From Reinekea blandensis MED297 (GTDB lineage Bacteria > Pseudomonadota > Gammaproteobacteria > Pseudomonadales > Natronospirillaceae), in NCBI RefSeq assembly GCF_000153185.1, contig NZ_CH724155.1, positions 165,218-229,217 of the forward strand: a DNA stretch of 64,000 nucleotides, read 5' to 3'. The notes beneath the pieces are model-generated. The model saw nothing but the letters and a program-made list of their open reading frames with translations. It had not been told where the DNA came from and did not search any database. How positions within the stretch are numbered: the stretch's first letter is position 1; every line of letters starts with the position of its first letter. The translations under genes were made by a program, and so were the position numbers. Below are positions 1 through 64,000 of the stretch, in pieces.

Positions 1-1
1 G

Positions 2-400
2 GAAAAAGAACTGGCCGCCGAAGGCCAGGCTTTTCTCGATGAAAACGCGAAGCGCGACAATGTCACCGTCACTGCTTCGGGTCTGCAATACGAAGTTTTA
101 TCTTCCGGTGATGCCTCTGGCCAAAAGCCTGCGGTTAACTCAAAAGTGAAGGTTCACTATCACGGGACCCTGGTCAGTGGCGATGTGTTTGACAGCTCCG
201 TTCAGCGTGGCGAACCGATTGAGTTTGCTGTGAACGGTGTCATTCCCGGTTGGACCGAAGCATTGCAGCTGATGGTTCCGGGCGACAAATGGAAGCTGTA
301 TGTTCCGCATAACCTGGCTTATGGAGCGCAAGGCGCAGGCAATGTTATCGGCCCTTATCAGGCACTGATTTTCGACGTTGAACTGCTCGATATCGTCTGA
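2..400 (+). CDS. FKBP-type peptidyl-prolyl cis-trans isomerase, C-terminal part (5' end outside window)
   Basis: The open frame enters from the left edge with no start codon, so the gene is truncated by the window. The visible 132 residues hold a helical linker (residues 1-20) followed by a complete FKBP domain: VKVHYHGTL near the domain start, GWTEALQLMVPGDKWKLYVP in the middle, and FDVELLDIV at the end. This matches the FklB/Mip type, in which an N-terminal dimerisation helix precedes the catalytic domain, and the linker supports that subtype. Such proteins catalyse proline isomerisation during protein folding, often in the periplasm. The location cannot be judged without the missing N-terminus. 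yciH follows 39 bp downstream on the same strand. Confidence 0.9.
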   Translation, partial: EKELAAEGQAFLDENAKRDNVTVTASGLQYEVLSSGDASGQKPAVNSKVKVHYHGTLVSGDVFDSSVQRGEPIEFAVNGVIPGWTEALQLMVPGDKWKLYVPHNLAYGAQGAGNVIGPYQALIFDVELLDIV

Positions 401-439
401 GTGTGAACAAACGACCGGACTCGCTATTCAGGAACATTC

Positions 440-829
440 ATGGCTAAAAAGAAAGCGCAATCGCTGTCAGACCTGGACAGTCTGTTCGGGTCGTCACGGG
501 TTTACTCCACCGAAGACGGTCGCATTTGTCCTGATTGCGACCATCCGGTGGACGACTGCCAATGCCAGCGTGATATCGTGCCCGACGGTGATGGCATCGT
601 CCGATTGCGTCGGGAAACCAAAGGACGCAAAGGCAAAGGTGTCACGCTGGTCGATGGTGTTCTGTTAGCACCATCGGACTTGAAAAAGCTGGCCAAAGAA
701 CTGAAAGCCCGCTGTGGTACCGGAGGCACGGTGAAAGACGGTGTCATCGAAATTCAGGGTGAACATCGCGATCTGCTGCTGAGCGTACTGACCGATAAGG
801 GCTATCAGGTCAAAAAAGCCGGCGGCTGA
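440..829 (+). CDS. yciH: SUI1-family translation factor YciH
   Basis: A 129-residue protein homologous to eukaryotic eIF1/SUI1. The N-terminus carries a small cysteine cluster (CPDC at about residue 31 and CQC at about 41) typical of bacterial YciH proteins. The SUI1 fold follows from about residue 60 (GVTLVDGV, LKKLAKELKARCGTGGT, VIEIQGEHRD). In E. coli YciH influences start-site fidelity in vitro; its role here is by homology only. The ATG at 440 gives the usual family length. It probably shares a transcript with the following DUF1244 gene, which starts 30 bp later. Confidence 0.93.
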   Translation: MAKKKAQSLSDLDSLFGSSRVYSTEDGRICPDCDHPVDDCQCQRDIVPDGDGIVRLRRETKGRKGKGVTLVDGVLLAPSDLKKLAKELKARCGTGGTVKDGVIEIQGEHRDLLLSVLTDKGYQVKKAGG

Positions 830-859
830 GGCCGTTCCACTCATTACGGATAAACCGAC

Positions 860-1162
860 ATGAACAAGCAAACACAGACTGAAATCGAAGCTGCCGTGTT
901 CCGCCGATTGCTGGAGCATCTGGATACTCGTAAAGATGTGCAGAACATCGACTTGATGAACCTCGCCGGCTTCTGCCGAAATTGCCTGTCAAAGTGGTAT
1001 AGCGAAGCGGCGGATGAACGCGGTGAAACCATCGATAAAGAGGCTGCCCGCGAACGTGTGTATGGCATGCCTTACGAAACCTGGAAGGCCCGTTACCAGA
1101 CTGAGGCAACCGCTGAGCAACAGGCACAGTTTAACAAAACGCAGAGCGGAGACCCTTCATGA
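860..1162 (+). CDS. DUF1244 family protein
   Basis: A 100-residue protein with the strongly conserved DUF1244 core: DVQNIDLMNLAGFCRNCLSK followed by a short linker and VYGMPYETWKARYQ. The paired cysteines in FCRNC and the DLMNLAGF motif are the family signature. The biochemical role of DUF1244 proteins is unknown. Its stop overlaps the start of the next gene by four bases (ATGA), which argues for translational coupling with the UPF0149-like protein. Confidence 0.9.
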   Translation: MNKQTQTEIEAAVFRRLLEHLDTRKDVQNIDLMNLAGFCRNCLSKWYSEAADERGETIDKEAARERVYGMPYETWKARYQTEATAEQQAQFNKTQSGDPS

Positions 1163-1794
1163 GCGGGCAATGGGCAAAAAGCGTCAGCTACCGTGATGCC
1201 CTGAATGGGCTGCAGGAACGCTTTGACCGGCTCTCTACCCAGGACCGGGTGGCCAGCCATGAGCTTTTTCCGAATCTGTCGTCCATCGACGGTTACCTGT
1301 TTGCCATTAATGCGGCACCGGCGTCTTTATCACCGACGGAATGGTTGGGAGATCTGTTGCCACTGATTCAACAACCGGATGAGGCACCGGCGGATGCCGT
1401 CAATCTGTTGATCTCGTATGCCACGCACAGTAAATCGCGTCAGGTGCAACAGAAGTATGCTCTGCCCGAAGTTGGATCTGATCCGGTGAAAGCGATGCAA
1501 CCCGGCAGTCCGATGAACAGCTTCAGTCACGGTTTTGAAGTGGGCTATCGCCGGGTTGAATCGATCTGGTCTGCCTTGTTGGCAGAATCGCTGCGTCAGG
1601 AACTGGAATCGCAACGGTTTGCGTTAACGTTCTTTGCCAGTGCTGAAAACGCGCGCACCTATCTGCGCAATCGCAACTCCGATATGCGTCCGGATCAGTT
1701 GGCCGAACAGGTACTGAAAACCCTGCCGAAGGCAGCCGACTTACACGTTCGCTTAGGAATGGCCACGGAAGCGGATCGAGGCGCAACGCACTAA
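1159..1794 (+). CDS. YecA/UPF0149-like protein
   Basis: A 211-residue protein whose N-terminal third (SSIDGYLFAINAAPASLSPT then EWLGDLLP) resembles the UPF0149/YecA fold, in which 'lDGyL.al..gP..i.PseWl' is typical. The middle (GFEVGYRRVESIW) matches the helical repeat of that family. It lacks the C-terminal SEC-C zinc motif seen in E. coli YecA. The start codon overlaps the DUF1244 stop (ATGA). No function is established, and assignment to UPF0149 rests on motif resemblance only. Confidence 0.65.
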   Translation: MSGQWAKSVSYRDALNGLQERFDRLSTQDRVASHELFPNLSSIDGYLFAINAAPASLSPTEWLGDLLPLIQQPDEAPADAVNLLISYATHSKSRQVQQKYALPEVGSDPVKAMQPGSPMNSFSHGFEVGYRRVESIWSALLAESLRQELESQRFALTFFASAENARTYLRNRNSDMRPDQLAEQVLKTLPKAADLHVRLGMATEADRGATH

Positions 1795-1822
1795 GGGTCG
1801 TTGAGCCTCGCTTGTTTAAACA

Positions 1823-2437
1823 TTAAAAGCGGAAATGGTAACCCACCTGGGCGTTTAATGTGGCGGTTACACCGGAGTAACCAAGTAACTGCCAGTTCGC
1901 TTCAACGTCAGCCGGATCTCTGTATACCAGCTTCAGCTCCATGGCACTTGAGGGATGGTTCCAAATCAGTCCGGCGCCATATTGCAGGCCGGAGTATGGT
2001 AATAACTGACCCGGCACTTCAAAGGTGAAGTTGTAGTAGCCCGCTAACACAAACGGGTGCAAGCCTAACTTGGCGATGTCAGGTCCGGCTTTTAACCCGA
2101 TATCCCATCCGCGCACGCTGAAATCGCTTGAACCGGTCAGGTGCCATTCATAGTGATAGGCGCCGTAGCCGGCAATATGCTCCCGGCCGACCTCGAGTTG
2201 AGCGCCGATGCCGCTGAAGACATTGGCTGGCCCATCGTCATAGAACCAGGCATCGGTGGTGCTGATGACGCCCATCAAAACATGCGTTCGCTTGGCTTCT
2301 TCCGGTGATCCGTGACAGTGACGATCGCCGGTGGAAGGGTCTCGGTGGCAGCCATAACGATCCACAGCACCGGGGCTTGCCCAAGCTGAGACCGTGCTTA
2401 ACAGCAGGCAGCCAAAAAATAAGGCTGGCTTTTTCAC
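1823..2437 (-). CDS. Secreted barrel-like protein with YHYH-like cysteine/histidine motif (paralogue 2)
   Basis: A 204-residue protein with a signal peptide (basic MKKP, hydrophobic stretch, cleavage near AWA-SP). A short Cys/His motif follows: DRYGCHRDPSTGDRHCHG, similar to YHYH/excalibur-type modules. The rest is rich in alternating aromatic beta strands and ends in YHFRF, the terminal-Phe signature of outer-membrane barrels. The start is GTG at 2437, directly abutting the TAA of the upstream paralogue, so translation is probably coupled. It is clearly related to the neighbouring gene: both share the CH...HCHG motif and the strand YRDPA. The function is unknown. Confidence 0.75.
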   Translation of the reverse strand: MKKPALFFGCLLLSTVSAWASPGAVDRYGCHRDPSTGDRHCHGSPEEAKRTHVLMGVISTTDAWFYDDGPANVFSGIGAQLEVGREHIAGYGAYHYEWHLTGSSDFSVRGWDIGLKAGPDIAKLGLHPFVLAGYYNFTFEVPGQLLPYSGLQYGAGLIWNHPSSAMELKLVYRDPADVEANWQLLGYSGVTATLNAQVGYHFRF

Positions 2438-3091
2438 TTAGAATCGCCACCCCACCGATACGCGGGTATCAAACACCAGAACATCGCCGGTGGTACCCTG
2501 ACCTTCTAGGAAGTCCGTCACTGAGGCCGGATCCCGATAAGTGGCGACAGCATCGACGGCCAGTGTTGCCGTGTTGGCACCGAAACCGACGCCGGCATAG
2601 TAACCTGACAGGGTGGCATCGTTCGCTGAGTTGCCTTTGTCGGTTAGGTCTGAATTAGACCAGCCGGCCGTCAGATAAACCTTCGAGCCTTTTCGACCGA
2701 CACCCGGACCGACTTTGGCGCCGATTTCCCAGCCTTGTTGCATAACGGAGTCATCGAAAGTCACATCGTCGGCATCGACACCGGTCACCATCGGCATTAT
2801 GAAGTAGCTGCCAGTGACAGCGACCCAGCGATAGTTGTATTCGGCGTTGGCGGCAATACCTGCGAACAGGTAAGTTTCACCACCGTCCACAGACCAGGCC
2901 TGCACCCGGCCATCGACACCCGCGACAAAGCCGCCCAGTTTGGCCAGATCGGCCGGACCATGGCAATGGTATTGACCGGTCTGTTGATGGTTGTGACATT
3001 GATATCGGTCGAGAACACCGACGTCGGCTGAAACGACCGTGCTGGTCAAAGCCAGTGCGGCCGTGGCTGCGGTGATAAAGAGCGATCGCAT
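2438..3091 (-). CDS. Secreted barrel-like protein with YHYH-like cysteine/histidine motif (paralogue 1)
   Basis: A 217-residue protein starting at ATG 3091, which has a good Shine-Dalgarno (AAGGAT) just upstream; an in-frame extension to 3214 is not protein-like. The signal peptide (MRSLFITAATAALALTSTVV, cleaved near SA-DV) is followed by VLDRYQCHNHQQTGQYHCHG. Amphipathic strands follow, ending in VSVGWRF, a terminal Phe as in outer-membrane barrels. The Cys/His module could bind a metal, but that is inference. It forms a tandem with its paralogue on the minus strand, with no gap between stop and start. Confidence 0.78.
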   Translation of the reverse strand: MRSLFITAATAALALTSTVVSADVGVLDRYQCHNHQQTGQYHCHGPADLAKLGGFVAGVDGRVQAWSVDGGETYLFAGIAANAEYNYRWVAVTGSYFIMPMVTGVDADDVTFDDSVMQQGWEIGAKVGPGVGRKGSKVYLTAGWSNSDLTDKGNSANDATLSGYYAGVGFGANTATLAVDAVATYRDPASVTDFLEGQGTTGDVLVFDTRVSVGWRF

Positions 3092-3237
3092 GATCCAATC
3101 CTTATTTGAAAGACACATTACAGAAAAGTGTATCACAGCTGTGCTGAAAGAAAGCTTGAACCGCATTCCGGAACCGAACTTTAGCACCCTGCGCACCTGG
3201 CGTGTAAAAAGCACTGGTATTCATACAATGAATCATT

Positions 3238-3903
3238 ATGGTGAGCAGTTCCGTGTCATTAATTGAGGGCAGTGCGTTGTTGAACTGGGCGTTACTGGCG
3301 GCTTTCGTGCCGACTTTTCTGTTTGTCTCTTTTACCCCGGGCATGTGTATGACGTTATCCATGACCCTGGGGATTACTCAGGGAGTACGTCGGACGCTCT
3401 GGATGATGGCCGGTGAACTGATCGGAGTCGGTCTGGTGGCGATTGCTGCGGTGATCGGTGTTGCGGCCATCATGCTCAGTGCACCGTGGGCTTTTACCCT
3501 GTTTAAATGGTGTGGCGGCCTGTACCTGGCCTGGCTCGGTTTTCAGATGTGGCGCTCGCGCGGTAAAATGGCCATTCCCGAGTCTGTGGACGCTCAGAAT
3601 GATCGGGTGACCCGGTTTGCGCTGTGCTCACAAGGGTTTTTAACTGCGGTTGCGAATCCTAAAGGGTGGGCGTTTTTCATGGTCCTGCTGCCGCCCTTTA
3701 TCGATGAATCATTACCATTGCCCGGTCAGTTATCCGTCTTGGTGCTAATGATACTGCTGATCGAATTTCTAGCGTTGCTGACTTATGCTTCCGGTGGGCA
3801 GACACTTAATCTGTTGTTGCAAAAGTCTTCAAATGTGCGGGTACTCAATCGCATTTCAGGATCATTGATGCTGTTCGTGGGTGGCTGGTTGGCTCTGGGC
3901 TGA
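3238..3903 (+). CDS. LysE/RhtB-family exporter
   Basis: A 221-residue, six-helix membrane protein of the LysE/RhtB amino-acid efflux superfamily. The first helix carries the family motif FTPGMCMTLSMTLG (usually TPGPn...), and GGLYLAWLGFQMWRS marks the end of helix 3. NPKGWAFFMVLLPPFID is the conserved helix-4 segment. The substrate is probably a neutral or basic amino acid or related metabolite and cannot be predicted from the sequence. The ATG at 3238 lacks an obvious Shine-Dalgarno, so a slightly later start is possible. Confidence 0.9.
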   Translation: MVSSSVSLIEGSALLNWALLAAFVPTFLFVSFTPGMCMTLSMTLGITQGVRRTLWMMAGELIGVGLVAIAAVIGVAAIMLSAPWAFTLFKWCGGLYLAWLGFQMWRSRGKMAIPESVDAQNDRVTRFALCSQGFLTAVANPKGWAFFMVLLPPFIDESLPLPGQLSVLVLMILLIEFLALLTYASGGQTLNLLLQKSSNVRVLNRISGSLMLFVGGWLALG

Positions 3904-3942
3904 GTTGTCGAAGCCAATACTGAACTGATAAGAAAGGATATT

Positions 3943-4425
3943 ATGGAACTGTTCTCTTTTCCTCTGATGGCTGCGGTAATCGGAAACCTGTCTGCGCAAA
4001 CCGCGAAAGCCGTCATTCAGGCGTTGACTCACCGAAGTTTGAGTCCCGGTGTGGTGTTCGCGTCCGGTGGTATGCCCAGTAGCCATTCGTCGACGGTCGC
4101 CGCATTGACCATGGCGATCGGTTTATACGAGGGGTTTGGTTCCAGCTTGTTTGCCTTGTCTTTTATTTTCACGTCGGTGGTGGCTTATGACGCGATGGGG
4201 GTTCGCTTGGCAGCTGGCCGGCACGCGGCGGCCTTGAACATATTGACCGAAGAGTTCATGAAGTTGCGGGATCTGGCGAAAAGTGATGATCCGAATCGTG
4301 GCAAGCTGGTGATTCAGCGCTTCCGGGAACGCATTGGTCACAGTGTCGGCGAGGTCGCAGCCGGGCTGACCTTTGGTGCAGTCATTGCCTATGGCGTTTT
4401 TCACTGGTGGCAACCTCTCGCCTGA
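3943..4425 (+). CDS. Divergent PAP2-family (DUF212/YuiD-like) membrane protein
   Basis: A 160-residue integral membrane protein. The motif FASGGMPSSHSSTVAALTMA contains the PSSH element of PAP2-type phosphatases, and AYDAMGVRLAAGRHA matches the conserved second block of the divergent PAP2 (DUF212) family. The classical third PAP2 histidine motif is modified, as usual for this branch, so phosphatase activity is uncertain. An AGAAAGGA Shine-Dalgarno precedes the ATG. It may share a transcript with the LysE gene 39 bp upstream. Confidence 0.85.
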   Translation: MELFSFPLMAAVIGNLSAQTAKAVIQALTHRSLSPGVVFASGGMPSSHSSTVAALTMAIGLYEGFGSSLFALSFIFTSVVAYDAMGVRLAAGRHAAALNILTEEFMKLRDLAKSDDPNRGKLVIQRFRERIGHSVGEVAAGLTFGAVIAYGVFHWWQPLA

Positions 4426-4444
4426 ACAAGCCGTTTGACTGTAC

Positions 4445-4792
4445 TCAGGGTTGTCCGCTCAGATACAAAACCAGCTTGATGACCAGATAAATAATGCTCA
4501 CCAGTAACACCGCCCAGCTGATGACCAGCAGGTTTTCCCAAAGATTATTCACCCAGGCTAACAAGCCTTTGCGATCGGCTTGATAGTGATGGGCCATTCG
4601 CAACAGGGCATAGTTTGATAACCAAAACGCCAACAGTGCCAAGCTTAACATCCAGAGTGCTGTTTCGATGTCTGGCATGATCAGCGGTAACAGGACCGTA
4701 CCAATGGCTTGAGCGAGCGACAGCCATTTGAATAATGCATAGTGGCGGGCAAAGGGTTGCAGTCGTTGAAACAGTTGATGTTTGAACGTCAT
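4445..4792 (-). CDS. Small four-helix membrane protein of unknown function
   Basis: A 115-residue protein with hydrophobic segments near residues 22-40, 47-65, 88-106 and at the C-terminus, and a basic N-terminus. The ATG at 4792 lies one base after the stop of the upstream EamA transporter, so the two are co-transcribed and probably translationally coupled. I recognise no family. Its position suggests a role linked to the transporter, but nothing in the sequence proves this. Confidence 0.7.
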   Translation of the reverse strand: MTFKHQLFQRLQPFARHYALFKWLSLAQAIGTVLLPLIMPDIETALWMLSLALLAFWLSNYALLRMAHHYQADRKGLLAWVNNLWENLLVISWAVLLVSIIYLVIKLVLYLSGQP

Positions 4793-4793
4793 G

Positions 4794-5702
4794 TCAGCCT
4801 CCATTAGTGAAAATCAGAGCGGCCCCCATGACCACCAGGATGGCCGCATACAGTGATCGATTGTGCGGGCGTTCGGCGGTAATCAACCAGGCAATGGGTA
4901 ACAGGATGACCGGTGTGGTGGCACTGAGAATGGTCACGATGCCCATCGGTGCCAGTGACACTGAGGTCAGGTACAGACTCATCCCTAACGCCATGCCCAT
5001 AAAGCCACTGAGAAACAGACGGCCAGTCAGGCGCGGCGTTAACGATCGGTAAGGACGAAATCCGCCGGTAAAACGCGGGAACAGCAGCAGGGTCAGGAAC
5101 AGACAGATTACGGCTACCCAAACCCGCAACATGGTAGCAAAGACCGGATCCTGTCCGTCAGTCAGCAGGTTGGCAATCAACACGACCCCTAACGACTGAC
5201 AGGTCGCCGCGCCAAAACCCGCTAATAAACCCAGACCAACATGACCGACCGACTGTTCCCAGTGATGTTTGCCGGCATTCGCTCGCGATGAAATGGCGAT
5301 GAAGACGCCACCGATGACGCCCAGTACGCCAAGCAGATTCAACAGCGTATAGGTTTCCTTAAAAATCAGGATACCGATGATGAAGGTTAACGGTGCATTG
5401 GTGGCGAACAAAAGTCCGGCCATGCGCGGGCCGAGAATCTTAACCGCGGTAAATAACAGAGTGTCGCCGAGAAATATGCCGACGAACCCGGATAGCATTA
5501 AGATGCCGAAGGAATCCCGTGACGGCCAGGACCAATGATCGGTAAAGGTCAGCCAGAGAGTCAGCAGGCTTGCCACCATCAACATGCGTAAAGCGTTGAA
5601 TGGTATGGGTCCCAGTTGTCTTACCGGACCGACTGATAACAGGCCGGCACAGGCCCAGCTGGCCGCGGCACCGAGTGCAGCAAGATACCCTAAGTATTCC
5701 AC
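4794..5702 (-). CDS. EamA/DMT-family transporter
   Basis: A ten-helix drug/metabolite transporter of about 302 residues made of two EamA repeats. The first covers roughly residues 1-135 (AASWACAGLLSVGPV to VFIAIS) and the second roughly 155-295 (GLLAGFGAATCQSLGVVLIA to VVMGAALIF). Substrate unknown. The open frame reaches a TTG at 5720, but that codon has no Shine-Dalgarno and lies beside the terminator hairpin of the upstream gene. I therefore prefer the GTG at 5702, with modest certainty. Confidence 0.88.
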   Translation of the reverse strand: MEYLGYLAALGAAASWACAGLLSVGPVRQLGPIPFNALRMLMVASLLTLWLTFTDHWSWPSRDSFGILMLSGFVGIFLGDTLLFTAVKILGPRMAGLLFATNAPLTFIIGILIFKETYTLLNLLGVLGVIGGVFIAISSRANAGKHHWEQSVGHVGLGLLAGFGAATCQSLGVVLIANLLTDGQDPVFATMLRVWVAVICLFLTLLLFPRFTGGFRPYRSLTPRLTGRLFLSGFMGMALGMSLYLTSVSLAPMGIVTILSATTPVILLPIAWLITAERPHNRSLYAAILVVMGAALIFTNGG

Positions 5703-5726
5703 GTTTATGTCCGAGTCCAATGAACT

Positions 5727-5752
5727 AAAAACGGCAGAGCGCGCTCTGCCGT
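5727..5752 (-). terminator. Rho-independent terminator of the OmpA-family lipoprotein gene
   Basis: A perfect 22-base palindrome (ACGGCAGAGC and its complement) is followed, on the minus strand, by a TTTT run. It lies 46 bp after the stop of the lipoprotein gene and just before the EamA transporter start, so it separates the two transcription units. Confidence 0.85.
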
Positions 5753-5797
5753 ATGGGATGGTGATCTGAACAGACGTCGGCTCAGCACCGATCGGGA

Positions 5798-6472
5798 TTA
5801 TTCCGCAACAATGGCATCCAGGGTGATTTCGACCCGACGGTTTTCGGCCCGGCCTTCCGGCGTATCGTTGCTGGCGATCGGCTGCAGTTCACCATAGCCG
5901 GCTGCTGCCACCCGTTCTACGACAATGCCTTCCTGCAAAATGATGTTCGCAACGGACGTGGCACGTTGTTCTGACAACAACTGGTTGTAGTCTTCGGAAC
6001 CACTGCTGTCGGTATGGCCACTGATGGTCACCAGGGTATTTTCATACTCTTTCAACACTTTAGCGACAGAACGCAGCGTTGGAATAAAACCATCGGCAAC
6101 GGTTGAGCTGTTGACATCGAAGGTGATGTTGCCTGGCATAATCAGATCAATCTGACCTTCTTCGGTGCGTTTAACCTGAACACCGGTACCGACCAGTTCA
6201 TCACGCAGTTCTTTTTCCTGCTGATCCATGTAGTAGCCAACCCCACCGCCGGCAACGCCGCCGATACCGGCACCAATGATGGCGCGTTTTGCACGTTCTT
6301 CTTTAGGTGCGGTGGCTGCACCGATAACCGCACCTATCAGGCCACCGGCAATGGCGCCTTTGGATGCACCACTGATTTGAGTCTCACCGGTGTAGGCTTC
6401 GAGCGTGGTACAACCGGACAGAACTGCGCCGGTCAAGGCCAATGGCAGGCCGATTTTTGCCCAATTTTGCAT
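5798..6472 (-). CDS. OmpA-family lipoprotein with glycine-zipper segment (YiaD-like)
   Basis: A 224-residue lipoprotein. The lipobox is LSGC with the modified Cys at about residue 21. A glycine-zipper region follows (GAIAGGLIGAVIGAAT and AIIGAGIGGVAGGGVGYYMD). The C-terminal OmpA/MotB domain (from about residue 110) contains TISGHTDSSGSEDYNQLLSE and GRAENRRVEI, the peptidoglycan-binding signature. It would sit in the outer membrane and tether it to the cell wall. A strong GGAGAG Shine-Dalgarno precedes the ATG, and a terminator follows. Family members include E. coli YiaD. Confidence 0.9.
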   Translation of the reverse strand: MQNWAKIGLPLALTGAVLSGCTTLEAYTGETQISGASKGAIAGGLIGAVIGAATAPKEERAKRAIIGAGIGGVAGGGVGYYMDQQEKELRDELVGTGVQVKRTEEGQIDLIMPGNITFDVNSSTVADGFIPTLRSVAKVLKEYENTLVTISGHTDSSGSEDYNQLLSEQRATSVANIILQEGIVVERVAAAGYGELQPIASNDTPEGRAENRRVEITLDAIVAE

Positions 6473-6568
6473 TTCAGTCTCTCCTTTACTTAAGGGGGTT
6501 GTTAAAAACCTTAGCGAAAAAGCGGCACTAAGGGAAAACCTTTCAGCGTCTGTCTCGGGTTTGGTCGA

Positions 6569-7078
6569 TTAGTTACGAAAGCGATGACTGACCAGATCCA
6601 GCGGTAACGCCTCGTTTGCTTCGCATCTTCCATGACGATGTGACTCTTTGATTCGCGAACGTGTGGTAAGGGCCAGCAACAGTTCGCCAAGGTGTTTGCG
6701 ATAACTTTTCAAGTCGGTCAATCGAACTTTTAACAGATAATCCGATTGTCCGGAGATCAGATGACACTCCTGAACAAACGCCAGTTTTTCTGTCGCTTTG
6801 CGAAACTCTGCAAACGCTTCGGGGGATTGACTGGCCAGTGTGATTTCCAGGAAGACGAGTAACTCCAGCCCCAACGCATCAGAGTTGAGCTTGGCATGAT
6901 AACCCTGAATCACACGTGAATTTTCCAGTCGTTTGACCCGCTCCATGCAAGGCGTCGTTGAGAGTCCAACAATTTGGGCTAACTCAACATAGGACAGTCG
7001 GGCATTGTCCTGAAGTGCACGCAGTATTTTCAGATCGATTCGATCAAGTGGGCGGGATCGGGTGGCTTCCTGAGTCAC
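6569..7078 (-). CDS. Lrp/AsnC-family transcriptional regulator
   Basis: A 169-residue protein. The N-terminal AsnC helix-turn-helix (residues about 10-60: LDRIDLKILRALQDNARLSY then VELAQIVGLS and CMERVKRLE) is followed by the RAM effector-binding domain (LGLELLVFLEITL, ECHLISGQSDYLLKV). The C-terminal end is somewhat unusual (ESHRHGRCEANEALPLDL) where family members typically show SRTYVVMEEVK. The length is normal, so I do not call a frameshift. No obvious target gene is adjacent. Confidence 0.9.
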   Translation of the reverse strand: MTQEATRSRPLDRIDLKILRALQDNARLSYVELAQIVGLSTTPCMERVKRLENSRVIQGYHAKLNSDALGLELLVFLEITLASQSPEAFAEFRKATEKLAFVQECHLISGQSDYLLKVRLTDLKSYRKHLGELLLALTTRSRIKESHRHGRCEANEALPLDLVSHRFRN

Positions 7079-7147
7079 GGCATCGGACTTGTCAGTCAGA
7101 AACAGCGTGGATGACGCTGACGGTTAGTGTGGGTTGGGAATGAACAC

Positions 7148-7169
7148 GGTCCGGGAATTTGCCCGGACC
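7148..7169 (-). terminator. Hairpin, probable terminator of the HU-like gene
   Basis: An 8-bp GC-rich perfect stem (GGTCCGGG/CCCGGACC, six-base loop) lies between the stop of the HU-like gene and the next minus-strand gene. It lacks a convincing T tract, so termination is likely but not certain. Confidence 0.5.
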
Positions 7170-7187
7170 GGAGCTCGACAGCGTAAG

Positions 7188-7517
7188 TTAGCTGGCCATG
7201 TCTTTCAGTTTTTTCAACGGACGGACTTTAACGGTGGTGCTGGCAGGTTTAGCAGCGATCATGATTTCTTCGCCGGTGAATGGGTTAACGCCGGGACGGG
7301 CTTTGCGAGCAGGCTTTTTCACCGTCTGAATTTTCATCAGACCCGGCAGTACAAACTCGCCACAGGCACGTTTTTTAATGTGACGCTCGATCACATCCGA
7401 CAGCTCGTCAAGAACAGATTGAACCTGCTTTTTGCTGAGTTCGGTGTTTTCGGCGATCTCAGTCAGAATCTGAGTTTTAGTGAAACGTTCTTTAACAGCG
7501 GTCGTTTTTTTAGCCAT
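7188..7517 (-). CDS. HU-family DNA-binding protein
   Basis: A 109-residue protein. The ATG at 7517 has an AGGAC Shine-Dalgarno; the longer frame upstream is intergenic. The sequence has the HU fold: KTQILTEIAENTELSKKQVQ at the N-terminus, then FVLPGLMKIQ, and the DNA-embracing arm RKARPGVNPFTGEEI. A lysine-rich head (MAKKTTAVKER) and a basic tail distinguish it from canonical HupA/HupB. It probably contributes to nucleoid organisation as a paralogue of the main HU. Confidence 0.9.
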   Translation of the reverse strand: MAKKTTAVKERFTKTQILTEIAENTELSKKQVQSVLDELSDVIERHIKKRACGEFVLPGLMKIQTVKKPARKARPGVNPFTGEEIMIAAKPASTTVKVRPLKKLKDMAS

Positions 7518-7679
7518 CGGAATGTCCTTTGATGTTTGGTGAATAACCTTGTTATTAATGGGCAGGAGTATTACAAAGTTAGGCAAAAAGACAATAGACT
7601 ATCGGTCGAAAACCCAAACATTTATGCAGGAAAACCAAGTGCAAGCTATGATGTAGATTGTAATAGTTGGAATCAGTCA

Positions 7680-8936
7680 GTGACACACGATCAGAATCCA
7701 GATTCAGAAATTTGGGAAAATCAGCAGAAAATCGACAGTCAACAGATCCGTATTGGTCATTATGTTGCCCGCCTGTCGTTGCACTGGGAAAAAACCCCTT
7801 TTCTGCTGCAGGGTTTTTTGATTGCGGATGAATCTGAGGTGAACTGGATTCGCCGGCACTGCGATTGGGCTGTTATTGATCTGCAAAAAAGTCGGGCGAA
7901 CGCGCGCCCGGGTGCCACCCCTCGTCAAGTCACCTCACCAAACCTGTTAGCCAAACCGGCCGTGTTAAGTCGCTCCCCATTGACGGCAGCGTCTATGCGC
8001 ACATCGCTGACCAATTATCTGAACCTGTCCGCTGAAGCCGAACGACTGATTCAGCATTTTGACCGACTTGAATCCATCAACGTCCGTAAAACCATTCATG
8101 TGGTGAAGGACATTGCACTGACGTTAACGGCCAATCTGCCTGCCTTGGTCTGGCTGACGCGAATCAAGCATGAGGATCGTTACACCGCAGAGCACTGCAT
8201 TAATGTCAGTCTGTTAGCGATGGGCTTGGCGAATGCCCTTGGCCGTTCACCGAAAGAAGTCGCGCAGGTTGGTATTGCCGGTTTACTGCACGACCTTGGT
8301 AAGATCGATATCGACGCATCAATTCTGAATAAAACCGGTCGATTGACGCCAGAAGAATACGAACATATGAAGCAGCATTCCCAGTTCGGTTACGATCGTC
8401 TCCGACAAGAACCGGATATGTCGCCGCGTATTCTGGAGGCCATTCTCGGCCATCACGAACGACCGGATGGGCATGGATATCCGCGTGGGCTGGTGGGTGA
8501 TCAGATTGATGAAATGGCCAGTATCGTTGGCCTGGTGGATGCTTATGATGCCATTACCTCGAACCGGGTTTATCAGCAGGCTCGCTCCCACCATGAGGCG
8601 ATGAGTATCTTGTGGCGTATGCGGGGTACTCAGTTCGACAAAACGCTGGTGGAAGCGTTTATTCAGTTCATGGGCTGGGTGACGCCCGGAACGCTGGTTT
8701 CTCTGTCAACGGGCGATCTGGCCGTCGTTGTTCAGGCCGTCGAAGGTCAGCGACTGTACCCGAAAGTTCGTATCCTGATGCCGACTTCGGAGGGTTATCA
8801 TCTGGGCGCTACCTGGGACCTGTCGACAATGGCTCAGATCGAAGGTCAGGAGCCGGTGACCATCCGGGATGTCAAACCGGATGGCTACCTGGGTATTCGA
8901 CTGGAAGACTACGCAGCGTCCTTGCTGCAATCCTAA
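7680..8936 (+). CDS. HD-GYP domain phosphodiesterase with N-terminal DUF3391
   Basis: A protein of about 418 residues. The N-terminal DUF3391 begins with KIDSQQIRIGHYVARLSLHW. The HD-GYP domain contains the HD pair in GLLHDLGKIDI, and HHERPDGHGYP carries the GYP motif. Such proteins hydrolyse cyclic di-GMP. The open frame continues upstream to a TTG at 7536, but that AT-rich stretch overlaps the divergent HU promoter and does not look like protein. The GTG at 7680, just before DUF3391, is the more plausible start. A second protein of the same architecture lies at 47.1-48.4 kb. Confidence 0.85.
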   Translation: MTHDQNPDSEIWENQQKIDSQQIRIGHYVARLSLHWEKTPFLLQGFLIADESEVNWIRRHCDWAVIDLQKSRANARPGATPRQVTSPNLLAKPAVLSRSPLTAASMRTSLTNYLNLSAEAERLIQHFDRLESINVRKTIHVVKDIALTLTANLPALVWLTRIKHEDRYTAEHCINVSLLAMGLANALGRSPKEVAQVGIAGLLHDLGKIDIDASILNKTGRLTPEEYEHMKQHSQFGYDRLRQEPDMSPRILEAILGHHERPDGHGYPRGLVGDQIDEMASIVGLVDAYDAITSNRVYQQARSHHEAMSILWRMRGTQFDKTLVEAFIQFMGWVTPGTLVSLSTGDLAVVVQAVEGQRLYPKVRILMPTSEGYHLGATWDLSTMAQIEGQEPVTIRDVKPDGYLGIRLEDYAASLLQS

Positions 8937-8940
8937 TCGA

Positions 8941-11268
8941 TCAGAGTCGGCCTTTTTTTCCGGACAAGGCGGCATCGAACAACGAATCGAGTGTGTTGGC
9001 CGGTGCTTTCTGTGACGACGACTTGGCTTTACCCGCACCGTTACGGCGCGGACCACCCCGGCTTTTTTCTTTGAGCGATCCGGCTTCGGCATGTTCATTG
9101 GCGTCGTCATCCAGACGCATCGACAACGCAATCCGTTTACGGGCAACGTCCACTTCCATGACTTTCACTTTCACAATGTCGCCGGCTTTGACCACGCTGG
9201 ACGGATCATCGACGAAACTGTGGCTCATGGCCGAGATGTGGACCAGGCCGTCCTGATGAACGCCAACGTCCACAAAGGCACCGAAGTGTGTGACGTTCGT
9301 GACCACGCCTTCGAGTGTCATGTTCGGACGCAGGTCTTTGAGTGTTTCTACACCCTCTTGGAACGTCGCTGTTTTAAACTCCGGCCGGGGATCGCGTCCG
9401 GGTTTGTCGAGTTCTTTAATAATGTCGGTAACCGTCGGCACACCAAAGGTGTCGTCGGTGTAGTCGGCTGCGTTCAGGGCTTTCAGGAAGCGGGTGTCAC
9501 CGATGACCTCTTCAACCGATTTCTGGCTCGATTCGACAATGCGTTGCACCACCGAATAGGCTTCCGGGTGCACACCGGAGCGGTCCAATGGGTCGTCTCC
9601 GTTCATGATTCGCAAAAAGCCGGCGGCCTGCTCAAACGCTTTGGGTCCCAGACGCGGTACGTCTTTCAACTGTTTGCGGGAACGGAACGCGCCGTTGGCA
9701 TCCCGGAACGCCACGATGTTATTGGCAATGGTGCTGTTCAAACCGGACACCCGTGACAACAGCGGAGCCGATGCGGTGTTCAGATCGACCCCGACGCCAT
9801 TCACACAGTCTTCCACAACGGCGTCGAGCTGGCGCGCCAGCGCAACCTGGGACACGTCGTGCTGGTACTGACCCACCCCAATGGATTTCGGATCGATTTT
9901 GACCAGCTCGGCCAATGGATCCTGTAACCGGTGCGCGATGGAAATGGCGCCACGGATGGTGACGTCGAGGTCCGGGTATTCACGCGCGGCGTATTCAGAC
10001 GCTGAGTAGATCGAGGCTCCGGATTCATTGACCACCACCGCCTGCGCTTTGATCTGTGGATAGTTTTTCAGCATGTCTTTGACAAATCGTTCGGTCTCGC
10101 GTGACGCCGTGCCGTTGCCGATTGCAATCAGCTCGACATTGTACTTGGCACACATGGCGACCAGCACCTGCTCGGCTTCTTTAATCCGGTTTTGTGGCGG
10201 TGTCGGGAAGATGGCACCGTGATCGAGCACCTTGCCGGTGGCGTCGACACAAGCCACTTTTACCCCGGTACGCAAACCGGGGTCGAGACCGATGGTGGCC
10301 TTTGGACCGGCCGGTGCCGCCAGCAGTAGGTCTTTGAGGTTTTTCGCAAAGACATCAATCGCGCCCTGTTCGGCGGTTTCTCGAATCCGGCTGAACAGAT
10401 CGGTTTCGATGTGGGTCAGCAGTTTGATGCGCCAGGTCCAGCGGCAGACGTCCAGCAGCCATTTATCGGCGGGACGACTCTGGTCTTCGATGCCAAATTG
10501 TTCGGCCACCATCTGAGCCCCGCTGCCGCCGGTTCGAGGGTCTTCGTCCGGAACCACCAGGCTCAGTGACAGAATGCCTTCATTGCGCCCGCGGAACATG
10601 GCCAGTGCGCGGTGACCGGGAACTTTGTGCAGGGCTTCGTTGTGTTCGAAATAGTCCTGAAACTTTTCGCCATCGCGTTCTTTGCCTTCAATGACCCGCG
10701 CCTGCACTTCGCCGTTATGCCACATGAATTCGCGCAGACGACCCAGCAAGGTGGCGTCTTCGGCGAAACGCTCCATCAGAATGTAGCGAGCGCCATCGAG
10801 TGCGGCTTTGGTATCTTCAATACCGGCTTCCGGGTTCAGGAACTCGGCCGATTGTGCCTCAGGGTCCAGCGTTGGATCATTGAGCAGGGCGTCCGCCAGC
10901 GGTTCCAGTCCGGCTTCGATCGCGATCTGACCTTTGGTGCGGCGTTTTTTCTTATAAGGCAGGTACAGATCTTCCAGTTCGGTCTTGGTTTCCGAGGTCT
11001 GGATGGCCTTTTTCAGCTCATCGGTCAGTTTGCCCTGTTCGTCGATGCTGGCCAGAATGCTGGCACGGCGATCGTCAAGTTCGCGCAGATACCGCAGCCG
11101 ATCTTCCAGTGAACGCAGCTGACCATCGTCGAGCCCGCCGGTGACCTCTTTTCGGTACCGTGAAATAAACGGGACCGTCGCCCCTTCGTCTAAAAGTGCC
11201 ACCGCCGCGGCGACCTGACGGTCCTGAACATTCAGTTCCTGAGCAATTTTCTGTTCAATAGATGACAT
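8941..11268 (-). CDS. tex: Tex-family RNA-binding transcription accessory protein
   Basis: A 775-residue protein with the full Tex layout: an N-terminal helical region ([20 protein letters not shown]), a YqgF-like RNase H fold at about 325-430 ([20 protein letters not shown]), helix-hairpin-helix motifs at about 490-560 ([19 protein letters not shown]), and a C-terminal S1 domain at about 650-720 ([20 protein letters not shown]). The last 50 residues are a low-complexity, basic, Ser/Gly/Lys-rich tail. Tex binds nucleic acids and influences transcription. It converges with the HD-GYP gene only 4 bp away. Confidence 0.96.
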
Positions 11269-11451
11269 GATGATCCTGGTGAAATGAACCTAACTTTGGG
11301 ATGGGAGTAATGCCGACAAGGCCAAGGGTGAATCATTGAATCTTTTCCGATCCAATGCAAGCCCCGTAACAAATGCTAACTGTTTGATTATTAGGGATTT
11401 TCGGGGGCCTTTGCAAAGGCCGTGATCACAGATTTCAACAATCGTCGTTGA

Positions 11452-11628
11452 TCAGGTCGATGGTGCACATCGGGTTTCCGAATGAGTCGTACCGGACATA
11501 ACAGCCGCCGGGATTCGTGCCTGACGGCCGACCTCCCAATAGCGGGGAATCAATAGAGCCGACCGTACGCCGACGATCGGCAGTTCGATCAGGGTAAAGC
11601 CGGAAGGTGAGCGTCGATACAGCATTGA
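11452..11628 (-). pseudogene. Remnant of a type IV pilin-like gene (N-terminal part only)
   Basis: A short frame reads MLYRRSPSGFTLIELPIVGV and continues RSALLIPRYWEVGRQAR. This matches the class III prepilin signal and start of the N-terminal helix: a basic leader, the G|FTLIE cleavage site with Glu at +5, then the hydrophobic helix ending IPRY. The helix is eroded (VGVRSALL instead of VAIIGILAA) and the globular domain is missing. The rest of the roughly 410-base gap between tex and the phosphatase gene holds no other gene that I recognise. A short palindrome (GGCCTTTGCAAAGGCC) lies at 11407-11422. Confidence 0.45.
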
Positions 11629-11680
11629 CGGGCCTGGAACAGCGATAAACTTGATTGACAACTTTACTGCAACTGCCTCC

Positions 11681-12277
11681 TTACAAACAATGTTCATGGT
11701 CATTCAACTGCCAGGCGGTGAGCTCGCCGTCCTCGTTGAAGCGAAAGCGATGAAGGCAGGTGTTGGCCTGAGGGAGATGAAACCATTCGGAAAAAGAAAG
11801 ATTCAGTATGCGCCCGATCAGCGGTCGGAATAACCCCGCATGACCCACCAGGACCAGATGATGGTGAGACGCGTGTTGGCAGGCTTGCCAGAGTCGATCA
11901 ACCCGTTGCAGCAAATCGGTCATCGACTCACCACCGGGAATGGTCAGGGTTTGTGGATCGCCAGAATGGGCCGCCTCAGCATCAAACAACGTCTGTACCG
12001 GTCGCCCTTCAAACTTGCCGAAATGACGCTCGATCAGGTCGGGTTGTTCCGTCAGGTCGCAGTTATGAAAACGCTGAATCTGCTCGGCAGTATGACGGGC
12101 GCGCTGTAAAGGGCTGGTCCAGAGGGCATTAATGGGTTCACCGCGAAGCACCTCGGCAACCCGTCGCGCCTGTTGCACTCCTGTATCTGACAGTGGGGTG
12201 TCTCGCTGCCCCTGAATGCGGCGCTTAAGATTTTCCTCGGTTTGTGCGTGCCGAACCAAAAGCAGTTGTTGCAACAT
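11681..12277 (-). CDS. Histidine phosphatase family protein (phosphoglycerate mutase-like)
   Basis: A protein of about 198 residues of the histidine phosphatase superfamily. LLLVRHAQTEENLKRRIQG carries the catalytic RHG-type motif (here RHA), TSPLQRARHTAEQI the second Arg, and LVLVGHAGLFRPLI the second catalytic His. Small-molecule substrates vary widely (phosphosugars, alpha-ribazole phosphate) and none can be chosen here. An upstream in-frame ATG at 12307 lies within an inverted repeat (12294-12331). The ATG at 12277 fits family N-termini better. Confidence 0.85.
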   Translation of the reverse strand: MLQQLLLVRHAQTEENLKRRIQGQRDTPLSDTGVQQARRVAEVLRGEPINALWTSPLQRARHTAEQIQRFHNCDLTEQPDLIERHFGKFEGRPVQTLFDAEAAHSGDPQTLTIPGGESMTDLLQRVDRLWQACQHASHHHLVLVGHAGLFRPLIGRILNLSFSEWFHLPQANTCLHRFRFNEDGELTAWQLNDHEHCL

Positions 12278-12390
12278 GGTTTGCTCTAAGGGTCTGTCAA
12301 AAGTCATGATCAGTTTGAGGACTTTTGGCAGTGGTGTCGACCACTGTTATCCGTTGAGATAGCGTTTTTTACCAACACAATCTGGAAATC

Positions 12391-13044
12391 ATGACCTCTT
12401 CTTCTGTGAATGCGGATGTTTCAAAACAACGTTCAATCTCGCTGCTGACCCTGTTGCCGGTGGTCAGCTTGGGCTGGCTGGTGATTGCAATACTGCTGGC
12501 GGGTGCTGCATACCCCGGATACAGTCACCTGACACAGTTCATGAGTGAACTCGGGGCTACCGGCGCGCCACACGGCATTTATGTCAACATGGCCGGCTTT
12601 CTGGTGGCTGAACTGTTGGTGCTGGGCTTCGTAGTGTTGGCATTCGGCCGGTTGCAGGGTGCTGTGCTGTTGAGAGCGTCGGTGCTGATGATCGCCGTTT
12701 ACGCTCTGTTAATTATCGTGGCGTCATTTTTTACCTGTGACTTTCAATGCCGGCCTGAATCGCCAACGCTATCCCATTCAACCCACATGGCATCGGCAGC
12801 GTTAGCTTATCTCAGTGCTCTGTTTGCGGTGTTGCTGGCGGCATTGTCCCCGAGTCAACACAGCTCGCGTGCGTTTCGACTCTACAGTCTGCTGACCTGG
12901 TTGGCGTGCTCGGTTGTTATGGGGTATCTGATCTCAGAGCCGCAGTGGATCGGCTTTTGGCAACGGGTGTATGAGTTGCTGATTTATACCTGGATGATCG
13001 TCTTTGCATTCCAGGTTCAACGCAAGACCGATGCTCAATTGTGA
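12391..13044 (+). CDS. DUF998 family membrane protein
   Basis: A 217-residue protein with six predicted membrane helices. The conserved DUF998 features are visible: YPGYSHLTQFMSELGATGAP between helices 1 and 2, and FTCDFQC then THMASAALAYLSAL before helix 4. The function of this family is unknown. It stands alone, preceded by a divergent phosphatase gene and followed by an AT-rich intergenic region. Confidence 0.8.
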   Translation: MTSSSVNADVSKQRSISLLTLLPVVSLGWLVIAILLAGAAYPGYSHLTQFMSELGATGAPHGIYVNMAGFLVAELLVLGFVVLAFGRLQGAVLLRASVLMIAVYALLIIVASFFTCDFQCRPESPTLSHSTHMASAALAYLSALFAVLLAALSPSQHSSRAFRLYSLLTWLACSVVMGYLISEPQWIGFWQRVYELLIYTWMIVFAFQVQRKTDAQL

Positions 13045-13115
13045 TTCGGCGGCTGTCGTTCAAGGAATGAACGAGATATTGCTGATCGTTGGTTGGGGCT
13101 GACATGCTTATAAAA

Positions 13116-13184
13116 TAATACCAATATTAAATAAGGTATCTTAATGGCTAGATAATAGTCACTTTAGGTATTATATTGGTATTA
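13116..13184. repeat. Perfect 12-bp inverted repeat in an AT-rich island
   Basis: TAATACCAATAT at 13116-13127 is exactly complementary to ATATTGGTATTA at 13173-13184, separated by 45 bp of AT-rich sequence. The site lies directly upstream of the periplasmic binding protein gene. It could be an operator pair or the ends of a very small repeat element; the sequence does not decide. Confidence 0.6.
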
Positions 13185-13209
13185 ACTTTTAGGCGACAGA
13201 GGCTACCCC

Positions 13210-14070
13210 ATGAGACTGATCACAACGCTCAGCAGACTATTTTTATTGTGGCCGTTGTTGTTGTGTGCTGAAACCGTCGACGTCTACATTCCGCCCGATG
13301 TGCTTGCCGATTATCAGGTGTTTTTGGATGGTCGCGACGTCACCAAGATCGAAAACTACAGTGGCGAGGGTGCCCGGCGCGATGTCATTGAAGTGGTGCT
13401 GTTTCAGCAGGCGCTGGCCCGAACCGGTGATCGATGGGACATCCGCTTTGTTGAGCAACCCGACTATGGGGCGATGCTCGATGGACTGGCTCGTGGCGAT
13501 GTGGTGGCATCGGTGACCAGTCTTTGGCGAAAAGACCTGACCCCGCGTTGGGACAGTCTTTACATGACCACGGCCGTCATTGAACGGGGTCAGTTTGAAG
13601 CCGGATTTTACACGCCGACGGTCAATAACGATGCGCTGAACAGCCGAACAAACCCGGAACTGCGTGCCCTGCGAGGAGTCTCCAGCCAGAACTGGGTCAT
13701 TGATTGGCGCACGCTGCAGAGTTTTGGTGCGAACGTCAGTCACGCCGATACCTGGGGTGACATGGTCACGCAGGTGTTCGCCGGCGACCAGGATTATCTG
13801 CTGGCGCCCTTTCAGCCTACGCCCGACCTTCGCTTGTCGTTGGACCAGGGCGATCTGATACCGATCCCCAACGTTAAAATCGCGCTTTTGGGTACCCGCC
13901 ACTACGCCATTTCCCGTACCCATCCGAACGGCTGGGATTTCAATATGTCACTGCACCGTGGCCTGATGTCGTTGAAAAAGGACGGCGTTGTCGAACAAGC
14001 GTTTCGTGATTGCGGTTTTCTGAATCCGATTGCGGCCGACTGGCGGGAAGTGACCTACTCAGACAGTTGA
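13210..14070 (+). CDS. Periplasmic solute-binding-like protein
   Basis: A 286-residue secreted protein with a signal peptide (MRLITTLSRLFLLWPLLLCA, cleavage near CA-ET). The mature part resembles family-3 periplasmic binding proteins: RDVIEVVLFQQALARTG and GDVVASVTSLWRKDL near the first lobe, YMTTAVIERGQFEAGFYTPT at the lobe hinge, and a C-terminal VEQAFRDCGFLNP. No permease or ATPase is nearby. It may be an orphan receptor or a sensor-like protein rather than part of an ABC importer. The ligand is unknown. Confidence 0.7.
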   Translation: MRLITTLSRLFLLWPLLLCAETVDVYIPPDVLADYQVFLDGRDVTKIENYSGEGARRDVIEVVLFQQALARTGDRWDIRFVEQPDYGAMLDGLARGDVVASVTSLWRKDLTPRWDSLYMTTAVIERGQFEAGFYTPTVNNDALNSRTNPELRALRGVSSQNWVIDWRTLQSFGANVSHADTWGDMVTQVFAGDQDYLLAPFQPTPDLRLSLDQGDLIPIPNVKIALLGTRHYAISRTHPNGWDFNMSLHRGLMSLKKDGVVEQAFRDCGFLNPIAADWREVTYSDS

Positions 14071-14082
14071 TCCGGGATGTCG

Positions 14083-14114
14083 AGCCGCTCAGTTTCTGGT
14101 TAAATGAGCGGCTT
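14083..14114 (+). terminator. Hairpin terminator after the solute-binding-like gene
   Basis: A 9-bp perfect stem (AGCCGCTCA/TGAGCGGCT, 13-base loop) begins 13 bases after the stop codon. Only a short TT follows, so it is a moderate-strength candidate. Confidence 0.5.
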
Positions 14115-14140
14115 ATCGGACATTGGTCGGAGCAACCGTT

Positions 14141-15124
14141 TTGAATCCCAGCTGGAAAGAGATCCTCACCCGTATCCCCCGTATCGAACAGACGGACTGG
14201 CAGGCAATGAGTCTGCTGAAGCGCTGGTTCATTGCCAGCCGCTCAGCGGTGTTTATCATGACGCTGTTTTCTGCTCTGATCGGTTTGCTATTAGCCGTGC
14301 CGGCGGCCACCTTCGATTGGCTGAATGCAGTGTTGGTCACCATCGGTCTCGTGCTGGCGCATGCCACCAATAACCTGATTAACGATTGGACCGATTATCG
14401 TAAGGGTGTTGATCGGGACAATTACTTCCGTACTCAGTACGGTCCACAACCGCTGGAAGCCGGCTTGCTCAGCGAACCCGCGCTGATGCGATACATCGCG
14501 CTGACCGGTGGGCTGGCGATTTTAATCGGTCTGGTGCTGGTCTGGCGGACGGACGCCAATACCCTGTTTCTGATGCTGATCGGTGCCTTTTTCGTTGTTT
14601 TCTATACATGGCCGTTGAAGTACATCGGGCTGGGCGAGCCGGCGGTTTGGCTGGTGTGGGGACCGTTGATGGTCTGTGGCACGGCCTATGTCGTCTCTTC
14701 CGAGTGGTCTGCATCGATTTTCTGGATCTCGGTCATTTACGGATTAGGCCCCGTTACCGTGCTTTTTGGTAAACATACCGACAAGTTAGAAGAAGATCGC
14801 AGCAAAAGTATTCGCACATTGCCCGTCATTCTAGGTGAAGCCATGGCGCGCTTTTCCGTACTGATGATCTGGCAGGTGCAGTACCTGGGGCTGTCCATCC
14901 TGGTACTGCTCGGTCTGGCACCGTGGCCGTTATTGCTGGTGTGGCTGGCCTTACCCAAGGCGTTGCGCTGCAGCCGACCGTTTCTGCAACCGAGACCGTC
15001 GCAGGCACCGGATGACTTACCCGAGGGTATCTGGCCGCTGTACCTGGTGACCTATGCGTTTGATCACAATCGATTGTTCAGCGGCCTGTTGTTTCTGGGT
15101 GTCATTATCAGCCTGTGGGTCTGA
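14141..15124 (+). CDS. UbiA-family prenyltransferase (MenA-like)
   Basis: An integral membrane protein of about 327 residues of the UbiA superfamily. The first aspartate-rich motif is NNLINDWTDYRKGVDRDNYF and the second is KHTDKLEEDRSKSIRTLPV. Both fit MenA-type 1,4-dihydroxy-2-naphthoate prenyltransferases, but no other menaquinone genes are near, so the acceptor is open. The start is uncertain: TTG at 14141 has a well-spaced GGAG, TTG at 14123 has none, and an ATG at 14207 would remove the conserved-looking N-terminus. Confidence 0.82.
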   Translation: MNPSWKEILTRIPRIEQTDWQAMSLLKRWFIASRSAVFIMTLFSALIGLLLAVPAATFDWLNAVLVTIGLVLAHATNNLINDWTDYRKGVDRDNYFRTQYGPQPLEAGLLSEPALMRYIALTGGLAILIGLVLVWRTDANTLFLMLIGAFFVVFYTWPLKYIGLGEPAVWLVWGPLMVCGTAYVVSSEWSASIFWISVIYGLGPVTVLFGKHTDKLEEDRSKSIRTLPVILGEAMARFSVLMIWQVQYLGLSILVLLGLAPWPLLLVWLALPKALRCSRPFLQPRPSQAPDDLPEGIWPLYLVTYAFDHNRLFSGLLFLGVIISLWV

Positions 15125-15127
15125 TCG

Positions 15128-16138
15128 TCAGAGAATGATTTCTTTGATGTCGTCGTCCTTGCGATCAAGATAATGCGTCGAATGAATCTTTCGCACGGTG
15201 CGGCTTTTACCCCGGATGAGCAAAGTTTCGGTGGTGGCCAGATTGCCCTTGCGGCGAATGCCTTCGAGCAGATCGCCTTTGGTAATGCCGGTGGCGGAAA
15301 AGACGACGTTGTCCGAGCGGGCCATGTCGGCCAGTTGATAGATCGTATTCGGCTCGACCCCCATCTCGGCACAGCGACGGGCTTCATCTTCTGCCATTCG
15401 TACAGATTCCGGGTCGTTACCCTTGGCATCGGTCCGTAACAGCAGGCGGCCCTGCATATCACCGCCCAGTGCCCGAATGACTGCGGCGGACACCACACCT
15501 TCCGGTGCGCCACCGACGCAGTACATCATATCGACTTCACTTTCGGGCATGCAGGTTAAAATAGACGCCGCGACATCCCCATCCGGTAAGGCAAAGACGC
15601 GGACACCGAGGCTCTGCATCAGGGCAATGGCCTTATCATGTCGGGGCTTGGCCAGAGTGACCACGACCAGATCGTCGAGCCGTTTGTTGAGCGCTTTGGC
15701 CACCAGTTTCAGGTTTTGTTCCAGCGGCAGACTCAGATCGATAAAGCCTTTGGCCTCCGGGCCGACAACGAGTTTTTCCATGTACATGTCCGGTGCCTTC
15801 AGAAACGCCCCTTTCTCGCCAACCGCCATGACCGCAATAGCATTGGCCTGGCCCATGGCCGTCATTCGGGTGCCTTCGATCGGATCGACCGCGATATCGC
15901 AGGCATCACCCTGCCCGGTACCGACCTTTTCACCAATATAAAGCATGGGCGCATCGTCAATCTCACCCTCGCCGATGACAATTTCGCCATCAAACTCAAT
16001 CTTATTGAGCATTGAACGCATGACTTCGACGGCCGCACCGTCGGCTTTGTTCTTGTCTCCCCGGCCCAGCCAGTTGTAGCCGGCCAAGGCGGCCGCTTCG
16101 GTGACCCGGGAGAAATTGAAGGCGAGATCGCGTCTCAT
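15128..16138 (-). CDS. glpX: Class II fructose-1,6-bisphosphatase
   Basis: A 336-residue GlpX-type enzyme that hydrolyses fructose-1,6-bisphosphate to fructose-6-phosphate in gluconeogenesis. Diagnostic motifs include GEIVIGEGEIDDAPMLYIGE, ACDIAVDPIEGTRMTA (metal-binding DPIEGT) and MYCVGGAPEGVVSAAVIRAL. ATG 16138 has a GGAGCC Shine-Dalgarno and gives the family length; the in-frame extension upstream is intergenic. It converges with the UbiA gene 3 bp away and is divergent from tatD. Confidence 0.97.
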   Translation of the reverse strand: MRRDLAFNFSRVTEAAALAGYNWLGRGDKNKADGAAVEVMRSMLNKIEFDGEIVIGEGEIDDAPMLYIGEKVGTGQGDACDIAVDPIEGTRMTAMGQANAIAVMAVGEKGAFLKAPDMYMEKLVVGPEAKGFIDLSLPLEQNLKLVAKALNKRLDDLVVVTLAKPRHDKAIALMQSLGVRVFALPDGDVAASILTCMPESEVDMMYCVGGAPEGVVSAAVIRALGGDMQGRLLLRTDAKGNDPESVRMAEDEARRCAEMGVEPNTIYQLADMARSDNVVFSATGITKGDLLEGIRRKGNLATTETLLIRGKSRTVRKIHSTHYLDRKDDDIKEIIL

Positions 16139-16280
16139 GGCGAGGCTCCGAGAAAAAAATTTCGCGCATTCTACTTGGTTGTGAGTCGCCGTACCACGCC
16201 AGTACCCTCCGGGCGGAGGCTTTTTCATGCGGCTGGGAATCGTTACACTTGCGCACTCCCACACCAGCAGAAGTAAACGG

Positions 16281-17081
16281 ATGAGTAAGAAGAAGCGTGA
16301 CATACCGGTTTTTGAACAACCGATCATCGAAACCCACTGTCATCTGGATTATCTGGAAGGGGACGATCTGGACGCGGCTCTTGCCGAGGCGCTGGCCGTT
16401 AATGTGGAAAAAATTGTCACCATTTCGGTTTCGCCGGACAACCTGGCCAAGGTCCGTCAGCTGACCGGGCATGAACGGATCTGGGGTACGCAAGGCATAC
16501 ATCCGCACGAAGCGGAGTTGTTCACTGACGAAACCGAAACTGAAATCCGCGCGCATGGCGGCGATGACAAAATAGTGGCCATTGGCGAAATCGGTCTGGA
16601 TTACTATTATGACCACGCCGATCGGAAGGTGCAGCAACAGGTGTTTGAACGACAGTTGCAGATCGCCGTCGATCTCGATAAGCCCATTGTTGTGCACACC
16701 CGTGAAGCCGATGACGATTGTCGGGCGATACTCAGCAATTATTCACAGCATCTGAAAAAGAAAGGGGTTATCCACAGCTTTACGTCCAGCCTGGCTCTGG
16801 CGGAGTACTGTCTTGGCGAAGGGTTTATGCTGGGCTTTAACGGCATCATTACCTTTAACCGGGCGGAGAATGTCCGGGAAGTGCTCGATGCCACGCCGCT
16901 CGATCAGATGGTCACGGAAACGGATGCGCCTTACCTGACCCCGGCCCCCTACCGTGGTAAACCAAATGCGCCGAAGTACCTGCCGTTCATCGTCGAAAAA
17001 ATCGCTGAAGTGAAAGGTCTGGACTGCGCAGCGGTGCTGACCCAGACCTATGACAACGCACAGCGGTTGTTCTGGCGTTAA
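16281..17081 (+). CDS. TatD-family metal-dependent hydrolase
   Basis: A 266-residue TIM-barrel hydrolase. Metal ligands are visible in order: THCHLDY (HxH), AIGEIGLDYYY (Glu), VVHTREADDD (His), VIHSFTSS (His) and TETDAPYLTP (Asp). TatD proteins act as 3'-5' exonucleases or related phosphoesterases. The ATG at 16281 follows the non-coding promoter region shared with glpX. It is one of several possible TatD paralogues (TatD, YcfH, YjjV), and I cannot assign the subtype. Confidence 0.92.
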   Translation: MSKKKRDIPVFEQPIIETHCHLDYLEGDDLDAALAEALAVNVEKIVTISVSPDNLAKVRQLTGHERIWGTQGIHPHEAELFTDETETEIRAHGGDDKIVAIGEIGLDYYYDHADRKVQQQVFERQLQIAVDLDKPIVVHTREADDDCRAILSNYSQHLKKKGVIHSFTSSLALAEYCLGEGFMLGFNGIITFNRAENVREVLDATPLDQMVTETDAPYLTPAPYRGKPNAPKYLPFIVEKIAEVKGLDCAAVLTQTYDNAQRLFWR

Positions 17082-17086
17082 TCCGC

Positions 17087-17290
17087 TCAGGATTTACGGT
17101 TGGTTCTCAGCCCAAAGGGTAAGTACAGCGGGCAGACGCGAACCAGGGAGGTGACGATAAAGATGGCGGCGAGCGCCCCGGCCACCAGAGCGACGACCCC
17201 GGATACCCAGCCGAGTATAATGGCGGCAATGAATACCAAAGCCAGAATGATCCGGACGGTGCGATCGAACGTTCCCATATTTGCGGTCAT
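17087..17290 (-). CDS. DUF2892 family inner-membrane protein
   Basis: A 67-residue protein that starts ANMGTFDRTVRIILALVFIA, the typical DUF2892 opening (xNvGt.DR.iRii.g). It has two membrane helices and ends CPLYLPFGLRTN, also typical (CP.Y..lGinT). The same module forms the membrane part of YgaP-type rhodaneses. A palindromic operator candidate at 17336-17355 lies between this gene and chaC. Confidence 0.85.
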   Translation of the reverse strand: MTANMGTFDRTVRIILALVFIAAIILGWVSGVVALVAGALAAIFIVTSLVRVCPLYLPFGLRTNRKS

Positions 17291-17335
17291 TGTGAAGCTC
17301 CTCAGCGTTAGGTTATGACCAGCAGTATAGGCCTT

Positions 17336-17355
17336 TTATTAGGATTATCTAATAT
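17336..17355. promoter_or_regulatory. Palindromic operator candidate, copy 1 (TTATTAG-N6-CTAATAT)
   Basis: A near-perfect AT-rich palindrome sits in the divergent intergenic region between DUF2892 and chaC. The same 14 defined bases with the same six-base spacing recur at 46399-46418. Form and size suit an ArsR/SmtB-type winged-helix repressor; that assignment is inference. Confidence 0.55.
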
Positions 17356-17376
17356 TTTTAAACAAGAGAGCTACCG

Positions 17377-17949
17377 ATGATCAATACCGTCGAACAGAAC
17401 CGTCAGCAATCGCTGGATCATCTTGAGGATGTCTGGTTGTTTGGTTATGGGTCGCTGATTTTTAAGGTCGATTTTCCGGTACTCGAGCGACGGGTGGCGA
17501 GCATTGATGGTTGGGCGCGTCGTTTTTGGCAGGGCTCGCACGATCATCGGGGCACCCCAGAGCACCCTGGTCGGGTGGTTACACTGATTCAGGCACCCGG
17601 CGAGCGCTGCTTAGGTGTGGCGTATCGGGTCTCGCCGGAAACCTTTTCTCACCTGGATCATCGTGAGAAAAACGGCTATCTGCGCTTTTTTGAGCCACTG
17701 ACTTTTCAGGACCCTGAGCACGAGCCGGCCGATGCTCTGGTGTACGTTGCGTCTGAGGACAATCCGGCCTTCCTCGGCGAGGCGCCGCTGGCAGAGATGG
17801 TAGAGCAGATTGCCCGCAGTCACGGTCCCAGTGGTCACAACGCCGACTATCTGCTGAATCTCGATTCGGCGCTGCGCGAACTGGGGGCCGAGGATGCGCA
17901 TGTCGCGACGCTGAGTGATGCGGTTCGGCGGCTAGGGCCTAGTCCCTAG
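17377..17949 (+). CDS. Glutathione-specific gamma-glutamylcyclotransferase (ChaC-like)
   Basis: A 190-residue protein with the gamma-glutamylcyclotransferase fold. VWLFGYGSLIFKVDF is the substrate-binding loop, RRFWQGSHDHRGTPEHPGRV is the ChaC signature, and LDHREKNGYLR holds the catalytic-Glu region. ChaC enzymes break down glutathione to 5-oxoproline and Cys-Gly. It is divergent from DUF2892 across a palindromic operator, so the two may respond to the same thiol- or sulfur-related signal (inference). Confidence 0.9.
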   Translation: MINTVEQNRQQSLDHLEDVWLFGYGSLIFKVDFPVLERRVASIDGWARRFWQGSHDHRGTPEHPGRVVTLIQAPGERCLGVAYRVSPETFSHLDHREKNGYLRFFEPLTFQDPEHEPADALVYVASEDNPAFLGEAPLAEMVEQIARSHGPSGHNADYLLNLDSALRELGAEDAHVATLSDAVRRLGPSP

Positions 17950-17952
17950 CCG
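17929..17952. terminator. Hairpin between convergent chaC-like and pdxH genes
   Basis: A perfect 9-bp stem (CGGCTAGGG/CCCTAGCCG, six-base loop) overlaps the last codons and stop of the ChaC gene and ends 2 bp before the pdxH stop. It could end both transcripts, although no T tract is present on either strand. Confidence 0.5.
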
Positions 17953-17953
17953 C

Positions 17954-18592
17954 TCAGGGCTGAAGCCGATCCAGCGACCATTGATCATTGTCGCGGCTGT
18001 ACATGAACCGATCGTGCAAGCGCGACCCGCGTCCTTGCCAGAATTCCATCTTGAACGGCACCACCCGATAACCGCCCCAAAACGACGGCAGTGGAATGTC
18101 GCCGTCGCGAAACTTATGTTTCATCTGTTCAAAAGCCTGCTCCAGCAGTTTGCGCGAACCGATGCTGCGGCTTTGATGACTGGTCCAGGCGGCAATTTGA
18201 CTGTTGCGTGGTCGGGAAATAAAGTATCGGGTGGCTTCGGCTACTGAAAGTTTTTCAGCGCGACCGTAGATAACGACCTGTCGTTCCAGCGGCGTCCAGG
18301 GGAAATGCAGACACACCCGGTCATTACCTGCTATGTCGCGGGCTTTGCGGCTTTCCAGATTGGTGTAAAACACAAAGCCCTGCTCATCGGCGTGCTTTAA
18401 CAGCACCACACGCTGAGAGGGTTGTCCGTCTGCATCGACGGTTGCCAACGACATGGCGGTCGGGTCTGCCGTCATGTTTGCGTCGATGGCCTGCTGTAAC
18501 CAGAGATCAAACTGCCGGAACGGGTTGGCATCGAGCTGGTCTCGATCCAGTCCCTGCTGTGTGTATTCGCGACGGATGTCTTCAAGTTTCAT
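17954..18592 (-). CDS. pdxH: Pyridoxamine 5'-phosphate oxidase
   Basis: A 212-residue FMN-dependent oxidase that makes pyridoxal 5'-phosphate from pyridoxine or pyridoxamine phosphate. Typical motifs: [70 protein letters not shown] and the C-terminal [10 protein letters not shown]. Length and order are canonical. Confidence 0.97.
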
Positions 18593-18729
18593 GTCAGGTC
18601 GGGTCCTCAGTGCGGTCTTGGGAGGGCGTTATCATACGGTATTCTGGTGTCACAGGTCAGGCAAGATCTATGGCGCTGACCGACTTTCTGGTCAATAACC
18701 TACGAGGCTTGTCGGTGGCCAGATGATGT

Positions 18730-18936
18730 TCAGGGTTCTTGATTGAGACGCCGTCGCATCCGGCGCGGTGACAGGTACCAGGACAGAGCAGAAAATAACA
18801 GCAACTGCAGCGTGGGCCGCAGGAATCCCCACGGTAGCAGTTGGTTCTGTAACCACAGCAGGACCAGTTCAAAAAAAGAAAACACCGCAAGGATGGTGGT
18901 CAGACCGCCGATAAACATCAGCAGGATGGGTAACAT
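18730..18936 (-). CDS. Small membrane protein of unknown function
   Basis: A 68-residue protein with two hydrophobic segments (about residues 3-30 and 38-55) and a positively charged C-terminus (SPRRMRRRLNQEP). I recognise no family and the Shine-Dalgarno is weak. The consistent hydrophobic-then-basic pattern and the lack of a competing gene make it a plausible small inner-membrane protein. Confidence 0.5.
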   Translation of the reverse strand: MLPILLMFIGGLTTILAVFSFFELVLLWLQNQLLPWGFLRPTLQLLLFSALSWYLSPRRMRRRLNQEP

Positions 18937-19038
18937 GATGACGCCCGGGTTTTGTTTAGATCAGTGATCAGTGTAGCGAACCCCGGCACCAACTTCGACG
19001 ACGGGGTTCGCAAAGTGCTCAGGCCCCAGGCTTGATGA

Positions 19039-20433
19039 TCAGAACCGATAGTGAACTGAGGCCATCAGGCGGTCGCGGTCGTCTGCGCCGCTCAGTATTG
19101 AGGCGTCGCCACCGACATAATCGATCACCCGGGCGCGGACCTGCCAATGATCGTTGATGTCATAGTCCAGACCGAGTGCCTGTAAACGTCCGCCGGAGGC
19201 GTCGAGGTCAAACGCCAACAGCTGCGCATTCAGTGTCAGTGTTTCCCGCCAGAAACTGCGCGACAACATCAGCGCCCATTGGGCTTCTGATTCCTCTGAG
19301 TTCAGTAAGTCCAGTGCGTCATAATCGAGGATTCGGCTGATCTGCAGTTCGGCCACCAAACGTCCGAGAGTCGGTTGGTCGAAATCAAAGCCAAGGGTAC
19401 CGGATAGACGCTGAAAGCTGACCAGGTCGGAAGGCATGCCGCTATCGGTGCTTTGTGCCTGCTGTCCGGTTGTCAGTGCGGCCTCGGTTTTCCACAAAAC
19501 GGGACCGGTAACCAGACTGGCCGCGCCGGCCACTGTGTTTTCGCGGGGGTAATGAACTGCGACCGGTACCACGCTGGCGGAAGGCCCCGGGTTAATGATG
19601 CCCATTTCAATGACCGGGCTGTGGCTGAGCTGGCTGATGGCGTTGAATTGCCAGTCGAGCGGCCCGACCACACCAGACAGCGACGCAAAGACGCCCATGT
19701 TGTCTAACGCCAAGGGTTCGTTGGTCAACGACAGGCCGGCGTTGTCCAGCATCGAATCGATGCCGGTATCGAAGTCCGTCCCTTCAATCGGAAGCGTGTT
19801 CAGTTGATGACGGTGAACGGACCCGGCTTTCAGCCGAACGTTGCCGAGTGTGCCGCTGATGACGGTCGTCCAGGCCGGCGTCTGCGTTTCGTCGATGTCG
19901 ACCGTACCCGGCAGGCTCAGGTCACGGCCATATAGATTATTGGAAACCGACAGTGCATCGGCCAAACCCAGCGTGACCGTCTGAATACCGCTGCTGAACT
20001 GCCATTGATCGCGTCGCGCCTGGAGGGTCAGTTCCTGCGTCTCAAACTGCCACTGTCTTTGGTCGACGTCGGCGTCGCTCCAGGCCTCATCCGGACGCAG
20101 CCAGAAGATCGCATCGGTTGCCAGCTTACCCTTGGCTCGAGTGCTCAGCCAGTCATTCATGTCCCAGTCCAGCGCTGGCTGCCAAGCGGCTTCCACGCTG
20201 CTGACACCCGCGTAAGCCTGTTCAATATCGGTGCTGCGCTCACTGTTGAGGTTAATCAGCGTCTGTAATTGCAGTTCATGGCTGAGGTGCCAGGATCGCG
20301 TGGATGCTGTTGCGGTGTCGACTTCGACCTCGACGTCGGCAAAGGGGTCATCTGCAAACACATCGTCAAACTCATCGGCGCTGATGCTGACTAACGGCAG
20401 CATTAACGCGAGGCTCATACAGATTCGTTTCAT
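19039..20433 (-). CDS. Outer-membrane beta-barrel partner of the RND/MMPL permease
   Basis: A 464-residue exported protein. The signal peptide (MKRICMSLALMLPLVSISA) is followed at once by an acidic/aromatic peptide, DEFDDVFADDPFADVEVEVD, and then by amphipathic beta strands ending VHYRF, the outer-membrane barrel terminus. It resembles DUF1302-type proteins encoded beside RND/MMPL permeases and LolA-like proteins. Together they probably move a hydrophobic molecule or lipid across the envelope. The core FDDVFADDPFA recurs exactly in the periplasmic loop of the permease. It is the last gene of the operon and starts 2 bp after the LolA-like stop. Confidence 0.8.
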   Translation of the reverse strand: MKRICMSLALMLPLVSISADEFDDVFADDPFADVEVEVDTATASTRSWHLSHELQLQTLINLNSERSTDIEQAYAGVSSVEAAWQPALDWDMNDWLSTRAKGKLATDAIFWLRPDEAWSDADVDQRQWQFETQELTLQARRDQWQFSSGIQTVTLGLADALSVSNNLYGRDLSLPGTVDIDETQTPAWTTVISGTLGNVRLKAGSVHRHQLNTLPIEGTDFDTGIDSMLDNAGLSLTNEPLALDNMGVFASLSGVVGPLDWQFNAISQLSHSPVIEMGIINPGPSASVVPVAVHYPRENTVAGAASLVTGPVLWKTEAALTTGQQAQSTDSGMPSDLVSFQRLSGTLGFDFDQPTLGRLVAELQISRILDYDALDLLNSEESEAQWALMLSRSFWRETLTLNAQLLAFDLDASGGRLQALGLDYDINDHWQVRARVIDYVGGDASILSGADDRDRLMASVHYRF

Positions 20434-20435
20434 AC

Positions 20436-21221
20436 TCAGAGCCCCTGTTCCAATCGATTCAAGGTGAAGTCATCGGGGTCGAACTCAAAATCAACGGCCT
20501 GGACGTCGAGTTTCATCAGCGTGCGGTGAACGGTTTTACCATTTTTCTGGGTGACCATCTGGGTTTCGGTGGCCAGTGAGTAACCGTCAATTTCGGTAAA
20601 CTCGGAAACATTCATCAGTTTTACTTCACCCGACTTTTCCAGATAACTGATACCGCGGGTGACCTGATAGGTGTCTTGACGCACGTACACGATGGAACGC
20701 ACATAACCGGTTTTCTCGATGACGTCCTGATTGACCGGAATGGATTCGATCACCCAGACATCGACACCATTAACGGAGTCCTCTTTCAGCAACGTGTAGG
20801 TCCATTCCGACAGGTTGCGCTGGCTCATGTCGGCATAAGAAAAATCACTGCCCATAAACGAACCGGTTTTGTCGCTGCTGGCAATGCGCTTGGCCTTGCC
20901 AAGGCTGGGCAGCAACATCCACTGGTCGTCGTCTCGGCCGGCGTCTTCATAATCGAACATCAGAAATCCGGTGCCACGGACATCGGCCGGCTCAATAAAA
21001 AACATCAGCGATCGTTCAACTCCGTCGACCTCGGCGCGTTGACTCTGGATGGATCGCACGCGCTGATTGCCGCGGCTGTCGAGCAGGATCATGGTCATGT
21101 CCGCGCGCTGGCTGGTGGGGGTTTCGTTCTGATCCACCCGGGTCATGATGTCATCGGCGGTCATGGCCAGGGTTGGACCAATCAGTAACAGCGTGCAGAG
21201 GGTTCGCAGTCGTAAGGTCAT
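20436..21221 (-). CDS. LolA-like outer-membrane lipoprotein-sorting family protein
   Basis: A 261-residue periplasmic protein starting at ATG 21221 (Shine-Dalgarno GAGGAAA). It has a signal peptide (MTLRLRTLCTLLLIGPTLAM) and then a LolA/LppX-type fold: FIEPADVRGTGFLMFDYEDA, WMLLPSLGKAKRIASSD, GSDFSYADMSQRNL and EFTEIDGYSLATETQMV. Proteins of this group sit next to MMPL permeases and are thought to shuttle lipids between membranes. The gene lies between the permease (14 bp upstream) and the outer-membrane barrel (2 bp downstream). Confidence 0.87.
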   Translation of the reverse strand: MTLRLRTLCTLLLIGPTLAMTADDIMTRVDQNETPTSQRADMTMILLDSRGNQRVRSIQSQRAEVDGVERSLMFFIEPADVRGTGFLMFDYEDAGRDDDQWMLLPSLGKAKRIASSDKTGSFMGSDFSYADMSQRNLSEWTYTLLKEDSVNGVDVWVIESIPVNQDVIEKTGYVRSIVYVRQDTYQVTRGISYLEKSGEVKLMNVSEFTEIDGYSLATETQMVTQKNGKTVHRTLMKLDVQAVDFEFDPDDFTLNRLEQGL

Positions 21222-21235
21222 AGTGGTTTCCTCAA

Positions 21236-23695
21236 TCAATGAGCTGGGGTCGATGACGCGGTTGGTGCCGGATGGTTTCGATAAAACCAGCGCAACAGAA
21301 ACGGAGTCAGGGTGAAATTGGAGATCATGGCGAGAATAAAGGCGGTACCGCACAGAAAGCCGAGATTGAAAATGCTGTGTACATCACTGAACAAAAATAC
21401 GTAGAAACCGGCCGTGAGCACAATACAGGTGGTAAAGAGCGCTTGCCCGGCACCGGCAAAGGCATCTTGCATGGCCGCTTGAACAGAATGACCAAGATCG
21501 AGTCCGTGTCGGAAGTGGTGCGTGAAATGCACGGTGTTGTCGACAGCGATGCCAATGGCAATAGTTGCCACCAGAATGGTCAGCATATCAAGTTCAATGC
21601 CCAGCGGTTTCATGGCACCCATGACTACAACGATTGGCGCGATGTTTGGAATCATCGCCAGTAACCCCAAACGGACCGATCCGAGCAAGAGCATCATCAT
21701 GATTGAGATTATGCCTGCCGCGAGCAAGTAACTGCCGGCGGTGTCGTATACCAGTTTGATCATGGTGCCACCCATCAGTGCCATCATCCCGGTCACACTG
21801 ACGTCAGCTTGCTGGGCGAACCGTGTCTGGCCCTGCTCGGCGATGTCATCAATAAAATCGGAATACACCAGCAGGTCTTTCCATGGCAGTACCAGGGTCA
21901 TGCGGGTCTGACTGTAGTCGGCGTCGACGAGTTGGTTCAGCGTGTCGGCAGCGGACGTTTCAAACAGGAACAGTTCTTCGTTGACCGCCTGCTGAGTGTC
22001 AGGCAAACGGTACTGCGCTTGCGTTCCGCCGTTGAGCGCGCGATTGGATTCGCGAAGGATATCAATCAGTGAACTGCTGCCGCGAATCTGTATGTCGTTG
22101 TCGGAACGGCTGTCGAGTTCGTCTTGCCAGGTGGCAAGGGTTTGCAGGAACGTCAGATCTTTTACGCCGTTTTCCTGCCCGGTTTCAAAAATCACATCCA
22201 GTGTCATGGTGCCGCTTAACTCCCGGTCGATGACTTGCGTCGCATCAACAATGGGCAGATCGTCGGGCATCCAGTTCAGAGGGTCATGAGAAAACCGCAG
22301 CTGAACAATTTGCGACAATGACAACAAACCGGCCAGTAGCCAAAGCAAAGCAACTTTGCCGCCGTGTTGCCATGAAACAGTGCCCAGCTTTTCCATAATT
22401 CCGGCGAGCTTTGACGTGTGGCGAGTGCCGGATTGACGACGCATGGGTAACAGCATGATTAACGCGGGAATCAGTGTCATCGTCAGCACAAACGCCAGCA
22501 TGACCCCAACGGCCGCAAACAGACCGAGATTGCGAATCGGCACCACGTCGGCGATCACCAGTGACAGCAACCCACCCGCGGTGGTCAACGACGTCAGCAG
22601 CATGGGAACGGCGGTGCGTTGTATGGCGTGTTGCATAGCCAGGAGCCGATCGTCGCCGTCACGGATGCGCCGATAAAAATGCGTCAACAGGTGCACGGCG
22701 TCGCCGATGGTGATTGCCAGCAAAAAAGACGGCAGTAAGACCAGCGGAATCTGAATTTTATGGCCGCTGATGACCAGCAAAGACATGGTCAGTAACAGGG
22801 CCGACAATACGGCCACCATGGGGGCGATGACGGCACCGACCTGTCGGAAAAAGGCCAGCAACGTGAGCACAATCAGCGCCACCGTTAAGCGCAGAAAGAA
22901 CAGCATTTCGCTTTTCATGGTGCCTTCCAGTTCGACATTCATCACCGGCATACCAGCCTGCAATGGGCTCAGGTCGGGGTATTCGGACAACAGGGTATCG
23001 AGCTCGGCCAGCATCTCCATGGTTTGAAACTGGGACAAAAACGGCAAATCATCATCGATGGCTATATCAGCGCTTGCATCAGTGTCGGCCGCAAAGGGGT
23101 CGTCAGCGAAGACATCGTCGAAGGCGTCGTTACTGAACGGATCCGTTTCGGACTCGCCGTAGTCATAGGTGGCAGGCTCAATCATCACCAGTGTCATGCT
23201 GCGTTCGTCGTTAGTCAGAACCTCGCTGGCGAGACTGCTTTCTTGCAGGCGCCGATCAATCTGCTGCAGGTCGGCGTCGGTTTGTGGCAGAGATTCGACC
23301 AGATCCAGCACTTCCAGGGTGTCATCGGTACCACGCTGGTAAGGCGCATTGAGGATGGAAGTGACTTCGTTAATGTAGGGCAGTTCCGTATCTATTCTGG
23401 ATTGCAGTTCAGACATCCGATCCAGAAAGTCGATGGACAGAACGTCACCGCGCAGCGCCAGCATGACCATGTCATTGCGGCCGAAGACTTCTTTGGCGTG
23501 AGTATATTCTTGCCGCAACTGCGTTGACGGATCGATGAAGTTTTCCAACTCCGGATCGATTTCGACGAACCGCAGAAACTGCCCAAACCCGATGAGTATG
23601 GTGACGAAACACAGCAGGGTCAGCTTCGGGTGAAGCATGATGCGACCGCTTAACGTTGCAAAAAACTGTTCCAGTTGATGTTTCCATTGCGTCAC
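21236..23695 (-). CDS. RND/MMPL-family transporter permease
   Basis: An 819-residue permease of the RND superfamily (MMPL/HpnN-like branch), probably starting at GTG 23695. It has an N-terminal helix (LTLLCFVTILIGFGQFLRFV), a first periplasmic domain, a block of helices at about 265-420 (sterol-sensing-like: LLPSFLLAITIGDAVHLLTH), a second periplasmic domain, and a final helix block at about 660-805 (LVATIAIGIAVDNTVHFTHH). The first periplasmic loop has an acidic insert containing FDDVFADDPFA, shared with the outer-membrane partner. A lipid or hydrophobic substrate is likely but unproven. Confidence 0.92.
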   Translation of the reverse strand: MTQWKHQLEQFFATLSGRIMLHPKLTLLCFVTILIGFGQFLRFVEIDPELENFIDPSTQLRQEYTHAKEVFGRNDMVMLALRGDVLSIDFLDRMSELQSRIDTELPYINEVTSILNAPYQRGTDDTLEVLDLVESLPQTDADLQQIDRRLQESSLASEVLTNDERSMTLVMIEPATYDYGESETDPFSNDAFDDVFADDPFAADTDASADIAIDDDLPFLSQFQTMEMLAELDTLLSEYPDLSPLQAGMPVMNVELEGTMKSEMLFFLRLTVALIVLTLLAFFRQVGAVIAPMVAVLSALLLTMSLLVISGHKIQIPLVLLPSFLLAITIGDAVHLLTHFYRRIRDGDDRLLAMQHAIQRTAVPMLLTSLTTAGGLLSLVIADVVPIRNLGLFAAVGVMLAFVLTMTLIPALIMLLPMRRQSGTRHTSKLAGIMEKLGTVSWQHGGKVALLWLLAGLLSLSQIVQLRFSHDPLNWMPDDLPIVDATQVIDRELSGTMTLDVIFETGQENGVKDLTFLQTLATWQDELDSRSDNDIQIRGSSSLIDILRESNRALNGGTQAQYRLPDTQQAVNEELFLFETSAADTLNQLVDADYSQTRMTLVLPWKDLLVYSDFIDDIAEQGQTRFAQQADVSVTGMMALMGGTMIKLVYDTAGSYLLAAGIISIMMMLLLGSVRLGLLAMIPNIAPIVVVMGAMKPLGIELDMLTILVATIAIGIAVDNTVHFTHHFRHGLDLGHSVQAAMQDAFAGAGQALFTTCIVLTAGFYVFLFSDVHSIFNLGFLCGTAFILAMISNFTLTPFLLRWFYRNHPAPTASSTPAH

Positions 23696-23700
23696 GGTGA

Positions 23701-24306
23701 TTACTCCAGATCAAACGTTTGGGCGACCAGCAGTGCATTCAGTTCGGCAAGCTGATCGAAAAAGGTGTCATCTATCTCATCCGGGTGGAGTTCCATCAGA
23801 ATGGGTTGCAGCAATTTGGGTGCGACCAGCAGACTTTGCAGCGCCGTGCGTAACACCAGAGGGTTAATTGGTTGACCACTGTGATCAACGATGTCTTTTG
23901 CGATTTCGGTGGCGGTGTTGAAGGCGGGTTTCATCAGATTTTCGAGCAGCCAGTCGCGCAGCTCACCGCGTTCAAACAGCATCGTCCGGATGACCAGATG
24001 TGTCAGTTCCGTTGGCACCGTGCGATAGAAGTTACGCATGAACTCCTGCAGCGTCATCTGGTCGACCTGACCAATGGAAGCATTGGCGCGCTTGATGTTG
24101 CTTTCCAGGTAAGAGCGGATCATCTCCCGGAACAGGCCGCTTTTCGATCCGAAGTAGTAGGCGATCATGGCCGAGTTCACCTTGGCATGATCAGCAATGC
24201 GCCGGATTGAAATGTTGGCGTAGGTGTTTTTCAGAAACAGGTCCCGAGCGGCATTCAGTATGGCTCGACGGGTTTGCCCGTCGGGTGTGTCGTCATCAGT
24301 CGCCAT
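23701..24306 (-). CDS. TetR-family regulator of the RND operon
   Basis: A 201-residue regulator. The TetR helix-turn-helix is at about residues 12-58 (RRAILNAARDLFLKNTYANI, IRRIADHAKVNSAMIAYYFG, KSGLFREMI), followed by a helical ligand-binding domain. It is the first gene of the four-gene operon, ending 5 bp before the permease start. Two TAATCA-N2-TGATTA palindromes lie in its promoter region, so it most likely represses its own operon and is relieved by a hydrophobic ligand (inference). Confidence 0.93.
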   Translation of the reverse strand: MATDDDTPDGQTRRAILNAARDLFLKNTYANISIRRIADHAKVNSAMIAYYFGSKSGLFREMIRSYLESNIKRANASIGQVDQMTLQEFMRNFYRTVPTELTHLVIRTMLFERGELRDWLLENLMKPAFNTATEIAKDIVDHSGQPINPLVLRTALQSLLVAPKLLQPILMELHPDEIDDTFFDQLAELNALLVAQTFDLE

Positions 24307-24319
24307 GCGTCATCCAATA

Positions 24320-24337
24320 GTTAATCAGTTGATTAAC
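24320..24337. promoter_or_regulatory. TetR operator candidate, proximal copy
   Basis: GTTAATCAGTTGATTAAC is a perfect 8-bp inverted repeat with a 2-bp centre, 14 bp upstream of the TetR start codon. Its core matches the distal copy at 24385-24402. Confidence 0.75.
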
Positions 24338-24384
24338 AGCGTAGCGCTGAATGTGCAAACGACCAATGGCATTCGTTCATCAAA

Positions 24385-24402
24385 ACTAATCAAATGATTA
24401 AC
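24385..24402. promoter_or_regulatory. TetR operator candidate, distal copy
   Basis: ACTAATCAAATGATTAAC repeats the TAATCA-N2-TGATTA core of the proximal site, with centres 65 bp apart. Two sites at this distance suggest cooperative repression or control of two promoters. Confidence 0.7.
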
Positions 24403-24534
24403 GGCCGGTAATGGTGGCGCGAGGCTTTACGTTTGCTGACAAAATCCTACGTTCCCTTACAGCAAACGAGTGGGTTTGGGCTATGTTGGGGAGGAGGTTC
24501 ACCCTCGTGGCCATGCTGACAAAAGGAGATCGTT

Positions 24535-24756
24535 ATGCTGCCGAAACCCCTCTACGAAATATTGCCGGGCCTCTACACGGTTGCCGGTGTGGTGACGTTG
24601 TTAATGAATGACTCGGCGCTACGCTTCTTTCCCGCCATCTTGCTATTCAGTGCCACCGCGTTGGTAGTTTACATGCGTTACGAGTTTCGTAACCTGCCCC
24701 CGAAAGAACGCGCCCGGCGAATGGCACAGAAGTATCAGGAAAAACGAGCGCACTAG
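24535..24756 (+). CDS. Small two-helix membrane protein of unknown function
   Basis: A 73-residue protein with a strong AAGGAGAT Shine-Dalgarno. Two hydrophobic segments (about residues 9-24 and 30-47) are followed by a basic, charged tail (RNLPPKERARRMAQKYQEKR). No family recognised. It is transcribed away from the TetR operon, so the distal TetR operator could also influence it. Confidence 0.7.
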   Translation: MLPKPLYEILPGLYTVAGVVTLLMNDSALRFFPAILLFSATALVVYMRYEFRNLPPKERARRMAQKYQEKRAH

Positions 24757-24774
24757 AGCCTGTAATCAGGCCCT
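24755..24774. terminator. Short hairpin between convergent genes
   Basis: AGAGCCTGTAATCAGGCCCT forms a stem of about 8 bp with a 4-base loop directly after the small membrane gene and before the cvfB stop. It may terminate either gene. Its sequence also looks like the two ends of the 268-bp element family joined together (see findings). Confidence 0.45.
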
Positions 24775-24782
24775 GAGCTTAC

Positions 24783-25625
24783 TCAGTCGTCAGTTGTTTT
24801 GAGCCGGATGGATTCCGGCTCAATGACGATGCGCTGTTGTTTGAGCAGACGCCCCAGTGTCTTCTTGAAATTGCCCTTGCTGACCTGAAAGCGCTGATAA
24901 ATCTCATCCGGTGAGGACTTATCCGACAGCGGCAGTGTGCCCCCGTTCTGTTCCAGTGCCGTCAGAATCTGTTCGGCAAGATCAGCGCGAACTTCATTGC
25001 CCTGCAGCTGAACCGCCAGATCCAGTTTGTTATCCGCACGCACCTGTTTGATGTATCCGGTCAGGCGTTGACCGGGTTTTAACGGGCGCAGGACATCTTC
25101 GTTAAAGATCACCCCGAGATACAGTTGGTCGACAATCGCCTGATAACCGATGTTGGTTCGCTTTACGATCATCAGATCAACGCGATCGTTCTTCTGGTAG
25201 TTCGTCGTTTCCTCACGCAGGAAGTTACTCAGTTTGGCCGAACCGGTGATGCGGTCGGTAAATTCATCGAGGTAGGCATAGACCACATGGCGTTCACCTT
25301 CCGCCATGGGTTTACGCTGTTGGTTAAAGGGTACCAGCAGATCTTTCGGTAAACCCCAATCGAGAAAAGCACCGACATCGTTGACGGCCTTGACGGTCAG
25401 GGCGGCACATTCGCCAACCTGGATTCGCGGGCGCTGTCGGGTGGCAATCAACCGGTCTTCAGAGTCGAAGTAAATAAAGGCATTAACGAAGTCACCGATC
25501 TGGACATTCTCAGGGCATTGTTTGGTCGGCAGGAGAATGGAGTCGAGGTTTTCGCCATCGAGATAGACCCCGAACTCTTTTTTGGAAATCACTTCGAGTG
25601 TGTTGAACTTGCCGATCTGAGCCAT
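24783..25625 (-). CDS. S1-like RNA-binding protein CvfB/YitL
   Basis: A 280-residue protein of the CvfB family. It has tandem S1-like domains: residues about 1-65 (NTLEVISKKEFGVYLDGE), 70-135 (VKAVNDVGAFLDWGLPKDLL) and 140-215 (GYIKQVRADNKLDLAVQLQG). A C-terminal winged-helix segment contains SSPDEIYQRFQVSKGNFKKT. CvfB proteins bind RNA; in Staphylococcus they affect virulence regulators, while in gammaproteobacteria the role is unclear. Confidence 0.9.
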   Translation of the reverse strand: MAQIGKFNTLEVISKKEFGVYLDGENLDSILLPTKQCPENVQIGDFVNAFIYFDSEDRLIATRQRPRIQVGECAALTVKAVNDVGAFLDWGLPKDLLVPFNQQRKPMAEGERHVVYAYLDEFTDRITGSAKLSNFLREETTNYQKNDRVDLMIVKRTNIGYQAIVDQLYLGVIFNEDVLRPLKPGQRLTGYIKQVRADNKLDLAVQLQGNEVRADLAEQILTALEQNGGTLPLSDKSSPDEIYQRFQVSKGNFKKTLGRLLKQQRIVIEPESIRLKTTDD

Positions 25626-25820
25626 GGTATAAAAATCCGAACATTTGAGGGCGTATTCTACACAGAAATCCGTGATATTGGGTGGTCTTCGCCTAGGCCG
25701 GACGCTTTGCTTTTATCCACTTTGCAGACTTTCTTCGGTACCGAATCTGTTCAGCAGAAATGAGGCAAAGCACGAAACCCGGATCTATACTGAAAGCACC
25801 CACTGACGGAGGTGCTTCAG

Positions 25821-26222
25821 ATGGAATTTGTTGTCATCCAGAGTCGTGATCCGCACAAAGCTGACGTCCTTGCCAACCAACTGCGCGCCCATGGCTATCA
25901 TCATTTCAGCCCCGAATTGTTTTTCATGGACGATTTCGGTGATCTTAAACCGCATGCTGACCAACTGGCCGACGCCGAAGCCTGGTGTCGAAAACATGTG
26001 TCGAGTGAAATGGCGCATCATCAGGATGTGGTGGTGCAAGGGGTACTGTTAAACCCAGACCTTGTTCGTGACGCCCAAACGCATGGCTATCATCTGGCGG
26101 TATTGAAACCGGATGAGGAGTCCGAAGATGCGATTCAACAACAGATCGACGCGCTGATTCGTGCGCATGAAGGTCATGATCGTTCGCTGTTCCAGCGCAT
26201 TTTTGAACATCGACATGGATGA
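25821..26222 (+). CDS. Kinase-like protein lacking the P-loop
   Basis: A 133-residue protein starting at ATG 25821 with a GGAGG Shine-Dalgarno. FSPELFFMDDFGDLKPHADQ, DAEAWCRKHV and VVVQGVLLNPDLVRDAQTHG follow, in order, the later motifs of small polynucleotide-kinase-like P-loop ATPases (which typically read 'DdyF...f.p..l.eAh.wC' and 'vvvdNTn'). The nucleotide-binding GxxGxGKS loop is replaced by VIQSRDPHKADVLANQL. The fold is probably kept while phosphotransfer is lost. The homology is from motif order only. Confidence 0.6.
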   Translation: MEFVVIQSRDPHKADVLANQLRAHGYHHFSPELFFMDDFGDLKPHADQLADAEAWCRKHVSSEMAHHQDVVVQGVLLNPDLVRDAQTHGYHLAVLKPDEESEDAIQQQIDALIRAHEGHDRSLFQRIFEHRHG

Positions 26223-26243
26223 GAAACAGTGCGAGAAGAGTTA

Positions 26244-26269
26244 AAGGGTAGCGCAATCGTGCTACCCTT
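26244..26269. terminator. Hairpin terminator between convergent genes
   Basis: A perfect 9-bp stem (AAGGGTAGC/GCTACCCTT, eight-base loop) lies between the kinase-like gene and the convergent lipoprotein gene, well placed to end both transcripts. Confidence 0.65.
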
Positions 26270-26290
26270 ACTGGAAAGAGTCGACTAGGG

Positions 26291-26782
26291 TTATTTGGAT
26301 TTTTCGTAGGCTTTTTGTTCTGAATCGGCTCTAGTAATGGTGCTTCGACTGGCATCGCAGTCAGCTGCAACTAAGTCGGAATGATTGAGATTCGTTTTTT
26401 GACCTATGTCCTCGGAATTAATACTTGCATCATCAAACTCAAGGGTCATACCGTCTTCGGTTTTTATCAACGTGAAGTTGCCAGCAACCTCACTGGTAAA
26501 TCGATTTCCTGAAAGATGAGTAAATCTGTCCCAGTTTAGGTTTATGACGTAACAGTTATCTTCTTGGTCAACCGCATCACCCCGATAATCATAGTCAGAG
26601 ACATAACCGTCTTTATCGATGCCAATATACCATTCGTCAATCATCCCGTTACCATAGTCATCCGACCAATCGTATATTCCTGCCAAGCTATTGATTGTTT
26701 TATCGCCAGATGAGTCCCCTTCTGAGTTACAAGCAACGAGCGCAATTGTCGAAAGTAAAACCACAGGTAATGTCTTTGACAT
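26291..26782 (-). CDS. Putative lipoprotein of unknown function
   Basis: A 163-residue protein with a lipoprotein signal peptide: MSKTLPVVLLSTIALVAC, modified Cys at residue 18, followed by a Ser/Gly/Asp linker. The mature part is acidic (GIYDWSDDYGNGMIDEWYIG, TLEFDDASIN) with no recognised domain. The gene is visibly more AT-rich than its neighbours, as is the following 200 bp, which hints at acquisition by transfer. Confidence 0.65.
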   Translation of the reverse strand: MSKTLPVVLLSTIALVACNSEGDSSGDKTINSLAGIYDWSDDYGNGMIDEWYIGIDKDGYVSDYDYRGDAVDQEDNCYVINLNWDRFTHLSGNRFTSEVAGNFTLIKTEDGMTLEFDDASINSEDIGQKTNLNHSDLVAADCDASRSTITRADSEQKAYEKSK

Positions 26783-26976
26783 CGTATTTCCTTAATGTTT
26801 TTGTCCGAAGCTATTCATTTTGCTACATATGACTCGCTTCTTCTACGCATTCAGATCAATAAATCATCTGGGAGCACCCATCTCATTTCATCAATCTGTA
26901 CAACTATTGGGCAATGAGTCTGAAGTTTGGTTACTTACGTAAAAATGGTTGTTATTCATTGCTTGGAGGGAAAGTT

Positions 26977-27087
26977 ATGATGGCAGGTTTAGTAGCAATC
27001 ATTGTCCTATCAGCTCTGTTTCAATGGCACCGAACGTCCCTGCAACCGGTTCGTATCGAGCGCTCGCGTCATCACCCCGATCGGTAA
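26977..27087 (+). CDS. Putative 36-residue small membrane protein
   Basis: A short frame begins at ATG 26977, six bases after a very strong GGAGGG Shine-Dalgarno. It encodes MMAGLVAIIVLSALFQWHR (one membrane helix) followed by a basic tail (TSLQPVRIERSRHHPDR) and TAA. Small single-helix proteins with this layout are common, but no family is recognised. It lies in a region otherwise lacking genes between the lipoprotein and the SDR gene. Confidence 0.45.
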   Translation: MMAGLVAIIVLSALFQWHRTSLQPVRIERSRHHPDR

Positions 27088-27100
27088 ACCTGCCCTGCAA

Positions 27101-27823
27101 TTACCAGGGAATGGGTTCGCCGGCCCAGTCCCGGAACTGCAAGTCACCGGGAGTGGCGTATTGCTCAATCAGAGTGAGTAGTCGCTCGGCTACGAAGTCG
27201 GGGCTGAACAGCTTGCCGTCGGGGACATTGGCCTGAAATGGCTTTGACAGAGGCGTGTCGGTGGTGCCGGGATGAAACAGCATCAGTCCGACGCGGCGGT
27301 GAGTGCGAAAACATTCAATGGCGGCAGATCGGACCATCATGTTCAACGCCGCTTTTGAGGCGCGATAACTGTACCAGCCGCCAAGACGATTGTCGGCGAT
27401 ACTGCCAACCCGGGCACTGAAGATCACGATCTTGGCCGAATGGCTCCGGGGCAGGAGAGTCATCAGTGCCTGTAGCCAGAGGACGGGGACGAGCGCATTG
27501 GCCTGCATGACCTCTGCCCAGGCGGTCGCCTCCAATGACGCGATCTGTTTCTCCGGACCAAAGCCTGTGCCATGCAGTACGCCATTGCAGATAAACACCC
27601 GATCCGGTACCCAACCCGAAGCTTTCAAAGTATTCATAACCTCCGCGATACCGGAGGGCGAATAGTCACAGCGATGGAACCTAACCCCAGTGTGTTCATG
27701 GGACGGAATGTCCCGCTGGACCGCAATGATGTCGGTGATGTCAGTTTGCAGCAATTGGGCCATTACAGCCTGGGCGATACCGCTGCCGGCCCCGATGATT
27801 AAGACTCGCGAATAAGGGGTCAT
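27101..27823 (-). CDS. Short-chain dehydrogenase/reductase
   Basis: A 240-residue SDR protein. The cofactor-binding motif is LIIGAGSGIAQAVMAQLL, the catalytic Ser lies in IVIFSARVGSIADN, and the YxxxK motif is in YSYRASKAALNMM. The C-terminus (MLFHPGTTDTPLSKPFQANV) resembles the CsgA/C-factor-like subgroup. The ATG at 27823 overlaps the upstream DCC-protein stop (ATGA), so the genes are coupled. Substrate unknown. Confidence 0.9.
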   Translation of the reverse strand: MTPYSRVLIIGAGSGIAQAVMAQLLQTDITDIIAVQRDIPSHEHTGVRFHRCDYSPSGIAEVMNTLKASGWVPDRVFICNGVLHGTGFGPEKQIASLEATAWAEVMQANALVPVLWLQALMTLLPRSHSAKIVIFSARVGSIADNRLGGWYSYRASKAALNMMVRSAAIECFRTHRRVGLMLFHPGTTDTPLSKPFQANVPDGKLFSPDFVAERLLTLIEQYATPGDLQFRDWAGEPIPW

Positions 27824-28218
27824 GAACAAGACCTTTGAACACGCCGTTGACGTTGCCAGTGATAAAACCGCAGCCAGAGCCGATACCCGGTTTCAGCAAA
27901 CGGTCGGATGGGCTTACTTAACAGCAGTTGCGCCAGGCTGGCAAAACGAGTGTGCTGCCAAGCTCGAACATTTGCCTCAAGACCGGTCAGCCAGGTGCCA
28001 TCAGCGGTCTGCATGTGCAGCTGGGAACTCAGCCGTTCGCGTTGTTGGGCATCCATGGGTTGAGAATGAATATCGACCAGGTTCAGTTGTGCACCGGCAC
28101 CGCGTTGCAGTCGGTGCATTTCGTGTCTGCAAATCGGACAGGACCCATCATAAAAGAGTGTGTCCTTTGCGGTTTTGTTCTCTGCGGATGCGTCAATCTT
28201 GGGTTTGTTTGAGCTCAT
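27820..28218 (-). CDS. DCC-family thiol-disulfide oxidoreductase-like protein (DUF393)
   Basis: A 132-residue protein with the DUF393 signature TLFYDGSCPICRHEMHRLQR, which contains a thioredoxin-like CxxC, and the later ANVRAWQHTRFASLAQLL helix. The family is a thioredoxin-fold offshoot of unproven redox role. It overlaps DUF6435 upstream by 26 bp and the SDR gene downstream by 4 bp, forming a compact three-gene operon. Confidence 0.88.
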   Translation of the reverse strand: MSSNKPKIDASAENKTAKDTLFYDGSCPICRHEMHRLQRGAGAQLNLVDIHSQPMDAQQRERLSSQLHMQTADGTWLTGLEANVRAWQHTRFASLAQLLLSKPIRPFAETGYRLWLRFYHWQRQRRVQRSCS

Positions 28219-28369
28219 CGATTTTTACCTTGACCGACTCAGCTTCTGCCGTCAGCACAGAATACTTTCGTATGTCACCGTTGCGTTGGGCCTGAAACGC
28301 CTCGGTGGTGAGTTTTTCATAGGTTTTCTGCAGTGCCCGGGTCGGGTCAGATTTTAAAAAACGGAACAT
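28193..28369 (-). CDS. DUF6435 (Lacal_2735-like) small protein
   Basis: A 58-residue helical protein starting at ATG 28369: MFRFLKSDPTRALQKTYEKL, then EAFQAQRNGDIRKYSVLTAE and a final charged helix. This matches the Lacal_2735/DUF6435 family, whose members start MFg.fkkDP and contain an EA.q...gd..ky helix pair. Function unknown. It is the first gene of the DCC-SDR operon. Confidence 0.8.
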   Translation of the reverse strand: MFRFLKSDPTRALQKTYEKLTTEAFQAQRNGDIRKYSVLTAEAESVKVKIDELKQTQD

Positions 28370-28455
28370 GTCAGCAACCTGTGGTTGGGGTGTGTATCGG
28401 ATACGAGCGGTTGGTCGGGAAAGATTGCTTTTGTGAGTGCAAAGCGATGGCGGTT

Positions 28456-28476
28456 TTCGTTTTTTATCAAAACGAA
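28456..28476. promoter_or_regulatory. Inverted repeat upstream of glpD (possible GlpR-type operator)
   Basis: A perfect 8-bp repeat (TTCGTTTT/AAAACGAA, 5-bp spacer) lies about 90 bp upstream of the glpD start. CGAACAT, which resembles the half-site of the E. coli GlpR operator, occurs at 28473-28479 and again near 28502. The regulator itself is not in the window, so the assignment is inference. Confidence 0.45.
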
Positions 28477-28565
28477 CATTAATCGAATATTTATTGCTAT
28501 ATCCGAACATGCGACGCACACTTTTTATACACCCAAAGCCCATCCAGACGAAAGAGGATCGCCTC

Positions 28566-30122
28566 ATGAGCGCACTGAAACCGACGCAACACTGGTCTCG
28601 CCAGGAACAGCTACAAGGCATCTCAGAACAGACATTTGACGTGCTCGTGATTGGCGGTGGGGCGACCGGCGCCGGGGTGTTTCTCGATGCCATCAGCCGG
28701 GGTCTAAAGGTGGCGCTGGTGGATCAACAGGACTTTACCGAGGGGACCTCTAGCCGTTCGACGAAGTTGGTTCACGGCGGCGTCCGGTATCTGGAGCAAG
28801 CCGTCAAACAGCTGGACATCGGTAAGTATCAGCTGGTCAGAGAGGCCCTGGCCGAGCGTCGCCGCATGTTGGAAATGGCGCCGCATCTGGCCTGGAAACT
28901 GAACCTGGTGACGCCGGTAAAAGGGTGGTTTGGCCTGCCCTATTTTCGAATCGGTTTGGGCGTTTACGATCTGCTGTCCGGCAGCCAGAAGATTGGTCCG
29001 TCGCGTATTGAAAGCAAAGCCACTTTAAAAGCGATTTGCCCCGACCTGGACATCGACCCACTGACCGGTGGCGTCAGTTATTTTGATGGTCAGTTCGATG
29101 ATGCCCGCTATGGTGTAGCGATGATTCGGACGGGTCTTGAAATGGGGGGCCTGGCGCTGAACCACACCGAAGTGTCTGGTTTACTGAAAACCGACGGCCA
29201 GGTCACCGGTGCGGAATGTCATGATCGCTTGTCCGGAGCATCGTTTACTGTTCACGCCAAGGCGGTGGTGAACTGCACCGGCCCCTGGACCGACAAAGTG
29301 CGTGCAATGGCTGATGCCAACCATACCCCGATGATGACCGTGAGCAGTGGTGTGCACCTGCTGGTGGATCGAGACTTGTTGCCTCAGGGCCGGGGGATTC
29401 TGATTCCTGAGACAGACGATGGTCGGGTGCTGTTCATGCTGCCCTGGCTGGGTAAAACGCTGGTGGGTACCACGGATGACCCGGCGCAGTTGAGCGATGA
29501 CCCTGGGGTATCGGAGTCCGAGATCGACTACATTCTTGAAACCTGCAACCGCTGGCTGTCGGTGCCCATTTCGCGCGATGAGGTGACGGCGTCCTGGTCT
29601 GGACTGAGACCGTTGGTGGCCGATCCGGACGCGCAATCGACCGCGGCACTGACCCGTGATCACGTGGTTCTGGACGATGCCGGGCTGATCAGTCTGACCG
29701 GCGGCAAATGGACCACCTGGCGAAAAATGGCGGAAGACTGCGTCGACCATGTGCTGAAAGTGAAAGGCATCACGGCCAAACCCTGTGCCACCTACGACAT
29801 TCGGTTAGTGGGCGCCCGCGGCGATACCAAAGCGGCTCAGCATGCCATTGCGCATTTACCGGAAGACATTCGTGACCATCTCTGGCAAGCCTATGGCGAT
29901 CGTGCCGGCCAGGTGTTGGCGATGGGGTCAGAGGATCGGCTGGTTGAGAATGAACCCTACATTCAGGCGGAAATCGATTGGATTCTGACCCAAGAAGGCG
30001 CCTGTACTGCTGATGACGTCTTGCATCGGCGGCTGCGGGTTGCGATGCTGGACGAGTCCGTCGCAGAACAGATCCGACAACGGGTCAATGAGCGACTGGA
30101 AAAACTCGCACAGGCTGCCTGA
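28566..30122 (+). CDS. glpD: Aerobic glycerol-3-phosphate dehydrogenase
   Basis: A 518-residue FAD enzyme that oxidises sn-glycerol-3-phosphate to dihydroxyacetone phosphate and feeds electrons to quinone at the inner membrane. DVLVIGGGATGAGVFLDAIS is the FAD dinucleotide fold, EGTSSRSTKLVHGGVRYLEQ is the family signature, and LTGGKWTTWRKMAEDCVDHV is the C-terminal FAD contact. The C-terminal domain is complete. ATG 28566 has an AGAGGAT Shine-Dalgarno; the longer frame to 28437 covers the promoter. Confidence 0.96.
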   Translation: MSALKPTQHWSRQEQLQGISEQTFDVLVIGGGATGAGVFLDAISRGLKVALVDQQDFTEGTSSRSTKLVHGGVRYLEQAVKQLDIGKYQLVREALAERRRMLEMAPHLAWKLNLVTPVKGWFGLPYFRIGLGVYDLLSGSQKIGPSRIESKATLKAICPDLDIDPLTGGVSYFDGQFDDARYGVAMIRTGLEMGGLALNHTEVSGLLKTDGQVTGAECHDRLSGASFTVHAKAVVNCTGPWTDKVRAMADANHTPMMTVSSGVHLLVDRDLLPQGRGILIPETDDGRVLFMLPWLGKTLVGTTDDPAQLSDDPGVSESEIDYILETCNRWLSVPISRDEVTASWSGLRPLVADPDAQSTAALTRDHVVLDDAGLISLTGGKWTTWRKMAEDCVDHVLKVKGITAKPCATYDIRLVGARGDTKAAQHAIAHLPEDIRDHLWQAYGDRAGQVLAMGSEDRLVENEPYIQAEIDWILTQEGACTADDVLHRRLRVAMLDESVAEQIRQRVNERLEKLAQAA

Positions 30123-30245
30123 TTCGAGTGATGCAGATCATTCGCTGGGTTTGACAGGGGGTCTATGCTGAACCACAGAGCTTATCGAAACGGCCGTCAG
30201 GACGTGATGGCCGTACCCGTTCAATCCAATGACCCGGGAGGGGCT

Positions 30246-30488
30246 ATGTTAGGCGAAGAACACTCACTGACGCATGATTTCCCAGAGCATATTGATGCCA
30301 TCAACAAACTCACCGAAAGCGATCCGGATTTTGTCGCGCAGGTGAAAACCTACAACGCGTTGGATAAAGAAATCCGCACGTTGGAGTTGAATGGCAACCC
30401 GATCGACGATGATGAAATGCACAAGCTCAAAAATCGGCGAGCCGCTATGAAAGACGATCTTTATGATCGATTGGTGGCGGTGACCTGA
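30246..30488 (+). CDS. YdcH-like DUF465 protein
   Basis: An 80-residue helical protein. EEHSLTHDFPEHIDAINKLT and DPDFVAQVKTYNALDKEIRT are the DUF465 core, and DDDEMHKLKNRRAAMKDDLY completes the antiparallel helical hairpin. ATG 30246 follows a GGGAGGGG Shine-Dalgarno and gives the usual length; an upstream in-frame start at 30165 has no support. Function unknown. Confidence 0.87.
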   Translation: MLGEEHSLTHDFPEHIDAINKLTESDPDFVAQVKTYNALDKEIRTLELNGNPIDDDEMHKLKNRRAAMKDDLYDRLVAVT

Positions 30489-30573
30489 TCCGCCCCGCCC
30501 AAGGTTAAGACGTGAATTGCAAAGAAACAGGACGTACACTGCGTTTTCCGATTTGATAACGAAGGATTGTCCC

Positions 30574-31431
30574 GTGCGTTCTGTTTTAATTGCGTTTTTT
30601 GCCGGTCTATTACTCACCTCACAACTCCAGGCCTCAGCGATCTGGCACGTCGAAGGCGAACGTGAGTTTTATCTGTTCGGCACCGTTCATCTGATGCGCC
30701 CTGACGCGTTTCCCCTGCCCTCGGTTTACGACACCACACTGGATCAATGCGACGCACTCTGGCTCGAAGTGGATAGCGCTGAGTTGGAAGACATGAATCT
30801 GTTGACGCAAATCCAGCAGATGATGCTCCTGCCGGCCGGGCAACAGTTGAAAAATCAGGTTTCAGAATCGGCCTACAAGGAACTGGAGCGTCTGGCCGAG
30901 CGTGCGGGCGTATCCCTGCAGATGCTGCAAGGGCTGAAACCCTGGGCGGCGGTGAATCAACTGACGTTGATGATCTTTCAACAGAAAGGCTTTACCGGCG
31001 AAGGGCTGGACCCTTACCTGCACCGCCAGGCCATGCAGAAAAACATTCCTATCCGGGCGTTTGAAACCTTGCTTTGGCAGCTGAATATGTTCGACAAGTT
31101 GTCGCAACAGTACGGCGATGAGTTTGTCACCTTTTCTACAGAAGACCTCGATAACGTCGATCAGCTGGTGGAAGATCTGTATCGTAATTGGGCGCGGGGC
31201 GATTATCAGACGCTCTACAAGCAGGCGAAGTTCGAAGCCTATCCCGATGTAGAACGCGTTATGTTGCAGGCGCGAAATGACGATTGGATGGCCACGTTGT
31301 TAGGACAAGAGGCCGATGAAGGCACCCAATGTGTGGCGGTGGGTTTGTTGCACATGGCCGGTGAACATGGACTGGTTCGTCAGTTTGAGCAAGCCGGATA
31401 TCGGGTGACGCAAATGGGAACCGATAACTGA
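30574..31431 (+). CDS. TraB/GumN-family protein
   Basis: A 285-residue secreted protein, GTG start at 30574 with an AAGGA Shine-Dalgarno. The signal peptide is followed by SAIWHVEGEREFYLFGTVHL, the first GX2H-type motif, then WLEVDSAELEDMN, and near the end CVAVGLLHMAGEHGLVRQFE, the second motif. TraB/GumN proteins share a fold with Tiki-type metalloproteases, and the histidines and acidic residues are present here. The role in this organism is unknown. Confidence 0.88.
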   Translation: MRSVLIAFFAGLLLTSQLQASAIWHVEGEREFYLFGTVHLMRPDAFPLPSVYDTTLDQCDALWLEVDSAELEDMNLLTQIQQMMLLPAGQQLKNQVSESAYKELERLAERAGVSLQMLQGLKPWAAVNQLTLMIFQQKGFTGEGLDPYLHRQAMQKNIPIRAFETLLWQLNMFDKLSQQYGDEFVTFSTEDLDNVDQLVEDLYRNWARGDYQTLYKQAKFEAYPDVERVMLQARNDDWMATLLGQEADEGTQCVAVGLLHMAGEHGLVRQFEQAGYRVTQMGTDN

Positions 31432-31440
31432 GCCAACTCT

Positions 31441-32139
31441 CTAACGGTTGTACAATACCGTCAGTGCGCCGAGCGTCCGGAAGCCGAACGGCTTTAACAG
31501 AGTCAGCTCGGCCTGATCGCCATAACCTGCGAGGGTCTGACCGGGAAAGTTCAGCTGAATGATGCGGATCAGTCGCTGCAGATCGGCGGGATCGCCAAAC
31601 AGGTTGGTCAGCCCCATCACATCGTGAGAACCGAACAGGACGGCTCCACATTGCGCCTGTTCGGCACCACCCAGCCAGACAAATCGAATGCGTCCATCGT
31701 CGAGCAAATCGGCCGGAAAGTCCGTGTCATTGCCCGTCATTTCTTGCCAGGCCGCTACCCACAGCTCAAGTTCTTTAACCGACTGGGCCTGATACAGTGA
31801 TTCGTAAGCCGCCGTTTCTCGCACTTCAAACCTGGACTCGCAAACATACCAATGCGCCTTGAACAACTGCTGATAGTTATGATGGTGTCGGGTCTGCTCA
31901 GCGAAACTGTCTTTGATGTACCAGGCAGCACCGTTGTCGGGTCGAAGGTCATTGATCAACGCGGAGTTGAACACGCCGGGCGTTAAGGTGATCAGGTTCG
32001 GATAGGTGCTTGGCATTGGGTCCGGGCAAAACCACACGCCACCGAGAGTCTGCGGTCGAAGACCATGGGCGCGGGCCACGGCATCGCACCAATCGGCGTT
32101 GTTCTGTACGGCCTTCAATAAAAGAGTTGACGCAATCAT
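31441..32139 (-). CDS. GNAT-like protein, putative acetyltransferase
   Basis: A 232-residue protein without a strong family match. The order of blocks fits a GNAT fold with an N-terminal extension: ALINDLRPDNGAAWYIKDSF, then ELELWVAAWQEMTGN, IRFVWLGGAEQAQCGAVLFG, a domain-like DVMGLTNLFGDPADLQRLIR helix, and TLLKPFGFRTLGALTVLY, the typical 'gF...g....y' ending. Acetyl-CoA motifs are weak, so catalytic activity is uncertain. It follows ppsA on the same strand. Confidence 0.55.
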   Translation of the reverse strand: MIASTLLLKAVQNNADWCDAVARAHGLRPQTLGGVWFCPDPMPSTYPNLITLTPGVFNSALINDLRPDNGAAWYIKDSFAEQTRHHHNYQQLFKAHWYVCESRFEVRETAAYESLYQAQSVKELELWVAAWQEMTGNDTDFPADLLDDGRIRFVWLGGAEQAQCGAVLFGSHDVMGLTNLFGDPADLQRLIRIIQLNFPGQTLAGYGDQAELTLLKPFGFRTLGALTVLYNR

Positions 32140-32182
32140 TGCGGGTCCTTGTGGTCAATGTACCGGACATGGGTTCCTTTAT

Positions 32183-32207
32183 CCGGAGCCGTTGCTGCAG
32201 GCTCCGG
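32183..32207 (-). terminator. Hairpin after ppsA
   Basis: A perfect 8-bp GC-rich stem (CCGGAGCC/GGCTCCGG, nine-base loop) lies 57-81 bp after the ppsA stop and before the downstream gene. No T tract follows on the minus strand, so it may act as an attenuator or mRNA-stabilising hairpin instead. Confidence 0.45.
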
Positions 32208-32263
32208 TTACTTTGCCGAGTTTTTCGATCACCTGTCAACAGGTAATCCGGACCCGCCAGGAC

Positions 32264-34666
32264 TTACTCGGTCAGTCTTTTTTCCTCTTCCGTGACCAGT
32301 GTTCGCATCGGCAACAGCGAATCGGCATTCAGGGAGATCGATTCAATGCCTTCGCTGACCAGCCAGCGAGTGATTTCCGGCCAATCACTGGGCGCCTGAC
32401 CGCAGATGCCGATGTATTTACCTCGGCGTTTGCAGGCATCAATCGCCAGTTTCATCAGCGCTTTGACCGCGTCGTCCCGTTCATCATGACCGGTGACCAG
32501 CTGGCTGTCCCGATCGACGCCCAGTGTCAGTTGCGTCAGGTCGTTGGAGCCGATGGAGAACCCATCGCAATGATCGAGGAACTGATCGGCCAGCAACGCA
32601 TTGGTGGGAATTTCACACATGACATACAACAGCAATCCATCTTTGCCGCGTTCCAAACCCTGTGCTTTCAACTCTTTCTGGACGGCTTTTAACTCATCGA
32701 CACTGCGCACAAACGGCACCATGATGGCGACGTTATCCAAGCCCAGGTCATTGCGTACCCGGCGCAAAGCCTGGCACTCAAGGGCAAAAGCCTTGCGGAA
32801 CCGATCGTCGATGTAACGTGACGCGCCGCGGAAGCCGATCATGGGGTTCTCTTCTTTTTCTTCGAAGCGATCACCGCCGATGAGCTGTGCATACTCGTTC
32901 GATTTGAAATCACTGAGCCGGACAATAACCGGCTTCGGATAAAAGGCGGCCGCCAGGGTGCCGATGCCCTCGGTCAGTTTTTCCACATAAAACTCGGCCG
33001 GGGTGTCGTAACCGGCGGTGCGTTTGTCGATGATGGCCGCCGTGGCCTCATCCATGTCGTTCACATTCAGCAAGGCATTCGGGTGAATGCCGATGGTGCT
33101 GTTGATGATGAACTCCAGTCGCGCCAGACCAATACCGTCATTGGGCAGGAACTGTACTTCGAAGGCCTTTTGCGGATTGCCCAGGATGACCATGATTTTG
33201 GTGCGCAGGTCGTTATCCAGGCTGATTTCATGACGCTGCACTTCAAACGGCAGCTCTCCGGCATAAACATAACCGGTGTCGCCTTCGGCACAGCTGATGG
33301 TCAGCGGCTCGTCATCGACCAATACCTCCGTCGCATGCGAGGTGCCCACGATGGCGGGGATGCCCAGCTCACGGGCAATGATGGCCGCGTGACAGGTACG
33401 ACCGCCCCGGTTGGTCACAATGGCGCTGGCCAGTTTCATGATCGGTTCCCAATCGGGATCGGTAATGTCTGTTACCAGCACTTCCCCGGGTTTCAACTCG
33501 TTCATGTGCGAGGCATCCATGATGACCCGGGCACGACCGCTGGCAATTTTGCTGCCCACACTCTTACCGGTGATGCGGATGTCGCCGCTGCCTTTCATAC
33601 GATAGGTTTCGATGACCGCGTGTTCTCGCTGGGAGTGAACCGTTTCCGGGCGGGCCTGAACAATAAACAGCTCGCCGGTCAGGCCGTCCTTTGCCCATTC
33701 GATGTCCATCGGACGGTGCATGCCTGCCAGCCGGCTGTAGTGGTCTTCAATGGCGAGCGCATAGCGACCCAACTGCTCGGCTTCATCATCGGTCAGTGCA
33801 AACGTCTCCCGATCGGCACGACCGACATTGATGTTTTTGACGGGTGAGCGGTGAGGTTTGCGCTCTGCGTACACCATCTTGATGGCCTTTTCACCGAGGT
33901 GCTTGTGAATGATCGCATGTTTGCCTTTGCGCAGGCTGGGTTTGAACAGCTGAAACTCATCCGGGTTGACCGCACCCTGCACGACGTTTTCACCCAGGCC
34001 GAACGCGGCGGTCACCAGAATGGTGTTGTCGAAGCCGGTTTCGGTATCGAGCGTAAACATGACGCCGGACGCGCCCTTGTCCGAACGAACCATCCGCTGC
34101 ACGCCAATGCTCAGTGCGACCTTCATGTGGTCAAAGCCCTGATCTTCCCGGTAGGAAATGGCGCGGTTGGTAAACAGGCTGGCGAAACAGGCTTTGCAGG
34201 TTTCCAATAACGCTTCGTCGCCCTGCACGTTAAGGTAGGTTTCCTGTTGTCCGGCGAAGGAGGCGTTGGGCAGATCTTCGGCGGTGGCGGACGAACGCAC
34301 GGCGACATCCGAACCGCCTTCTTTGCACAGGTCGTGATAAGCGCTGAGCAGTTCCGATTCCAGTCGATCCGGAAAATCAGCGTTGCGAATCCAGCCGCGA
34401 ATGGTATCGCCGGTCCGTTTCAGTGCCTCGACGTCCCGTTTATCCAGATCGCTGAGCAGCGCGGCGATTCGGTCGCGCAGTCCGTTGCTGTCTAATAACG
34501 CCCAGTAGGCATCGGCGGTGGTGGCAAAACCATTGGGGACACGCACGCCGGCATCGTGCAGTTCCCGATACATTTCAGCCAGAGAGGCATTTTTGCCGCC
34601 AACGAGTGGCACATCGGTCAGACGAAGTTCAGCAAAGCGTTTTACATAAGTGAAGGGCGTGTTCAT
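32264..34666 (-). CDS. ppsA: Phosphoenolpyruvate synthase
   Basis: An 800-residue enzyme that converts pyruvate and ATP to phosphoenolpyruvate, AMP and phosphate in gluconeogenesis. The N-terminal ATP-grasp domain shows VPLVGGKNASLAEMYREL and AVRSSATAEDLPNASFAGQQ. The central swivelling domain has the phosphohistidine motif GGRTCHAAIIARELGIPAIV. The C-terminal PEP domain has ANPMIGFRGASRY-type and IGSNDLTQLTLGVDRDS motifs. ATG 34666 has a GGAGG Shine-Dalgarno. The ppsR regulator gene that often lies divergent to ppsA is absent here. Confidence 0.97.
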   Translation of the reverse strand: MNTPFTYVKRFAELRLTDVPLVGGKNASLAEMYRELHDAGVRVPNGFATTADAYWALLDSNGLRDRIAALLSDLDKRDVEALKRTGDTIRGWIRNADFPDRLESELLSAYHDLCKEGGSDVAVRSSATAEDLPNASFAGQQETYLNVQGDEALLETCKACFASLFTNRAISYREDQGFDHMKVALSIGVQRMVRSDKGASGVMFTLDTETGFDNTILVTAAFGLGENVVQGAVNPDEFQLFKPSLRKGKHAIIHKHLGEKAIKMVYAERKPHRSPVKNINVGRADRETFALTDDEAEQLGRYALAIEDHYSRLAGMHRPMDIEWAKDGLTGELFIVQARPETVHSQREHAVIETYRMKGSGDIRITGKSVGSKIASGRARVIMDASHMNELKPGEVLVTDITDPDWEPIMKLASAIVTNRGGRTCHAAIIARELGIPAIVGTSHATEVLVDDEPLTISCAEGDTGYVYAGELPFEVQRHEISLDNDLRTKIMVILGNPQKAFEVQFLPNDGIGLARLEFIINSTIGIHPNALLNVNDMDEATAAIIDKRTAGYDTPAEFYVEKLTEGIGTLAAAFYPKPVIVRLSDFKSNEYAQLIGGDRFEEKEENPMIGFRGASRYIDDRFRKAFALECQALRRVRNDLGLDNVAIMVPFVRSVDELKAVQKELKAQGLERGKDGLLLYVMCEIPTNALLADQFLDHCDGFSIGSNDLTQLTLGVDRDSQLVTGHDERDDAVKALMKLAIDACKRRGKYIGICGQAPSDWPEITRWLVSEGIESISLNADSLLPMRTLVTEEEKRLTE

Positions 34667-35044
34667 GGTGGGCCTCCGTTTCCAGGGGTCACAACCATGG
34701 TCACTTGATCCGGTGGCCTGGCCGCGACCAGACGATAGTGGGATTAAGATAGCTTGATCTTGCGCCTCGCGACCCGGGCAAACCCTGATGCAAGTCAAGG
34801 TTGATCACAACTTGTCCAATCCTAGTCTCCTGAGTCAGAAGTTCGTCTGCTTTCAGCGTGCCATTCAAGTGCTCTGGCAAAGCGTGTCTCGAAGGTAATG
34901 GTTGCTCCATTAGGAAGTGACAAAACACACCCGCCGCACATTTCAGGTCTTGCTGAGAAAGCAAAGACTTATTCGACAGGCTGCTAGCCTGGCTTGCCCC
35001 AGTCGCCGACTTTCGCTTTAATGCGCGCTGATAAGGAGCATTGC
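34667..35044. other. Intergenic region between divergent ppsA and the lytic transglycosylase
   Basis: About 378 bp without a convincing gene. An 87-codon minus-strand frame (34701-34964) lacks protein-like composition and a Shine-Dalgarno. The region must contain both divergent promoters and a long ppsA leader. I see no recognisable riboswitch or operator. Confidence 0.6.
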
Positions 35045-35623
35045 ATGAAACGACTCATTCTCGTCGCCATGATCGGTCTGCTCGCAGGGATGGTCAGTGC
35101 CGGCGATTTCTCTAAATACAAACATCATGACGATTACGACGGCTATTTCCGCAAGTATTCGAAACGGTTTTTCGGCCCGGCCTTTGACTGGCATTACTTC
35201 AAAGCGCAAGCCGTGGCTGAGAGTAACCTGAACCCGGATGCCGAAAGCTGGGTGGGCGCACAGGGCATAATGCAAATCATGCCGCGCACCTTTGAAGAGA
35301 TCCGCCACAAGAACTCATACATCCAGGGCAGTCCGCAAGAGCCGCGTTGGAACATCGCTGCGGGTATCTGGTACAACAAGCAGCAGTTTGATTTCTGGCA
35401 ACGCGGGCGCGCGCTTGATGAACGCCTGAAGTTTATGTACGGCTCGTACAATGCTGGTCGCGGTAACTTGTTGAAGGCGCAACGCGAAGCCATCGATGCC
35501 GGACTCAACCCGCGCATCTGGGATTCGATGTATCAGGCACTGCCACGGGTCACCGGCGATCATTCCAGAGAAACACTGGGTTATGTCGAGAAAATTTTTA
35601 CCATCAAAGAGGATATTCAATAA
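35045..35623 (+). CDS. Lytic murein transglycosylase (SLT domain)
   Basis: A 192-residue exported protein, ATG 35045 with an AAGGAG Shine-Dalgarno. The signal peptide (MKRLILVAMIGLLAGMVSAG) is followed by an SLT lysozyme-like domain. The catalytic Glu lies in AQAVAESNLNPDAESWVGAQ, then GIMQIMPRTFEEI, RWNIAAGIWY and MYGSYNAGRGNLLKAQ. This resembles the catalytic domain of MltF. It cleaves peptidoglycan with formation of 1,6-anhydromuramic acid. Its stop overlaps the next start (TAATG). Confidence 0.92.
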   Translation: MKRLILVAMIGLLAGMVSAGDFSKYKHHDDYDGYFRKYSKRFFGPAFDWHYFKAQAVAESNLNPDAESWVGAQGIMQIMPRTFEEIRHKNSYIQGSPQEPRWNIAAGIWYNKQQFDFWQRGRALDERLKFMYGSYNAGRGNLLKAQREAIDAGLNPRIWDSMYQALPRVTGDHSRETLGYVEKIFTIKEDIQ

Positions 35624-35847
35624 TGGATTGGTCGATCGTTTTTATTAATTTTGTTTACGCCATTTTGGGCTGTACAGTGACCCTGGTGTTTATGGCGGCC
35701 GGCTTCAAGCTGTTCGACAAAATTACGCCATTCAACACGCACGATGAGTTGCAAAAAGGCAATCAGGCGGTTGGCACCGTCGTGGCTGCGATGATCATTG
35801 GTGTGGGCATCGCGGTGGGCCTGGTCATTGGTATGGGCCTGAACTGA
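35623..35847 (+). CDS. DUF350 family membrane protein
   Basis: A 74-residue protein with two membrane helices. The DUF350 pattern is clear: a first helix ending in FKLFDKITPFNTHDELQKGN and a second rich in Gly (GTVVAAMIIGVGIAVGLVIG). Its start overlaps the transglycosylase stop by one base, so the genes are coupled. Function unknown; the pairing may link it to cell-wall remodelling, which is inference. Confidence 0.82.
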   Translation: MDWSIVFINFVYAILGCTVTLVFMAAGFKLFDKITPFNTHDELQKGNQAVGTVVAAMIIGVGIAVGLVIGMGLN

Positions 35848-35908
35848 CGTATCGCCTCTCACGCACTGAGGGTGGCGGGTTGTGTTACGTCATCTCGCGA
35901 CCGGCCGT

Positions 35909-36808
35909 TCACTCAGTCAGCCGTTCAAGCAGATAATCCACCGCGACTTTGATTTTTGGAATGCTGTAGCGGTGCGTTTGATACAACAGATAAACTGCAA
36001 ACTGGTTGTCCGGCGTGATCCGCGTCGGGGCATCCAGCGTCAGTTCAATCAGTTGCCCGCGCTCGATTTCCTCCTCACAGACCCATTTCGGCATGAAGAT
36101 AATGCCACCCCCATTCACCGCTTGCTCCCGTAACCAGGGGCCATCGTTGGTGGTCATGACCGCCGGCCCAGACACGTTTTGCCATTGCTCATCAATCTTG
36201 GCCAACCACGGCGTGGGACCGGCGGGCGTCCGGAAGTACAGTCCCCGATGCTGACGTAACTCTAATGCGGTGGTTGGCGTGCCATGGCGTTGCAGATAGC
36301 TCGGCGCGGCCAGCGGCACGAAGTCATTGCCCATCAGTCGCTTGGCGACGATGCGTTCGTTTGGCACATAGCCACCGCGAATGGCCAGGTCGATGTGGTC
36401 TTTGTCGAGAGTCGTCACCGTATCGGTCAGGTGCACATCCAGCACAATTTTCGGATAGCGAGCGGAGAAATCTTTCAGCACCGGACGCAATTTGTGCTCG
36501 CCAAAACTGACCATCGAACTGATGCGCAACGTGCCCATCGGTTCTTTGCTGTAACTGCGAACGGCATCGTCAGCTTCGGCCAGGTTCTGCAGCAAGGGTT
36601 GAATCTGTTTGGCGTATTGGCGCCCGACTTCGGTCAGGCTGACCGAGCGGGTGGTCCGGTTGAGCAACGTCGCACCGAGGTGGGCTTCCAGGTCGGCAAT
36701 GCGACGTGACAACGAAGACGGCGGGACCCGAAACCGTTCCGCCGAACGGGAAAAGCTGCTGGTGTCGGCGACGGAAGCAAAGTACCTAAGTGCTCTGAGT
36801 TGGTCCAT
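35909..36808 (-). CDS. LysR-family transcriptional regulator
   Basis: A 299-residue regulator with an N-terminal helix-turn-helix (LRALRYFASVADTSSFSRSA, PPSSLSRRIADLEAHLGATL) and a C-terminal substrate-binding-like domain (DHIDLAIRGGYVPNERIVAK, GGGIIFMPKWVCEEEIERGQ). It is divergent from the NADP-dependent oxidoreductase at 36929, with a 120-bp gap, the classical arrangement in which a LysR protein controls its neighbour. Confidence 0.95.
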   Translation of the reverse strand: MDQLRALRYFASVADTSSFSRSAERFRVPPSSLSRRIADLEAHLGATLLNRTTRSVSLTEVGRQYAKQIQPLLQNLAEADDAVRSYSKEPMGTLRISSMVSFGEHKLRPVLKDFSARYPKIVLDVHLTDTVTTLDKDHIDLAIRGGYVPNERIVAKRLMGNDFVPLAAPSYLQRHGTPTTALELRQHRGLYFRTPAGPTPWLAKIDEQWQNVSGPAVMTTNDGPWLREQAVNGGGIIFMPKWVCEEEIERGQLIELTLDAPTRITPDNQFAVYLLYQTHRYSIPKIKVAVDYLLERLTE

Positions 36809-36928
36809 GTTGCCCTTTTCGTTTAATTATTGTCGGAATGACAAAGAATTTTCGCATTTTCGCCCCTATAAGGCACGTTTTTGCACCCTATTATGCGGGT
36901 ATGGTTCATTTTTCCAGGAGAAAACCTC

Positions 36929-37927
36929 ATGACTCAATACACCGCCATCCATCTGAAAGCTCGTCCCGGCGAAGCCCCTTTAGGCCCCGCGCTGTTTGAC
37001 GTGAAACGCCACGGCAAGCCGGAGGTGTCCGACGGGACCTTTCTGATTAAGCAAACGTACATGTCACTCGACCCGGCCATGCTCGGCTGGATGAGTCCGG
37101 ATCGTGACAGCTATGTGCCCCCGGTTGAGCTCGGTGAGGTGATGCGATCCTCCGGCATCGGGGAAGTCATTGAATCGCAGCATCCGGACTATGCCGTGGG
37201 CGATGTGGTCATGGGCATGTTCGGCTGGACCGAGCTGGCGTTGAGTAACGGTCAGGGCGTTAACAAGCTGGACCCGACCATCAACCCGGAAATGGCGTTG
37301 TCAGTCTTTGCCTTGCCGGGCCTGACAGCAACACAGGGCCTGTATGACATTGGTCAGCCAAAAGCCGGTGAAACCTTGGTGGTCAGTGGCGCCGCTGGCT
37401 CGGTTGGCGCCATTGTCGGGCAATTAGCCAAAGCCGATGGACTGACCGTGATCGGCGTGGCCGGTGGCGCAGAAAAGTGCCAATGGTTGGTTGATGAACT
37501 GGGCTTCGACGGCGCCATTGATTACAAGAGCGACGATCTGGGTGCGAAACTCGACGAACTGGCACCGAACGGCGTCGATGTTTACTTTGAGAACACCGGT
37601 GGTCCGATTCAGCACGAGGTTTTTAATCGGATGAATGCCCACGGTCGGATCGCCGTCTGCGGCATGATCGCCGATTACACGGCGCGTGAACCGTCACCGG
37701 GCCCGAACTGGATGAACATCATTAAGAAACGCTTGCTGATTCAGGGCTTCACCATGCCGGATCATCTGCACAAAGCGCCGCAACTGTTGGAGAAACTCAC
37801 GCCATACGTCATGAACGGTCAGATCAAATACCGGGCACACGTTCTGGACGGTCTGGAATCGGCTATGGATGGGTTAAACCTGTTCTTTACCGGAGAAAAC
37901 CGCGGCAAGCTGATGGTTAAACTCTGA
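36929..37927 (+). CDS. NADP-dependent zinc-free medium-chain oxidoreductase (CurA/YncB-like)
   Basis: A 332-residue protein of the MDR superfamily, leukotriene B4 dehydrogenase-like branch. It has an N-terminal GroES-like part (GTFLIKQTYMSLDPAMLGWM), a Rossmann fold with VVSGAAGSVGAIVGQLAK and GVDVYFENTGGPI, and the conserved end GKLMVKL. Zinc ligands are absent, as expected for this branch. It reduces activated double bonds. ATG 36929 has an AGGAG Shine-Dalgarno. Likely regulated by the divergent LysR protein. Confidence 0.94.
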   Translation: MTQYTAIHLKARPGEAPLGPALFDVKRHGKPEVSDGTFLIKQTYMSLDPAMLGWMSPDRDSYVPPVELGEVMRSSGIGEVIESQHPDYAVGDVVMGMFGWTELALSNGQGVNKLDPTINPEMALSVFALPGLTATQGLYDIGQPKAGETLVVSGAAGSVGAIVGQLAKADGLTVIGVAGGAEKCQWLVDELGFDGAIDYKSDDLGAKLDELAPNGVDVYFENTGGPIQHEVFNRMNAHGRIAVCGMIADYTAREPSPGPNWMNIIKKRLLIQGFTMPDHLHKAPQLLEKLTPYVMNGQIKYRAHVLDGLESAMDGLNLFFTGENRGKLMVKL

Positions 37928-37936
37928 TATTAATTT

Positions 37937-37961
37937 CCCAGGGTTGCTTGGCGGCCCTGGG
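37937..37961. terminator. Hairpin terminator between convergent genes
   Basis: A perfect 7-bp stem (CCCAGGG/CCCTGGG) begins 10 bp after the oxidoreductase stop and lies between it and the convergent LysE-type gene. A TATTTAT stretch follows on the plus strand. Confidence 0.6.
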
Positions 37962-37970
37962 TATTTATCT

Positions 37971-38579
37971 TTAAACCAGTTCGACGGCCAACTTACCCGC
38001 CAACCCCATTAACACCACACCAAAGATCCGATCCAGCCAGACGGCTTGCTGCTGTAGCACCGCCAGCCAACGTGGGTTGGAAAATAACCATGCGACGACC
38101 ACGTACCACAGTCCATCGATGATCATAGCGGTACTGGCGTAGGCGAACTTGCCGACCAGGGTGGTGTCGGTTCCGACCACCTGAGAGAACAGCGCAATGA
38201 AGAACACGGCGATTTTCGGGTTCAGGAACACAATCATGAAGCCGTCGCGCGCGGCCTCCTTGGCTTCAACATCCGGCAGTTGCTGATTGGGATTGCTGCG
38301 ACTCAATAAGCCCTTAATGCCCATCCAAAGCAAGTAACCCGCGCCGCCCCACTGCAGGATGGTAAAAAGAGTCTCTGAAGTCAGGATGACCACCGCCAAA
38401 CCGGAAACACAAACAAAGGCGTACAAGCCGACACCAAGCCCATGAGTGATGGCGGCGGTCATGCCCTGTCGACGACCGCCGGCCAGCGTGTGTTTCAGGA
38501 CCACCGCTAAGGACGGTCCGGGAGACATCGCGCCGAGGGCGCAAATGCCAACGATAGTGAGCCAAGCGGTCAGGGTCAT
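37971..38579 (-). CDS. LysE/RhtB-family exporter
   Basis: A 202-residue six-helix exporter. MSPGPSLAVVLKHTLAGGRR is the conserved helix-1 motif, GAGYLLWMGIKGLLSRS ends helix 3, and FMIVFLNPKIAVFFIALFSQ is the helix-4 segment. It is closer to canonical RhtB/ThrE-like proteins than the paralogue at 3238. Substrate unknown. Confidence 0.93.
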   Translation of the reverse strand: MTLTAWLTIVGICALGAMSPGPSLAVVLKHTLAGGRRQGMTAAITHGLGVGLYAFVCVSGLAVVILTSETLFTILQWGGAGYLLWMGIKGLLSRSNPNQQLPDVEAKEAARDGFMIVFLNPKIAVFFIALFSQVVGTDTTLVGKFAYASTAMIIDGLWYVVVAWLFSNPRWLAVLQQQAVWLDRIFGVVLMGLAGKLAVELV

Positions 38580-38644
38580 AGCAGAATCTCGAGTTCGTTA
38601 AAGCAGCGATAGTAAGGGTGGATGGTGAATCGATTCAACGGGTT

Positions 38645-39034
38645 TTAACTCACCCGGACTCCGGTGACCGGAAAAGGAGCGACCTGAGTACCTTGATGAA
38701 ACACCACCTGCCAACCGATTGCGTTTTTCTGCCACAGGCTGCTGCGCAGGGAGTACACCCCGTCATCATCTTTATCATGCGTAATGAAAGCACGGAAAAT
38801 CAGCTGACACAGGCCGGGCGTCAGTTCTCTGAACTCAAAGTCCTGAACGGTGGCATGCCAATCCTGCTCCGTCGGCAGCCGTTCAAGAATCTCGTCTCGC
38901 CCAAAGTAGGCACCGGAGGCACCAATCTCTTGAAAGTCTGGTGCAATCAGTTCACACAATCGCTCTTTTGAATGGCGCACCTCAAACGTCAGCAGTGAGG
39001 TTTCCAGTTCGATCAGTTGGTTTTTCACCGTCAT
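38645..39034 (-). CDS. DUF4440/NTF2-like protein
   Basis: A 129-residue protein with the small alpha+beta NTF2-like fold: LLTFEVRHSKERLCELIAPD, FQEIGASGAYFGRDEILERL, and a final pair of strands (YSLRSSLWQKNAIGWQVVFH then QGTQVA). DUF4440 members include bacterial orphan enzymes and binding proteins of unclear role. The start lies 53 bp inside the end of the methyltransferase gene, so it is co-transcribed with it. Confidence 0.82.
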   Translation of the reverse strand: MTVKNQLIELETSLLTFEVRHSKERLCELIAPDFQEIGASGAYFGRDEILERLPTEQDWHATVQDFEFRELTPGLCQLIFRAFITHDKDDDGVYSLRSSLWQKNAIGWQVVFHQGTQVAPFPVTGVRVS

Positions 39035-39674
39035 CTGTGTTTCCTTTCAAAGGGTTTCGTTTTCTGAAGGCACATTCCCAGGTTTTAAATTGCCGTTCTC
39101 CGGTTCGACCGTAGTGTCCCGTCCGAACCTCCAGTATTTCAAAAGCCGGTTCGACCAGGCTGACAATCTCGGTCAACGTCAATCTCGGATAGGTCTCAAC
39201 CCAAGGGTCGTTCGGATCATCGGGGTGCTCAGCCGAGCCAATGGACGATACCCAGACGCCACCGTCGGCCAGTAGCTGGTGGATGCATTGAACAAAGGCC
39301 GTGCGTGATTGCTGACTAAAGAAAGAGTGGAAACAGCCCTTATCCACAACGCCTGCAAAGGCGTGTTCTAGATGAGGCGCCTTGGTCACGTCAATGACCT
39401 TTGCTGGTAAAGTAAGTCCTCTGTCATGGGCGAGCGATTGAATGTGTTGAACCGCGCTGGGTGCAATATCCGAGGCCGTTAACGACAACCCCTGCTGTGC
39501 CAGATAGACGGCGTTGTGCCCGAGGCCACTGCCAACTTCCAGCGAGGGTAACGATGGGTCAAGGTGTCGAAGCACAAACTGACAAAACTCAATGTGCGGT
39601 TCGAGATCTTCCCAAGGCGGTGGCGAATCGTGTTGATAGCGATCGTCCCAATCGTGTATCTGTTGTCCTTCCAT
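38982..39674 (-). CDS. Class I SAM-dependent methyltransferase
   Basis: A 230-residue protein. Motif I is SLEVGSGLGHNAVYLAQQG, followed by LTASDIAPSAVQHIQSLA and AGVVDKGCFHSFF. The N-terminus (DWDDRYQHDSPPPWE) matches thiopurine/TehB-like small-molecule methyltransferases. The last 30 residues after ECAFRKRNP are hydrophilic and overlap the next gene, perhaps a late extension. The substrate is unknown. Confidence 0.88.
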   Translation of the reverse strand: MEGQQIHDWDDRYQHDSPPPWEDLEPHIEFCQFVLRHLDPSLPSLEVGSGLGHNAVYLAQQGLSLTASDIAPSAVQHIQSLAHDRGLTLPAKVIDVTKAPHLEHAFAGVVDKGCFHSFFSQQSRTAFVQCIHQLLADGGVWVSSIGSAEHPDDPNDPWVETYPRLTLTEIVSLVEPAFEILEVRTGHYGRTGERQFKTWECAFRKRNPLKGNTDDGEKPTDRTGNLTADV

Positions 39675-39691
39675 TCAGCCGTTCCTTGACG

Positions 39692-40513
39692 TTAAGACCC
39701 GGCCTCCGGACCGAGGTGTTCGGTAATGATTCGCCATTCATCGTCTTTGACGAGCACCGTGGTGCCGCGACCGGAGCCCGAAGCCGGTTGCCCGTCGATG
39801 AGTCCCGTCCACTGAAAACGGTACAGGCAGATCGCGTCAGTATCCGTTTGTCGTACCCAATGCACATCACAAATGGCGTAAGTTTCATCTTCAATGATGA
39901 CAAAGTTGCGTTGAAAAACCTTTCTGACTTCATCAATACCGCGAAAGGTGCCATTGCTAAAGGTGACACAAACATCGGCATGCATCAGCGGTTCAACGGC
40001 CGACCATTGTTGAGTGGCCAGCGCGGCTTCGTACTGCTTCATCAGCGCTTGCGGGGTTGCGTTCGATGGGGACTCTGGCCGGGCATTCGTTGCTGGCAGT
40101 TCCAGTGCGCGAAACGTTTCGATTGCGCCCTGTTTTTTATAAAAGGCTTGCGCGCTGTGGTTGTGTGCGCCGACAAACATCGAAACGGGCAAACCACGAC
40201 GTTGAAGCCTGTTGAGAAAGTCGGTTGCGATACCGCGATTTCTGAACGCGGGGTCGGTATAAAGTCGTTTCACGAACACCCGCTCGGCCTGCTCCCGGTA
40301 CAGACAAAACGCCACGATGCGAGCCTGCTGTTCATGAATCAACGCCTGATATCCGTCTGCAAATAATTGATTCAGTTCCTGCTCGACGTCAGTTTTGGTC
40401 ATCGACTGAGCCGCTTCTTCCTGAATAAAGTCGCAGGACAGTTCCGTCAGTTGAAGAAGAACGGAAGGCTCGAGTGGGGGTTGCAGAAGTTGTGTCATTA
40501 TTCCGGTTGGCAT
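39692..40513 (-). CDS. GNAT acetyltransferase fused to an NTF2-like domain
   Basis: A 273-residue two-domain protein. Residues about 1-140 form a GNAT domain with the acetyl-CoA region RLYTDPAFRNRGIATDFLNR and AHNHSAQAFYKKQGA. Residues about 150-273 form a DUF4440/SnoaL-like domain (MKQYEAALATQQWSAVEPLM, DVHWVRQTDTDAICLYRF, TTVLVKDDEWRIITEHLG). An ATG at 40498 is an alternative start. The same NTF2-like fold is encoded separately two genes downstream (38645-39034), so this cluster combines the domain in two ways. Confidence 0.8.
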   Translation of the reverse strand: MPTGIMTQLLQPPLEPSVLLQLTELSCDFIQEEAAQSMTKTDVEQELNQLFADGYQALIHEQQARIVAFCLYREQAERVFVKRLYTDPAFRNRGIATDFLNRLQRRGLPVSMFVGAHNHSAQAFYKKQGAIETFRALELPATNARPESPSNATPQALMKQYEAALATQQWSAVEPLMHADVCVTFSNGTFRGIDEVRKVFQRNFVIIEDETYAICDVHWVRQTDTDAICLYRFQWTGLIDGQPASGSGRGTTVLVKDDEWRIITEHLGPEAGS

Positions 40514-40693
40514 TCATGTAAAAGCGACCAGTATACAGATATGCAATCGTTGCATAAGGGTAAGGTTTGTTGGCTGAATGACGATATTGGTTTGGATGAA
40601 CTTGATCGGTATCAAACCGGGCAAAAGATTGGCTTTATAGAATGATTCGCGCCAGTTCACACCAACCTTTCTTCAGATGCGAGAGCCCCACAG

Positions 40694-40888
40694 ATGTCCT
40701 GCAGTCACTGTACCGCGAACGCCGACCCAATGTACCCCGACATGAACAACAGCGCTCACCAGTTTCGTTGCCCAGGCTGCGGTGCCCTGCTTGATCGGTT
40801 CTGGCATGTTGGACGAACCTGGCGGGATTTTTATCTGGTGATTTGCCTGGTGTTTTTAGTGACCATAATCGTCGTGGCACTGCTGTAA
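40694..40888 (+). CDS. Small zinc-ribbon membrane protein
   Basis: A 64-residue protein with two CxxC pairs (SCSHC at residues 2-6, RCPGCGALLDRF at about 25-36), as in a minimal zinc ribbon, followed by one C-terminal membrane helix (DFYLVICLVFLVTIIVVALL). Function unknown. Its stop abuts the stop of the convergent acetyltransferase gene. Confidence 0.65.
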   Translation: MSCSHCTANADPMYPDMNNSAHQFRCPGCGALLDRFWHVGRTWRDFYLVICLVFLVTIIVVALL

Positions 40889-41326
40889 TTAAGCGTCTGC
40901 CGTTTCTGCCCAGCGCATGACGTATTCTTCATGCGGTAGCTCATCATTCATCTGCTCGCGGATGATTTCAAAGTCCTGCGCATGGTAAAACCGTTGCGCC
41001 GAATAGTTGTCCACAAAGCAACATAACTCCAGCGTCTGGTGGCGGTCTTTGGCGTGTTCGATCAGCGCGGTGCCAATGCCTTCGCGCTGATGCTCAACCT
41101 TCACAAACAACCCGTTAATGTGATGATCGGTCAGTGAAATAAACCCCATAATCTTACCGTTGTGTTCAAACACAAACGATTTATTCAGCGGCAGCAGATC
41201 GTCGCGTACGCGTCGTTTATCGCGGGCAATGAAGGCCGGATCGATAAAAGGGTGCGCGATCAGGCTGGCATCGTGATAGATGTCCGCCAGCTCTGGAAAG
41301 TCAGTGTTCGTTGCTTTACGGATCAT
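40889..41326 (-). CDS. GNAT-family N-acetyltransferase
   Basis: A 145-residue protein, ATG 41326 with an AAGGAG Shine-Dalgarno. MIRKATNTDFPELADIYHDA is a typical GNAT start, VEHQREGIGTALIEHAKDRH is the acetyl-CoA-binding motif (R/Q-x-x-G-x-G/A form), and VDNYSAQRFYHAQDFEIIRE the C-terminal block. It resembles YjaB/YiiD-like stand-alone acetyltransferases. The substrate is not predictable. Confidence 0.9.
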   Translation of the reverse strand: MIRKATNTDFPELADIYHDASLIAHPFIDPAFIARDKRRVRDDLLPLNKSFVFEHNGKIMGFISLTDHHINGLFVKVEHQREGIGTALIEHAKDRHQTLELCCFVDNYSAQRFYHAQDFEIIREQMNDELPHEEYVMRWAETADA

Positions 41327-41401
41327 GCTGCTGCTCCTTTGAGGTGCCCTGCGCAATTCGGTCAGTGTGTCCGAGTCTTTTCACGCATGAGTTGACGCCG
41401 G

Positions 41402-42331
41402 TCAGCCATCGGCAGTGATTCGCTCAATCAGTTCCTGCAGTACCGTGTCGGCCGCGTCGTTTTCGACCTGACAAGTGCCGGCTGCAGTGTGACCACCCCC
41501 ACCGTACTCCAGACAGAGCTCGCCAACGTTGGTCTTCGAGGATCGATCCAGAATGGATTTACCGATGGCAAAGACGGTGTTCTGCTGTTTCAGTCCCCAC
41601 ATCCGGTGTATCGAAATGTTGCAATCCGGGAACAGCGCGTAAATCAAAAACCGGTTGGTCGCCCAGATGGTGTCTTCATTTTGCAGGTCCAGTACGACGA
41701 GGTTTTTATGCACGCTTGCGCAGCGCCGAATCTGTTCATTGGCTTTGGGTTGATGATCCAGATACAACTCGACGCGTTCCTGAACGTCGGGCAGTTTCAG
41801 AATGTCATCGATGGGCATTTCGCGACACTTGTCGATCAACTCCATCATGAGCTGATAGTTGGAAATGCGGAACTCACGGAATCGTCCCAGTCCGGTTCGG
41901 GCGTCCATCAGAAAGTTCATCAGATCCCAGCCGCGCGGATCCAGAATGTCCTGTTTGCTGAACTGCGCTGAGTCGCCTTTGTCGACGGCGGCCATTAACT
42001 CATCGGAGATATTGGGAAACTTCTGTGCACCACCGTAGTAGTCGTAGACCACCCGAGCCGCAGACGGGGCGTTTGGGTCGATGATGTGATTGTCGGCTTT
42101 TTCATTACGCAGGGTTTCAGACAGGTGGTGATCAAAGGCCAGGTAAGCCTGAGCCACGTAAGGCAGGTTGGTGGTGATGTCGCGTTCGGTGATGTCGATC
42201 TTGCCATCCTGCATGTCCTTAGGGTGAACAAACAAAATATCGTCGATCAGATTCATTTCTTTCAACAGGGCGGCGCACACCAGGCCGTCAAAATCACTGC
42301 GGGTCACCAGTCGGTATTGAGCGTCAGACAT
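41402..42331 (-). CDS. DHH-family phosphoesterase
   Basis: A 309-residue protein, ATG 42331. LVTRSDFDGLVCAALLKEM holds the first metal-binding Asp, AYLAFDHHLSETLRNE is the DHH motif, and GELCLEYGGGGHTAAGTCQV is the DHHA1 motif. It is close to the exopolyphosphatase-like DHH proteins that hydrolyse short phosphodiesters such as pApA or polyphosphate. The subtype is not settled by sequence alone. Confidence 0.9.
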   Translation of the reverse strand: MSDAQYRLVTRSDFDGLVCAALLKEMNLIDDILFVHPKDMQDGKIDITERDITTNLPYVAQAYLAFDHHLSETLRNEKADNHIIDPNAPSAARVVYDYYGGAQKFPNISDELMAAVDKGDSAQFSKQDILDPRGWDLMNFLMDARTGLGRFREFRISNYQLMMELIDKCREMPIDDILKLPDVQERVELYLDHQPKANEQIRRCASVHKNLVVLDLQNEDTIWATNRFLIYALFPDCNISIHRMWGLKQQNTVFAIGKSILDRSSKTNVGELCLEYGGGGHTAAGTCQVENDAADTVLQELIERITADG

Positions 42332-42468
42332 GACTCGGGGTTCTCTTGGCAATGGACGTGCGCTTCAGTATAGGCACATTTCCGCGCGGCGCTGAAAATC
42401 CGTTGGCGCGCCCTTGCCTAAGGCATTATGATCCAGCGCCCTGCCTGACAAACGACACCGGAGATTCG

Positions 42469-43674
42469 ATGCGACGCTTTCCCCTGCCTATTTGGATCAT
42501 CCTGTCGGGTACGCTGCTGTTCGGCTTAAGCTACTTCATGACCTGGCCGTTTCTGGCCATTGTCCTGAAACGCGACTTTGCCATGAATCCAACGGAAATC
42601 GGTGCGGTGCTGTCGCTGGCCGCCTTTGTCGGTGCCGGGGCATCGCTCATTTCCGGCAATCTGTCGGATCGGTTTGGGCGCAAGGCGATCATACTGATTG
42701 CCAACACGGTGCTGGCGCTGGCCTTTGTCATGATGGCGACCGCCGATACCGCATTCTGGATCATCACCGGGGCTGTGCTGGTGATTTCGATGCGGCATAT
42801 TGCCGATCCTCCGCGTCGAGCCCTGATCACGGATCTGATCTCCGATAAGGACACCCGGGATCTGGCCTTTCATCTGAACTATTTTATGGTCAATGTCGGC
42901 GCGACGACCGGCCCATTCATCGCCCTGTTTTTCGGCATCTCAGCGCGGCAATCGACCTTCTGGGTTTCCGCGGTAGTAATTGGGGCTTACACCCTGGCGC
43001 TGCTGGCGGCGCTGTGGCGCATTCCGAACCGACACGTAGGTGGCGAGCAGACGCATTGGCGGGAAGTCGCCCGGGTGCTGGCGGCCGATCGGGTGTTCCG
43101 CTGGATGATGATTGGCAGCATTCTGGTCGCCTATACCTATGCCCAACAAGACAGCTCGGTGGTGCAGTACCTGTCAAACTCATTGGATTATGAACAGGCG
43201 GCATTTTTCTTCAGCTTTGTGGTCGCCGGTAACTCGGCCACGGTGGTGTTGGCGCAGTTCCCATTACTGGCGGTGATGAAGCACTGGTCTTACGATGCGC
43301 GTATCCGCTTCGGGGTAACCGGATTTATGGCGGGCTTTATCGTCTACGCACTGATCCCGGTGGACTGGCTGCCGGGCTGGGTCATTGGCACAGTGCTGCT
43401 CAGTGTCGGTGAAGCCGTTTTGTTTCCGACCTTAAATCTGAAAACCGATCAGATCGCGCCGGCCCATTTAAAGGGGACCTATTTCGGCGCCAGTAACCTC
43501 TATGCCCTGGGTTATGGACTGGGGCCGTTGTTCGGCGGCATGATGATCGGCGCCGGAACCGGCCCATTACTGTGGGTTGTCGCGGCGGCGATTTGTGTGT
43601 TGTCGATTCTGGCGCATGGCCGCAGCGCGGTGATGCAGAAACGACGCGATCTGCTGGGTGTGGAACCCACTTAG
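42469..43674 (+). CDS. MFS transporter
   Basis: A 401-residue, 12-helix major facilitator. The conserved loop after helix 2 is GNLSDRFGRKAIILIA, and helix 4-5 features include MRHIADPPRRALITDLI and MVNVGATTGPFIAL. It resembles drug/proton antiporters of the MdtH/YceL group (the DLAFHLNYFMVNVGATTGP segment). ATG 42469 has a GGAG Shine-Dalgarno; the longer frame to 42346 covers the divergent DHH promoter. Confidence 0.92.
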   Translation: MRRFPLPIWIILSGTLLFGLSYFMTWPFLAIVLKRDFAMNPTEIGAVLSLAAFVGAGASLISGNLSDRFGRKAIILIANTVLALAFVMMATADTAFWIITGAVLVISMRHIADPPRRALITDLISDKDTRDLAFHLNYFMVNVGATTGPFIALFFGISARQSTFWVSAVVIGAYTLALLAALWRIPNRHVGGEQTHWREVARVLAADRVFRWMMIGSILVAYTYAQQDSSVVQYLSNSLDYEQAAFFFSFVVAGNSATVVLAQFPLLAVMKHWSYDARIRFGVTGFMAGFIVYALIPVDWLPGWVIGTVLLSVGEAVLFPTLNLKTDQIAPAHLKGTYFGASNLYALGYGLGPLFGGMMIGAGTGPLLWVVAAAICVLSILAHGRSAVMQKRRDLLGVEPT

Positions 43675-43695
43675 CCCTGAGAGGAACGAGACGCG

Positions 43696-44562
43696 ATGCT
43701 GTCATCACTGGATCAATGGCTGATGGACCCGGCCCGCGGACAAGGTCTGTCCGGGCTTCGTTTGGCGCTGTTTGAGTTTTGGATGTTTGGCTTAAAGCAG
43801 GCCCGGGCGTGCCTGTTTGCCGGAATGTTCTTCGTCTCGGTGTTTTTAATGCCGGCCGAAGGGGTTCTGAGTTTGTCGAAATACGACGCCCTGTTGTTGA
43901 TTGCGCTGATTCTCCAGGCCGGTATGATTCTGTTGAAACTGGAGACCATGGATGAGCTAAAGGCCGTTTGTCTGTTTCATCTGGTTGGGTTTGTGTTGGA
44001 AGTATTTAAAACGCATCCGGCGATCGGCAGTTGGACCTATCCCGGCAATGGCGCCTTCAAACTCTTTGGTGTGCCTCTGTTTTCCGGATTTATGTACGCC
44101 GCCGTTGGCAGTTATATGATTCAGGCTTGGCGTCTTTTTGATTTGCAGATTCACCATCATCCGCTCTACTGGATGGCCACCTTGACTGCAATATTGATCT
44201 ACCTGAACTTTTTTACCCACCATTTTATCGGCGATTATCGCTGGTATCTGGCGGTGTTCGCGTTGGGGCTCTATGCGCGAACCGGCGTGACCTTCCGGCC
44301 GGTGCGTCGAGATCATCGGATGCCGCTGTTACTGGCGTTTGTGCTGATCGGATTTTTCATCTGGCTGGCGGAGAATCTCAGCACGCTGTTGGGGATCTGG
44401 AAATACCCCGATCAACTCGGCGCCTGGAGTGTGGTGCATCTGTCGAAATGGAGTTCGTGGTCGATGCTGGTGATCATGACCTTTACTATTATTACTCATT
44501 TAAAGCATATCAAGGCCACGGTGCACATACCGTCGCCTGCAATACGGAGATTAACGGAATGA
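43696..44562 (+). CDS. DUF817 family membrane protein
   Basis: A 288-residue protein with about eight membrane helices. DUF817 features are visible: FWMFGLKQARACLFAG, LVGFVLEVFKTHPAIGSWTY, GVPLFSGFMYAAVGSYMIQA, YLNFFTHHFIGDYRWYL and LSTLLGIWKYPDQL. The function of the family is unknown. The last codons overlap the next gene, pagL, by four bases (ATGA), so the two proteins are translationally coupled. Confidence 0.9.
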   Translation: MLSSLDQWLMDPARGQGLSGLRLALFEFWMFGLKQARACLFAGMFFVSVFLMPAEGVLSLSKYDALLLIALILQAGMILLKLETMDELKAVCLFHLVGFVLEVFKTHPAIGSWTYPGNGAFKLFGVPLFSGFMYAAVGSYMIQAWRLFDLQIHHHPLYWMATLTAILIYLNFFTHHFIGDYRWYLAVFALGLYARTGVTFRPVRRDHRMPLLLAFVLIGFFIWLAENLSTLLGIWKYPDQLGAWSVVHLSKWSSWSMLVIMTFTIITHLKHIKATVHIPSPAIRRLTE

Positions 44563-45077
44563 CCCTTGGCAGTTGGAAGTCTTACTTTGCGAGCCTCAGC
44601 CTGTGCGCCTTGTTGTTGCCTATCGGGCCGGCGCTGGCCGAAGACTCTGCTTACGGCAAAGTGTTCATCGGCACGGTCGACAGCTTTCGTGACAATCAGG
44701 ACAGTCAGTACGGCTTTGAAGTGCAGTTTGAGCAGGGCCTGACCCGTTACGATTTTAAGCCGGTGGCCGGTTTGTTGCGGACCCGCGATGCGTCGCATTA
44801 TCTGTACACCGGTGTGAGCCGCACGTCGGCTTTTACCAACAGCGGAACCGGTTTGTCACTGACCTTCAGTTTTGGTCCGGGCATTTATCTGCATGGTGAC
44901 GGCGAAGATACCGACCTGGGCTATTGGCTGGAGTTTCGGACCAGTGCCGGGCTGTTGTGGACCTTTGCTGATGACACCCGCATCGGGGTGCACTTCGCAC
45001 ACCTGTCCAACGCTTCCCTGGCGCAGACCAACCCGGGAACTGAGTTGTTGACGGTTACTTATGAGCTGCCCTTTTGA
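44559..45077 (+). CDS. pagL: Lipid A 3-O-deacylase (PagL-like)
   Basis: A 172-residue outer-membrane enzyme. The signal peptide (MTLGSWKSYFASLSLCALLL, cleavage near LA-ED) is followed by an eight-stranded barrel. The catalytic His-Ser pair lies in GVHFAHLSNASLAQTNPGTE, and the protein ends TYELPF with the terminal Phe. PagL removes the 3-position acyl chain of lipid A. The start overlaps the DUF817 stop, so the unknown membrane protein may take part in lipid A or envelope modification (inference). Confidence 0.88.
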   Translation: MTLGSWKSYFASLSLCALLLPIGPALAEDSAYGKVFIGTVDSFRDNQDSQYGFEVQFEQGLTRYDFKPVAGLLRTRDASHYLYTGVSRTSAFTNSGTGLSLTFSFGPGIYLHGDGEDTDLGYWLEFRTSAGLLWTFADDTRIGVHFAHLSNASLAQTNPGTELLTVTYELPF

Positions 45078-45087
45078 CGAAGAGGTA

Positions 45088-46056
45088 CTAGCAGACGGCG
45101 GGGTTAAAGACGGCCAGTTTATTGCGGCCGAGTTCTTTGGCCCGGTACATCGCCTTGTCGGCATGGTCGAGCAGCGTATTGATGGCGTGGCCATGATCGG
45201 GGTACAGCGCGATACCGATGGTCCCGCTGATCTGTAAACGATGTCCGTCAATGCCAAACGGTTCCGCCAGGGTGTGAATGATCTTTTCGCCGATCAGCAT
45301 GGCGTCGTCAGCGTATGAAATCCGTTCGACTAAAATCAGAAACTCATCGCCGCCCAGGCGTCCCATGGTGTCATCGTCGCGCAGTATCGATTGCACGCGG
45401 AGCCCGACGGCTTTGAGCAAACGGTCTCCCACCAGGTGGCCGAAATGGTCGTTAACCTGCTTAAAATAATCCAGATCAAGAAACAGAAAAGCCATTTTCC
45501 CTTGCAGACGCTTGGCTCGGTAAATGGCCTGGCGCGCACGATCCTCTAATAAGTTGCGGTTAATCAGCCCGGTAATGCTGTCAAAATGCGCCAGCCGGGT
45601 AATGCGTTCTTCAAAGGTTAACCGTTGGGTGTCGTCGCGCATGGTCACGAGGGTCTGAGCAGGTTGACCGTTGACGGTCAGTCCCTCCGGCAGTGGAGAA
45701 AAGGCAACATCGACAGGAAACTGGGAGTTGTTCTGGCGCTGCGCTGTCCAGCTGAGATGTTGAACGGCACGGCCGGATTTAATGATTTGCAGAATCTGTT
45801 GCCGGCTGTTGGCCGGACGGTCTGAACTCGTAATCAGATGGCTCAGATGGTTGTTCAGCAGTTCGGATTTGTCGCACTGAAAATGCTGAACACTGTTTTT
45901 GTTGCAATGTACTGGGAATCCGTCCGGATTGAGTACCAGAAGCATATCGGGGGAGGCGTCGAACACGGCGGCCATTAGCCTGGCGGCTTCATCCGCTTGT
46001 TCGATTGTTGAGGATCGCACCCGCTTTTGTTGTGTTATGGGCGACATCTTGACCAT
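45088..46056 (-). CDS. PAS-GGDEF diguanylate cyclase
   Basis: A protein of about 322 residues. The N-terminal PAS domain (about 25-145: VFDASPDMLLVLNPDGFPVH) is followed by a GGDEF domain with the intact active site GRLGGDEFLILVER and the conserved FLFLDLDYFKQVNDHFGHLV. An RxxD inhibitory site (RDDD) lies five residues before GGDEF, so product inhibition is expected. It makes cyclic di-GMP. The start is uncertain among ATG 46056, ATG 46047 and TTG 46089; 46056 is chosen for its weak GGAC. It lacks an EAL domain. Confidence 0.92.
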   Translation of the reverse strand: MVKMSPITQQKRVRSSTIEQADEAARLMAAVFDASPDMLLVLNPDGFPVHCNKNSVQHFQCDKSELLNNHLSHLITSSDRPANSRQQILQIIKSGRAVQHLSWTAQRQNNSQFPVDVAFSPLPEGLTVNGQPAQTLVTMRDDTQRLTFEERITRLAHFDSITGLINRNLLEDRARQAIYRAKRLQGKMAFLFLDLDYFKQVNDHFGHLVGDRLLKAVGLRVQSILRDDDTMGRLGGDEFLILVERISYADDAMLIGEKIIHTLAEPFGIDGHRLQISGTIGIALYPDHGHAINTLLDHADKAMYRAKELGRNKLAVFNPAVC

Positions 46057-46147
46057 GGAATGTCCGCTGGCCGGTTGATTTTTGATCAATGTAGCGCGAT
46101 CCGGTAAGCGGCGGAAGGCGCCATTTCAAGTTTAATGTAGCGTTGTG

Positions 46148-46369
46148 TTACTGCCCCAGTACGAACTGACGGGTCGCCTTTATCGCAATCAGGGCCAAAG
46201 GGGCGCTGTGCATCAGCAGATCAAAAATATCCAGCGGCTTTACCAGCGTTCCTTCACTCAGCATTCTCAGTTTTTCCACCAGATGCGGCTCGGGCTGCAT
46301 GGGCGCGACGGCAAGAAAGAATCCGGCGATTAACAAAATCGGCCAGTCCAGCTGATCTATCCACATCAT
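46148..46369 (-). CDS. Small inner-membrane protein
   Basis: A 73-residue protein: LDWPILLIAGFFLAVAPMQP (helix 1), EPHLVEKLRMLSEGTLVKPL (amphipathic), then DIFDLLMHSAPLALIAIKAT (helix 2). The 'PEPHLVEKLRML' segment is a recurrent family pattern often mislabelled as an RND transporter. The function is unknown. It is divergent from the AhpD-like gene, and a palindromic operator lies between them. Confidence 0.7.
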   Translation of the reverse strand: MMWIDQLDWPILLIAGFFLAVAPMQPEPHLVEKLRMLSEGTLVKPLDIFDLLMHSAPLALIAIKATRQFVLGQ

Positions 46370-46398
46370 ACATCGACCTATATCAAGAAATGATTTGT

Positions 46399-46418
46399 TT
46401 ATTAGTTTATTCTAATAT
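46399..46418. promoter_or_regulatory. Palindromic operator candidate, copy 2 (TTATTAG-N6-CTAATAT)
   Basis: It has the same arms and spacing as the site at 17336-17355, again in the gap between a small minus-strand membrane-protein gene and a plus-strand enzyme gene. The start codon of the AhpD-like gene is 22 bp downstream. Confidence 0.6.
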
Positions 46419-46439
46419 AAAAATCCTGTCGAGGTGATC

Positions 46440-47048
46440 ATGCGTGTTTCTGAAAAATCCCTGAATGAGTATCCGTTGTTTATCCGTCCGTTTTTCTGGC
46501 GTCAGCGCCGTAAATACGGTCAGGTACTCAAGCCGGGTCTGCTGTGGGGGCGAAGCCCCTGGTTGTTTGCCACGGTCGCCTTGCTTTATGGCGCGTTGGA
46601 TCGGCGTCGATCTCCGTTGACGCCGGTATTGCGCTCATTGGTGACGGTGCGCGTCTCGCAGATCAACTGGTGTGCTTTCTGTGTTGATATTAACTCCAAC
46701 ACGCTGCTGCAACGGGCCAATGCACAGGACAAGGTCGATGCGCTGTCGCATTGGGCCGAAGCCACCTGTTACTCGCAGGAAGAACGCCTGGCGCTGGAAT
46801 ACACCGAAGCGGTCACCCGTTCGGATGTTCAGGTGACGGATGAGTTAATGAAACGACTGAAGGACGTGTTCAGCGAGGACGACATTGTGGAACTGACCGG
46901 CCTGATTGCCTTTCAGAATCTGTCGAGTAAGTTTAATGCCGCGTTGGATGTGCCGGCTCAGGGGTTTTGTCAGCTTCCCGATCCAAGCTTAGGGCCTGTT
47001 AACACTAATTTCGTGGATTCTGCCGAGATCAAAGATTTACACAGCTAA
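46440..47048 (+). CDS. AhpD-like/carboxymuconolactone decarboxylase-family protein
   Basis: A 202-residue helical protein, ATG 46440 with a GAGGTG Shine-Dalgarno. TVRVSQINWCAFCVDINSNT holds the CxxC typical of AhpD-like proteins, and EERLALEYTEAVTRSDVQVT and LIAFQNLSSKFNAALDVPAQ are family blocks. It may be a peroxidase-type redox protein. The last 20 residues (from about 184) are encoded by an inserted repeat element (46990-47099), so the native C-terminus has probably been replaced. Confidence 0.85.
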   Translation: MRVSEKSLNEYPLFIRPFFWRQRRKYGQVLKPGLLWGRSPWLFATVALLYGALDRRRSPLTPVLRSLVTVRVSQINWCAFCVDINSNTLLQRANAQDKVDALSHWAEATCYSQEERLALEYTEAVTRSDVQVTDELMKRLKDVFSEDDIVELTGLIAFQNLSSKFNAALDVPAQGFCQLPDPSLGPVNTNFVDSAEIKDLHS

Positions 47049-47099
47049 GCAGAGCGCGCGTGATGTCGTGATTCGACCTGAACAAACGATAAGGCCCTA
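46990..47099 (+). mobile_element. Structured repeat element, short derivative (copy C)
   Basis: 110 bp beginning TAGGGCCTGTTAACACT and ending GGCCCTA. The interior matches the left half of the 268-bp copies (CTGCCGAGAT..., then ...CGACCTGAA) and then stops, so it is an internally deleted relative. It sits between two convergent genes, supplying the last 20 codons of the AhpD-like gene and the stop codon (TAG) of the HD-GYP gene. A small hairpin, GTGG/CCAC in the long copies, is GTCG/CGAC here, a compensated change. Confidence 0.75.
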
Positions 47100-48389
47100 G
47101 AGAAACGGGGTAATGTCGAGCTTCAGGGCTCTGGCATCGAGGGTGTTGATGATGTCGACCTTGGCTTTGGCATCGGCCAGATTCACCACCTGAGGCTCAA
47201 TCTGATGCTGATGCTGGGTGTTGTAAAACACCCGGACCCGAGGCTGCTTGGGTTGTCGGCGGTTGGCTTCAATGACGACACCGGCGCGATGATTCGATAA
47301 CTCGACCAGAGTCCCGACCGGATAGACGGACAGGCAGCGGATGAAGTCATAAACCAGTTCTTTATCGAGGTGAAAGATGCTCCACTCGATCAGTTTTTTC
47401 AGGGCGTCGTTTGGTGACATGCCTGCGTGATAGACACGGTCAGCCGTGATCGCATCGTAAACATCGCAAATGGCGGACATTCGGCCGTAAATGTTGATGT
47501 CTTTATCTTTCAGCATCCTCGGATAGCCGGTGCCGTCGAGGCGCTCGTGGTGCAGACGGCAGATGGATCGGGTGAGATCGGACAAACCCGCGGTTTTATC
47601 AAGAATTTCTTCGCCATAGTCGACGTGGCGTTTCATTTCCTCCCATTCTTCCGCTTCGAGTCGCCCGGGCTTATGCAGAATCTGATCGGGTACCAGGATT
47701 TTGCCGATATCGTGCAGTAAGCCGCCGGCGACCAACTGATGCAGGGTCGATTCATCGAGGCGTCGGGCGCGACCGAAGGTGCCAAGCAGAATGCCAACAT
47801 TGACGGAATGCTCAAGCAGGTACTGATCTTTACTGCGGATGTGTGACAGACACGCCAGGGCGTTTTCATTGGCGTTCAGGGAGGTGATGAGTTCGGCGGC
47901 GGTCTCGTCAACGGCTTCGGCATCAACGGAGTTGCCTTTTTTGGCGTCTTCAAGAATGTCGGAGATCAGGGACTTTGCCTGTTGATAACTTCGATTGGCC
48001 CGCTCATGTTCCTGTTCGACCGATGGCCGTGCACTGGCTTGTGCGCCGCTTTGAATCACGATGCTGTCGAACTGTTCTGCCTGTAATTGCTTGATGGCGT
48101 CAACCGGTTCGCCTTCCGGACTGTCGAGGCCTTTCGAGGTGTCGATGTACAACTCTTTAACACCCAGTGCGCGAACCTTATCGATGGTGGCCTGGTATTT
48201 AATTAACCCACTGCGGGAGGCATTGTTCTTCGGGACCCACTGATTGTTCAGGTCTGCGACGTACATGCCGGGCTTCAGATGGTCTATGGATATTTTTTTT
48301 ATCAAACCGCAATTCTCGATGCTACTCAGCCGACTGGTGATTGGAAACTCAGGTTCCATGCCCCGATTTGATGCCACAAAATGGCGCAT
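47097..48389 (-). CDS. HD-GYP domain phosphodiesterase with N-terminal DUF3391
   Basis: A 430-residue protein. DUF3391 is at about residues 30-115 (IKKISIDHLKPGMYVADLNN), and the HD-GYP domain at about 175-365 (HSVNVGILLGTFGRARRL, GLLHDIGKILVPDQIL, CRLHHERLDGTGYPRMLKDK). Catalytic HD and GYP motifs are intact, so cyclic di-GMP hydrolysis is expected. It shares its architecture with the protein at 7680. The TAG stop is contributed by the end of repeat element C. Confidence 0.92.
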   Translation of the reverse strand: MRHFVASNRGMEPEFPITSRLSSIENCGLIKKISIDHLKPGMYVADLNNQWVPKNNASRSGLIKYQATIDKVRALGVKELYIDTSKGLDSPEGEPVDAIKQLQAEQFDSIVIQSGAQASARPSVEQEHERANRSYQQAKSLISDILEDAKKGNSVDAEAVDETAAELITSLNANENALACLSHIRSKDQYLLEHSVNVGILLGTFGRARRLDESTLHQLVAGGLLHDIGKILVPDQILHKPGRLEAEEWEEMKRHVDYGEEILDKTAGLSDLTRSICRLHHERLDGTGYPRMLKDKDINIYGRMSAICDVYDAITADRVYHAGMSPNDALKKLIEWSIFHLDKELVYDFIRCLSVYPVGTLVELSNHRAGVVIEANRRQPKQPRVRVFYNTQHQHQIEPQVVNLADAKAKVDIINTLDARALKLDITPFL

Positions 48390-48589
48390 CCTTAACTTTA
48401 GCAGGCCGTCTTCTTATTGTGAGGATTTATTTTCGTGCAGGCCGGGTTATGTGCTCTTTTATTGACAACAGTTCCGGTACGTTGCCAACCGAAGGGTGAC
48501 GAAAATCATTGGACAGCTCGGCACCCTGCTAAAAATTCGGTAACCTCCGGTGGTTTGAATGCCTAATTATAAAAAGAGACCCCGGAACC

Positions 48590-49375
48590 ATGTCTGAACT
48601 GACCTACGCGTCCTATCTGAAAGTAGACGAGCTGCTGGAGTTGCAGCAATTGCGATCTGAACCGGCTGAGCATGATGAGATGCTGTTCATCATTATTCAT
48701 CAGACTTACGAACTTTGGTTCAAGCAGTTACTGCATGAGACCCGCTTTCTGATGGATCGTATGGACAACAACGATGTGGCGCGCAGCTTCCATGTGCTGA
48801 AGCGGATTCTGAAAATCATGAAAACGCTGGTGGGTCAGGTTGATGTCCTCGAAACCATGACGCCGCTGGAGTTTGACAGCTTTCGTCACCGGTTGGATGC
48901 TTCCAGCGGTTTTCAGTCCTATCAGTTCCGTGCCTTTGAATTCATGCTCGGTTATAAACGGCCCGAACCGCTGAAGTTTCAGCCGGAGGGGTCGTTCGGT
49001 CGCCAGCTGCTGGAAGCAACGATGGCCGCTCCGTCTGTCTGGCAGGTGTTTCTGAATCTGATTAACCGGCAGGGGTATGACGTGCCCGAATCGGCTTTGC
49101 AGCGCCCGGTCACCGAGGCAACCGACGCCGATACCGATGTGCAGAAGGTTCTGATCGACATCTATCGCCATGACCATCAGCTGTCGGAACTCTGTGAGCT
49201 GCTGGTGGATCTGGACGAGGGCTTGCAGGAATGGCGCTACCGGCACGTGAAGATGGTGCAGCGAACCATTGGTGCCAAAATGGGCAGTGGCGGCAGCAGC
49301 GGCGCCGCCTACCTGCAGAAAACTCTGTTTAAGCCGGTGTTTCCGGATCTTTGGGACATTCGTTCGGAGCTGTGA
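48590..49375 (+). CDS. kynA: Tryptophan 2,3-dioxygenase
   Basis: A 261-residue haem enzyme that opens the indole ring of tryptophan to N-formylkynurenine. Motifs: HDEMLFIIIHQTYELWFKQL (substrate-binding His region), SSGFQSYQFRAFEFMLGYK, and EWRYRHVKMVQRTIGAKMGS with the haem-ligand His, then GGSSGAAYLQKTL. The next gene, a kynureninase, starts one base after its stop, so both act in tryptophan catabolism. No formamidase gene is visible nearby. Confidence 0.96.
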   Translation: MSELTYASYLKVDELLELQQLRSEPAEHDEMLFIIIHQTYELWFKQLLHETRFLMDRMDNNDVARSFHVLKRILKIMKTLVGQVDVLETMTPLEFDSFRHRLDASSGFQSYQFRAFEFMLGYKRPEPLKFQPEGSFGRQLLEATMAAPSVWQVFLNLINRQGYDVPESALQRPVTEATDADTDVQKVLIDIYRHDHQLSELCELLVDLDEGLQEWRYRHVKMVQRTIGAKMGSGGSSGAAYLQKTLFKPVFPDLWDIRSEL

Positions 49376-49376
49376 C

Positions 49377-50549
49377 ATGACACGATTGAACTGGACAGAA
49401 CGGGCCGCGGAACTGGCTGGCCATTATCAGCGTTTTCGGGTCAGTGAGCGCATACTATTAACCGGGCATTCTCATCAGGCCTGGCCCGACTGTGCTCGTG
49501 AGGCGCAGTTGAATGCTTTTGACGACGCGGCCGAATGGGTCGATGACAAATGGTCCCGGGCATTCGAGCAAGCCGACCGGGTGCGTGAGGAATATCGCTG
49601 TCGTCTCGGTGATTCAAGTGGTGAGTTGGTACTCGGTCCGAATACTCAGGAACTGCTGGTGCGTTGGTTGAGCGCCCTGCCGCTGACGGAGAAACCCCGG
49701 TTGGTGACCACCGACGGTGAGTTTCATTCCATGCGGCGGTTACTGGATCGATTAGATGAGACCGCTATTGAGGTCCATAAGGTGCCTGCCGAGCCGGTGG
49801 CGACCTTGGCTTCACGACTGTCGGACGCGGTGGATGATCGCACCGCCGCGGTCTTGTGTTCAATGGTGATGTTTCAAAGTGGCGCGATTGTGCCGCATTT
49901 AGACCAGTTAGGCGCCGATCTGCGCCGAAAAGAAGTCCCGTTGCTGATTGATGCTTACCATGCAGTGAACATTGTGCCGGTGTCGTTGGATGACCTGAAC
50001 CTCGGCGATGCCTTTGTCGTCGGTGGCGGTTACAAATACTGCCAGTTGGGTGAAGGTAACTGTTTCCTGAGAGTTCCGCGTGATTGCAACTGGCGACCGA
50101 TCGTGACCGGTTGGTTTGCCGAGTTTGCCACACTGGATCAGGCTCCTGACGGGTCGGTGCAATACGGATCCGGACGCTGGGCGTTTGAAGGCTCGACCTA
50201 CGATGCCACGTCGCACTATCGGGCTGCACGGGTGTTTGAGTTCTTCAATGAGCAACAACTCGATGCGGCCACCTTGCGGGCAATCAATCTGGCTCAGTTG
50301 CGGTGTCTGTTAGACGCGTTGAAAACCTATGATTGGCCGGATGATATCCAGTTGCCGGATGATAATCTCGAAAGCCGGGGTGGGTTTCTGGTCATTCGAA
50401 CCTCTCGGGCGAGCGAACTGGTGAGACGGTTACGCGAGCATGACGTCTATGCCGACGCGCGGGCGGACAGTCTGCGTTTGGGGCCCGCCCCGTATGTGAC
50501 AGAAACGCAGCTGCTAAAAGCAGCAGAGGTGCTGCACTCGGTGGTGTGA
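49377..50549 (+). CDS. kynU: Kynureninase-type PLP enzyme
   Basis: A 390-residue class V aminotransferase-fold protein, ATG 49377 with GGAG upstream. The PLP lysine lies in VVGGGYKYCQLGEGNCFLRV, cofactor-binding residues in PLLIDAYHAVNIVPVS, and the first helix holds LLTGHSHQAWPDCAREAQ. The pattern is of the short, divergent kynureninase subgroup found directly after kynA. It would cleave kynurenine to anthranilate and alanine. The position in an operon with kynA supports this strongly. Confidence 0.85.
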   Translation: MTRLNWTERAAELAGHYQRFRVSERILLTGHSHQAWPDCAREAQLNAFDDAAEWVDDKWSRAFEQADRVREEYRCRLGDSSGELVLGPNTQELLVRWLSALPLTEKPRLVTTDGEFHSMRRLLDRLDETAIEVHKVPAEPVATLASRLSDAVDDRTAAVLCSMVMFQSGAIVPHLDQLGADLRRKEVPLLIDAYHAVNIVPVSLDDLNLGDAFVVGGGYKYCQLGEGNCFLRVPRDCNWRPIVTGWFAEFATLDQAPDGSVQYGSGRWAFEGSTYDATSHYRAARVFEFFNEQQLDAATLRAINLAQLRCLLDALKTYDWPDDIQLPDDNLESRGGFLVIRTSRASELVRRLREHDVYADARADSLRLGPAPYVTETQLLKAAEVLHSVV

Positions 50550-50607
50550 GGCTTGTGGCTGCATCGCGACCCGCATGAAATGCCGGGTCGCTGTCATACG
50601 ATGGCGA

Positions 50608-51531
50608 TCAGTTCGCGACGCGAACCGCGTATTCCGCTGCAATGGCCGATCCGAGCCGGGCGTTGTTCAGCACCAGTTGGATGTTACTGGCCAGGCTGTC
50701 ACCGCCGGTGAGTTCCGCCACCCGAGCCAACAGGAACGGTGTGGATTCTTTGCCGCTGACGTTCTGGTCTTTGGCTTCTTGCAGTGCCTGAGCAATGGCC
50801 TGATCAATCTTGGCTTTGTCCATGGCGTATTCTTCCGGAATCGGGTTGGCGATAACCACGCCGCCGTTCAGATTCAACTGCCACTTGGCGTTCAGGAAGT
50901 CGGCGATCGCGTCCGCCGAGTCCAGTCGGTAGTCGACGGTTTCGTCGCTGGTGCGGGTATAGAACGCCGGCAACGCATCGGTTTTGTAGCCCAGAACCGG
51001 CACGCCAAGGGTTTCCAGATATTCTCGCGTCAGGCCCAGATCCAGAATGGATTTGGCGCCGGCGCAGATCACCGCCACATTGGTTTTACCCAGTTCCTGC
51101 AGGTCGGCAGAAATGTCGAACGTTTCCTGTGCGCCGCGATGCACACCGCCGATGCCGCCGGTGGCAAAGACTTTGATACCGGCCATTTCGGCGATGATCA
51201 TGGTCGCGGCCACGGTGGTGGCGCCCATCTGTTTGTTGGCAATCACAAACGGCAAGTCACGACGCGAACACTTGGTGACACTTAAGCCGGCCTTTGCCAG
51301 CTGGTCGATCTCGTCGTGGCTGAGCCCAACCTTTAGTCGGCCGTCAATGATGGCAATGGTGGCCGGCACAGCACCACTGTCGAGGACGGTCTGCTCGACC
51401 AGTTTTGCGGTTTCCGCGTTTTCCGGCCACGGCATACCGTGAGAGATGATGGTGCTTTCCAGCGCCACGACGGGCTTGTTGGCGGCCAGTGCTGCGGCCA
51501 CGTCCGGGTGGATATCGAGGTATTGGTTCAT
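50608..51531 (-). CDS. psuG: Pseudouridine-5'-phosphate glycosidase
   Basis: A 307-residue enzyme that splits pseudouridine 5'-phosphate to uracil and ribose 5-phosphate. Motifs: VVALESTIISHGMPWPENAE, KQMGATTVAATMIIAEMAGI, VFATGGIGGVHRGAQETFDI and NGGVVIANPIPEEYAMDKAK. It starts 2 bp after the psuK stop and completes the pseudouridine salvage pathway with it. Confidence 0.97.
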   Translation of the reverse strand: MNQYLDIHPDVAAALAANKPVVALESTIISHGMPWPENAETAKLVEQTVLDSGAVPATIAIIDGRLKVGLSHDEIDQLAKAGLSVTKCSRRDLPFVIANKQMGATTVAATMIIAEMAGIKVFATGGIGGVHRGAQETFDISADLQELGKTNVAVICAGAKSILDLGLTREYLETLGVPVLGYKTDALPAFYTRTSDETVDYRLDSADAIADFLNAKWQLNLNGGVVIANPIPEEYAMDKAKIDQAIAQALQEAKDQNVSGKESTPFLLARVAELTGGDSLASNIQLVLNNARLGSAIAAEYAVRVAN

Positions 51532-51533
51532 GT

Positions 51534-52652
51534 TCAGGACTCCGATTCAGCCAAGGCTGAGGATTGGGTGGTTTCGGTTAATCGTTGAAGAACGGCGGTT
51601 GCACTGAGGCGGGTGTTGACCGCCTGCGGGGCTTCCAGCGTCATCGCTGCACACAGCAGCGCAAACTGCAGTTGGGTGTCGACCGATTCAATGTGGTGCC
51701 GGGCATGAACAAAGCCCGCGAGCAGCGCATCGCCGGCGCCGGTATCGCTGAGCATGTCGCAATGCGGAACCGGCAGCTCGATCTGTTGGGTTGAGTCGCC
51801 GTAGCGAACGCCACGCTCGCCCAGGCTGAGCAAGACCGATGTCACGCCGCACGCCAACAGGCGCAGAATGAGTTGTTCATCGCTCAAATCGCTAGACGCC
51901 GGCTCGTCGATCAACGTCAACGCTTCGCTGCGATTGACTTTTAGCAGGTCGAGCCGGTGTAGCAGTGGCTTCAGTCGCACGGCTTTGGTGGCCGACACCG
52001 CATCGGCCACCAGTGGCGCATTTAAAGACTGCTCGCCCAGCCAGGTCAGGGTCGCTTCGGGCAGATTGGCTTCCACCAGCAGCGTCTGAGCGGATTGCAG
52101 CAATGACATGCGCTCGGCCAGCCATTCCGGGGTGAGCTGTTCAATGATGGCCATGTCGGCAATGGCACCGACCAGTTCACCCTGATCGTTATTCAATGCC
52201 AGATAGGTACTGGTGGCGTGTTCTGAATGGCGAACCATGGCCTGCGTCTGAATGCCGGCCTCCTGGGCCTGTTCGATCAGATAGCGGCCGCGACTGTCGT
52301 CGCCGACCAGCGTGACCATGACCACCTCGTTACCCAGCCGGGCGAGGTTTTCCGCGATGTTTCGACCCACGCCGCCGGCGCCCTGTTTGACACCGCCGGG
52401 GTTGGAGTCGCCGGGGCGGAAGGTGTCGGCAGACGTGCCGGTGAGGTCTACATTGGCTCCGCCGAGCACCACCAGCGTTTGACCGGCCGGCAGAATGTAG
52501 CCTTTGCCCAGTATTTCACCCTTTCGGGTCAGCCGCATGATGTGACCGGCGACCGATTCACGGGACAAACCCAGCTCGTCAGCGAGAGATTGCTGACTGG
52601 CCAGCGGGTTGGCGCGAATGGCGTCGAGCACTTTGCTTTCTATGGCTTTCAT
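51534..52652 (-). CDS. psuK: Pseudouridine kinase with N-terminal winged helix
   Basis: A 372-residue PfkB-family kinase. Residues about 1-60 form a winged helix-turn-helix (VLDAIRANPLASQQSLADEL, SRESVAGHIMRLTRKGEILG). The kinase follows, with LVVLGGANVDLTGTSADTF at its start and the ATP/anion-hole motif DMLSDTGAGDALLAGFVHAR. It phosphorylates pseudouridine. A perfect 11-bp inverted repeat covers the region from its start codon back over the Shine-Dalgarno (52652-52682), which suggests autoregulation by the DNA-binding domain. Confidence 0.93.
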   Translation of the reverse strand: MKAIESKVLDAIRANPLASQQSLADELGLSRESVAGHIMRLTRKGEILGKGYILPAGQTLVVLGGANVDLTGTSADTFRPGDSNPGGVKQGAGGVGRNIAENLARLGNEVVMVTLVGDDSRGRYLIEQAQEAGIQTQAMVRHSEHATSTYLALNNDQGELVGAIADMAIIEQLTPEWLAERMSLLQSAQTLLVEANLPEATLTWLGEQSLNAPLVADAVSATKAVRLKPLLHRLDLLKVNRSEALTLIDEPASSDLSDEQLILRLLACGVTSVLLSLGERGVRYGDSTQQIELPVPHCDMLSDTGAGDALLAGFVHARHHIESVDTQLQFALLCAAMTLEAPQAVNTRLSATAVLQRLTETTQSSALAESES

Positions 52653-52682
52653 AACAAAAGTTACCTAATAAAACTTTTGTTA
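52652..52682. promoter_or_regulatory. Perfect 11-bp inverted repeat at the psuK start
   Basis: TAACAAAAGTT (52652-52662) and AACTTTTGTTA (52672-52682) are exact complements separated by nine AT-rich bases. The site touches the psuK start codon. It can act as an operator for the winged helix of PsuK itself (inference) or as a hairpin sequestering the ribosome-binding site. Confidence 0.65.
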
Positions 52683-52751
52683 GATTACGCCGACAGTCAT
52701 CCCCATGCAAGTGTTTTGGCAATCCGGGTTTATGGTCAGCGGAGTAGTCGA

Positions 52752-54869
52752 TCAGTGAAGCAGGACGGGCGCCACTTGGCGTTCACGGACCTGTCCAATG
52801 CGCGTGGCCAGCCCGGCGTCCAGCAAAGACTGTCCGTGCTCGGGTGATACCGACACCAGCAGCCCGCCCTGAGTTTGCGGATCGAGCAGGCAACGCAGTC
52901 TGGCATCCGTTGGCCGTTCGATCTGGCAGTCGCGCAGCAACGGTTCCAGTTGTGGTAACAGCGTGGACTGGACACCCTGTTTGGAGAGCTCGTGAGCACC
53001 GGGTAACAGGGGGACAGTATCGACCTCGATGACCGCACTCGTTGACGTATCGGCCATCATTTCCAGCACGTGTCCGATCAGGCCAAACCCGGTGATGTCG
53101 GTGGCGGCATTCACAGGGGTGTCCGCTAACGCTTCAAAGAAGTCGCGGTTACTGGTTAATAAATGCTGCCACAGCGATTCGATATCCGCCGGGTGCGCGC
53201 TGCCGGCCATATCGGCCGCCAACAGAATGCCGGTACCGATCGGCCGGTTCAGCATTAACCAGTCGCCGGGCTGTGCGCCGCGCTTCGGCCAGCGTGCCTG
53301 GCCTTCCGCGTTCACCACCACCGCCATGTGGGTTTCAGCGCCTTCGGTGCTGTGGCCGCCGATCAGCCGGGCATCGTGCTCACGCAGCGCATCGTGAACG
53401 CCGTGCATCAACCATTTGAAATCCCGTCGTGCAAGGCGGGGATGACTGAAGGCGAGATTGATCCACACCTGTGCCGACGACGGTGCCAGCCCCATGGCGT
53501 AGCTGTCGTTGACCGCGTGATGAACTGAGACGATGCCCAGCCGGTAAAGATCGTCGGTAAAACTGCGAAAGCCGTCCAGGCTTTGCCAGAGATGCCCCTG
53601 TTTCAGAGGTAAAGCGACGGCATCCTCGGCCGGTTCGCGATAGCCGAGTTCCGACAGGGTTTCACTGAGCATTGCCGGCCCCAGCTTGCTGCCGCAACCG
53701 GCGCAATGCATGGTCGATGCTTCCGTGGCCGGTAAGGCCTGTCCAAACTCACTGAAGCGACGCATAAAGGCGCGATCAATCCGGTCCTTCCAGCGCCAGA
53801 CCCAGGCACCACTGAACGACAATGGGCCGCGTTGCCCCGCCGCTGTGCGATCACCTAAAGACAACAACGACAAAAAGTCGGTTTGCAGGCGGACCGGTTT
53901 GGGTGGCTCGGCGGTAAACGAACGCCGCAGGTTTTCCGCCAGAAAGGGCGCAGAACGCACCGCATAGACACCGGCTTTGGGGCGCGGACTCTGCACCATG
54001 GCCGCCACGTCACCGCAGGCGTAGATGTCCGGGTGTGATGTGCTCTGCAGGAATCGATTGACGGCAATAAAGCCCTGCCGGTCCGTATCCAGCCCGGCAT
54101 CGCCAGGCCAGGATGGCGCGGCGGCCGGTGTACACCACAGCGATTGATCCGTGCTCAGCCGCTGCCCACGATCTGAAATCAGCGCGTCGGCCTTGACTTG
54201 GGCGACATTGAAGCCAGAGATGCGTTCGACGCCCGCGCGTTTCAGGGCCAGTTCCGCGCGTCGGCGGACGCCAGGCCGGTAACCGCGCAGCAGCTCGGTA
54301 CCGGCATGCAGTAATGAGAGTTGGATTGGTTGACCCTGCTGAGCAAACCGATGCGCCATGGCTAACACGACTTCGACTCCGGCGGCACCTCCGCCGACAA
54401 CGGTCCAGTGCGGAGGCTGGTTTGGGTCGTAGCGGTCCAGTAACTGCTGCCATTTGGCTTTGAGCTGACTGACCGGTTTCACGCCAATGGCATGCTCCCG
54501 GGCGCCGGGTAAACTCAGGTTGGGGGTTGATCCGGTATTGATCGACAGTTTGTCGTAACTCAGATCGGCATGCTGGGCGAGCTGCACGCGATGGTGCTGA
54601 GGATCCAGACCGATGACCCGGTCATGGACAAAACGCACGCCAGCCAGCCGGCACAGTTGGTTTAGATCGATGTGCGTATCATCGACACTGTAGTGACCGG
54701 CGAGAAAGCCCGGCAGCATGCCGGAATAGGGCGTTTGGATAGTGTCCGAAATCAACGTGACGCGGACACCCTCGATGGGTTTCATGGCCAGCATGCGAAT
54801 GACCAGCGCATGGGTATGACCGCCGCCGATCAGGACGAGGTCACGTTCAAACGGAGAGTTGGGTTTCAT
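52752..54869 (-). CDS. selD: Fusion of FAD-dependent oxidoreductase and selenide, water dikinase
   Basis: A 705-residue two-part protein. Residues about 1-365 form an NDH-2-like FAD/NAD(P) oxidoreductase (DLVLIGGGHTHALVIRML, HWTVVGGGAAGVEVVLAMAH, DIYACGDVAAM). Residues about 390-705 form SelD: catalytic Cys and Lys in MHCAGCGSKLGPAML, then HHAVNDSYAMGLAP, HMAVVVNAEG and DPQTQGGLLVSVS. SelD makes selenophosphate from selenide and ATP. The second Cys of the E. coli GCGC motif is Ser here. The flavin domain may supply or sense reduced selenium (inference). It overlaps the upstream gene by 4 bp. Confidence 0.93.
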   Translation of the reverse strand: MKPNSPFERDLVLIGGGHTHALVIRMLAMKPIEGVRVTLISDTIQTPYSGMLPGFLAGHYSVDDTHIDLNQLCRLAGVRFVHDRVIGLDPQHHRVQLAQHADLSYDKLSINTGSTPNLSLPGAREHAIGVKPVSQLKAKWQQLLDRYDPNQPPHWTVVGGGAAGVEVVLAMAHRFAQQGQPIQLSLLHAGTELLRGYRPGVRRRAELALKRAGVERISGFNVAQVKADALISDRGQRLSTDQSLWCTPAAAPSWPGDAGLDTDRQGFIAVNRFLQSTSHPDIYACGDVAAMVQSPRPKAGVYAVRSAPFLAENLRRSFTAEPPKPVRLQTDFLSLLSLGDRTAAGQRGPLSFSGAWVWRWKDRIDRAFMRRFSEFGQALPATEASTMHCAGCGSKLGPAMLSETLSELGYREPAEDAVALPLKQGHLWQSLDGFRSFTDDLYRLGIVSVHHAVNDSYAMGLAPSSAQVWINLAFSHPRLARRDFKWLMHGVHDALREHDARLIGGHSTEGAETHMAVVVNAEGQARWPKRGAQPGDWLMLNRPIGTGILLAADMAGSAHPADIESLWQHLLTSNRDFFEALADTPVNAATDITGFGLIGHVLEMMADTSTSAVIEVDTVPLLPGAHELSKQGVQSTLLPQLEPLLRDCQIERPTDARLRCLLDPQTQGGLLVSVSPEHGQSLLDAGLATRIGQVRERQVAPVLLH

Positions 54870-55657
54870 GGTTGCCTGCGTAACAGAATCAGTGCGCCTG
54901 CGGCTTTGTAACCGAGCCAGACGGTTCCGACTGGGATGAGAATACTTTTAAACAGCATGCCGACAATTAAGGTGACCACCGAGGTCGAGAGCCTGGTCCC
55001 CATGTCTTCACTGTCCAGCGCGGGCGTGTCGCTGCCGAAAATCAGTCGCCGTAAGTCAATTTCGGTGAGTGTGTCGCGGAGATTCTGCAACACCTGCGCG
55101 CTGGCCTCCAGAACGGACAGCGCCTGTTCGCCAGTCGCATCAAAGTACAGTTGATCGAACAGCCAGATCAGTCCGACCTGAATCGACAACAGGTACCGTA
55201 ACAGCAGCATGACCAAAAACAGCCGTAAAACCAGGCTGCGCCAGTTGGGTTTCTTCCAAAGCGCGTAAAGGGGCATCAATGCCATCACCGACAGCACGAT
55301 CTTCATGATCGTTGAGGTCGTCAGTAACAGAATGACCTGCTGAATGCCCAGCGCTGTGAGCGTCACCAGCAGCAGGCCGGAAAAACGTTCAATCAGATCG
55401 TTGACCGGGTCAAAGATTTCACCGAGACCCACACCGGCGACTCCGACCCCGACTTCCGCCGACTGCACCACCGAGATCACCCCATTCAGTGTCCGCACGA
55501 CCCCAAACACCACAACGTTGCTGCTGATGGTGTCACTGAGGTAATCCTGGGCGGCCCGGTCAAACTCGGGAATCCAGTTAATGGCAATGGCCAGCAAGAC
55601 CGCGAACGTCAGGGCCAGTTTCAGGCGGGTGCTGGGGTTTACCGGCTCGCTAACCAT
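54866..55657 (-). CDS. Membrane protein of unknown function in the selenium operon
   Basis: A 263-residue protein with about five hydrophobic segments, clearest at about 10-28, 95-130, 140-165 and 230-258. Around residues 30-90 a periplasm-like stretch contains VVFGVVRTLNGVISVVQSAE. Its start overlaps mnmH by 19 bp and its stop overlaps the selD fusion by 4 bp. Such tight coupling implies a job in selenium or selenouridine metabolism, but no family is recognised. Confidence 0.8.
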   Translation of the reverse strand: MVSEPVNPSTRLKLALTFAVLLAIAINWIPEFDRAAQDYLSDTISSNVVVFGVVRTLNGVISVVQSAEVGVGVAGVGLGEIFDPVNDLIERFSGLLLVTLTALGIQQVILLLTTSTIMKIVLSVMALMPLYALWKKPNWRSLVLRLFLVMLLLRYLLSIQVGLIWLFDQLYFDATGEQALSVLEASAQVLQNLRDTLTEIDLRRLIFGSDTPALDSEDMGTRLSTSVVTLIVGMLFKSILIPVGTVWLGYKAAGALILLRRQP

Positions 55658-56727
55658 TCGAGAATCTCCGTTTCCGTGCCGGTGAACAGCACGCGGTTTT
55701 GTTTCTGCTCGAACTGATATTGATACATCGGGTCATAATAGTCGACCAGCAGTCGCTCGATGAGGGTATCAAAGTGTCCCCAATGGTTTCGGCTGGTCAG
55801 CGCTGCAATGCCCTCTTCCAGAGTTTGCATCAGGGTCTGATAGCGCTCGCCACCCAGGCGCTTGCGGATTCTGGTCAGCGCATGGGCGACAAAGTCGCGC
55901 AACTGTTCTGCGGCCAGTGATGGGTCTGTTTTTTGATATCGCTGATAGCGCTGTTCAAAATAGTCCCGGCGGATGCGTTCGACCCGCGCTTCTACGGACG
56001 CCTGCAAGACAATCGAATCAGCCTGTTTGGCCAGCGCCAGAAACTCCGGCAGCACCGAGATCCGGCCAATCAGCCGGGACTCGTCTTCAACCAATACCGG
56101 CCCCGGACCCTGCTCGACCTGTTTCAGCCAGGCAATGGACCAGGCATTTTCAAAGTCGATCTGCGCGGGTTGTGCCTCGTCGTGATGACCGAAGGCACTG
56201 CCACGATGATTAGCCAGTCCTTCCAGGTCCAGGCTGCGAGGCCAGGCATGGATGACGTCGGTTTTGCCGCTGCCGGTCGGGCCGGCGAGAATCTGAACCT
56301 GCCCCTCGGACACCCGGTCGTGCAGTTGATCGAGTAAAAAACGGCGCATGGCTTTGTAACCGCCGGCGACAAACGGTCGGTCGATCCCGGCTTCCTGCAG
56401 CCATTGTTGTGTCACGCGTGAACGCAGCCCGCCGCGAAAACAGTAGAACACGCCCTCCGGGTATTGCTCGAAAAAGGCTCGCCACGCGGCGACGCGCTCG
56501 GCTTTAATATCGCCCTGTACCAGCTCATGCCCGAGTTGAATGGCGGCGTCCTGCCCTTCTTCTTTGTAGCGGGTGCCGACCGCTTCGCGTTCTTGATCGA
56601 CCATCAAAGGTCGGTTGTGCGCCTGCGGAAACGCGCCCTGGGCGAACTCCACCGGTGCACGAACGTCCATCAACGGGGTTTCGTTCAGGAATAGACTGCG
56701 GAAGTCGGAAATGGCCTCAGACGTCAT
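55639..56727 (-). CDS. mnmH: tRNA 2-selenouridine synthase
   Basis: A 362-residue protein. The N-terminal rhodanese domain has the catalytic Cys in GVFYCFRGGLRSRVTQQW, and DVRAPVEFAQGAFPQAHNRP is the family start. The C-terminal P-loop domain has VQILAGPTGSGKTDVIHAW and VLVEDESRLIGRISVLPEF. The enzyme replaces sulfur with selenium in wobble uridine, using selenophosphate from SelD, which is encoded in the same operon. It overlaps the MFS gene upstream by 11 bp. Confidence 0.96.
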   Translation of the reverse strand: MTSEAISDFRSLFLNETPLMDVRAPVEFAQGAFPQAHNRPLMVDQEREAVGTRYKEEGQDAAIQLGHELVQGDIKAERVAAWRAFFEQYPEGVFYCFRGGLRSRVTQQWLQEAGIDRPFVAGGYKAMRRFLLDQLHDRVSEGQVQILAGPTGSGKTDVIHAWPRSLDLEGLANHRGSAFGHHDEAQPAQIDFENAWSIAWLKQVEQGPGPVLVEDESRLIGRISVLPEFLALAKQADSIVLQASVEARVERIRRDYFEQRYQRYQKTDPSLAAEQLRDFVAHALTRIRKRLGGERYQTLMQTLEEGIAALTSRNHWGHFDTLIERLLVDYYDPMYQYQFEQKQNRVLFTGTETEILEWLASR

Positions 56728-57955
56728 GTTGCAAGGTGCCTGCGTGCTTGGGAAGGCGCCATTTTAACCACAACGCCGAGGCGAGACTAATGACGATCAT
56801 CAGCGTCAGCATGGTGGGCAAGCCACCGAGTTCGGCCAGCGACCCCATGATCAACGCACCAAAAGCCGGTCCGGCCAGTGCAATGGTCAACCACAGGCTC
56901 ATCACGCGGCCGCGTTTACCGTCTTCGGTAATCAGCTGGAGCAGAATCTGCGACCCGGTACCGAGCAATGTCATCAACCCGCTGATACCGGCGATGAACA
57001 AACCGACGGTCCAGACCGGCCACGCCCGATACATGGGTACCAGTAACAAGGCCGTCCCGGCCATGGCGAGCATGAGAATCAGATAGAGTCGCTCACGAGA
57101 GCCGCGCTGACGGGAAATGAACCAGCCGCCAATGATGGAGCCGGCGCCGGCTGAGCCGGTGATGAATGCCAGATCCGAGGCTCGACCGGCCGTCAATGTC
57201 CCTGACAGTGCTGGCAACAACTCCATGAGCGAGCGCGCTACCTGACTGTTGGTCAGGGTCAGCAGGAACAGCAGTTGGATCATCGGCATCGACCAGCAAT
57301 AGCTCAGACCGGCCACAAAATCCTGCCAGCCACTGGTCTTCGGGCCGTCCCGGGGTGTCGGCACCAGGTTTTTTGGTAAACCGACATTGATCAGTGCCGC
57401 GCTGACGAACAGGACGGTTCCGAAGATAAAGACCCAAGACGCCGACGCCCATTGCAGCGCAAAGGCCGCCAGTGCTGGTGCCAGAATCCGCGAGGTGTTG
57501 AACAGCATGGCGCCCCAGCCGACCGCATTGGGCAGTTCATCCTGAGTCACCAGCTTGGGAATCAGCGTGAGGCGCAAAGGCGACCCGGCGGCGGCCGTCA
57601 TACCAAACAGCAGCGTCATGGCGAGCAGGAACGGCAGCGAATGACCGACGCCGTAGAAGATGATCCAGCTGAACAGGGTAATGGTCGCCTGTGCAGCCAG
57701 CCAGACGATGACGCCGGTGCGCAGGTTGATGCGATCGGAAATGACACCAAAAATGGGCGTGATGATTAACGACGGCAGCAGCAGTGCGGAACTTGCGACG
57801 CCCACCCAGAAAAACGATTCGGTCACGTCCCAGACCAGCCAGCCATAAAGAAAGCGGGTCATCCAAACGCCAAGTGTGGCAAAAGCCGACGCGGTGAAAT
57901 AGCGACGATAGAGAGGGTTACGGAGAGCAGAGTGTGATGACATTCTGGGAATCAT
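56717..57955 (-). CDS. MFS transporter at the head of the selenium operon
   Basis: A protein of about 412 residues with 12 helices, of the EntS/DUF894-like MFS group (YRRYFTASAFATLGVWMTRF, ITPIFGVISDRINLRTGVIV, SPLRLTLIPKLVTQDELPNA). The start is ATG 57955 or 57943; neither has a strong Shine-Dalgarno. Its stop overlaps the mnmH start, so it is part of the operon. A role in transporting a selenium compound is possible from context only. Confidence 0.87.
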   Translation of the reverse strand: MIPRMSSHSALRNPLYRRYFTASAFATLGVWMTRFLYGWLVWDVTESFFWVGVASSALLLPSLIITPIFGVISDRINLRTGVIVWLAAQATITLFSWIIFYGVGHSLPFLLAMTLLFGMTAAAGSPLRLTLIPKLVTQDELPNAVGWGAMLFNTSRILAPALAAFALQWASASWVFIFGTVLFVSAALINVGLPKNLVPTPRDGPKTSGWQDFVAGLSYCWSMPMIQLLFLLTLTNSQVARSLMELLPALSGTLTAGRASDLAFITGSAGAGSIIGGWFISRQRGSRERLYLILMLAMAGTALLLVPMYRAWPVWTVGLFIAGISGLMTLLGTGSQILLQLITEDGKRGRVMSLWLTIALAGPAFGALIMGSLAELGGLPTMLTLMIVISLASALWLKWRLPKHAGTLQHDV

Positions 57956-58186
57956 ACCATAACGACAGGCTATCGGAGAGTGTCGAGCTGTTAAAGTTGG
58001 GCTAATAACTGTAAACATCCGAAACAGAATTGCCCTTGAAACCTATAGATGGTGCTCCATACTAGGCGGAGCAGTCATTTTTGCGCCTGCAGAGCGCACT
58101 CATGCTACAAATTCATGCGCGTTTGCGATTCTCTCTTACGGGACAACAAGCCCGCCTAAATGCTCCAACCATAGGACATCCTTTGA

Positions 58187-58666
58187 ATGATTGAACAAAA
58201 CAAAGTTGTATCACTGAACTATACGGTGAAAGACGATGCCGGCCAGGTGATCGACACCTCTGAAGGCGGCGATCCGTTAACGTACCTGCACGGTCATAAA
58301 AACATTATTCCAGGCCTGGAAGGCGCACTGTCCGGTAAAGCGGCCGGTGAAGAGTTCGACGTGACGGTACAGCCGGAAGAAGCTTACGGCGAATATCGTG
58401 AAGAGATGGTTCAGGTCGTTCCACGCAGTGCATTCGAAGGCGTTGAATCGGTTGAGCCGGGTATGGTGTTTACCGCTCAGACGCAAGGCGGTCCGTTGCA
58501 GCTGACCGTCACCGGTGTTGAAGGTGATGACATCACTGTCGACCCGAACCACCCGCTGGCGGGTAAAGTTCTGCACTTCACCGGTTCAGTCGAAAGCGTG
58601 CGCGAAGCGTCAGCCGAAGAGCTGGAGCATGGTCACGTGCATGGCGCCGGCGGTCACGATCATTAA
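58187..58666 (+). CDS. slyD: FKBP-type peptidyl-prolyl isomerase SlyD
   Basis: A 159-residue SlyD protein. The FKBP core (VVSLNYTVKDDAGQVIDTSE, DPLTYLHGHKNIIPGLEGAL) is interrupted by the insert-in-flap domain (PEEAYGEYREEMVQVVPRSA), and the tail is His-rich (LEHGHVHGAGGHDH) and binds metals such as nickel. It acts as a folding helper and metallochaperone. A good terminator follows. The tail is shorter than in E. coli. Confidence 0.95.
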   Translation: MIEQNKVVSLNYTVKDDAGQVIDTSEGGDPLTYLHGHKNIIPGLEGALSGKAAGEEFDVTVQPEEAYGEYREEMVQVVPRSAFEGVESVEPGMVFTAQTQGGPLQLTVTGVEGDDITVDPNHPLAGKVLHFTGSVESVREASAEELEHGHVHGAGGHDH

Positions 58667-58687
58667 TCGTTGGCCCGGCAAAAAAGA

Positions 58688-58714
58688 ACCGACCCATTGT
58701 GGTCGGTTTTTTTA
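58688..58714 (+). terminator. Rho-independent terminator of slyD
   Basis: An 8-bp perfect stem (AACCGACC/GGTCGGTT, six-base loop) is followed by a run of five further T residues, 21 bp after the slyD stop. Confidence 0.9.
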
Positions 58715-58741
58715 TGTCTGGGATTTCACTTTGATGAAGTT

Positions 58742-59854
58742 TCAGTCTGAAATCACCGACCGTAACAGGTCGCCGAACGACGCAATATGCCGCAACCAGT
58801 CTTCTTCGGGCAGCGTGTTGAACCCATCGCCGATGGTCAGCTCAGTCATCATGTAGTCTTCGCCGACTTCATACGGTGGTGTCAGAATCCCAATGCCGGT
58901 GGCCTGCATCCATTTGATCATCGCGGGCAGTACCGAGTTGGCGTCCCCGCGGAGGCGCAACCGGAACATGTTGGTCTGCGGTACGCGTGGCCAGGTGCTG
59001 ATGCCCGGCAACGCATTCAGTTGGCCGGCCAGCCAGATGGCCTGCTCCCGTCGTTTCGGCATTTGTGGCAGGTGGGTCTTCAGCCCTTCGCGAGCCGCGA
59101 CCACATAAGGTGCTAAGGAATAGAGGTTGCCGCCGGCCCGGCGGATCCAGATACGGGCCTTATCAATAAAGGTCTGATCACCAACAAGGCAAGCCCCGGC
59201 CAGCCCACCGAGATCTTTGTAAAAGCTCACATAAACCGAATCAAACAAAGCCGCGATGTCAGCGAGTGACTTGTCATAGGCGGCGGGACACTGCCAGAGT
59301 CGGGCGCCGTCCATGTGCACACGAATGCCCTGTGCTTTCAGCCATTGCGTCTGGGCCACCAGGTCGTCCCACGGCGGCAACTGCCCGCCAATTTCGCGCA
59401 TTGGCAGTTCCAGCAACACAGCCGCCAGCGGGTTTAACGCGGCCTGTTGCAGATCCTCGAGTGTTGGGACCTGATGGTTCTGACCTATTGTGACGCCGTG
59501 CAGTCCATACAACGCCTGATAGCCGTTATGCTCATGGAGCAACACGTGACTGGTGCTGTGCATGGCCACATATGGGGTGCGAGCCGCTTCTGACCAGATT
59601 TTAAGGGCGATCGGCTGCGCCATGGTGCCGCTGGGCAGAAAGACGGCGGCTTCTTTACCCAGCAATTCTGCTACCTCGGTTTCCAGCGCTTCGATCAGCG
59701 CACCGCTGCCGTAGAGGTCGGATGTTTCATCGTCGTCCAGGCTGTCGGCGAGTTGTTGAAAGCGCTGTTTCAGTCCGGCGTCGAGATTACGTGCGGTTCG
59801 GTGTTGGCAGGCGTTAAAGGCTTGTCGAAAATCATTGATTAAGCTGTCTGGCAT
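58742..59854 (-). CDS. Threonine aldolase-family PLP enzyme
   Basis: A 370-residue protein of the low-specificity threonine aldolase/beta-eliminating lyase family. AAVFLPSGTMAQPIALKI is near the N-terminal cofactor region, VHMDGARLWQCPAAYD is the PLP-stacking segment, and DSVYVSFYKDLGGLAGACLV holds the PLP lysine. The N-terminal 40 residues are longer than in E. coli LtaE. The physiological substrate is not certain. Confidence 0.9.
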   Translation of the reverse strand: MPDSLINDFRQAFNACQHRTARNLDAGLKQRFQQLADSLDDDETSDLYGSGALIEALETEVAELLGKEAAVFLPSGTMAQPIALKIWSEAARTPYVAMHSTSHVLLHEHNGYQALYGLHGVTIGQNHQVPTLEDLQQAALNPLAAVLLELPMREIGGQLPPWDDLVAQTQWLKAQGIRVHMDGARLWQCPAAYDKSLADIAALFDSVYVSFYKDLGGLAGACLVGDQTFIDKARIWIRRAGGNLYSLAPYVVAAREGLKTHLPQMPKRREQAIWLAGQLNALPGISTWPRVPQTNMFRLRLRGDANSVLPAMIKWMQATGIGILTPPYEVGEDYMMTELTIGDGFNTLPEEDWLRHIASFGDLLRSVISD

Positions 59855-60006
59855 GGTGGAAACCCTGTCATGATCGTGGGAGCAGAGTATCAGGCCCGGT
59901 CGGGTCCACCAAACATCGTCCTGGTCAGGCTTGAACTCTGATTAAGCTACGCCATATAACGGAGTACGATTGTTGACTCTTCTTCTGCCTGTTTGGAGGC
60001 CCTCTC

Positions 60007-61155
60007 ATGAACAGATTTACCTTTCAGAACACCACGCGCATTCACTTCGGTGAAGGACAGATTGCTGCCATTACCAAGGACATCCCGGCGGATGCCCGGG
60101 TGCTGGTAACCTACGGCGGTGGTTCGATAAAGAAAAACGGCGTTTACGATCAGGTTGCTGACGCGTTGAAAGATCACACCTGGGCCGAATTTTCGGGCAT
60201 TGAACCGAACCCGAAATACGACACGCTGATGAAAGCGGTCACCATGATTCAGGAAGAAGGCTATGACTACCTGCTTGCGGTCGGCGGTGGTTCGGTGGTT
60301 GATGGCACCAAGTTTATTGCAGCGGCGGCGGAGTTTGCCGGTGATCCGTGGGACATCTGTCAGTTTGGTGCCACCATTGAGCGTGCATTGCCGCTTGGGT
60401 GTGTGCTGACATTACCGGCCACCGGGTCGGAGTCTAACACCGGCGGTGTTATTACCCGCGGGACGGATAAATTACCCTTTGGCTCCGAGCTGGTTCGCCC
60501 CATTTTTGCGGTACTCGACCCGGCAGTGACCCTGACCTTGCCAGAACGGCAGGTGGCTAACGGCGTCATCGATGCCTTTGTGCATATCATGGAGCAGTAC
60601 ATGACCTACCCGGTCAACGCCAAGGTGCAGGATCGGTTTGCCGAAGGCCTGTTAATGACGCTGATGGAAGAAGGTCCGAAAGCGTTGAATGATCCGAAGG
60701 ATCTGGACGTGCGGGCCAACATCATGTGGGCGGCGACCCTGGCGCTGAACGGACTCATCGGCGCGGGCGTTCCACAGGATTGGGCGACGCACATGATTGG
60801 GCACGAGCTGACTGCCTTGCACGGCATCGACCACGCCCGTACGTTGAGCATTGTCTTCCCGGCCGTGCTGAAGTTTCAGCGCGACAGCAAAAAGGACAAG
60901 TTGCTGCAGTTCGGTGAACGTGCGTTCGGCATCACCGAAGGCGATGACAACACACGCATCGATCAGACCATTGCCCGTATCGTCGATTTCTTCCACGAAA
61001 TGGGCGTTCCCGCGGCGCTGAGCGAAGCCGATCTGACCGCCGACGCCATCGACCCGCTGGTGGATAACCTTAAGGCGCACAAGATGGGGAAACTCGGTGA
61101 GCATCGGGCCATTGGCTTTGATGAGAGCCGGGCCATTCTGGAACTGGCCGTCTGA
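60007..61155 (+). CDS. Iron-containing alcohol dehydrogenase (YqhD/BdhA-like)
   Basis: A 382-residue group III alcohol dehydrogenase. The NADP-binding region shows RVLVTYGGGSIKKNGVYDQV and LLAVGGGSVVDGTKFIAAA. Metal ligands fall in ANGVIDAFVHIMEQYMTYPV and HMIGHELTALHGIDHARTLS. It is closest to the YqhD/butanol dehydrogenase group, which reduces various aldehydes with NADPH. A clear terminator hairpin follows. Confidence 0.94.
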   Translation: MNRFTFQNTTRIHFGEGQIAAITKDIPADARVLVTYGGGSIKKNGVYDQVADALKDHTWAEFSGIEPNPKYDTLMKAVTMIQEEGYDYLLAVGGGSVVDGTKFIAAAAEFAGDPWDICQFGATIERALPLGCVLTLPATGSESNTGGVITRGTDKLPFGSELVRPIFAVLDPAVTLTLPERQVANGVIDAFVHIMEQYMTYPVNAKVQDRFAEGLLMTLMEEGPKALNDPKDLDVRANIMWAATLALNGLIGAGVPQDWATHMIGHELTALHGIDHARTLSIVFPAVLKFQRDSKKDKLLQFGERAFGITEGDDNTRIDQTIARIVDFFHEMGVPAALSEADLTADAIDPLVDNLKAHKMGKLGEHRAIGFDESRAILELAV

Positions 61156-61162
61156 AACGAAC

Positions 61163-61184
61163 AGGCCCGCGTGTCGCGGGCCTT
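61163..61184 (+). terminator. Terminator of the iron alcohol dehydrogenase gene
   Basis: A perfect 9-bp stem (AGGCCCGCG/CGCGGGCCT) with a 3-base loop begins 8 bp after the stop codon. Only a TT follows, but the stem is very stable. Confidence 0.75.
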
Positions 61185-61235
61185 GGTGCCTGTGAACAGG
61201 CTGGTGGACGGTAGGCACGTCAACGAGCCTGCCGG

Positions 61236-61686
61236 TCACATGTGATGTCGATAGGTACGCAGGTCATTCGCCTGCACGTTCAGGTCTTTCTTCTGCCATT
61301 CCGGCATCTGATCAATCATTGTTGAGGCGCGGCGTACGCGCATCTGCAGTTCGCGTTGTTTCCATCCCTTGCGGATCTGAATCATCATCCATTCCGGAAT
61401 CTGAGCCAGGAAGTTAGGGTCTGATAAGACTATGTGCATCCAATCTGCCGAGTTTAAAACCGTTCACGACAAGGCAGAACGCGCGAGTCGTGGTTATTCC
61501 ACCTGAGCAAGTGATAACGATGACGTGAACGGTTTTAATCCGGCCCAAAGGGTTGGTTTGTGCACTTCCAGAGACGTCGTTGTTCGTCTTTCGTGTGGAG
61601 CAACCACAGGTCACTCCTTACGCCTCGCTCTGAAAGCGCACAAAGCCAACAGAATGGACGCACATAGTCTTATCAGGCCCTGCCAT
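61236..61686 (-). pseudogene. Small 60-codon gene split by a repeat element after its start codon
   Basis: On the minus strand an AAGGGAGA Shine-Dalgarno and ATG (61686) are followed after one base by the 268-bp repeat element. The remaining coding sequence continues at 61414. Removing 61415-61682 joins ATG-G to ACTTCCTG and gives an intact frame MDFLAQIPEWMMIQIRKGWK and on to RTYRHHM. In the present state the ORF could start from an ATG inside the element (61439), giving MHIVLSDPN instead. No family recognised. It is divergent from the LysR gene. Confidence 0.7.
61415..61682 (+). mobile_element. Structured repeat element, 268 bp (copy A)
   Basis: It begins TAGGGTCTGATAAGAC and ends GTCTTATCAGGCCCTG. 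The outer stem 61421-61437 pairs perfectly with 61660-61676. Inside are two further arms (AAAACCGTTCAC with GTGAACGGTTTT; TTGTGCACTTCCAG with a near-complement) and two small hairpins (GTGG-TTATT-CCAC and TGTGG-AGCAA-CCACA). There is no protein-coding content of its own. It is homologous to copy B over the interior and is in the opposite orientation. Probably a non-autonomous mobile element. Confidence 0.85.
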
Positions 61687-61865
61687 GAAGTGTCTCCCTT
61701 TATGGTTGGGGTGAGCGTTACCCCGGTGAAGATCAGGGCGGTGTCGGACACCCCGATCTGAAAGACTGGAACAGTGGTCATTTTGAAGCGATCCAGGGTA
61801 AAATACCAACGATACCTCCTTACAGATTCTATAAGCCCTCCTTATAGTTAAACCGGTGATCAGAA

Positions 61866-63057
61866 ATGAGTTTTCCAAACCTTCCGGATCTGCAGTATTT
61901 CCGTTTTTTCGAAGCGGCTGCACGTCTGGGCAGTTACACGAATGCAGCGTCAGAGCTCAATGTGACGCAAGCGGCGGTCAGCCAGCAGATTCGTAATCTG
62001 GAGGCCCGGTTAGGTGTAAAACTGTTCCATCGACAGGGTCGGAGGATGGTGTTAACCGAACAAGGTCAGCTTATGCTTCCGGAGATTCAGGATGGGCTTG
62101 AGCTGCTGCAGTTATCCATTCGTAAACTCGACCACTATAAACAACCTAGGGCCTGTTAACACTGTTTCTGTCCATTCTGTTGGCTTTGTGCCCTTTCAGA
62201 GCAAGGCGTGAGGAGTGACCTGTGGTTGCTCCACACGAACGACGAACAACGATGCCACTGGAAGGGCACAATCCAACCCGTAGGGCCGGATTAAAGCCAC
62301 TTACGCCGTCGTTATCACTTACTCAGGTGGAATAACCACGATTCGTGCGTTCTGCCTAGCCGTAAATGGTTTTAATCTCGGCAGAATAGACAGAAACAGT
62401 GTTAACAGGCCCTAAGTCCTCAGTGTGACCATGTTGCCCAGTTTTGCTTCGCGTTGGCTGGTGCCCCGGCTCTGGAAGTTCAATCACCGTCATCCGGAGA
62501 TCGAGCTGAGACTGCACCCCTCCCACCAACAGGTTGATCTGCACCGCAGCGACATCGATCTGGCCATTCGGTTGGGTGAATCCCGCTACCCGAATCTGAA
62601 CTGCGAGCCGTTGTTGCAGGAATACGCTTACGCGGCCGCCTGCCCGCGCATCGCCGCGCAAATCAATGACCCCGCCGATGTTTTTCGCTTCATGCTGATT
62701 CACGGCTGGGTCGACAGCGGCATGAACTGGGAGAGCTGGTTTGAGGCGACCGGGGTCGATCCGAGCGGCCATCCGATTCGCAAGCAGGTGATTAACGAAG
62801 GCGGCATTACCATCTACATGCTGTTGTCAGGGCATGGCATTGCCGTGGTGCGTAATACCCTGGCCCGCGCACTGGTGGAAAACGGACAGTTGGTGCCTTT
62901 ACTTGGCATCACGATTGCAAGTCACTTTCAGTACTATTTGCTGCATCGGCATGAACTCGCAGATAACCCCAACTTGAATGCTTTCAAAAATTGGTTGGTT
63001 GAAGAAGTAGATGAGTTTACCCGCAATTACTCTAGAGCCGGAATTGTTGCGCTCTGA
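61866..63057 (+). pseudogene. LysR-family regulator (GcvA-like) disrupted by a repeat element
   Basis: The N-terminal part (61866-62146) encodes the helix-turn-helix FRFFEAAARLGSYTNAASEL, VTQAAVSQQIRNLEARLGVK. The C-terminal part (62415-63057) encodes the effector domain VLSVTMLPSFASRWLVPRLW, RSDIDLAIRLGESRYPNLNC, LLSGHGIAVVRNTLARAL. Between them lies the 268-bp element, whose first codons add ...PRAC and a stop. Deleting 62147-62414 joins CC to A then GTC CTC and restores one frame of about 307 codons. Both parts look otherwise undamaged, so the insertion is recent. In the present state only a truncated DNA-binding domain can be made. Confidence 0.88.
62147..62414 (-). mobile_element. Structured repeat element, 268 bp (copy B)
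   Basis: It begins TAGGGCCTGTTAACACTG and ends CAGTGTTAACAGGCCCTA. The outer stem 62153-62172 pairs perfectly with 62389-62408. The interior is about 85% similar (by eye) to copy A read in the opposite direction, with the same two arms and two small hairpins. Its length is exactly that of copy A. It lies inside the LysR gene. Confidence 0.88.
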
Positions 63058-63176
63058 CAGGAATTGACTACTACTCTTACTCTAAACATTCGGTTGGTTC
63101 GGCCGATCAGTTATCTATACGTGATTTCTGACCGCCTGTGCTTTTTGGGCGCCCTGTTTCTGAAGTGAGATTCCCT

Positions 63177-64000
63177 GTGAAAAAACTCAGCATTACCCTA
63201 AAAATCAGTCTTCTCGTTGCCAGCCTTATGGCCGCGTCGCTGGTTATCTCGTTGTACTTCATATTTCAATTTATCGGCGTTATTCAATCGAGTTCTCAGG
63301 ATGCTGATCTGCGACAGTTCGAATCAGTATTGGTGAACGACTGGGACCAGTTAACCAGCCTGTATAACGACGCCCGACGAGTCGCACCGGAGTTCTTTTC
63401 CGGCAACGCTGAAGAAAGTGAGCTGCGCTCTATTATTGAGTCCGCAACTGCGCTCCAGACAAACTTGTTGACCCATTTTGAGGCACTGCCGTTAGAAATT
63501 GAGCCAGCTTGGAATGCCGCCAATGCTGATGAAGGTGGTGATCTGCAATCCGTCATTAATAACTTCAACACCGCGATGCAGGCGGCAGAAACCACCTTCG
63601 CTGACGCATCCGACGTCTGGATTAATAAAGGTGCCTGGAACCAGCGTAACGCGGCCGATAAAGGCGTACTGGCTGCGATGGACCCGGTCGATGTCGCCAT
63701 CAAAGATTTCAGTCAACGTCTGGGCCAGCTGGTGACGACCCGATCGGAACAGTTGATTGACTCCCTCAGCACCACCATTCGTTGGTTAATCGGGTTGGTC
63801 GGGCTGCTGTTTGTGGTTGCGGCCATCGTTTCGATCTCGGTGTTGCGGCACTTGAAGAAAGACTTGGGCGACATTGTTTCGCTGACGCATCGGTTATCTG
63901 AAGGCGACCTGACCGTCACCGTGAACGCGCGTGAAAATGGCGATGAAGTGGACACCGTCAAACTGGCCATGGCCACCATGAGCGATAAGCTGCGGGAGAT
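63177..64000 (+). CDS. Methyl-accepting chemotaxis protein, N-terminal part (3' end outside window)
   Basis: The reading frame starts at GTG 63177 and runs off the window. MKKLSITLKISLLVASLMAA begins a membrane anchor, followed by a periplasmic four-helix sensor of about 165 residues, a second membrane helix (LIGLVGLLFVVAAIVSISVL) and a HAMP domain (LGDIVSLTHRLSEGDLTVTV, NGDEVDTVKLAMATMSDKLR). The signalling domain lies beyond the window. It could in principle be a different HAMP-containing receptor, but the layout fits a chemoreceptor best. Confidence 0.85.
   Translation, partial: MKKLSITLKISLLVASLMAASLVISLYFIFQFIGVIQSSSQDADLRQFESVLVNDWDQLTSLYNDARRVAPEFFSGNAEESELRSIIESATALQTNLLTHFEALPLEIEPAWNAANADEGGDLQSVINNFNTAMQAAETTFADASDVWINKGAWNQRNAADKGVLAAMDPVDVAIKDFSQRLGQLVTTRSEQLIDSLSTTIRWLIGLVGLLFVVAAIVSISVLRHLKKDLGDIVSLTHRLSEGDLTVTVNARENGDEVDTVKLAMATMSDKLRE

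Follow-up and report, generated by a model that had tools for sequence, protein, structure and literature searches.

The window analysed here is a stretch of 64,000 nucleotides of the genome of Reinekea blandensis MED297, in which a repeat search detected inverted repeat arms at 61414-61681 and 62148-62415 (268 nt, 85% complementary). The arms correspond to two mutually inverted copies, A and B, that are 85% alike and measure 264 bp each from GGG to CCC, which bears out the original prediction of twin elements of equal length with a homologous interior in opposite orientation. Copy A (61417-61680, plus strand) is a complete element with arm 1 first. The left strand of its outer stem (61417-61446) pairs with the right strand (61651-61680), and between them lie, on the same strand, the arm 1 hairpin (61447-61543; stem AAAACCGTTCAC/GTGAACGGTTTT, tip with GTGGTTATTCCAC), a centre reading CCC-AAA-GGG (61544-61552) and the arm 2 hairpin (61553-61650; tip with GTGGAGCAACCAC). 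Arm 2 is an inverted, diverged homologue of arm 1, as judged from the alignment of the family rather than from copy A alone. The inner arm AAAACCGTTCAC/GTGAACGGTTTT, which had been noticed before, is real and was recovered by the repeat search. In the predicted folds of A and B, two arms branch from an outer stem of about 30 bp, and we refer to these sequences as Y elements. As single-stranded DNA they reach -69.2 kcal/mol (copy A, z -9.4) and -77.0 kcal/mol (copy B, z -12.2), and for either copy 0 of 200 dinucleotide shuffles were as stable.

Copy B (62149-62412, minus strand) is also complete and lies, inverted, within the gene of a LysR-type regulator, which is found in two pieces (61866-62159 and 62425-63057) with copy B between them. 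The nearest named relative found via the neighbouring LysR protein was Reinekea sp. G2M2-21 (71% identity), whose LysR gene (L016) is unbroken and aligns on either side of copy B, the two blocks of the alignment being 4 nt (GGAT) apart. Since this gene aligns on both flanks, copy B is an insertion in the gene. It has TA on both sides (62147-62148 and 62413-62414), at a site too diverged between G2M2-21 and MED297 for the alignment to prove a duplication of the TA. Copy A is flanked by TTA on the left and TGC on the right, i.e., it lacks the TA on the right. A third copy, shrunken, lies at 46992-47097 (plus strand) between TTA and TAG, and consists of the left end and most of arm 1 followed by GGCCC. 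Altogether, the window contains 4 instances of the end pattern at no more than 3 mismatches, where 0.05 are expected. Copies A and B overlap only small listed reading frames and, at 264 bp, have too little room for a transposase gene. The predicted start and first codons of a 67-aa frame on the minus strand (61236-61439) come from the left end of copy A, which may have given this small neighbouring gene a new start.

The ends of each copy pair with one another even though they differ between A and B. Copy A has GGGTCTGATAAGACTATGTGC on the left and, read as the reverse complement, GGGCCTGATAAGACTATGTGC on the right, and copy B has GGGCCTGTTAACACTGTTTCTGTC on both sides. The pairing had been described as perfect, which was too strong for copy A: its outer stem has a T/C mismatch at the 4th base and an A/G mismatch further in.

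The check for further copies found them both in the same genome and elsewhere. The genome of MED297 (4.53 Mb in 10 contigs, assembly 96.8% complete) gave 15 matches to copy A and 25 to another of its elements, L002 (both counts include end-to-end self matches). Six of the copies are full length (L001-L005, L009) and the remainder partial; with no more than 2 mismatches, the ends YTAGGGCCTGTTAAC occur 40 times and the reversed pattern 11 times. The copies are on several contigs, and a segmental duplication producing the twins was thus rejected. Among the other genomes of the genus, 1 of 6 had a match, to a 34-base end, and a search of the rest of the family with L009 gave a match in 0 of 21 genomes. 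Further away, 11 of 369 genomes of the class have complete elements with the ends GGGCCTGTTAACA...TGTTAACAGGCCC, and 14 of 398 genomes of the phylum match a looser end pattern (0 in the reversed control of the first and in the control of the second; the two genome sets overlap). Eight of these 14 belong to a single family outside the class (f208). Searching for a 50-nt motif of the tip, at no more than 3 mismatches, gave 15 positive genomes among the 369 and 18 among the 398, with 0 in the control. The Y element is present in Gammaproteobacteria and in a family outside the class. Genome G371 has 256 end matches at no more than 1 mismatch and 1 in the control.

Complete elements are also present in viral contigs and in plasmids of Halomonas, Azotobacter and Pseudomonas aeruginosa, and a Methylophaga plasmid has a partial match. 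The viral contigs are merely one of the collections searched, and we rejected the idea of a prophage element. Single elements were also used as queries: copy A had 0 matches in phages or plasmids; L092 had 0 in phages and E. coli and matched 4 plasmid records, none with 80% coverage; L138 had 0 in E. coli or phages and matched 4 plasmid records, including the one it comes from. Long exact tip patterns gave 0 matches in the viral contigs. The family of A and B is gene-less mobile DNA that is widespread and able to fold into a Y.

To describe the family we collected 72 elements. Copy A, whose ends deviate from the end pattern at two positions, is for that reason outside this collection. The 37 elements that are non-redundant at <90% identity form the alignment A2, from which copy A, the 292- and 279-bp forms and elements at least 90% identical to a kept one are excluded, and in which 8 elements were oriented by hand. 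The length is 263-268 bp in 62 of the 72 elements, 292 bp in nine and 279 bp in one, a peak to be read within the preset range of the end searches (246-276 bp in the class set, about 245-275 bp in the phylum set; tip searches were unlimited). The nine long elements are all from G371 and have an additional hairpin in one arm. TA is present on both sides in 29 of the 36 readable non-redundant elements (of 37). The exact sequence CCCNNNGGG lies at most 1 nt from the centre in all 37.

The two arms are, as judged from their sequences, diverged inverted copies of one unit. Comparing tip 1 with the reverse complement of tip 2 gave z>3 in 34 of the 37 elements (lowest, 0.85), with a mean score of 6.4 against -12.3 on the same strand and -7.6 for the complement only; the homology of the whole arms, stems included, is weak (z>3 in 20 of 37). 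Recurrent features of the tips in the alignment are AAGGC, a small hairpin and AACGC. Averaged over columns, the majority share reaches 0.69 and 0.77 in the tips, 0.61 and 0.70 in the arm stems, 0.93 in the outer 15 bases and 0.50 in the remaining, inner part of the outer stem. Most elements of A2 were found via their ends, so that the conservation of the ends is partly built in, just as that of the tips is in the tip searches. Among the matches listed, genomes of six families have the tip AAGGCGCGAGGAGAGAAGTTTGGTNNNTCCAAATGAACGACGAGCAACGC without a mismatch. The 50-nt tip at no more than 3 mismatches is absent from 4 of the 11 genomes found with the end pattern in the class (MED297, G231, G232 and G311) and from 8 of the 14 found in the phylum, MED297 among them, so that strong tip conservation is a property of a subgroup and not of the whole family. 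The tips vary less than the stems, and a recognition site is their probable role. In elements with GTTGAC ends (L138, L139) the TTTGG-type tip is in arm 1, and L092-like elements (GTTAAC ends) have it in arm 2; the types seem to have swapped arms between these groups. Judged by eye, the 50-nt tip of L256-L285 could form Watson-Crick pairs stacked with tandem G.A pairs beside an AAC bulge.

These traits bear on an alternative account of the family, a plain MITE whose interior is irrelevant and whose length and structure result from common descent and self-correction of the palindrome. The IS5-like ends described below and the TA flanks suit it, as does the fact that over the whole set the tips are just modestly more conserved than the stems. 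It accounts poorly for a CCCNNNGGG that is central in every aligned element, for a size that stays constant even between elements <60% identical, and for a 50-nt tip that genomes of six families share exactly in spite of different stems and, in part, different ends; moreover, unpaired or mismatched positions persist in the tips, which self-correction should remove. We regard this account as unlikely.

The original prediction also held that pairing itself is maintained, either because structure is selected for or through conversion between the arms, and the family alignment supports it. In a structure of 106 pairs, 85 pairs are altered on both sides; paired cells with double changes number 715 (229 +/- 12 after shuffling), the covariation score is 0.461 (0.152 +/- 0.006 after shuffling, and only 0.08-0.12 when partners are slid by 1-3 columns) and standard pairs make up 85.3% (66.8% after shuffling), comparisons that are not probabilities because the structure was derived from the same sequences and the rows are related. 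RNAalifold, unaided, found 75 pairs in A2, 54 of them with compensated changes. A pairwise test that is free of any consensus gave 22 compensated pairs between elements at least 95% identical (about 0.7 expected) and 1341 at 80-90% identity (about 103 expected), counts in which pairs of elements enter in both directions and are not independent, and which exclude the 292- and 279-bp forms. Covariation, the check proposed at the outset, is thus strong in 37 non-redundant elements from many genomes. Two outcomes had been set beforehand as counting against the idea, a lack of further copies and arms that mismatch as freely as the loops, and neither was found.

Covariation on this scale is what a mobile structured non-coding RNA gene would show if a transcript took the Y fold and its stems were kept by selection at the RNA level. 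The conservation of the tip over 50 nt in one subgroup and the predicted RNA folds of 18 elements (-114 to -193 kcal/mol) agree with such a gene. If one strand acted as a functional RNA, G.U should be tolerated above its complement A.C. Mismatches over all stems, on the strand with arm 1 first, number 47 for G.T and 37 for A.C (p 0.33). Arm 1 alone has an excess of G.T (19 against 6; p 0.015, uncorrected), and arm 2 has 12 G.T and 20 A.C. One-sided changes leading to G.T and A.C are close in each of six identity bins (49/66, 63/53, 576/580 at 80-90% identity, 2432/2475, 6748/7238, 3286/3469). The mismatch counts thus give no sign overall of a one-strand RNA, and we rejected it on this absence of a strand preference. 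Furthermore, the tips of the two arms lie on opposite strands, and Rfam has no match in the window at its gathering thresholds; with lax thresholds, the best hit of L009, L092 and L138 was to a microRNA family (E 0.017), and all hits were far below gathering. We consider an RNA gene very unlikely.

Pairing at the level of DNA can be kept by selection or by copying between arms. Stepwise drift under selection passes via G.T or A.C, and compensated changes should then favour transitions. The share of transitions (292- and 279-bp forms excluded) is nearly the same in compensated and single changes at 90% identity or more (0.679 and 0.675) and at 80-90% (0.614 and 0.630), as copying predicts and as would also be the case in a plain MITE. 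At 75-80% identity, it is higher in compensated changes (0.607) than in single ones (0.539), and in all three bins it exceeds that of unpaired changes (0.637, 0.537 and 0.487), as stepwise compensation predicts. Copy A has four transversions, each present on both sides and seen in none of the five remaining full-length copies of MED297, for which copying is the easiest explanation. In elements at least 95% identical, stems change at 0.020 per site and unpaired positions at 0.053; copying alone does not account for this difference, which suggests selection too. We read these results as copying and selection acting together, with a transition test that leans to copying without being clean. In our best reading, pairing is kept at the DNA level, with arm-to-arm copying likely.

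How the elements move is suggested by their ends, which by eye read YTAGGGCC. The original prediction proposed looking for a larger element with the same ends and a transposase; such an element, with almost the same ends, exists elsewhere and was not found in the genome of MED297. On a viral contig (L173), an insertion sequence that is 858 bp long (864 bp if CTA/TAG is included) has the ends GGGTCTGTTGACGTTTT and GGGTCTGTTGACATTTC and encodes a 249-aa protein that matches the IS5-family transposase NF033580 (E 1.5e-82) and the Pfam domains DUF4096 and DDE_Tnp_1. A search with this transposase gave 10 matches in five places of genome G143, and the three places that were opened have the ends GGGCGTGTTAACACTAAT. 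Near-identical ends, GGGCCTGTTAACACTA, are found on the Y elements of G143. Like the Y elements, these IS5-family insertion sequences have their ends beside TA; unlike them, they span about 800-860 bp and carry a DDE transposase gene. Inspection by eye of two of the insertion sequences (L173 and L218) revealed no Y arm. In L218 (about 1139-1947, G143), the transposase frame as read by eye enters the terminal repeat of the insertion sequence and ends in ...SVNTP, so that its end sequence is also coding.

Relatives of the L173 transposase were found in 1 of 10 genomes with Y elements (G143); the other nine, that of MED297 included, had none. DDE_Tnp_1 (PF01609) is present in 10 of 24 such genomes, and MED297 has no match. 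Loss of the mobilising enzyme, its divergence beyond recognition or an enzyme of another kind may explain this. In the tip subgroup, the core is found with several ends: the tip search recovered it with GGGCCTGTTAAC, GGGCCTGTTCAC, GGGTCTGTTAAC and GGCTCTGTTGACGTTT, and in G042 with AGAGCCTGTCTGTGAATAAATC; GAGCCTGTCTGTGAATAAATC, in G042, exemplifies a quite different end on the same core. The G042 elements among those listed are 256-268 bp long, with shorter derivatives, and their end type is absent from the viral contigs and plasmids searched; the 30 G042 loci were read for their ends alone, and the 30 G371 ends were viewed to about 310 bases inward. Among the matches listed, 60 tip loci comprised 7 that were cut, one without inverted repeat and 52 that could be read. 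In 46 of the 52, the two ends agree at 22-26 of 26 positions, and in six (L270, L320-L322, L334, L339) at just 12-16, counts biased to agreement as the best-matching boundary was chosen.

This variety of ends and the many Y-bearing genomes without a match to an IS5-type transposase are what one would expect of a single-stranded DNA element whose folded arms are recognised by an HUH/Y1 transposase, a tyrosine recombinase or replication proteins, the IS-like ends being secondary. Strong pairing without a one-strand RNA signal also agrees with it. TA flanks and inverted ends are nevertheless features that the Y elements share with DDE insertion sequences, and we hold such an element to be quite improbable. 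Since the ends and the target resemble those of the IS5 type, the Y elements are probably moved by ordinary insertion-sequence enzymes.

The copies also decay in a recognisable manner. Among the G371 loci that were opened, there are several remnants that are explained by deletion between short repeats. Perfect 18-bp palindromes GGGCCTGTTAACAGGCCC flanked by TA are present at three sites (deletion between two GTTAAC), and forms of about 30 bp stop at an internal GGCCCT. Forms of 226/227 bp are common to three sites, which is compatible both with movement once formed and with repeated origin. There are also 63- and 93-bp forms among L107-L159. The short forms of G371 and its 292-bp form are apparent footprints of palindrome deletion.

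Several known systems share part of this picture. In integron attC sites, structure is retained while sequence drifts, and it is the folded single strand that matters; attC sites have RYYYAAC / GTTRRRY boxes, are used by IntI and, unlike the Y element, are not a complete transposable unit with such ends. MITEPsy1 of Pseudomonas syringae (100 nt, ends GGAAGGTCTGAAAAAGCC, 4-nt target repeats; listed with the targets CTAG or YTAA and as family 'IS5?') is, like the Y element, short, gene-less and provided with inverted ends; the Y fold, the covarying stems and the conserved tips set the Y element apart from MITEPsy1 as described in the consulted parts of that paper (PMC3189936). REPINs and the REP/RAYT systems are likewise gene-less palindromic mobile DNA, built on REPs that the portions of the literature consulted describe as palindromes of 20-40 bp tagged with GTAG or CGTC, whereas the Y element has about 265 bp and inverted ends flanked by TA (PMC3116915, PMC3733652). 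QMITE2 of Coxiella is a MITE with a strong fold too, its transcript being drawn as such, and has target repeats of 7-9 bp; in the account of it that we consulted, it differs from the Y element, whose fold is conserved across genera (PMC10969869). In the open-licence papers searched, we found no description of this Y element, and it has no match in Rfam. Literature searches by description and by end sequence led, among others, to a paper on an acetic acid bacterium and to papers that, judged from their listings, concern other subjects. Judged from open-licence papers and Rfam only, the family is apparently undescribed.

We therefore favour, as the likely explanation, that A and B are non-autonomous elements of the MITE type, moved by IS5-type transposases acting in trans, with pairing held at the DNA level by copying between arms. 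Several traits of a MITE are present, namely small size, no transposase gene, inverted ends, copy number and insertion in host sequence; a duplicated TA target and an interior derived by deletion from a parent insertion sequence are putative further ones. Transposases resembling NF033580 would recognise the outer 12-18 bp and insert the element at YTAR, duplicating the TA. The interior would be a separate module made of two homologous inverted arms with imperfectly paired tips and a centre of CCCNNNGGG. When a single DNA strand folds back, a mutation in one arm could be copied into the other, by template switching or heteroduplex repair, and we propose that the stems stay paired because fold-back lets mutations pass from arm to arm in this way. 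Some selection for the fold would act alongside the copying. A more tentative extension, which we think rather doubtful, makes the Y core the true replicating unit: its folded single strand, with the tip present as two inverted copies, would be recognised by a host or transposon protein, and arm-to-arm copying would let it swap both terminal repeats together and so ride on different transposases in the course of time.

MITEs are usually viewed as empty remnants of insertion sequences. Across many genomes, the interior of the Y family keeps a constant size and fold, and one subgroup has a core whose conservation exceeds that of some of its ends. Being present in many copies, these elements provide material with which selection for pairing can be separated from copying between arms, two processes that are normally confounded, and are a good natural test case for the evolution of palindromes in DNA. 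The family also illustrates that strong covariation is by itself no proof of a functional RNA. If the swapping of ends is true, a gene-less element can outlast any single transposase.
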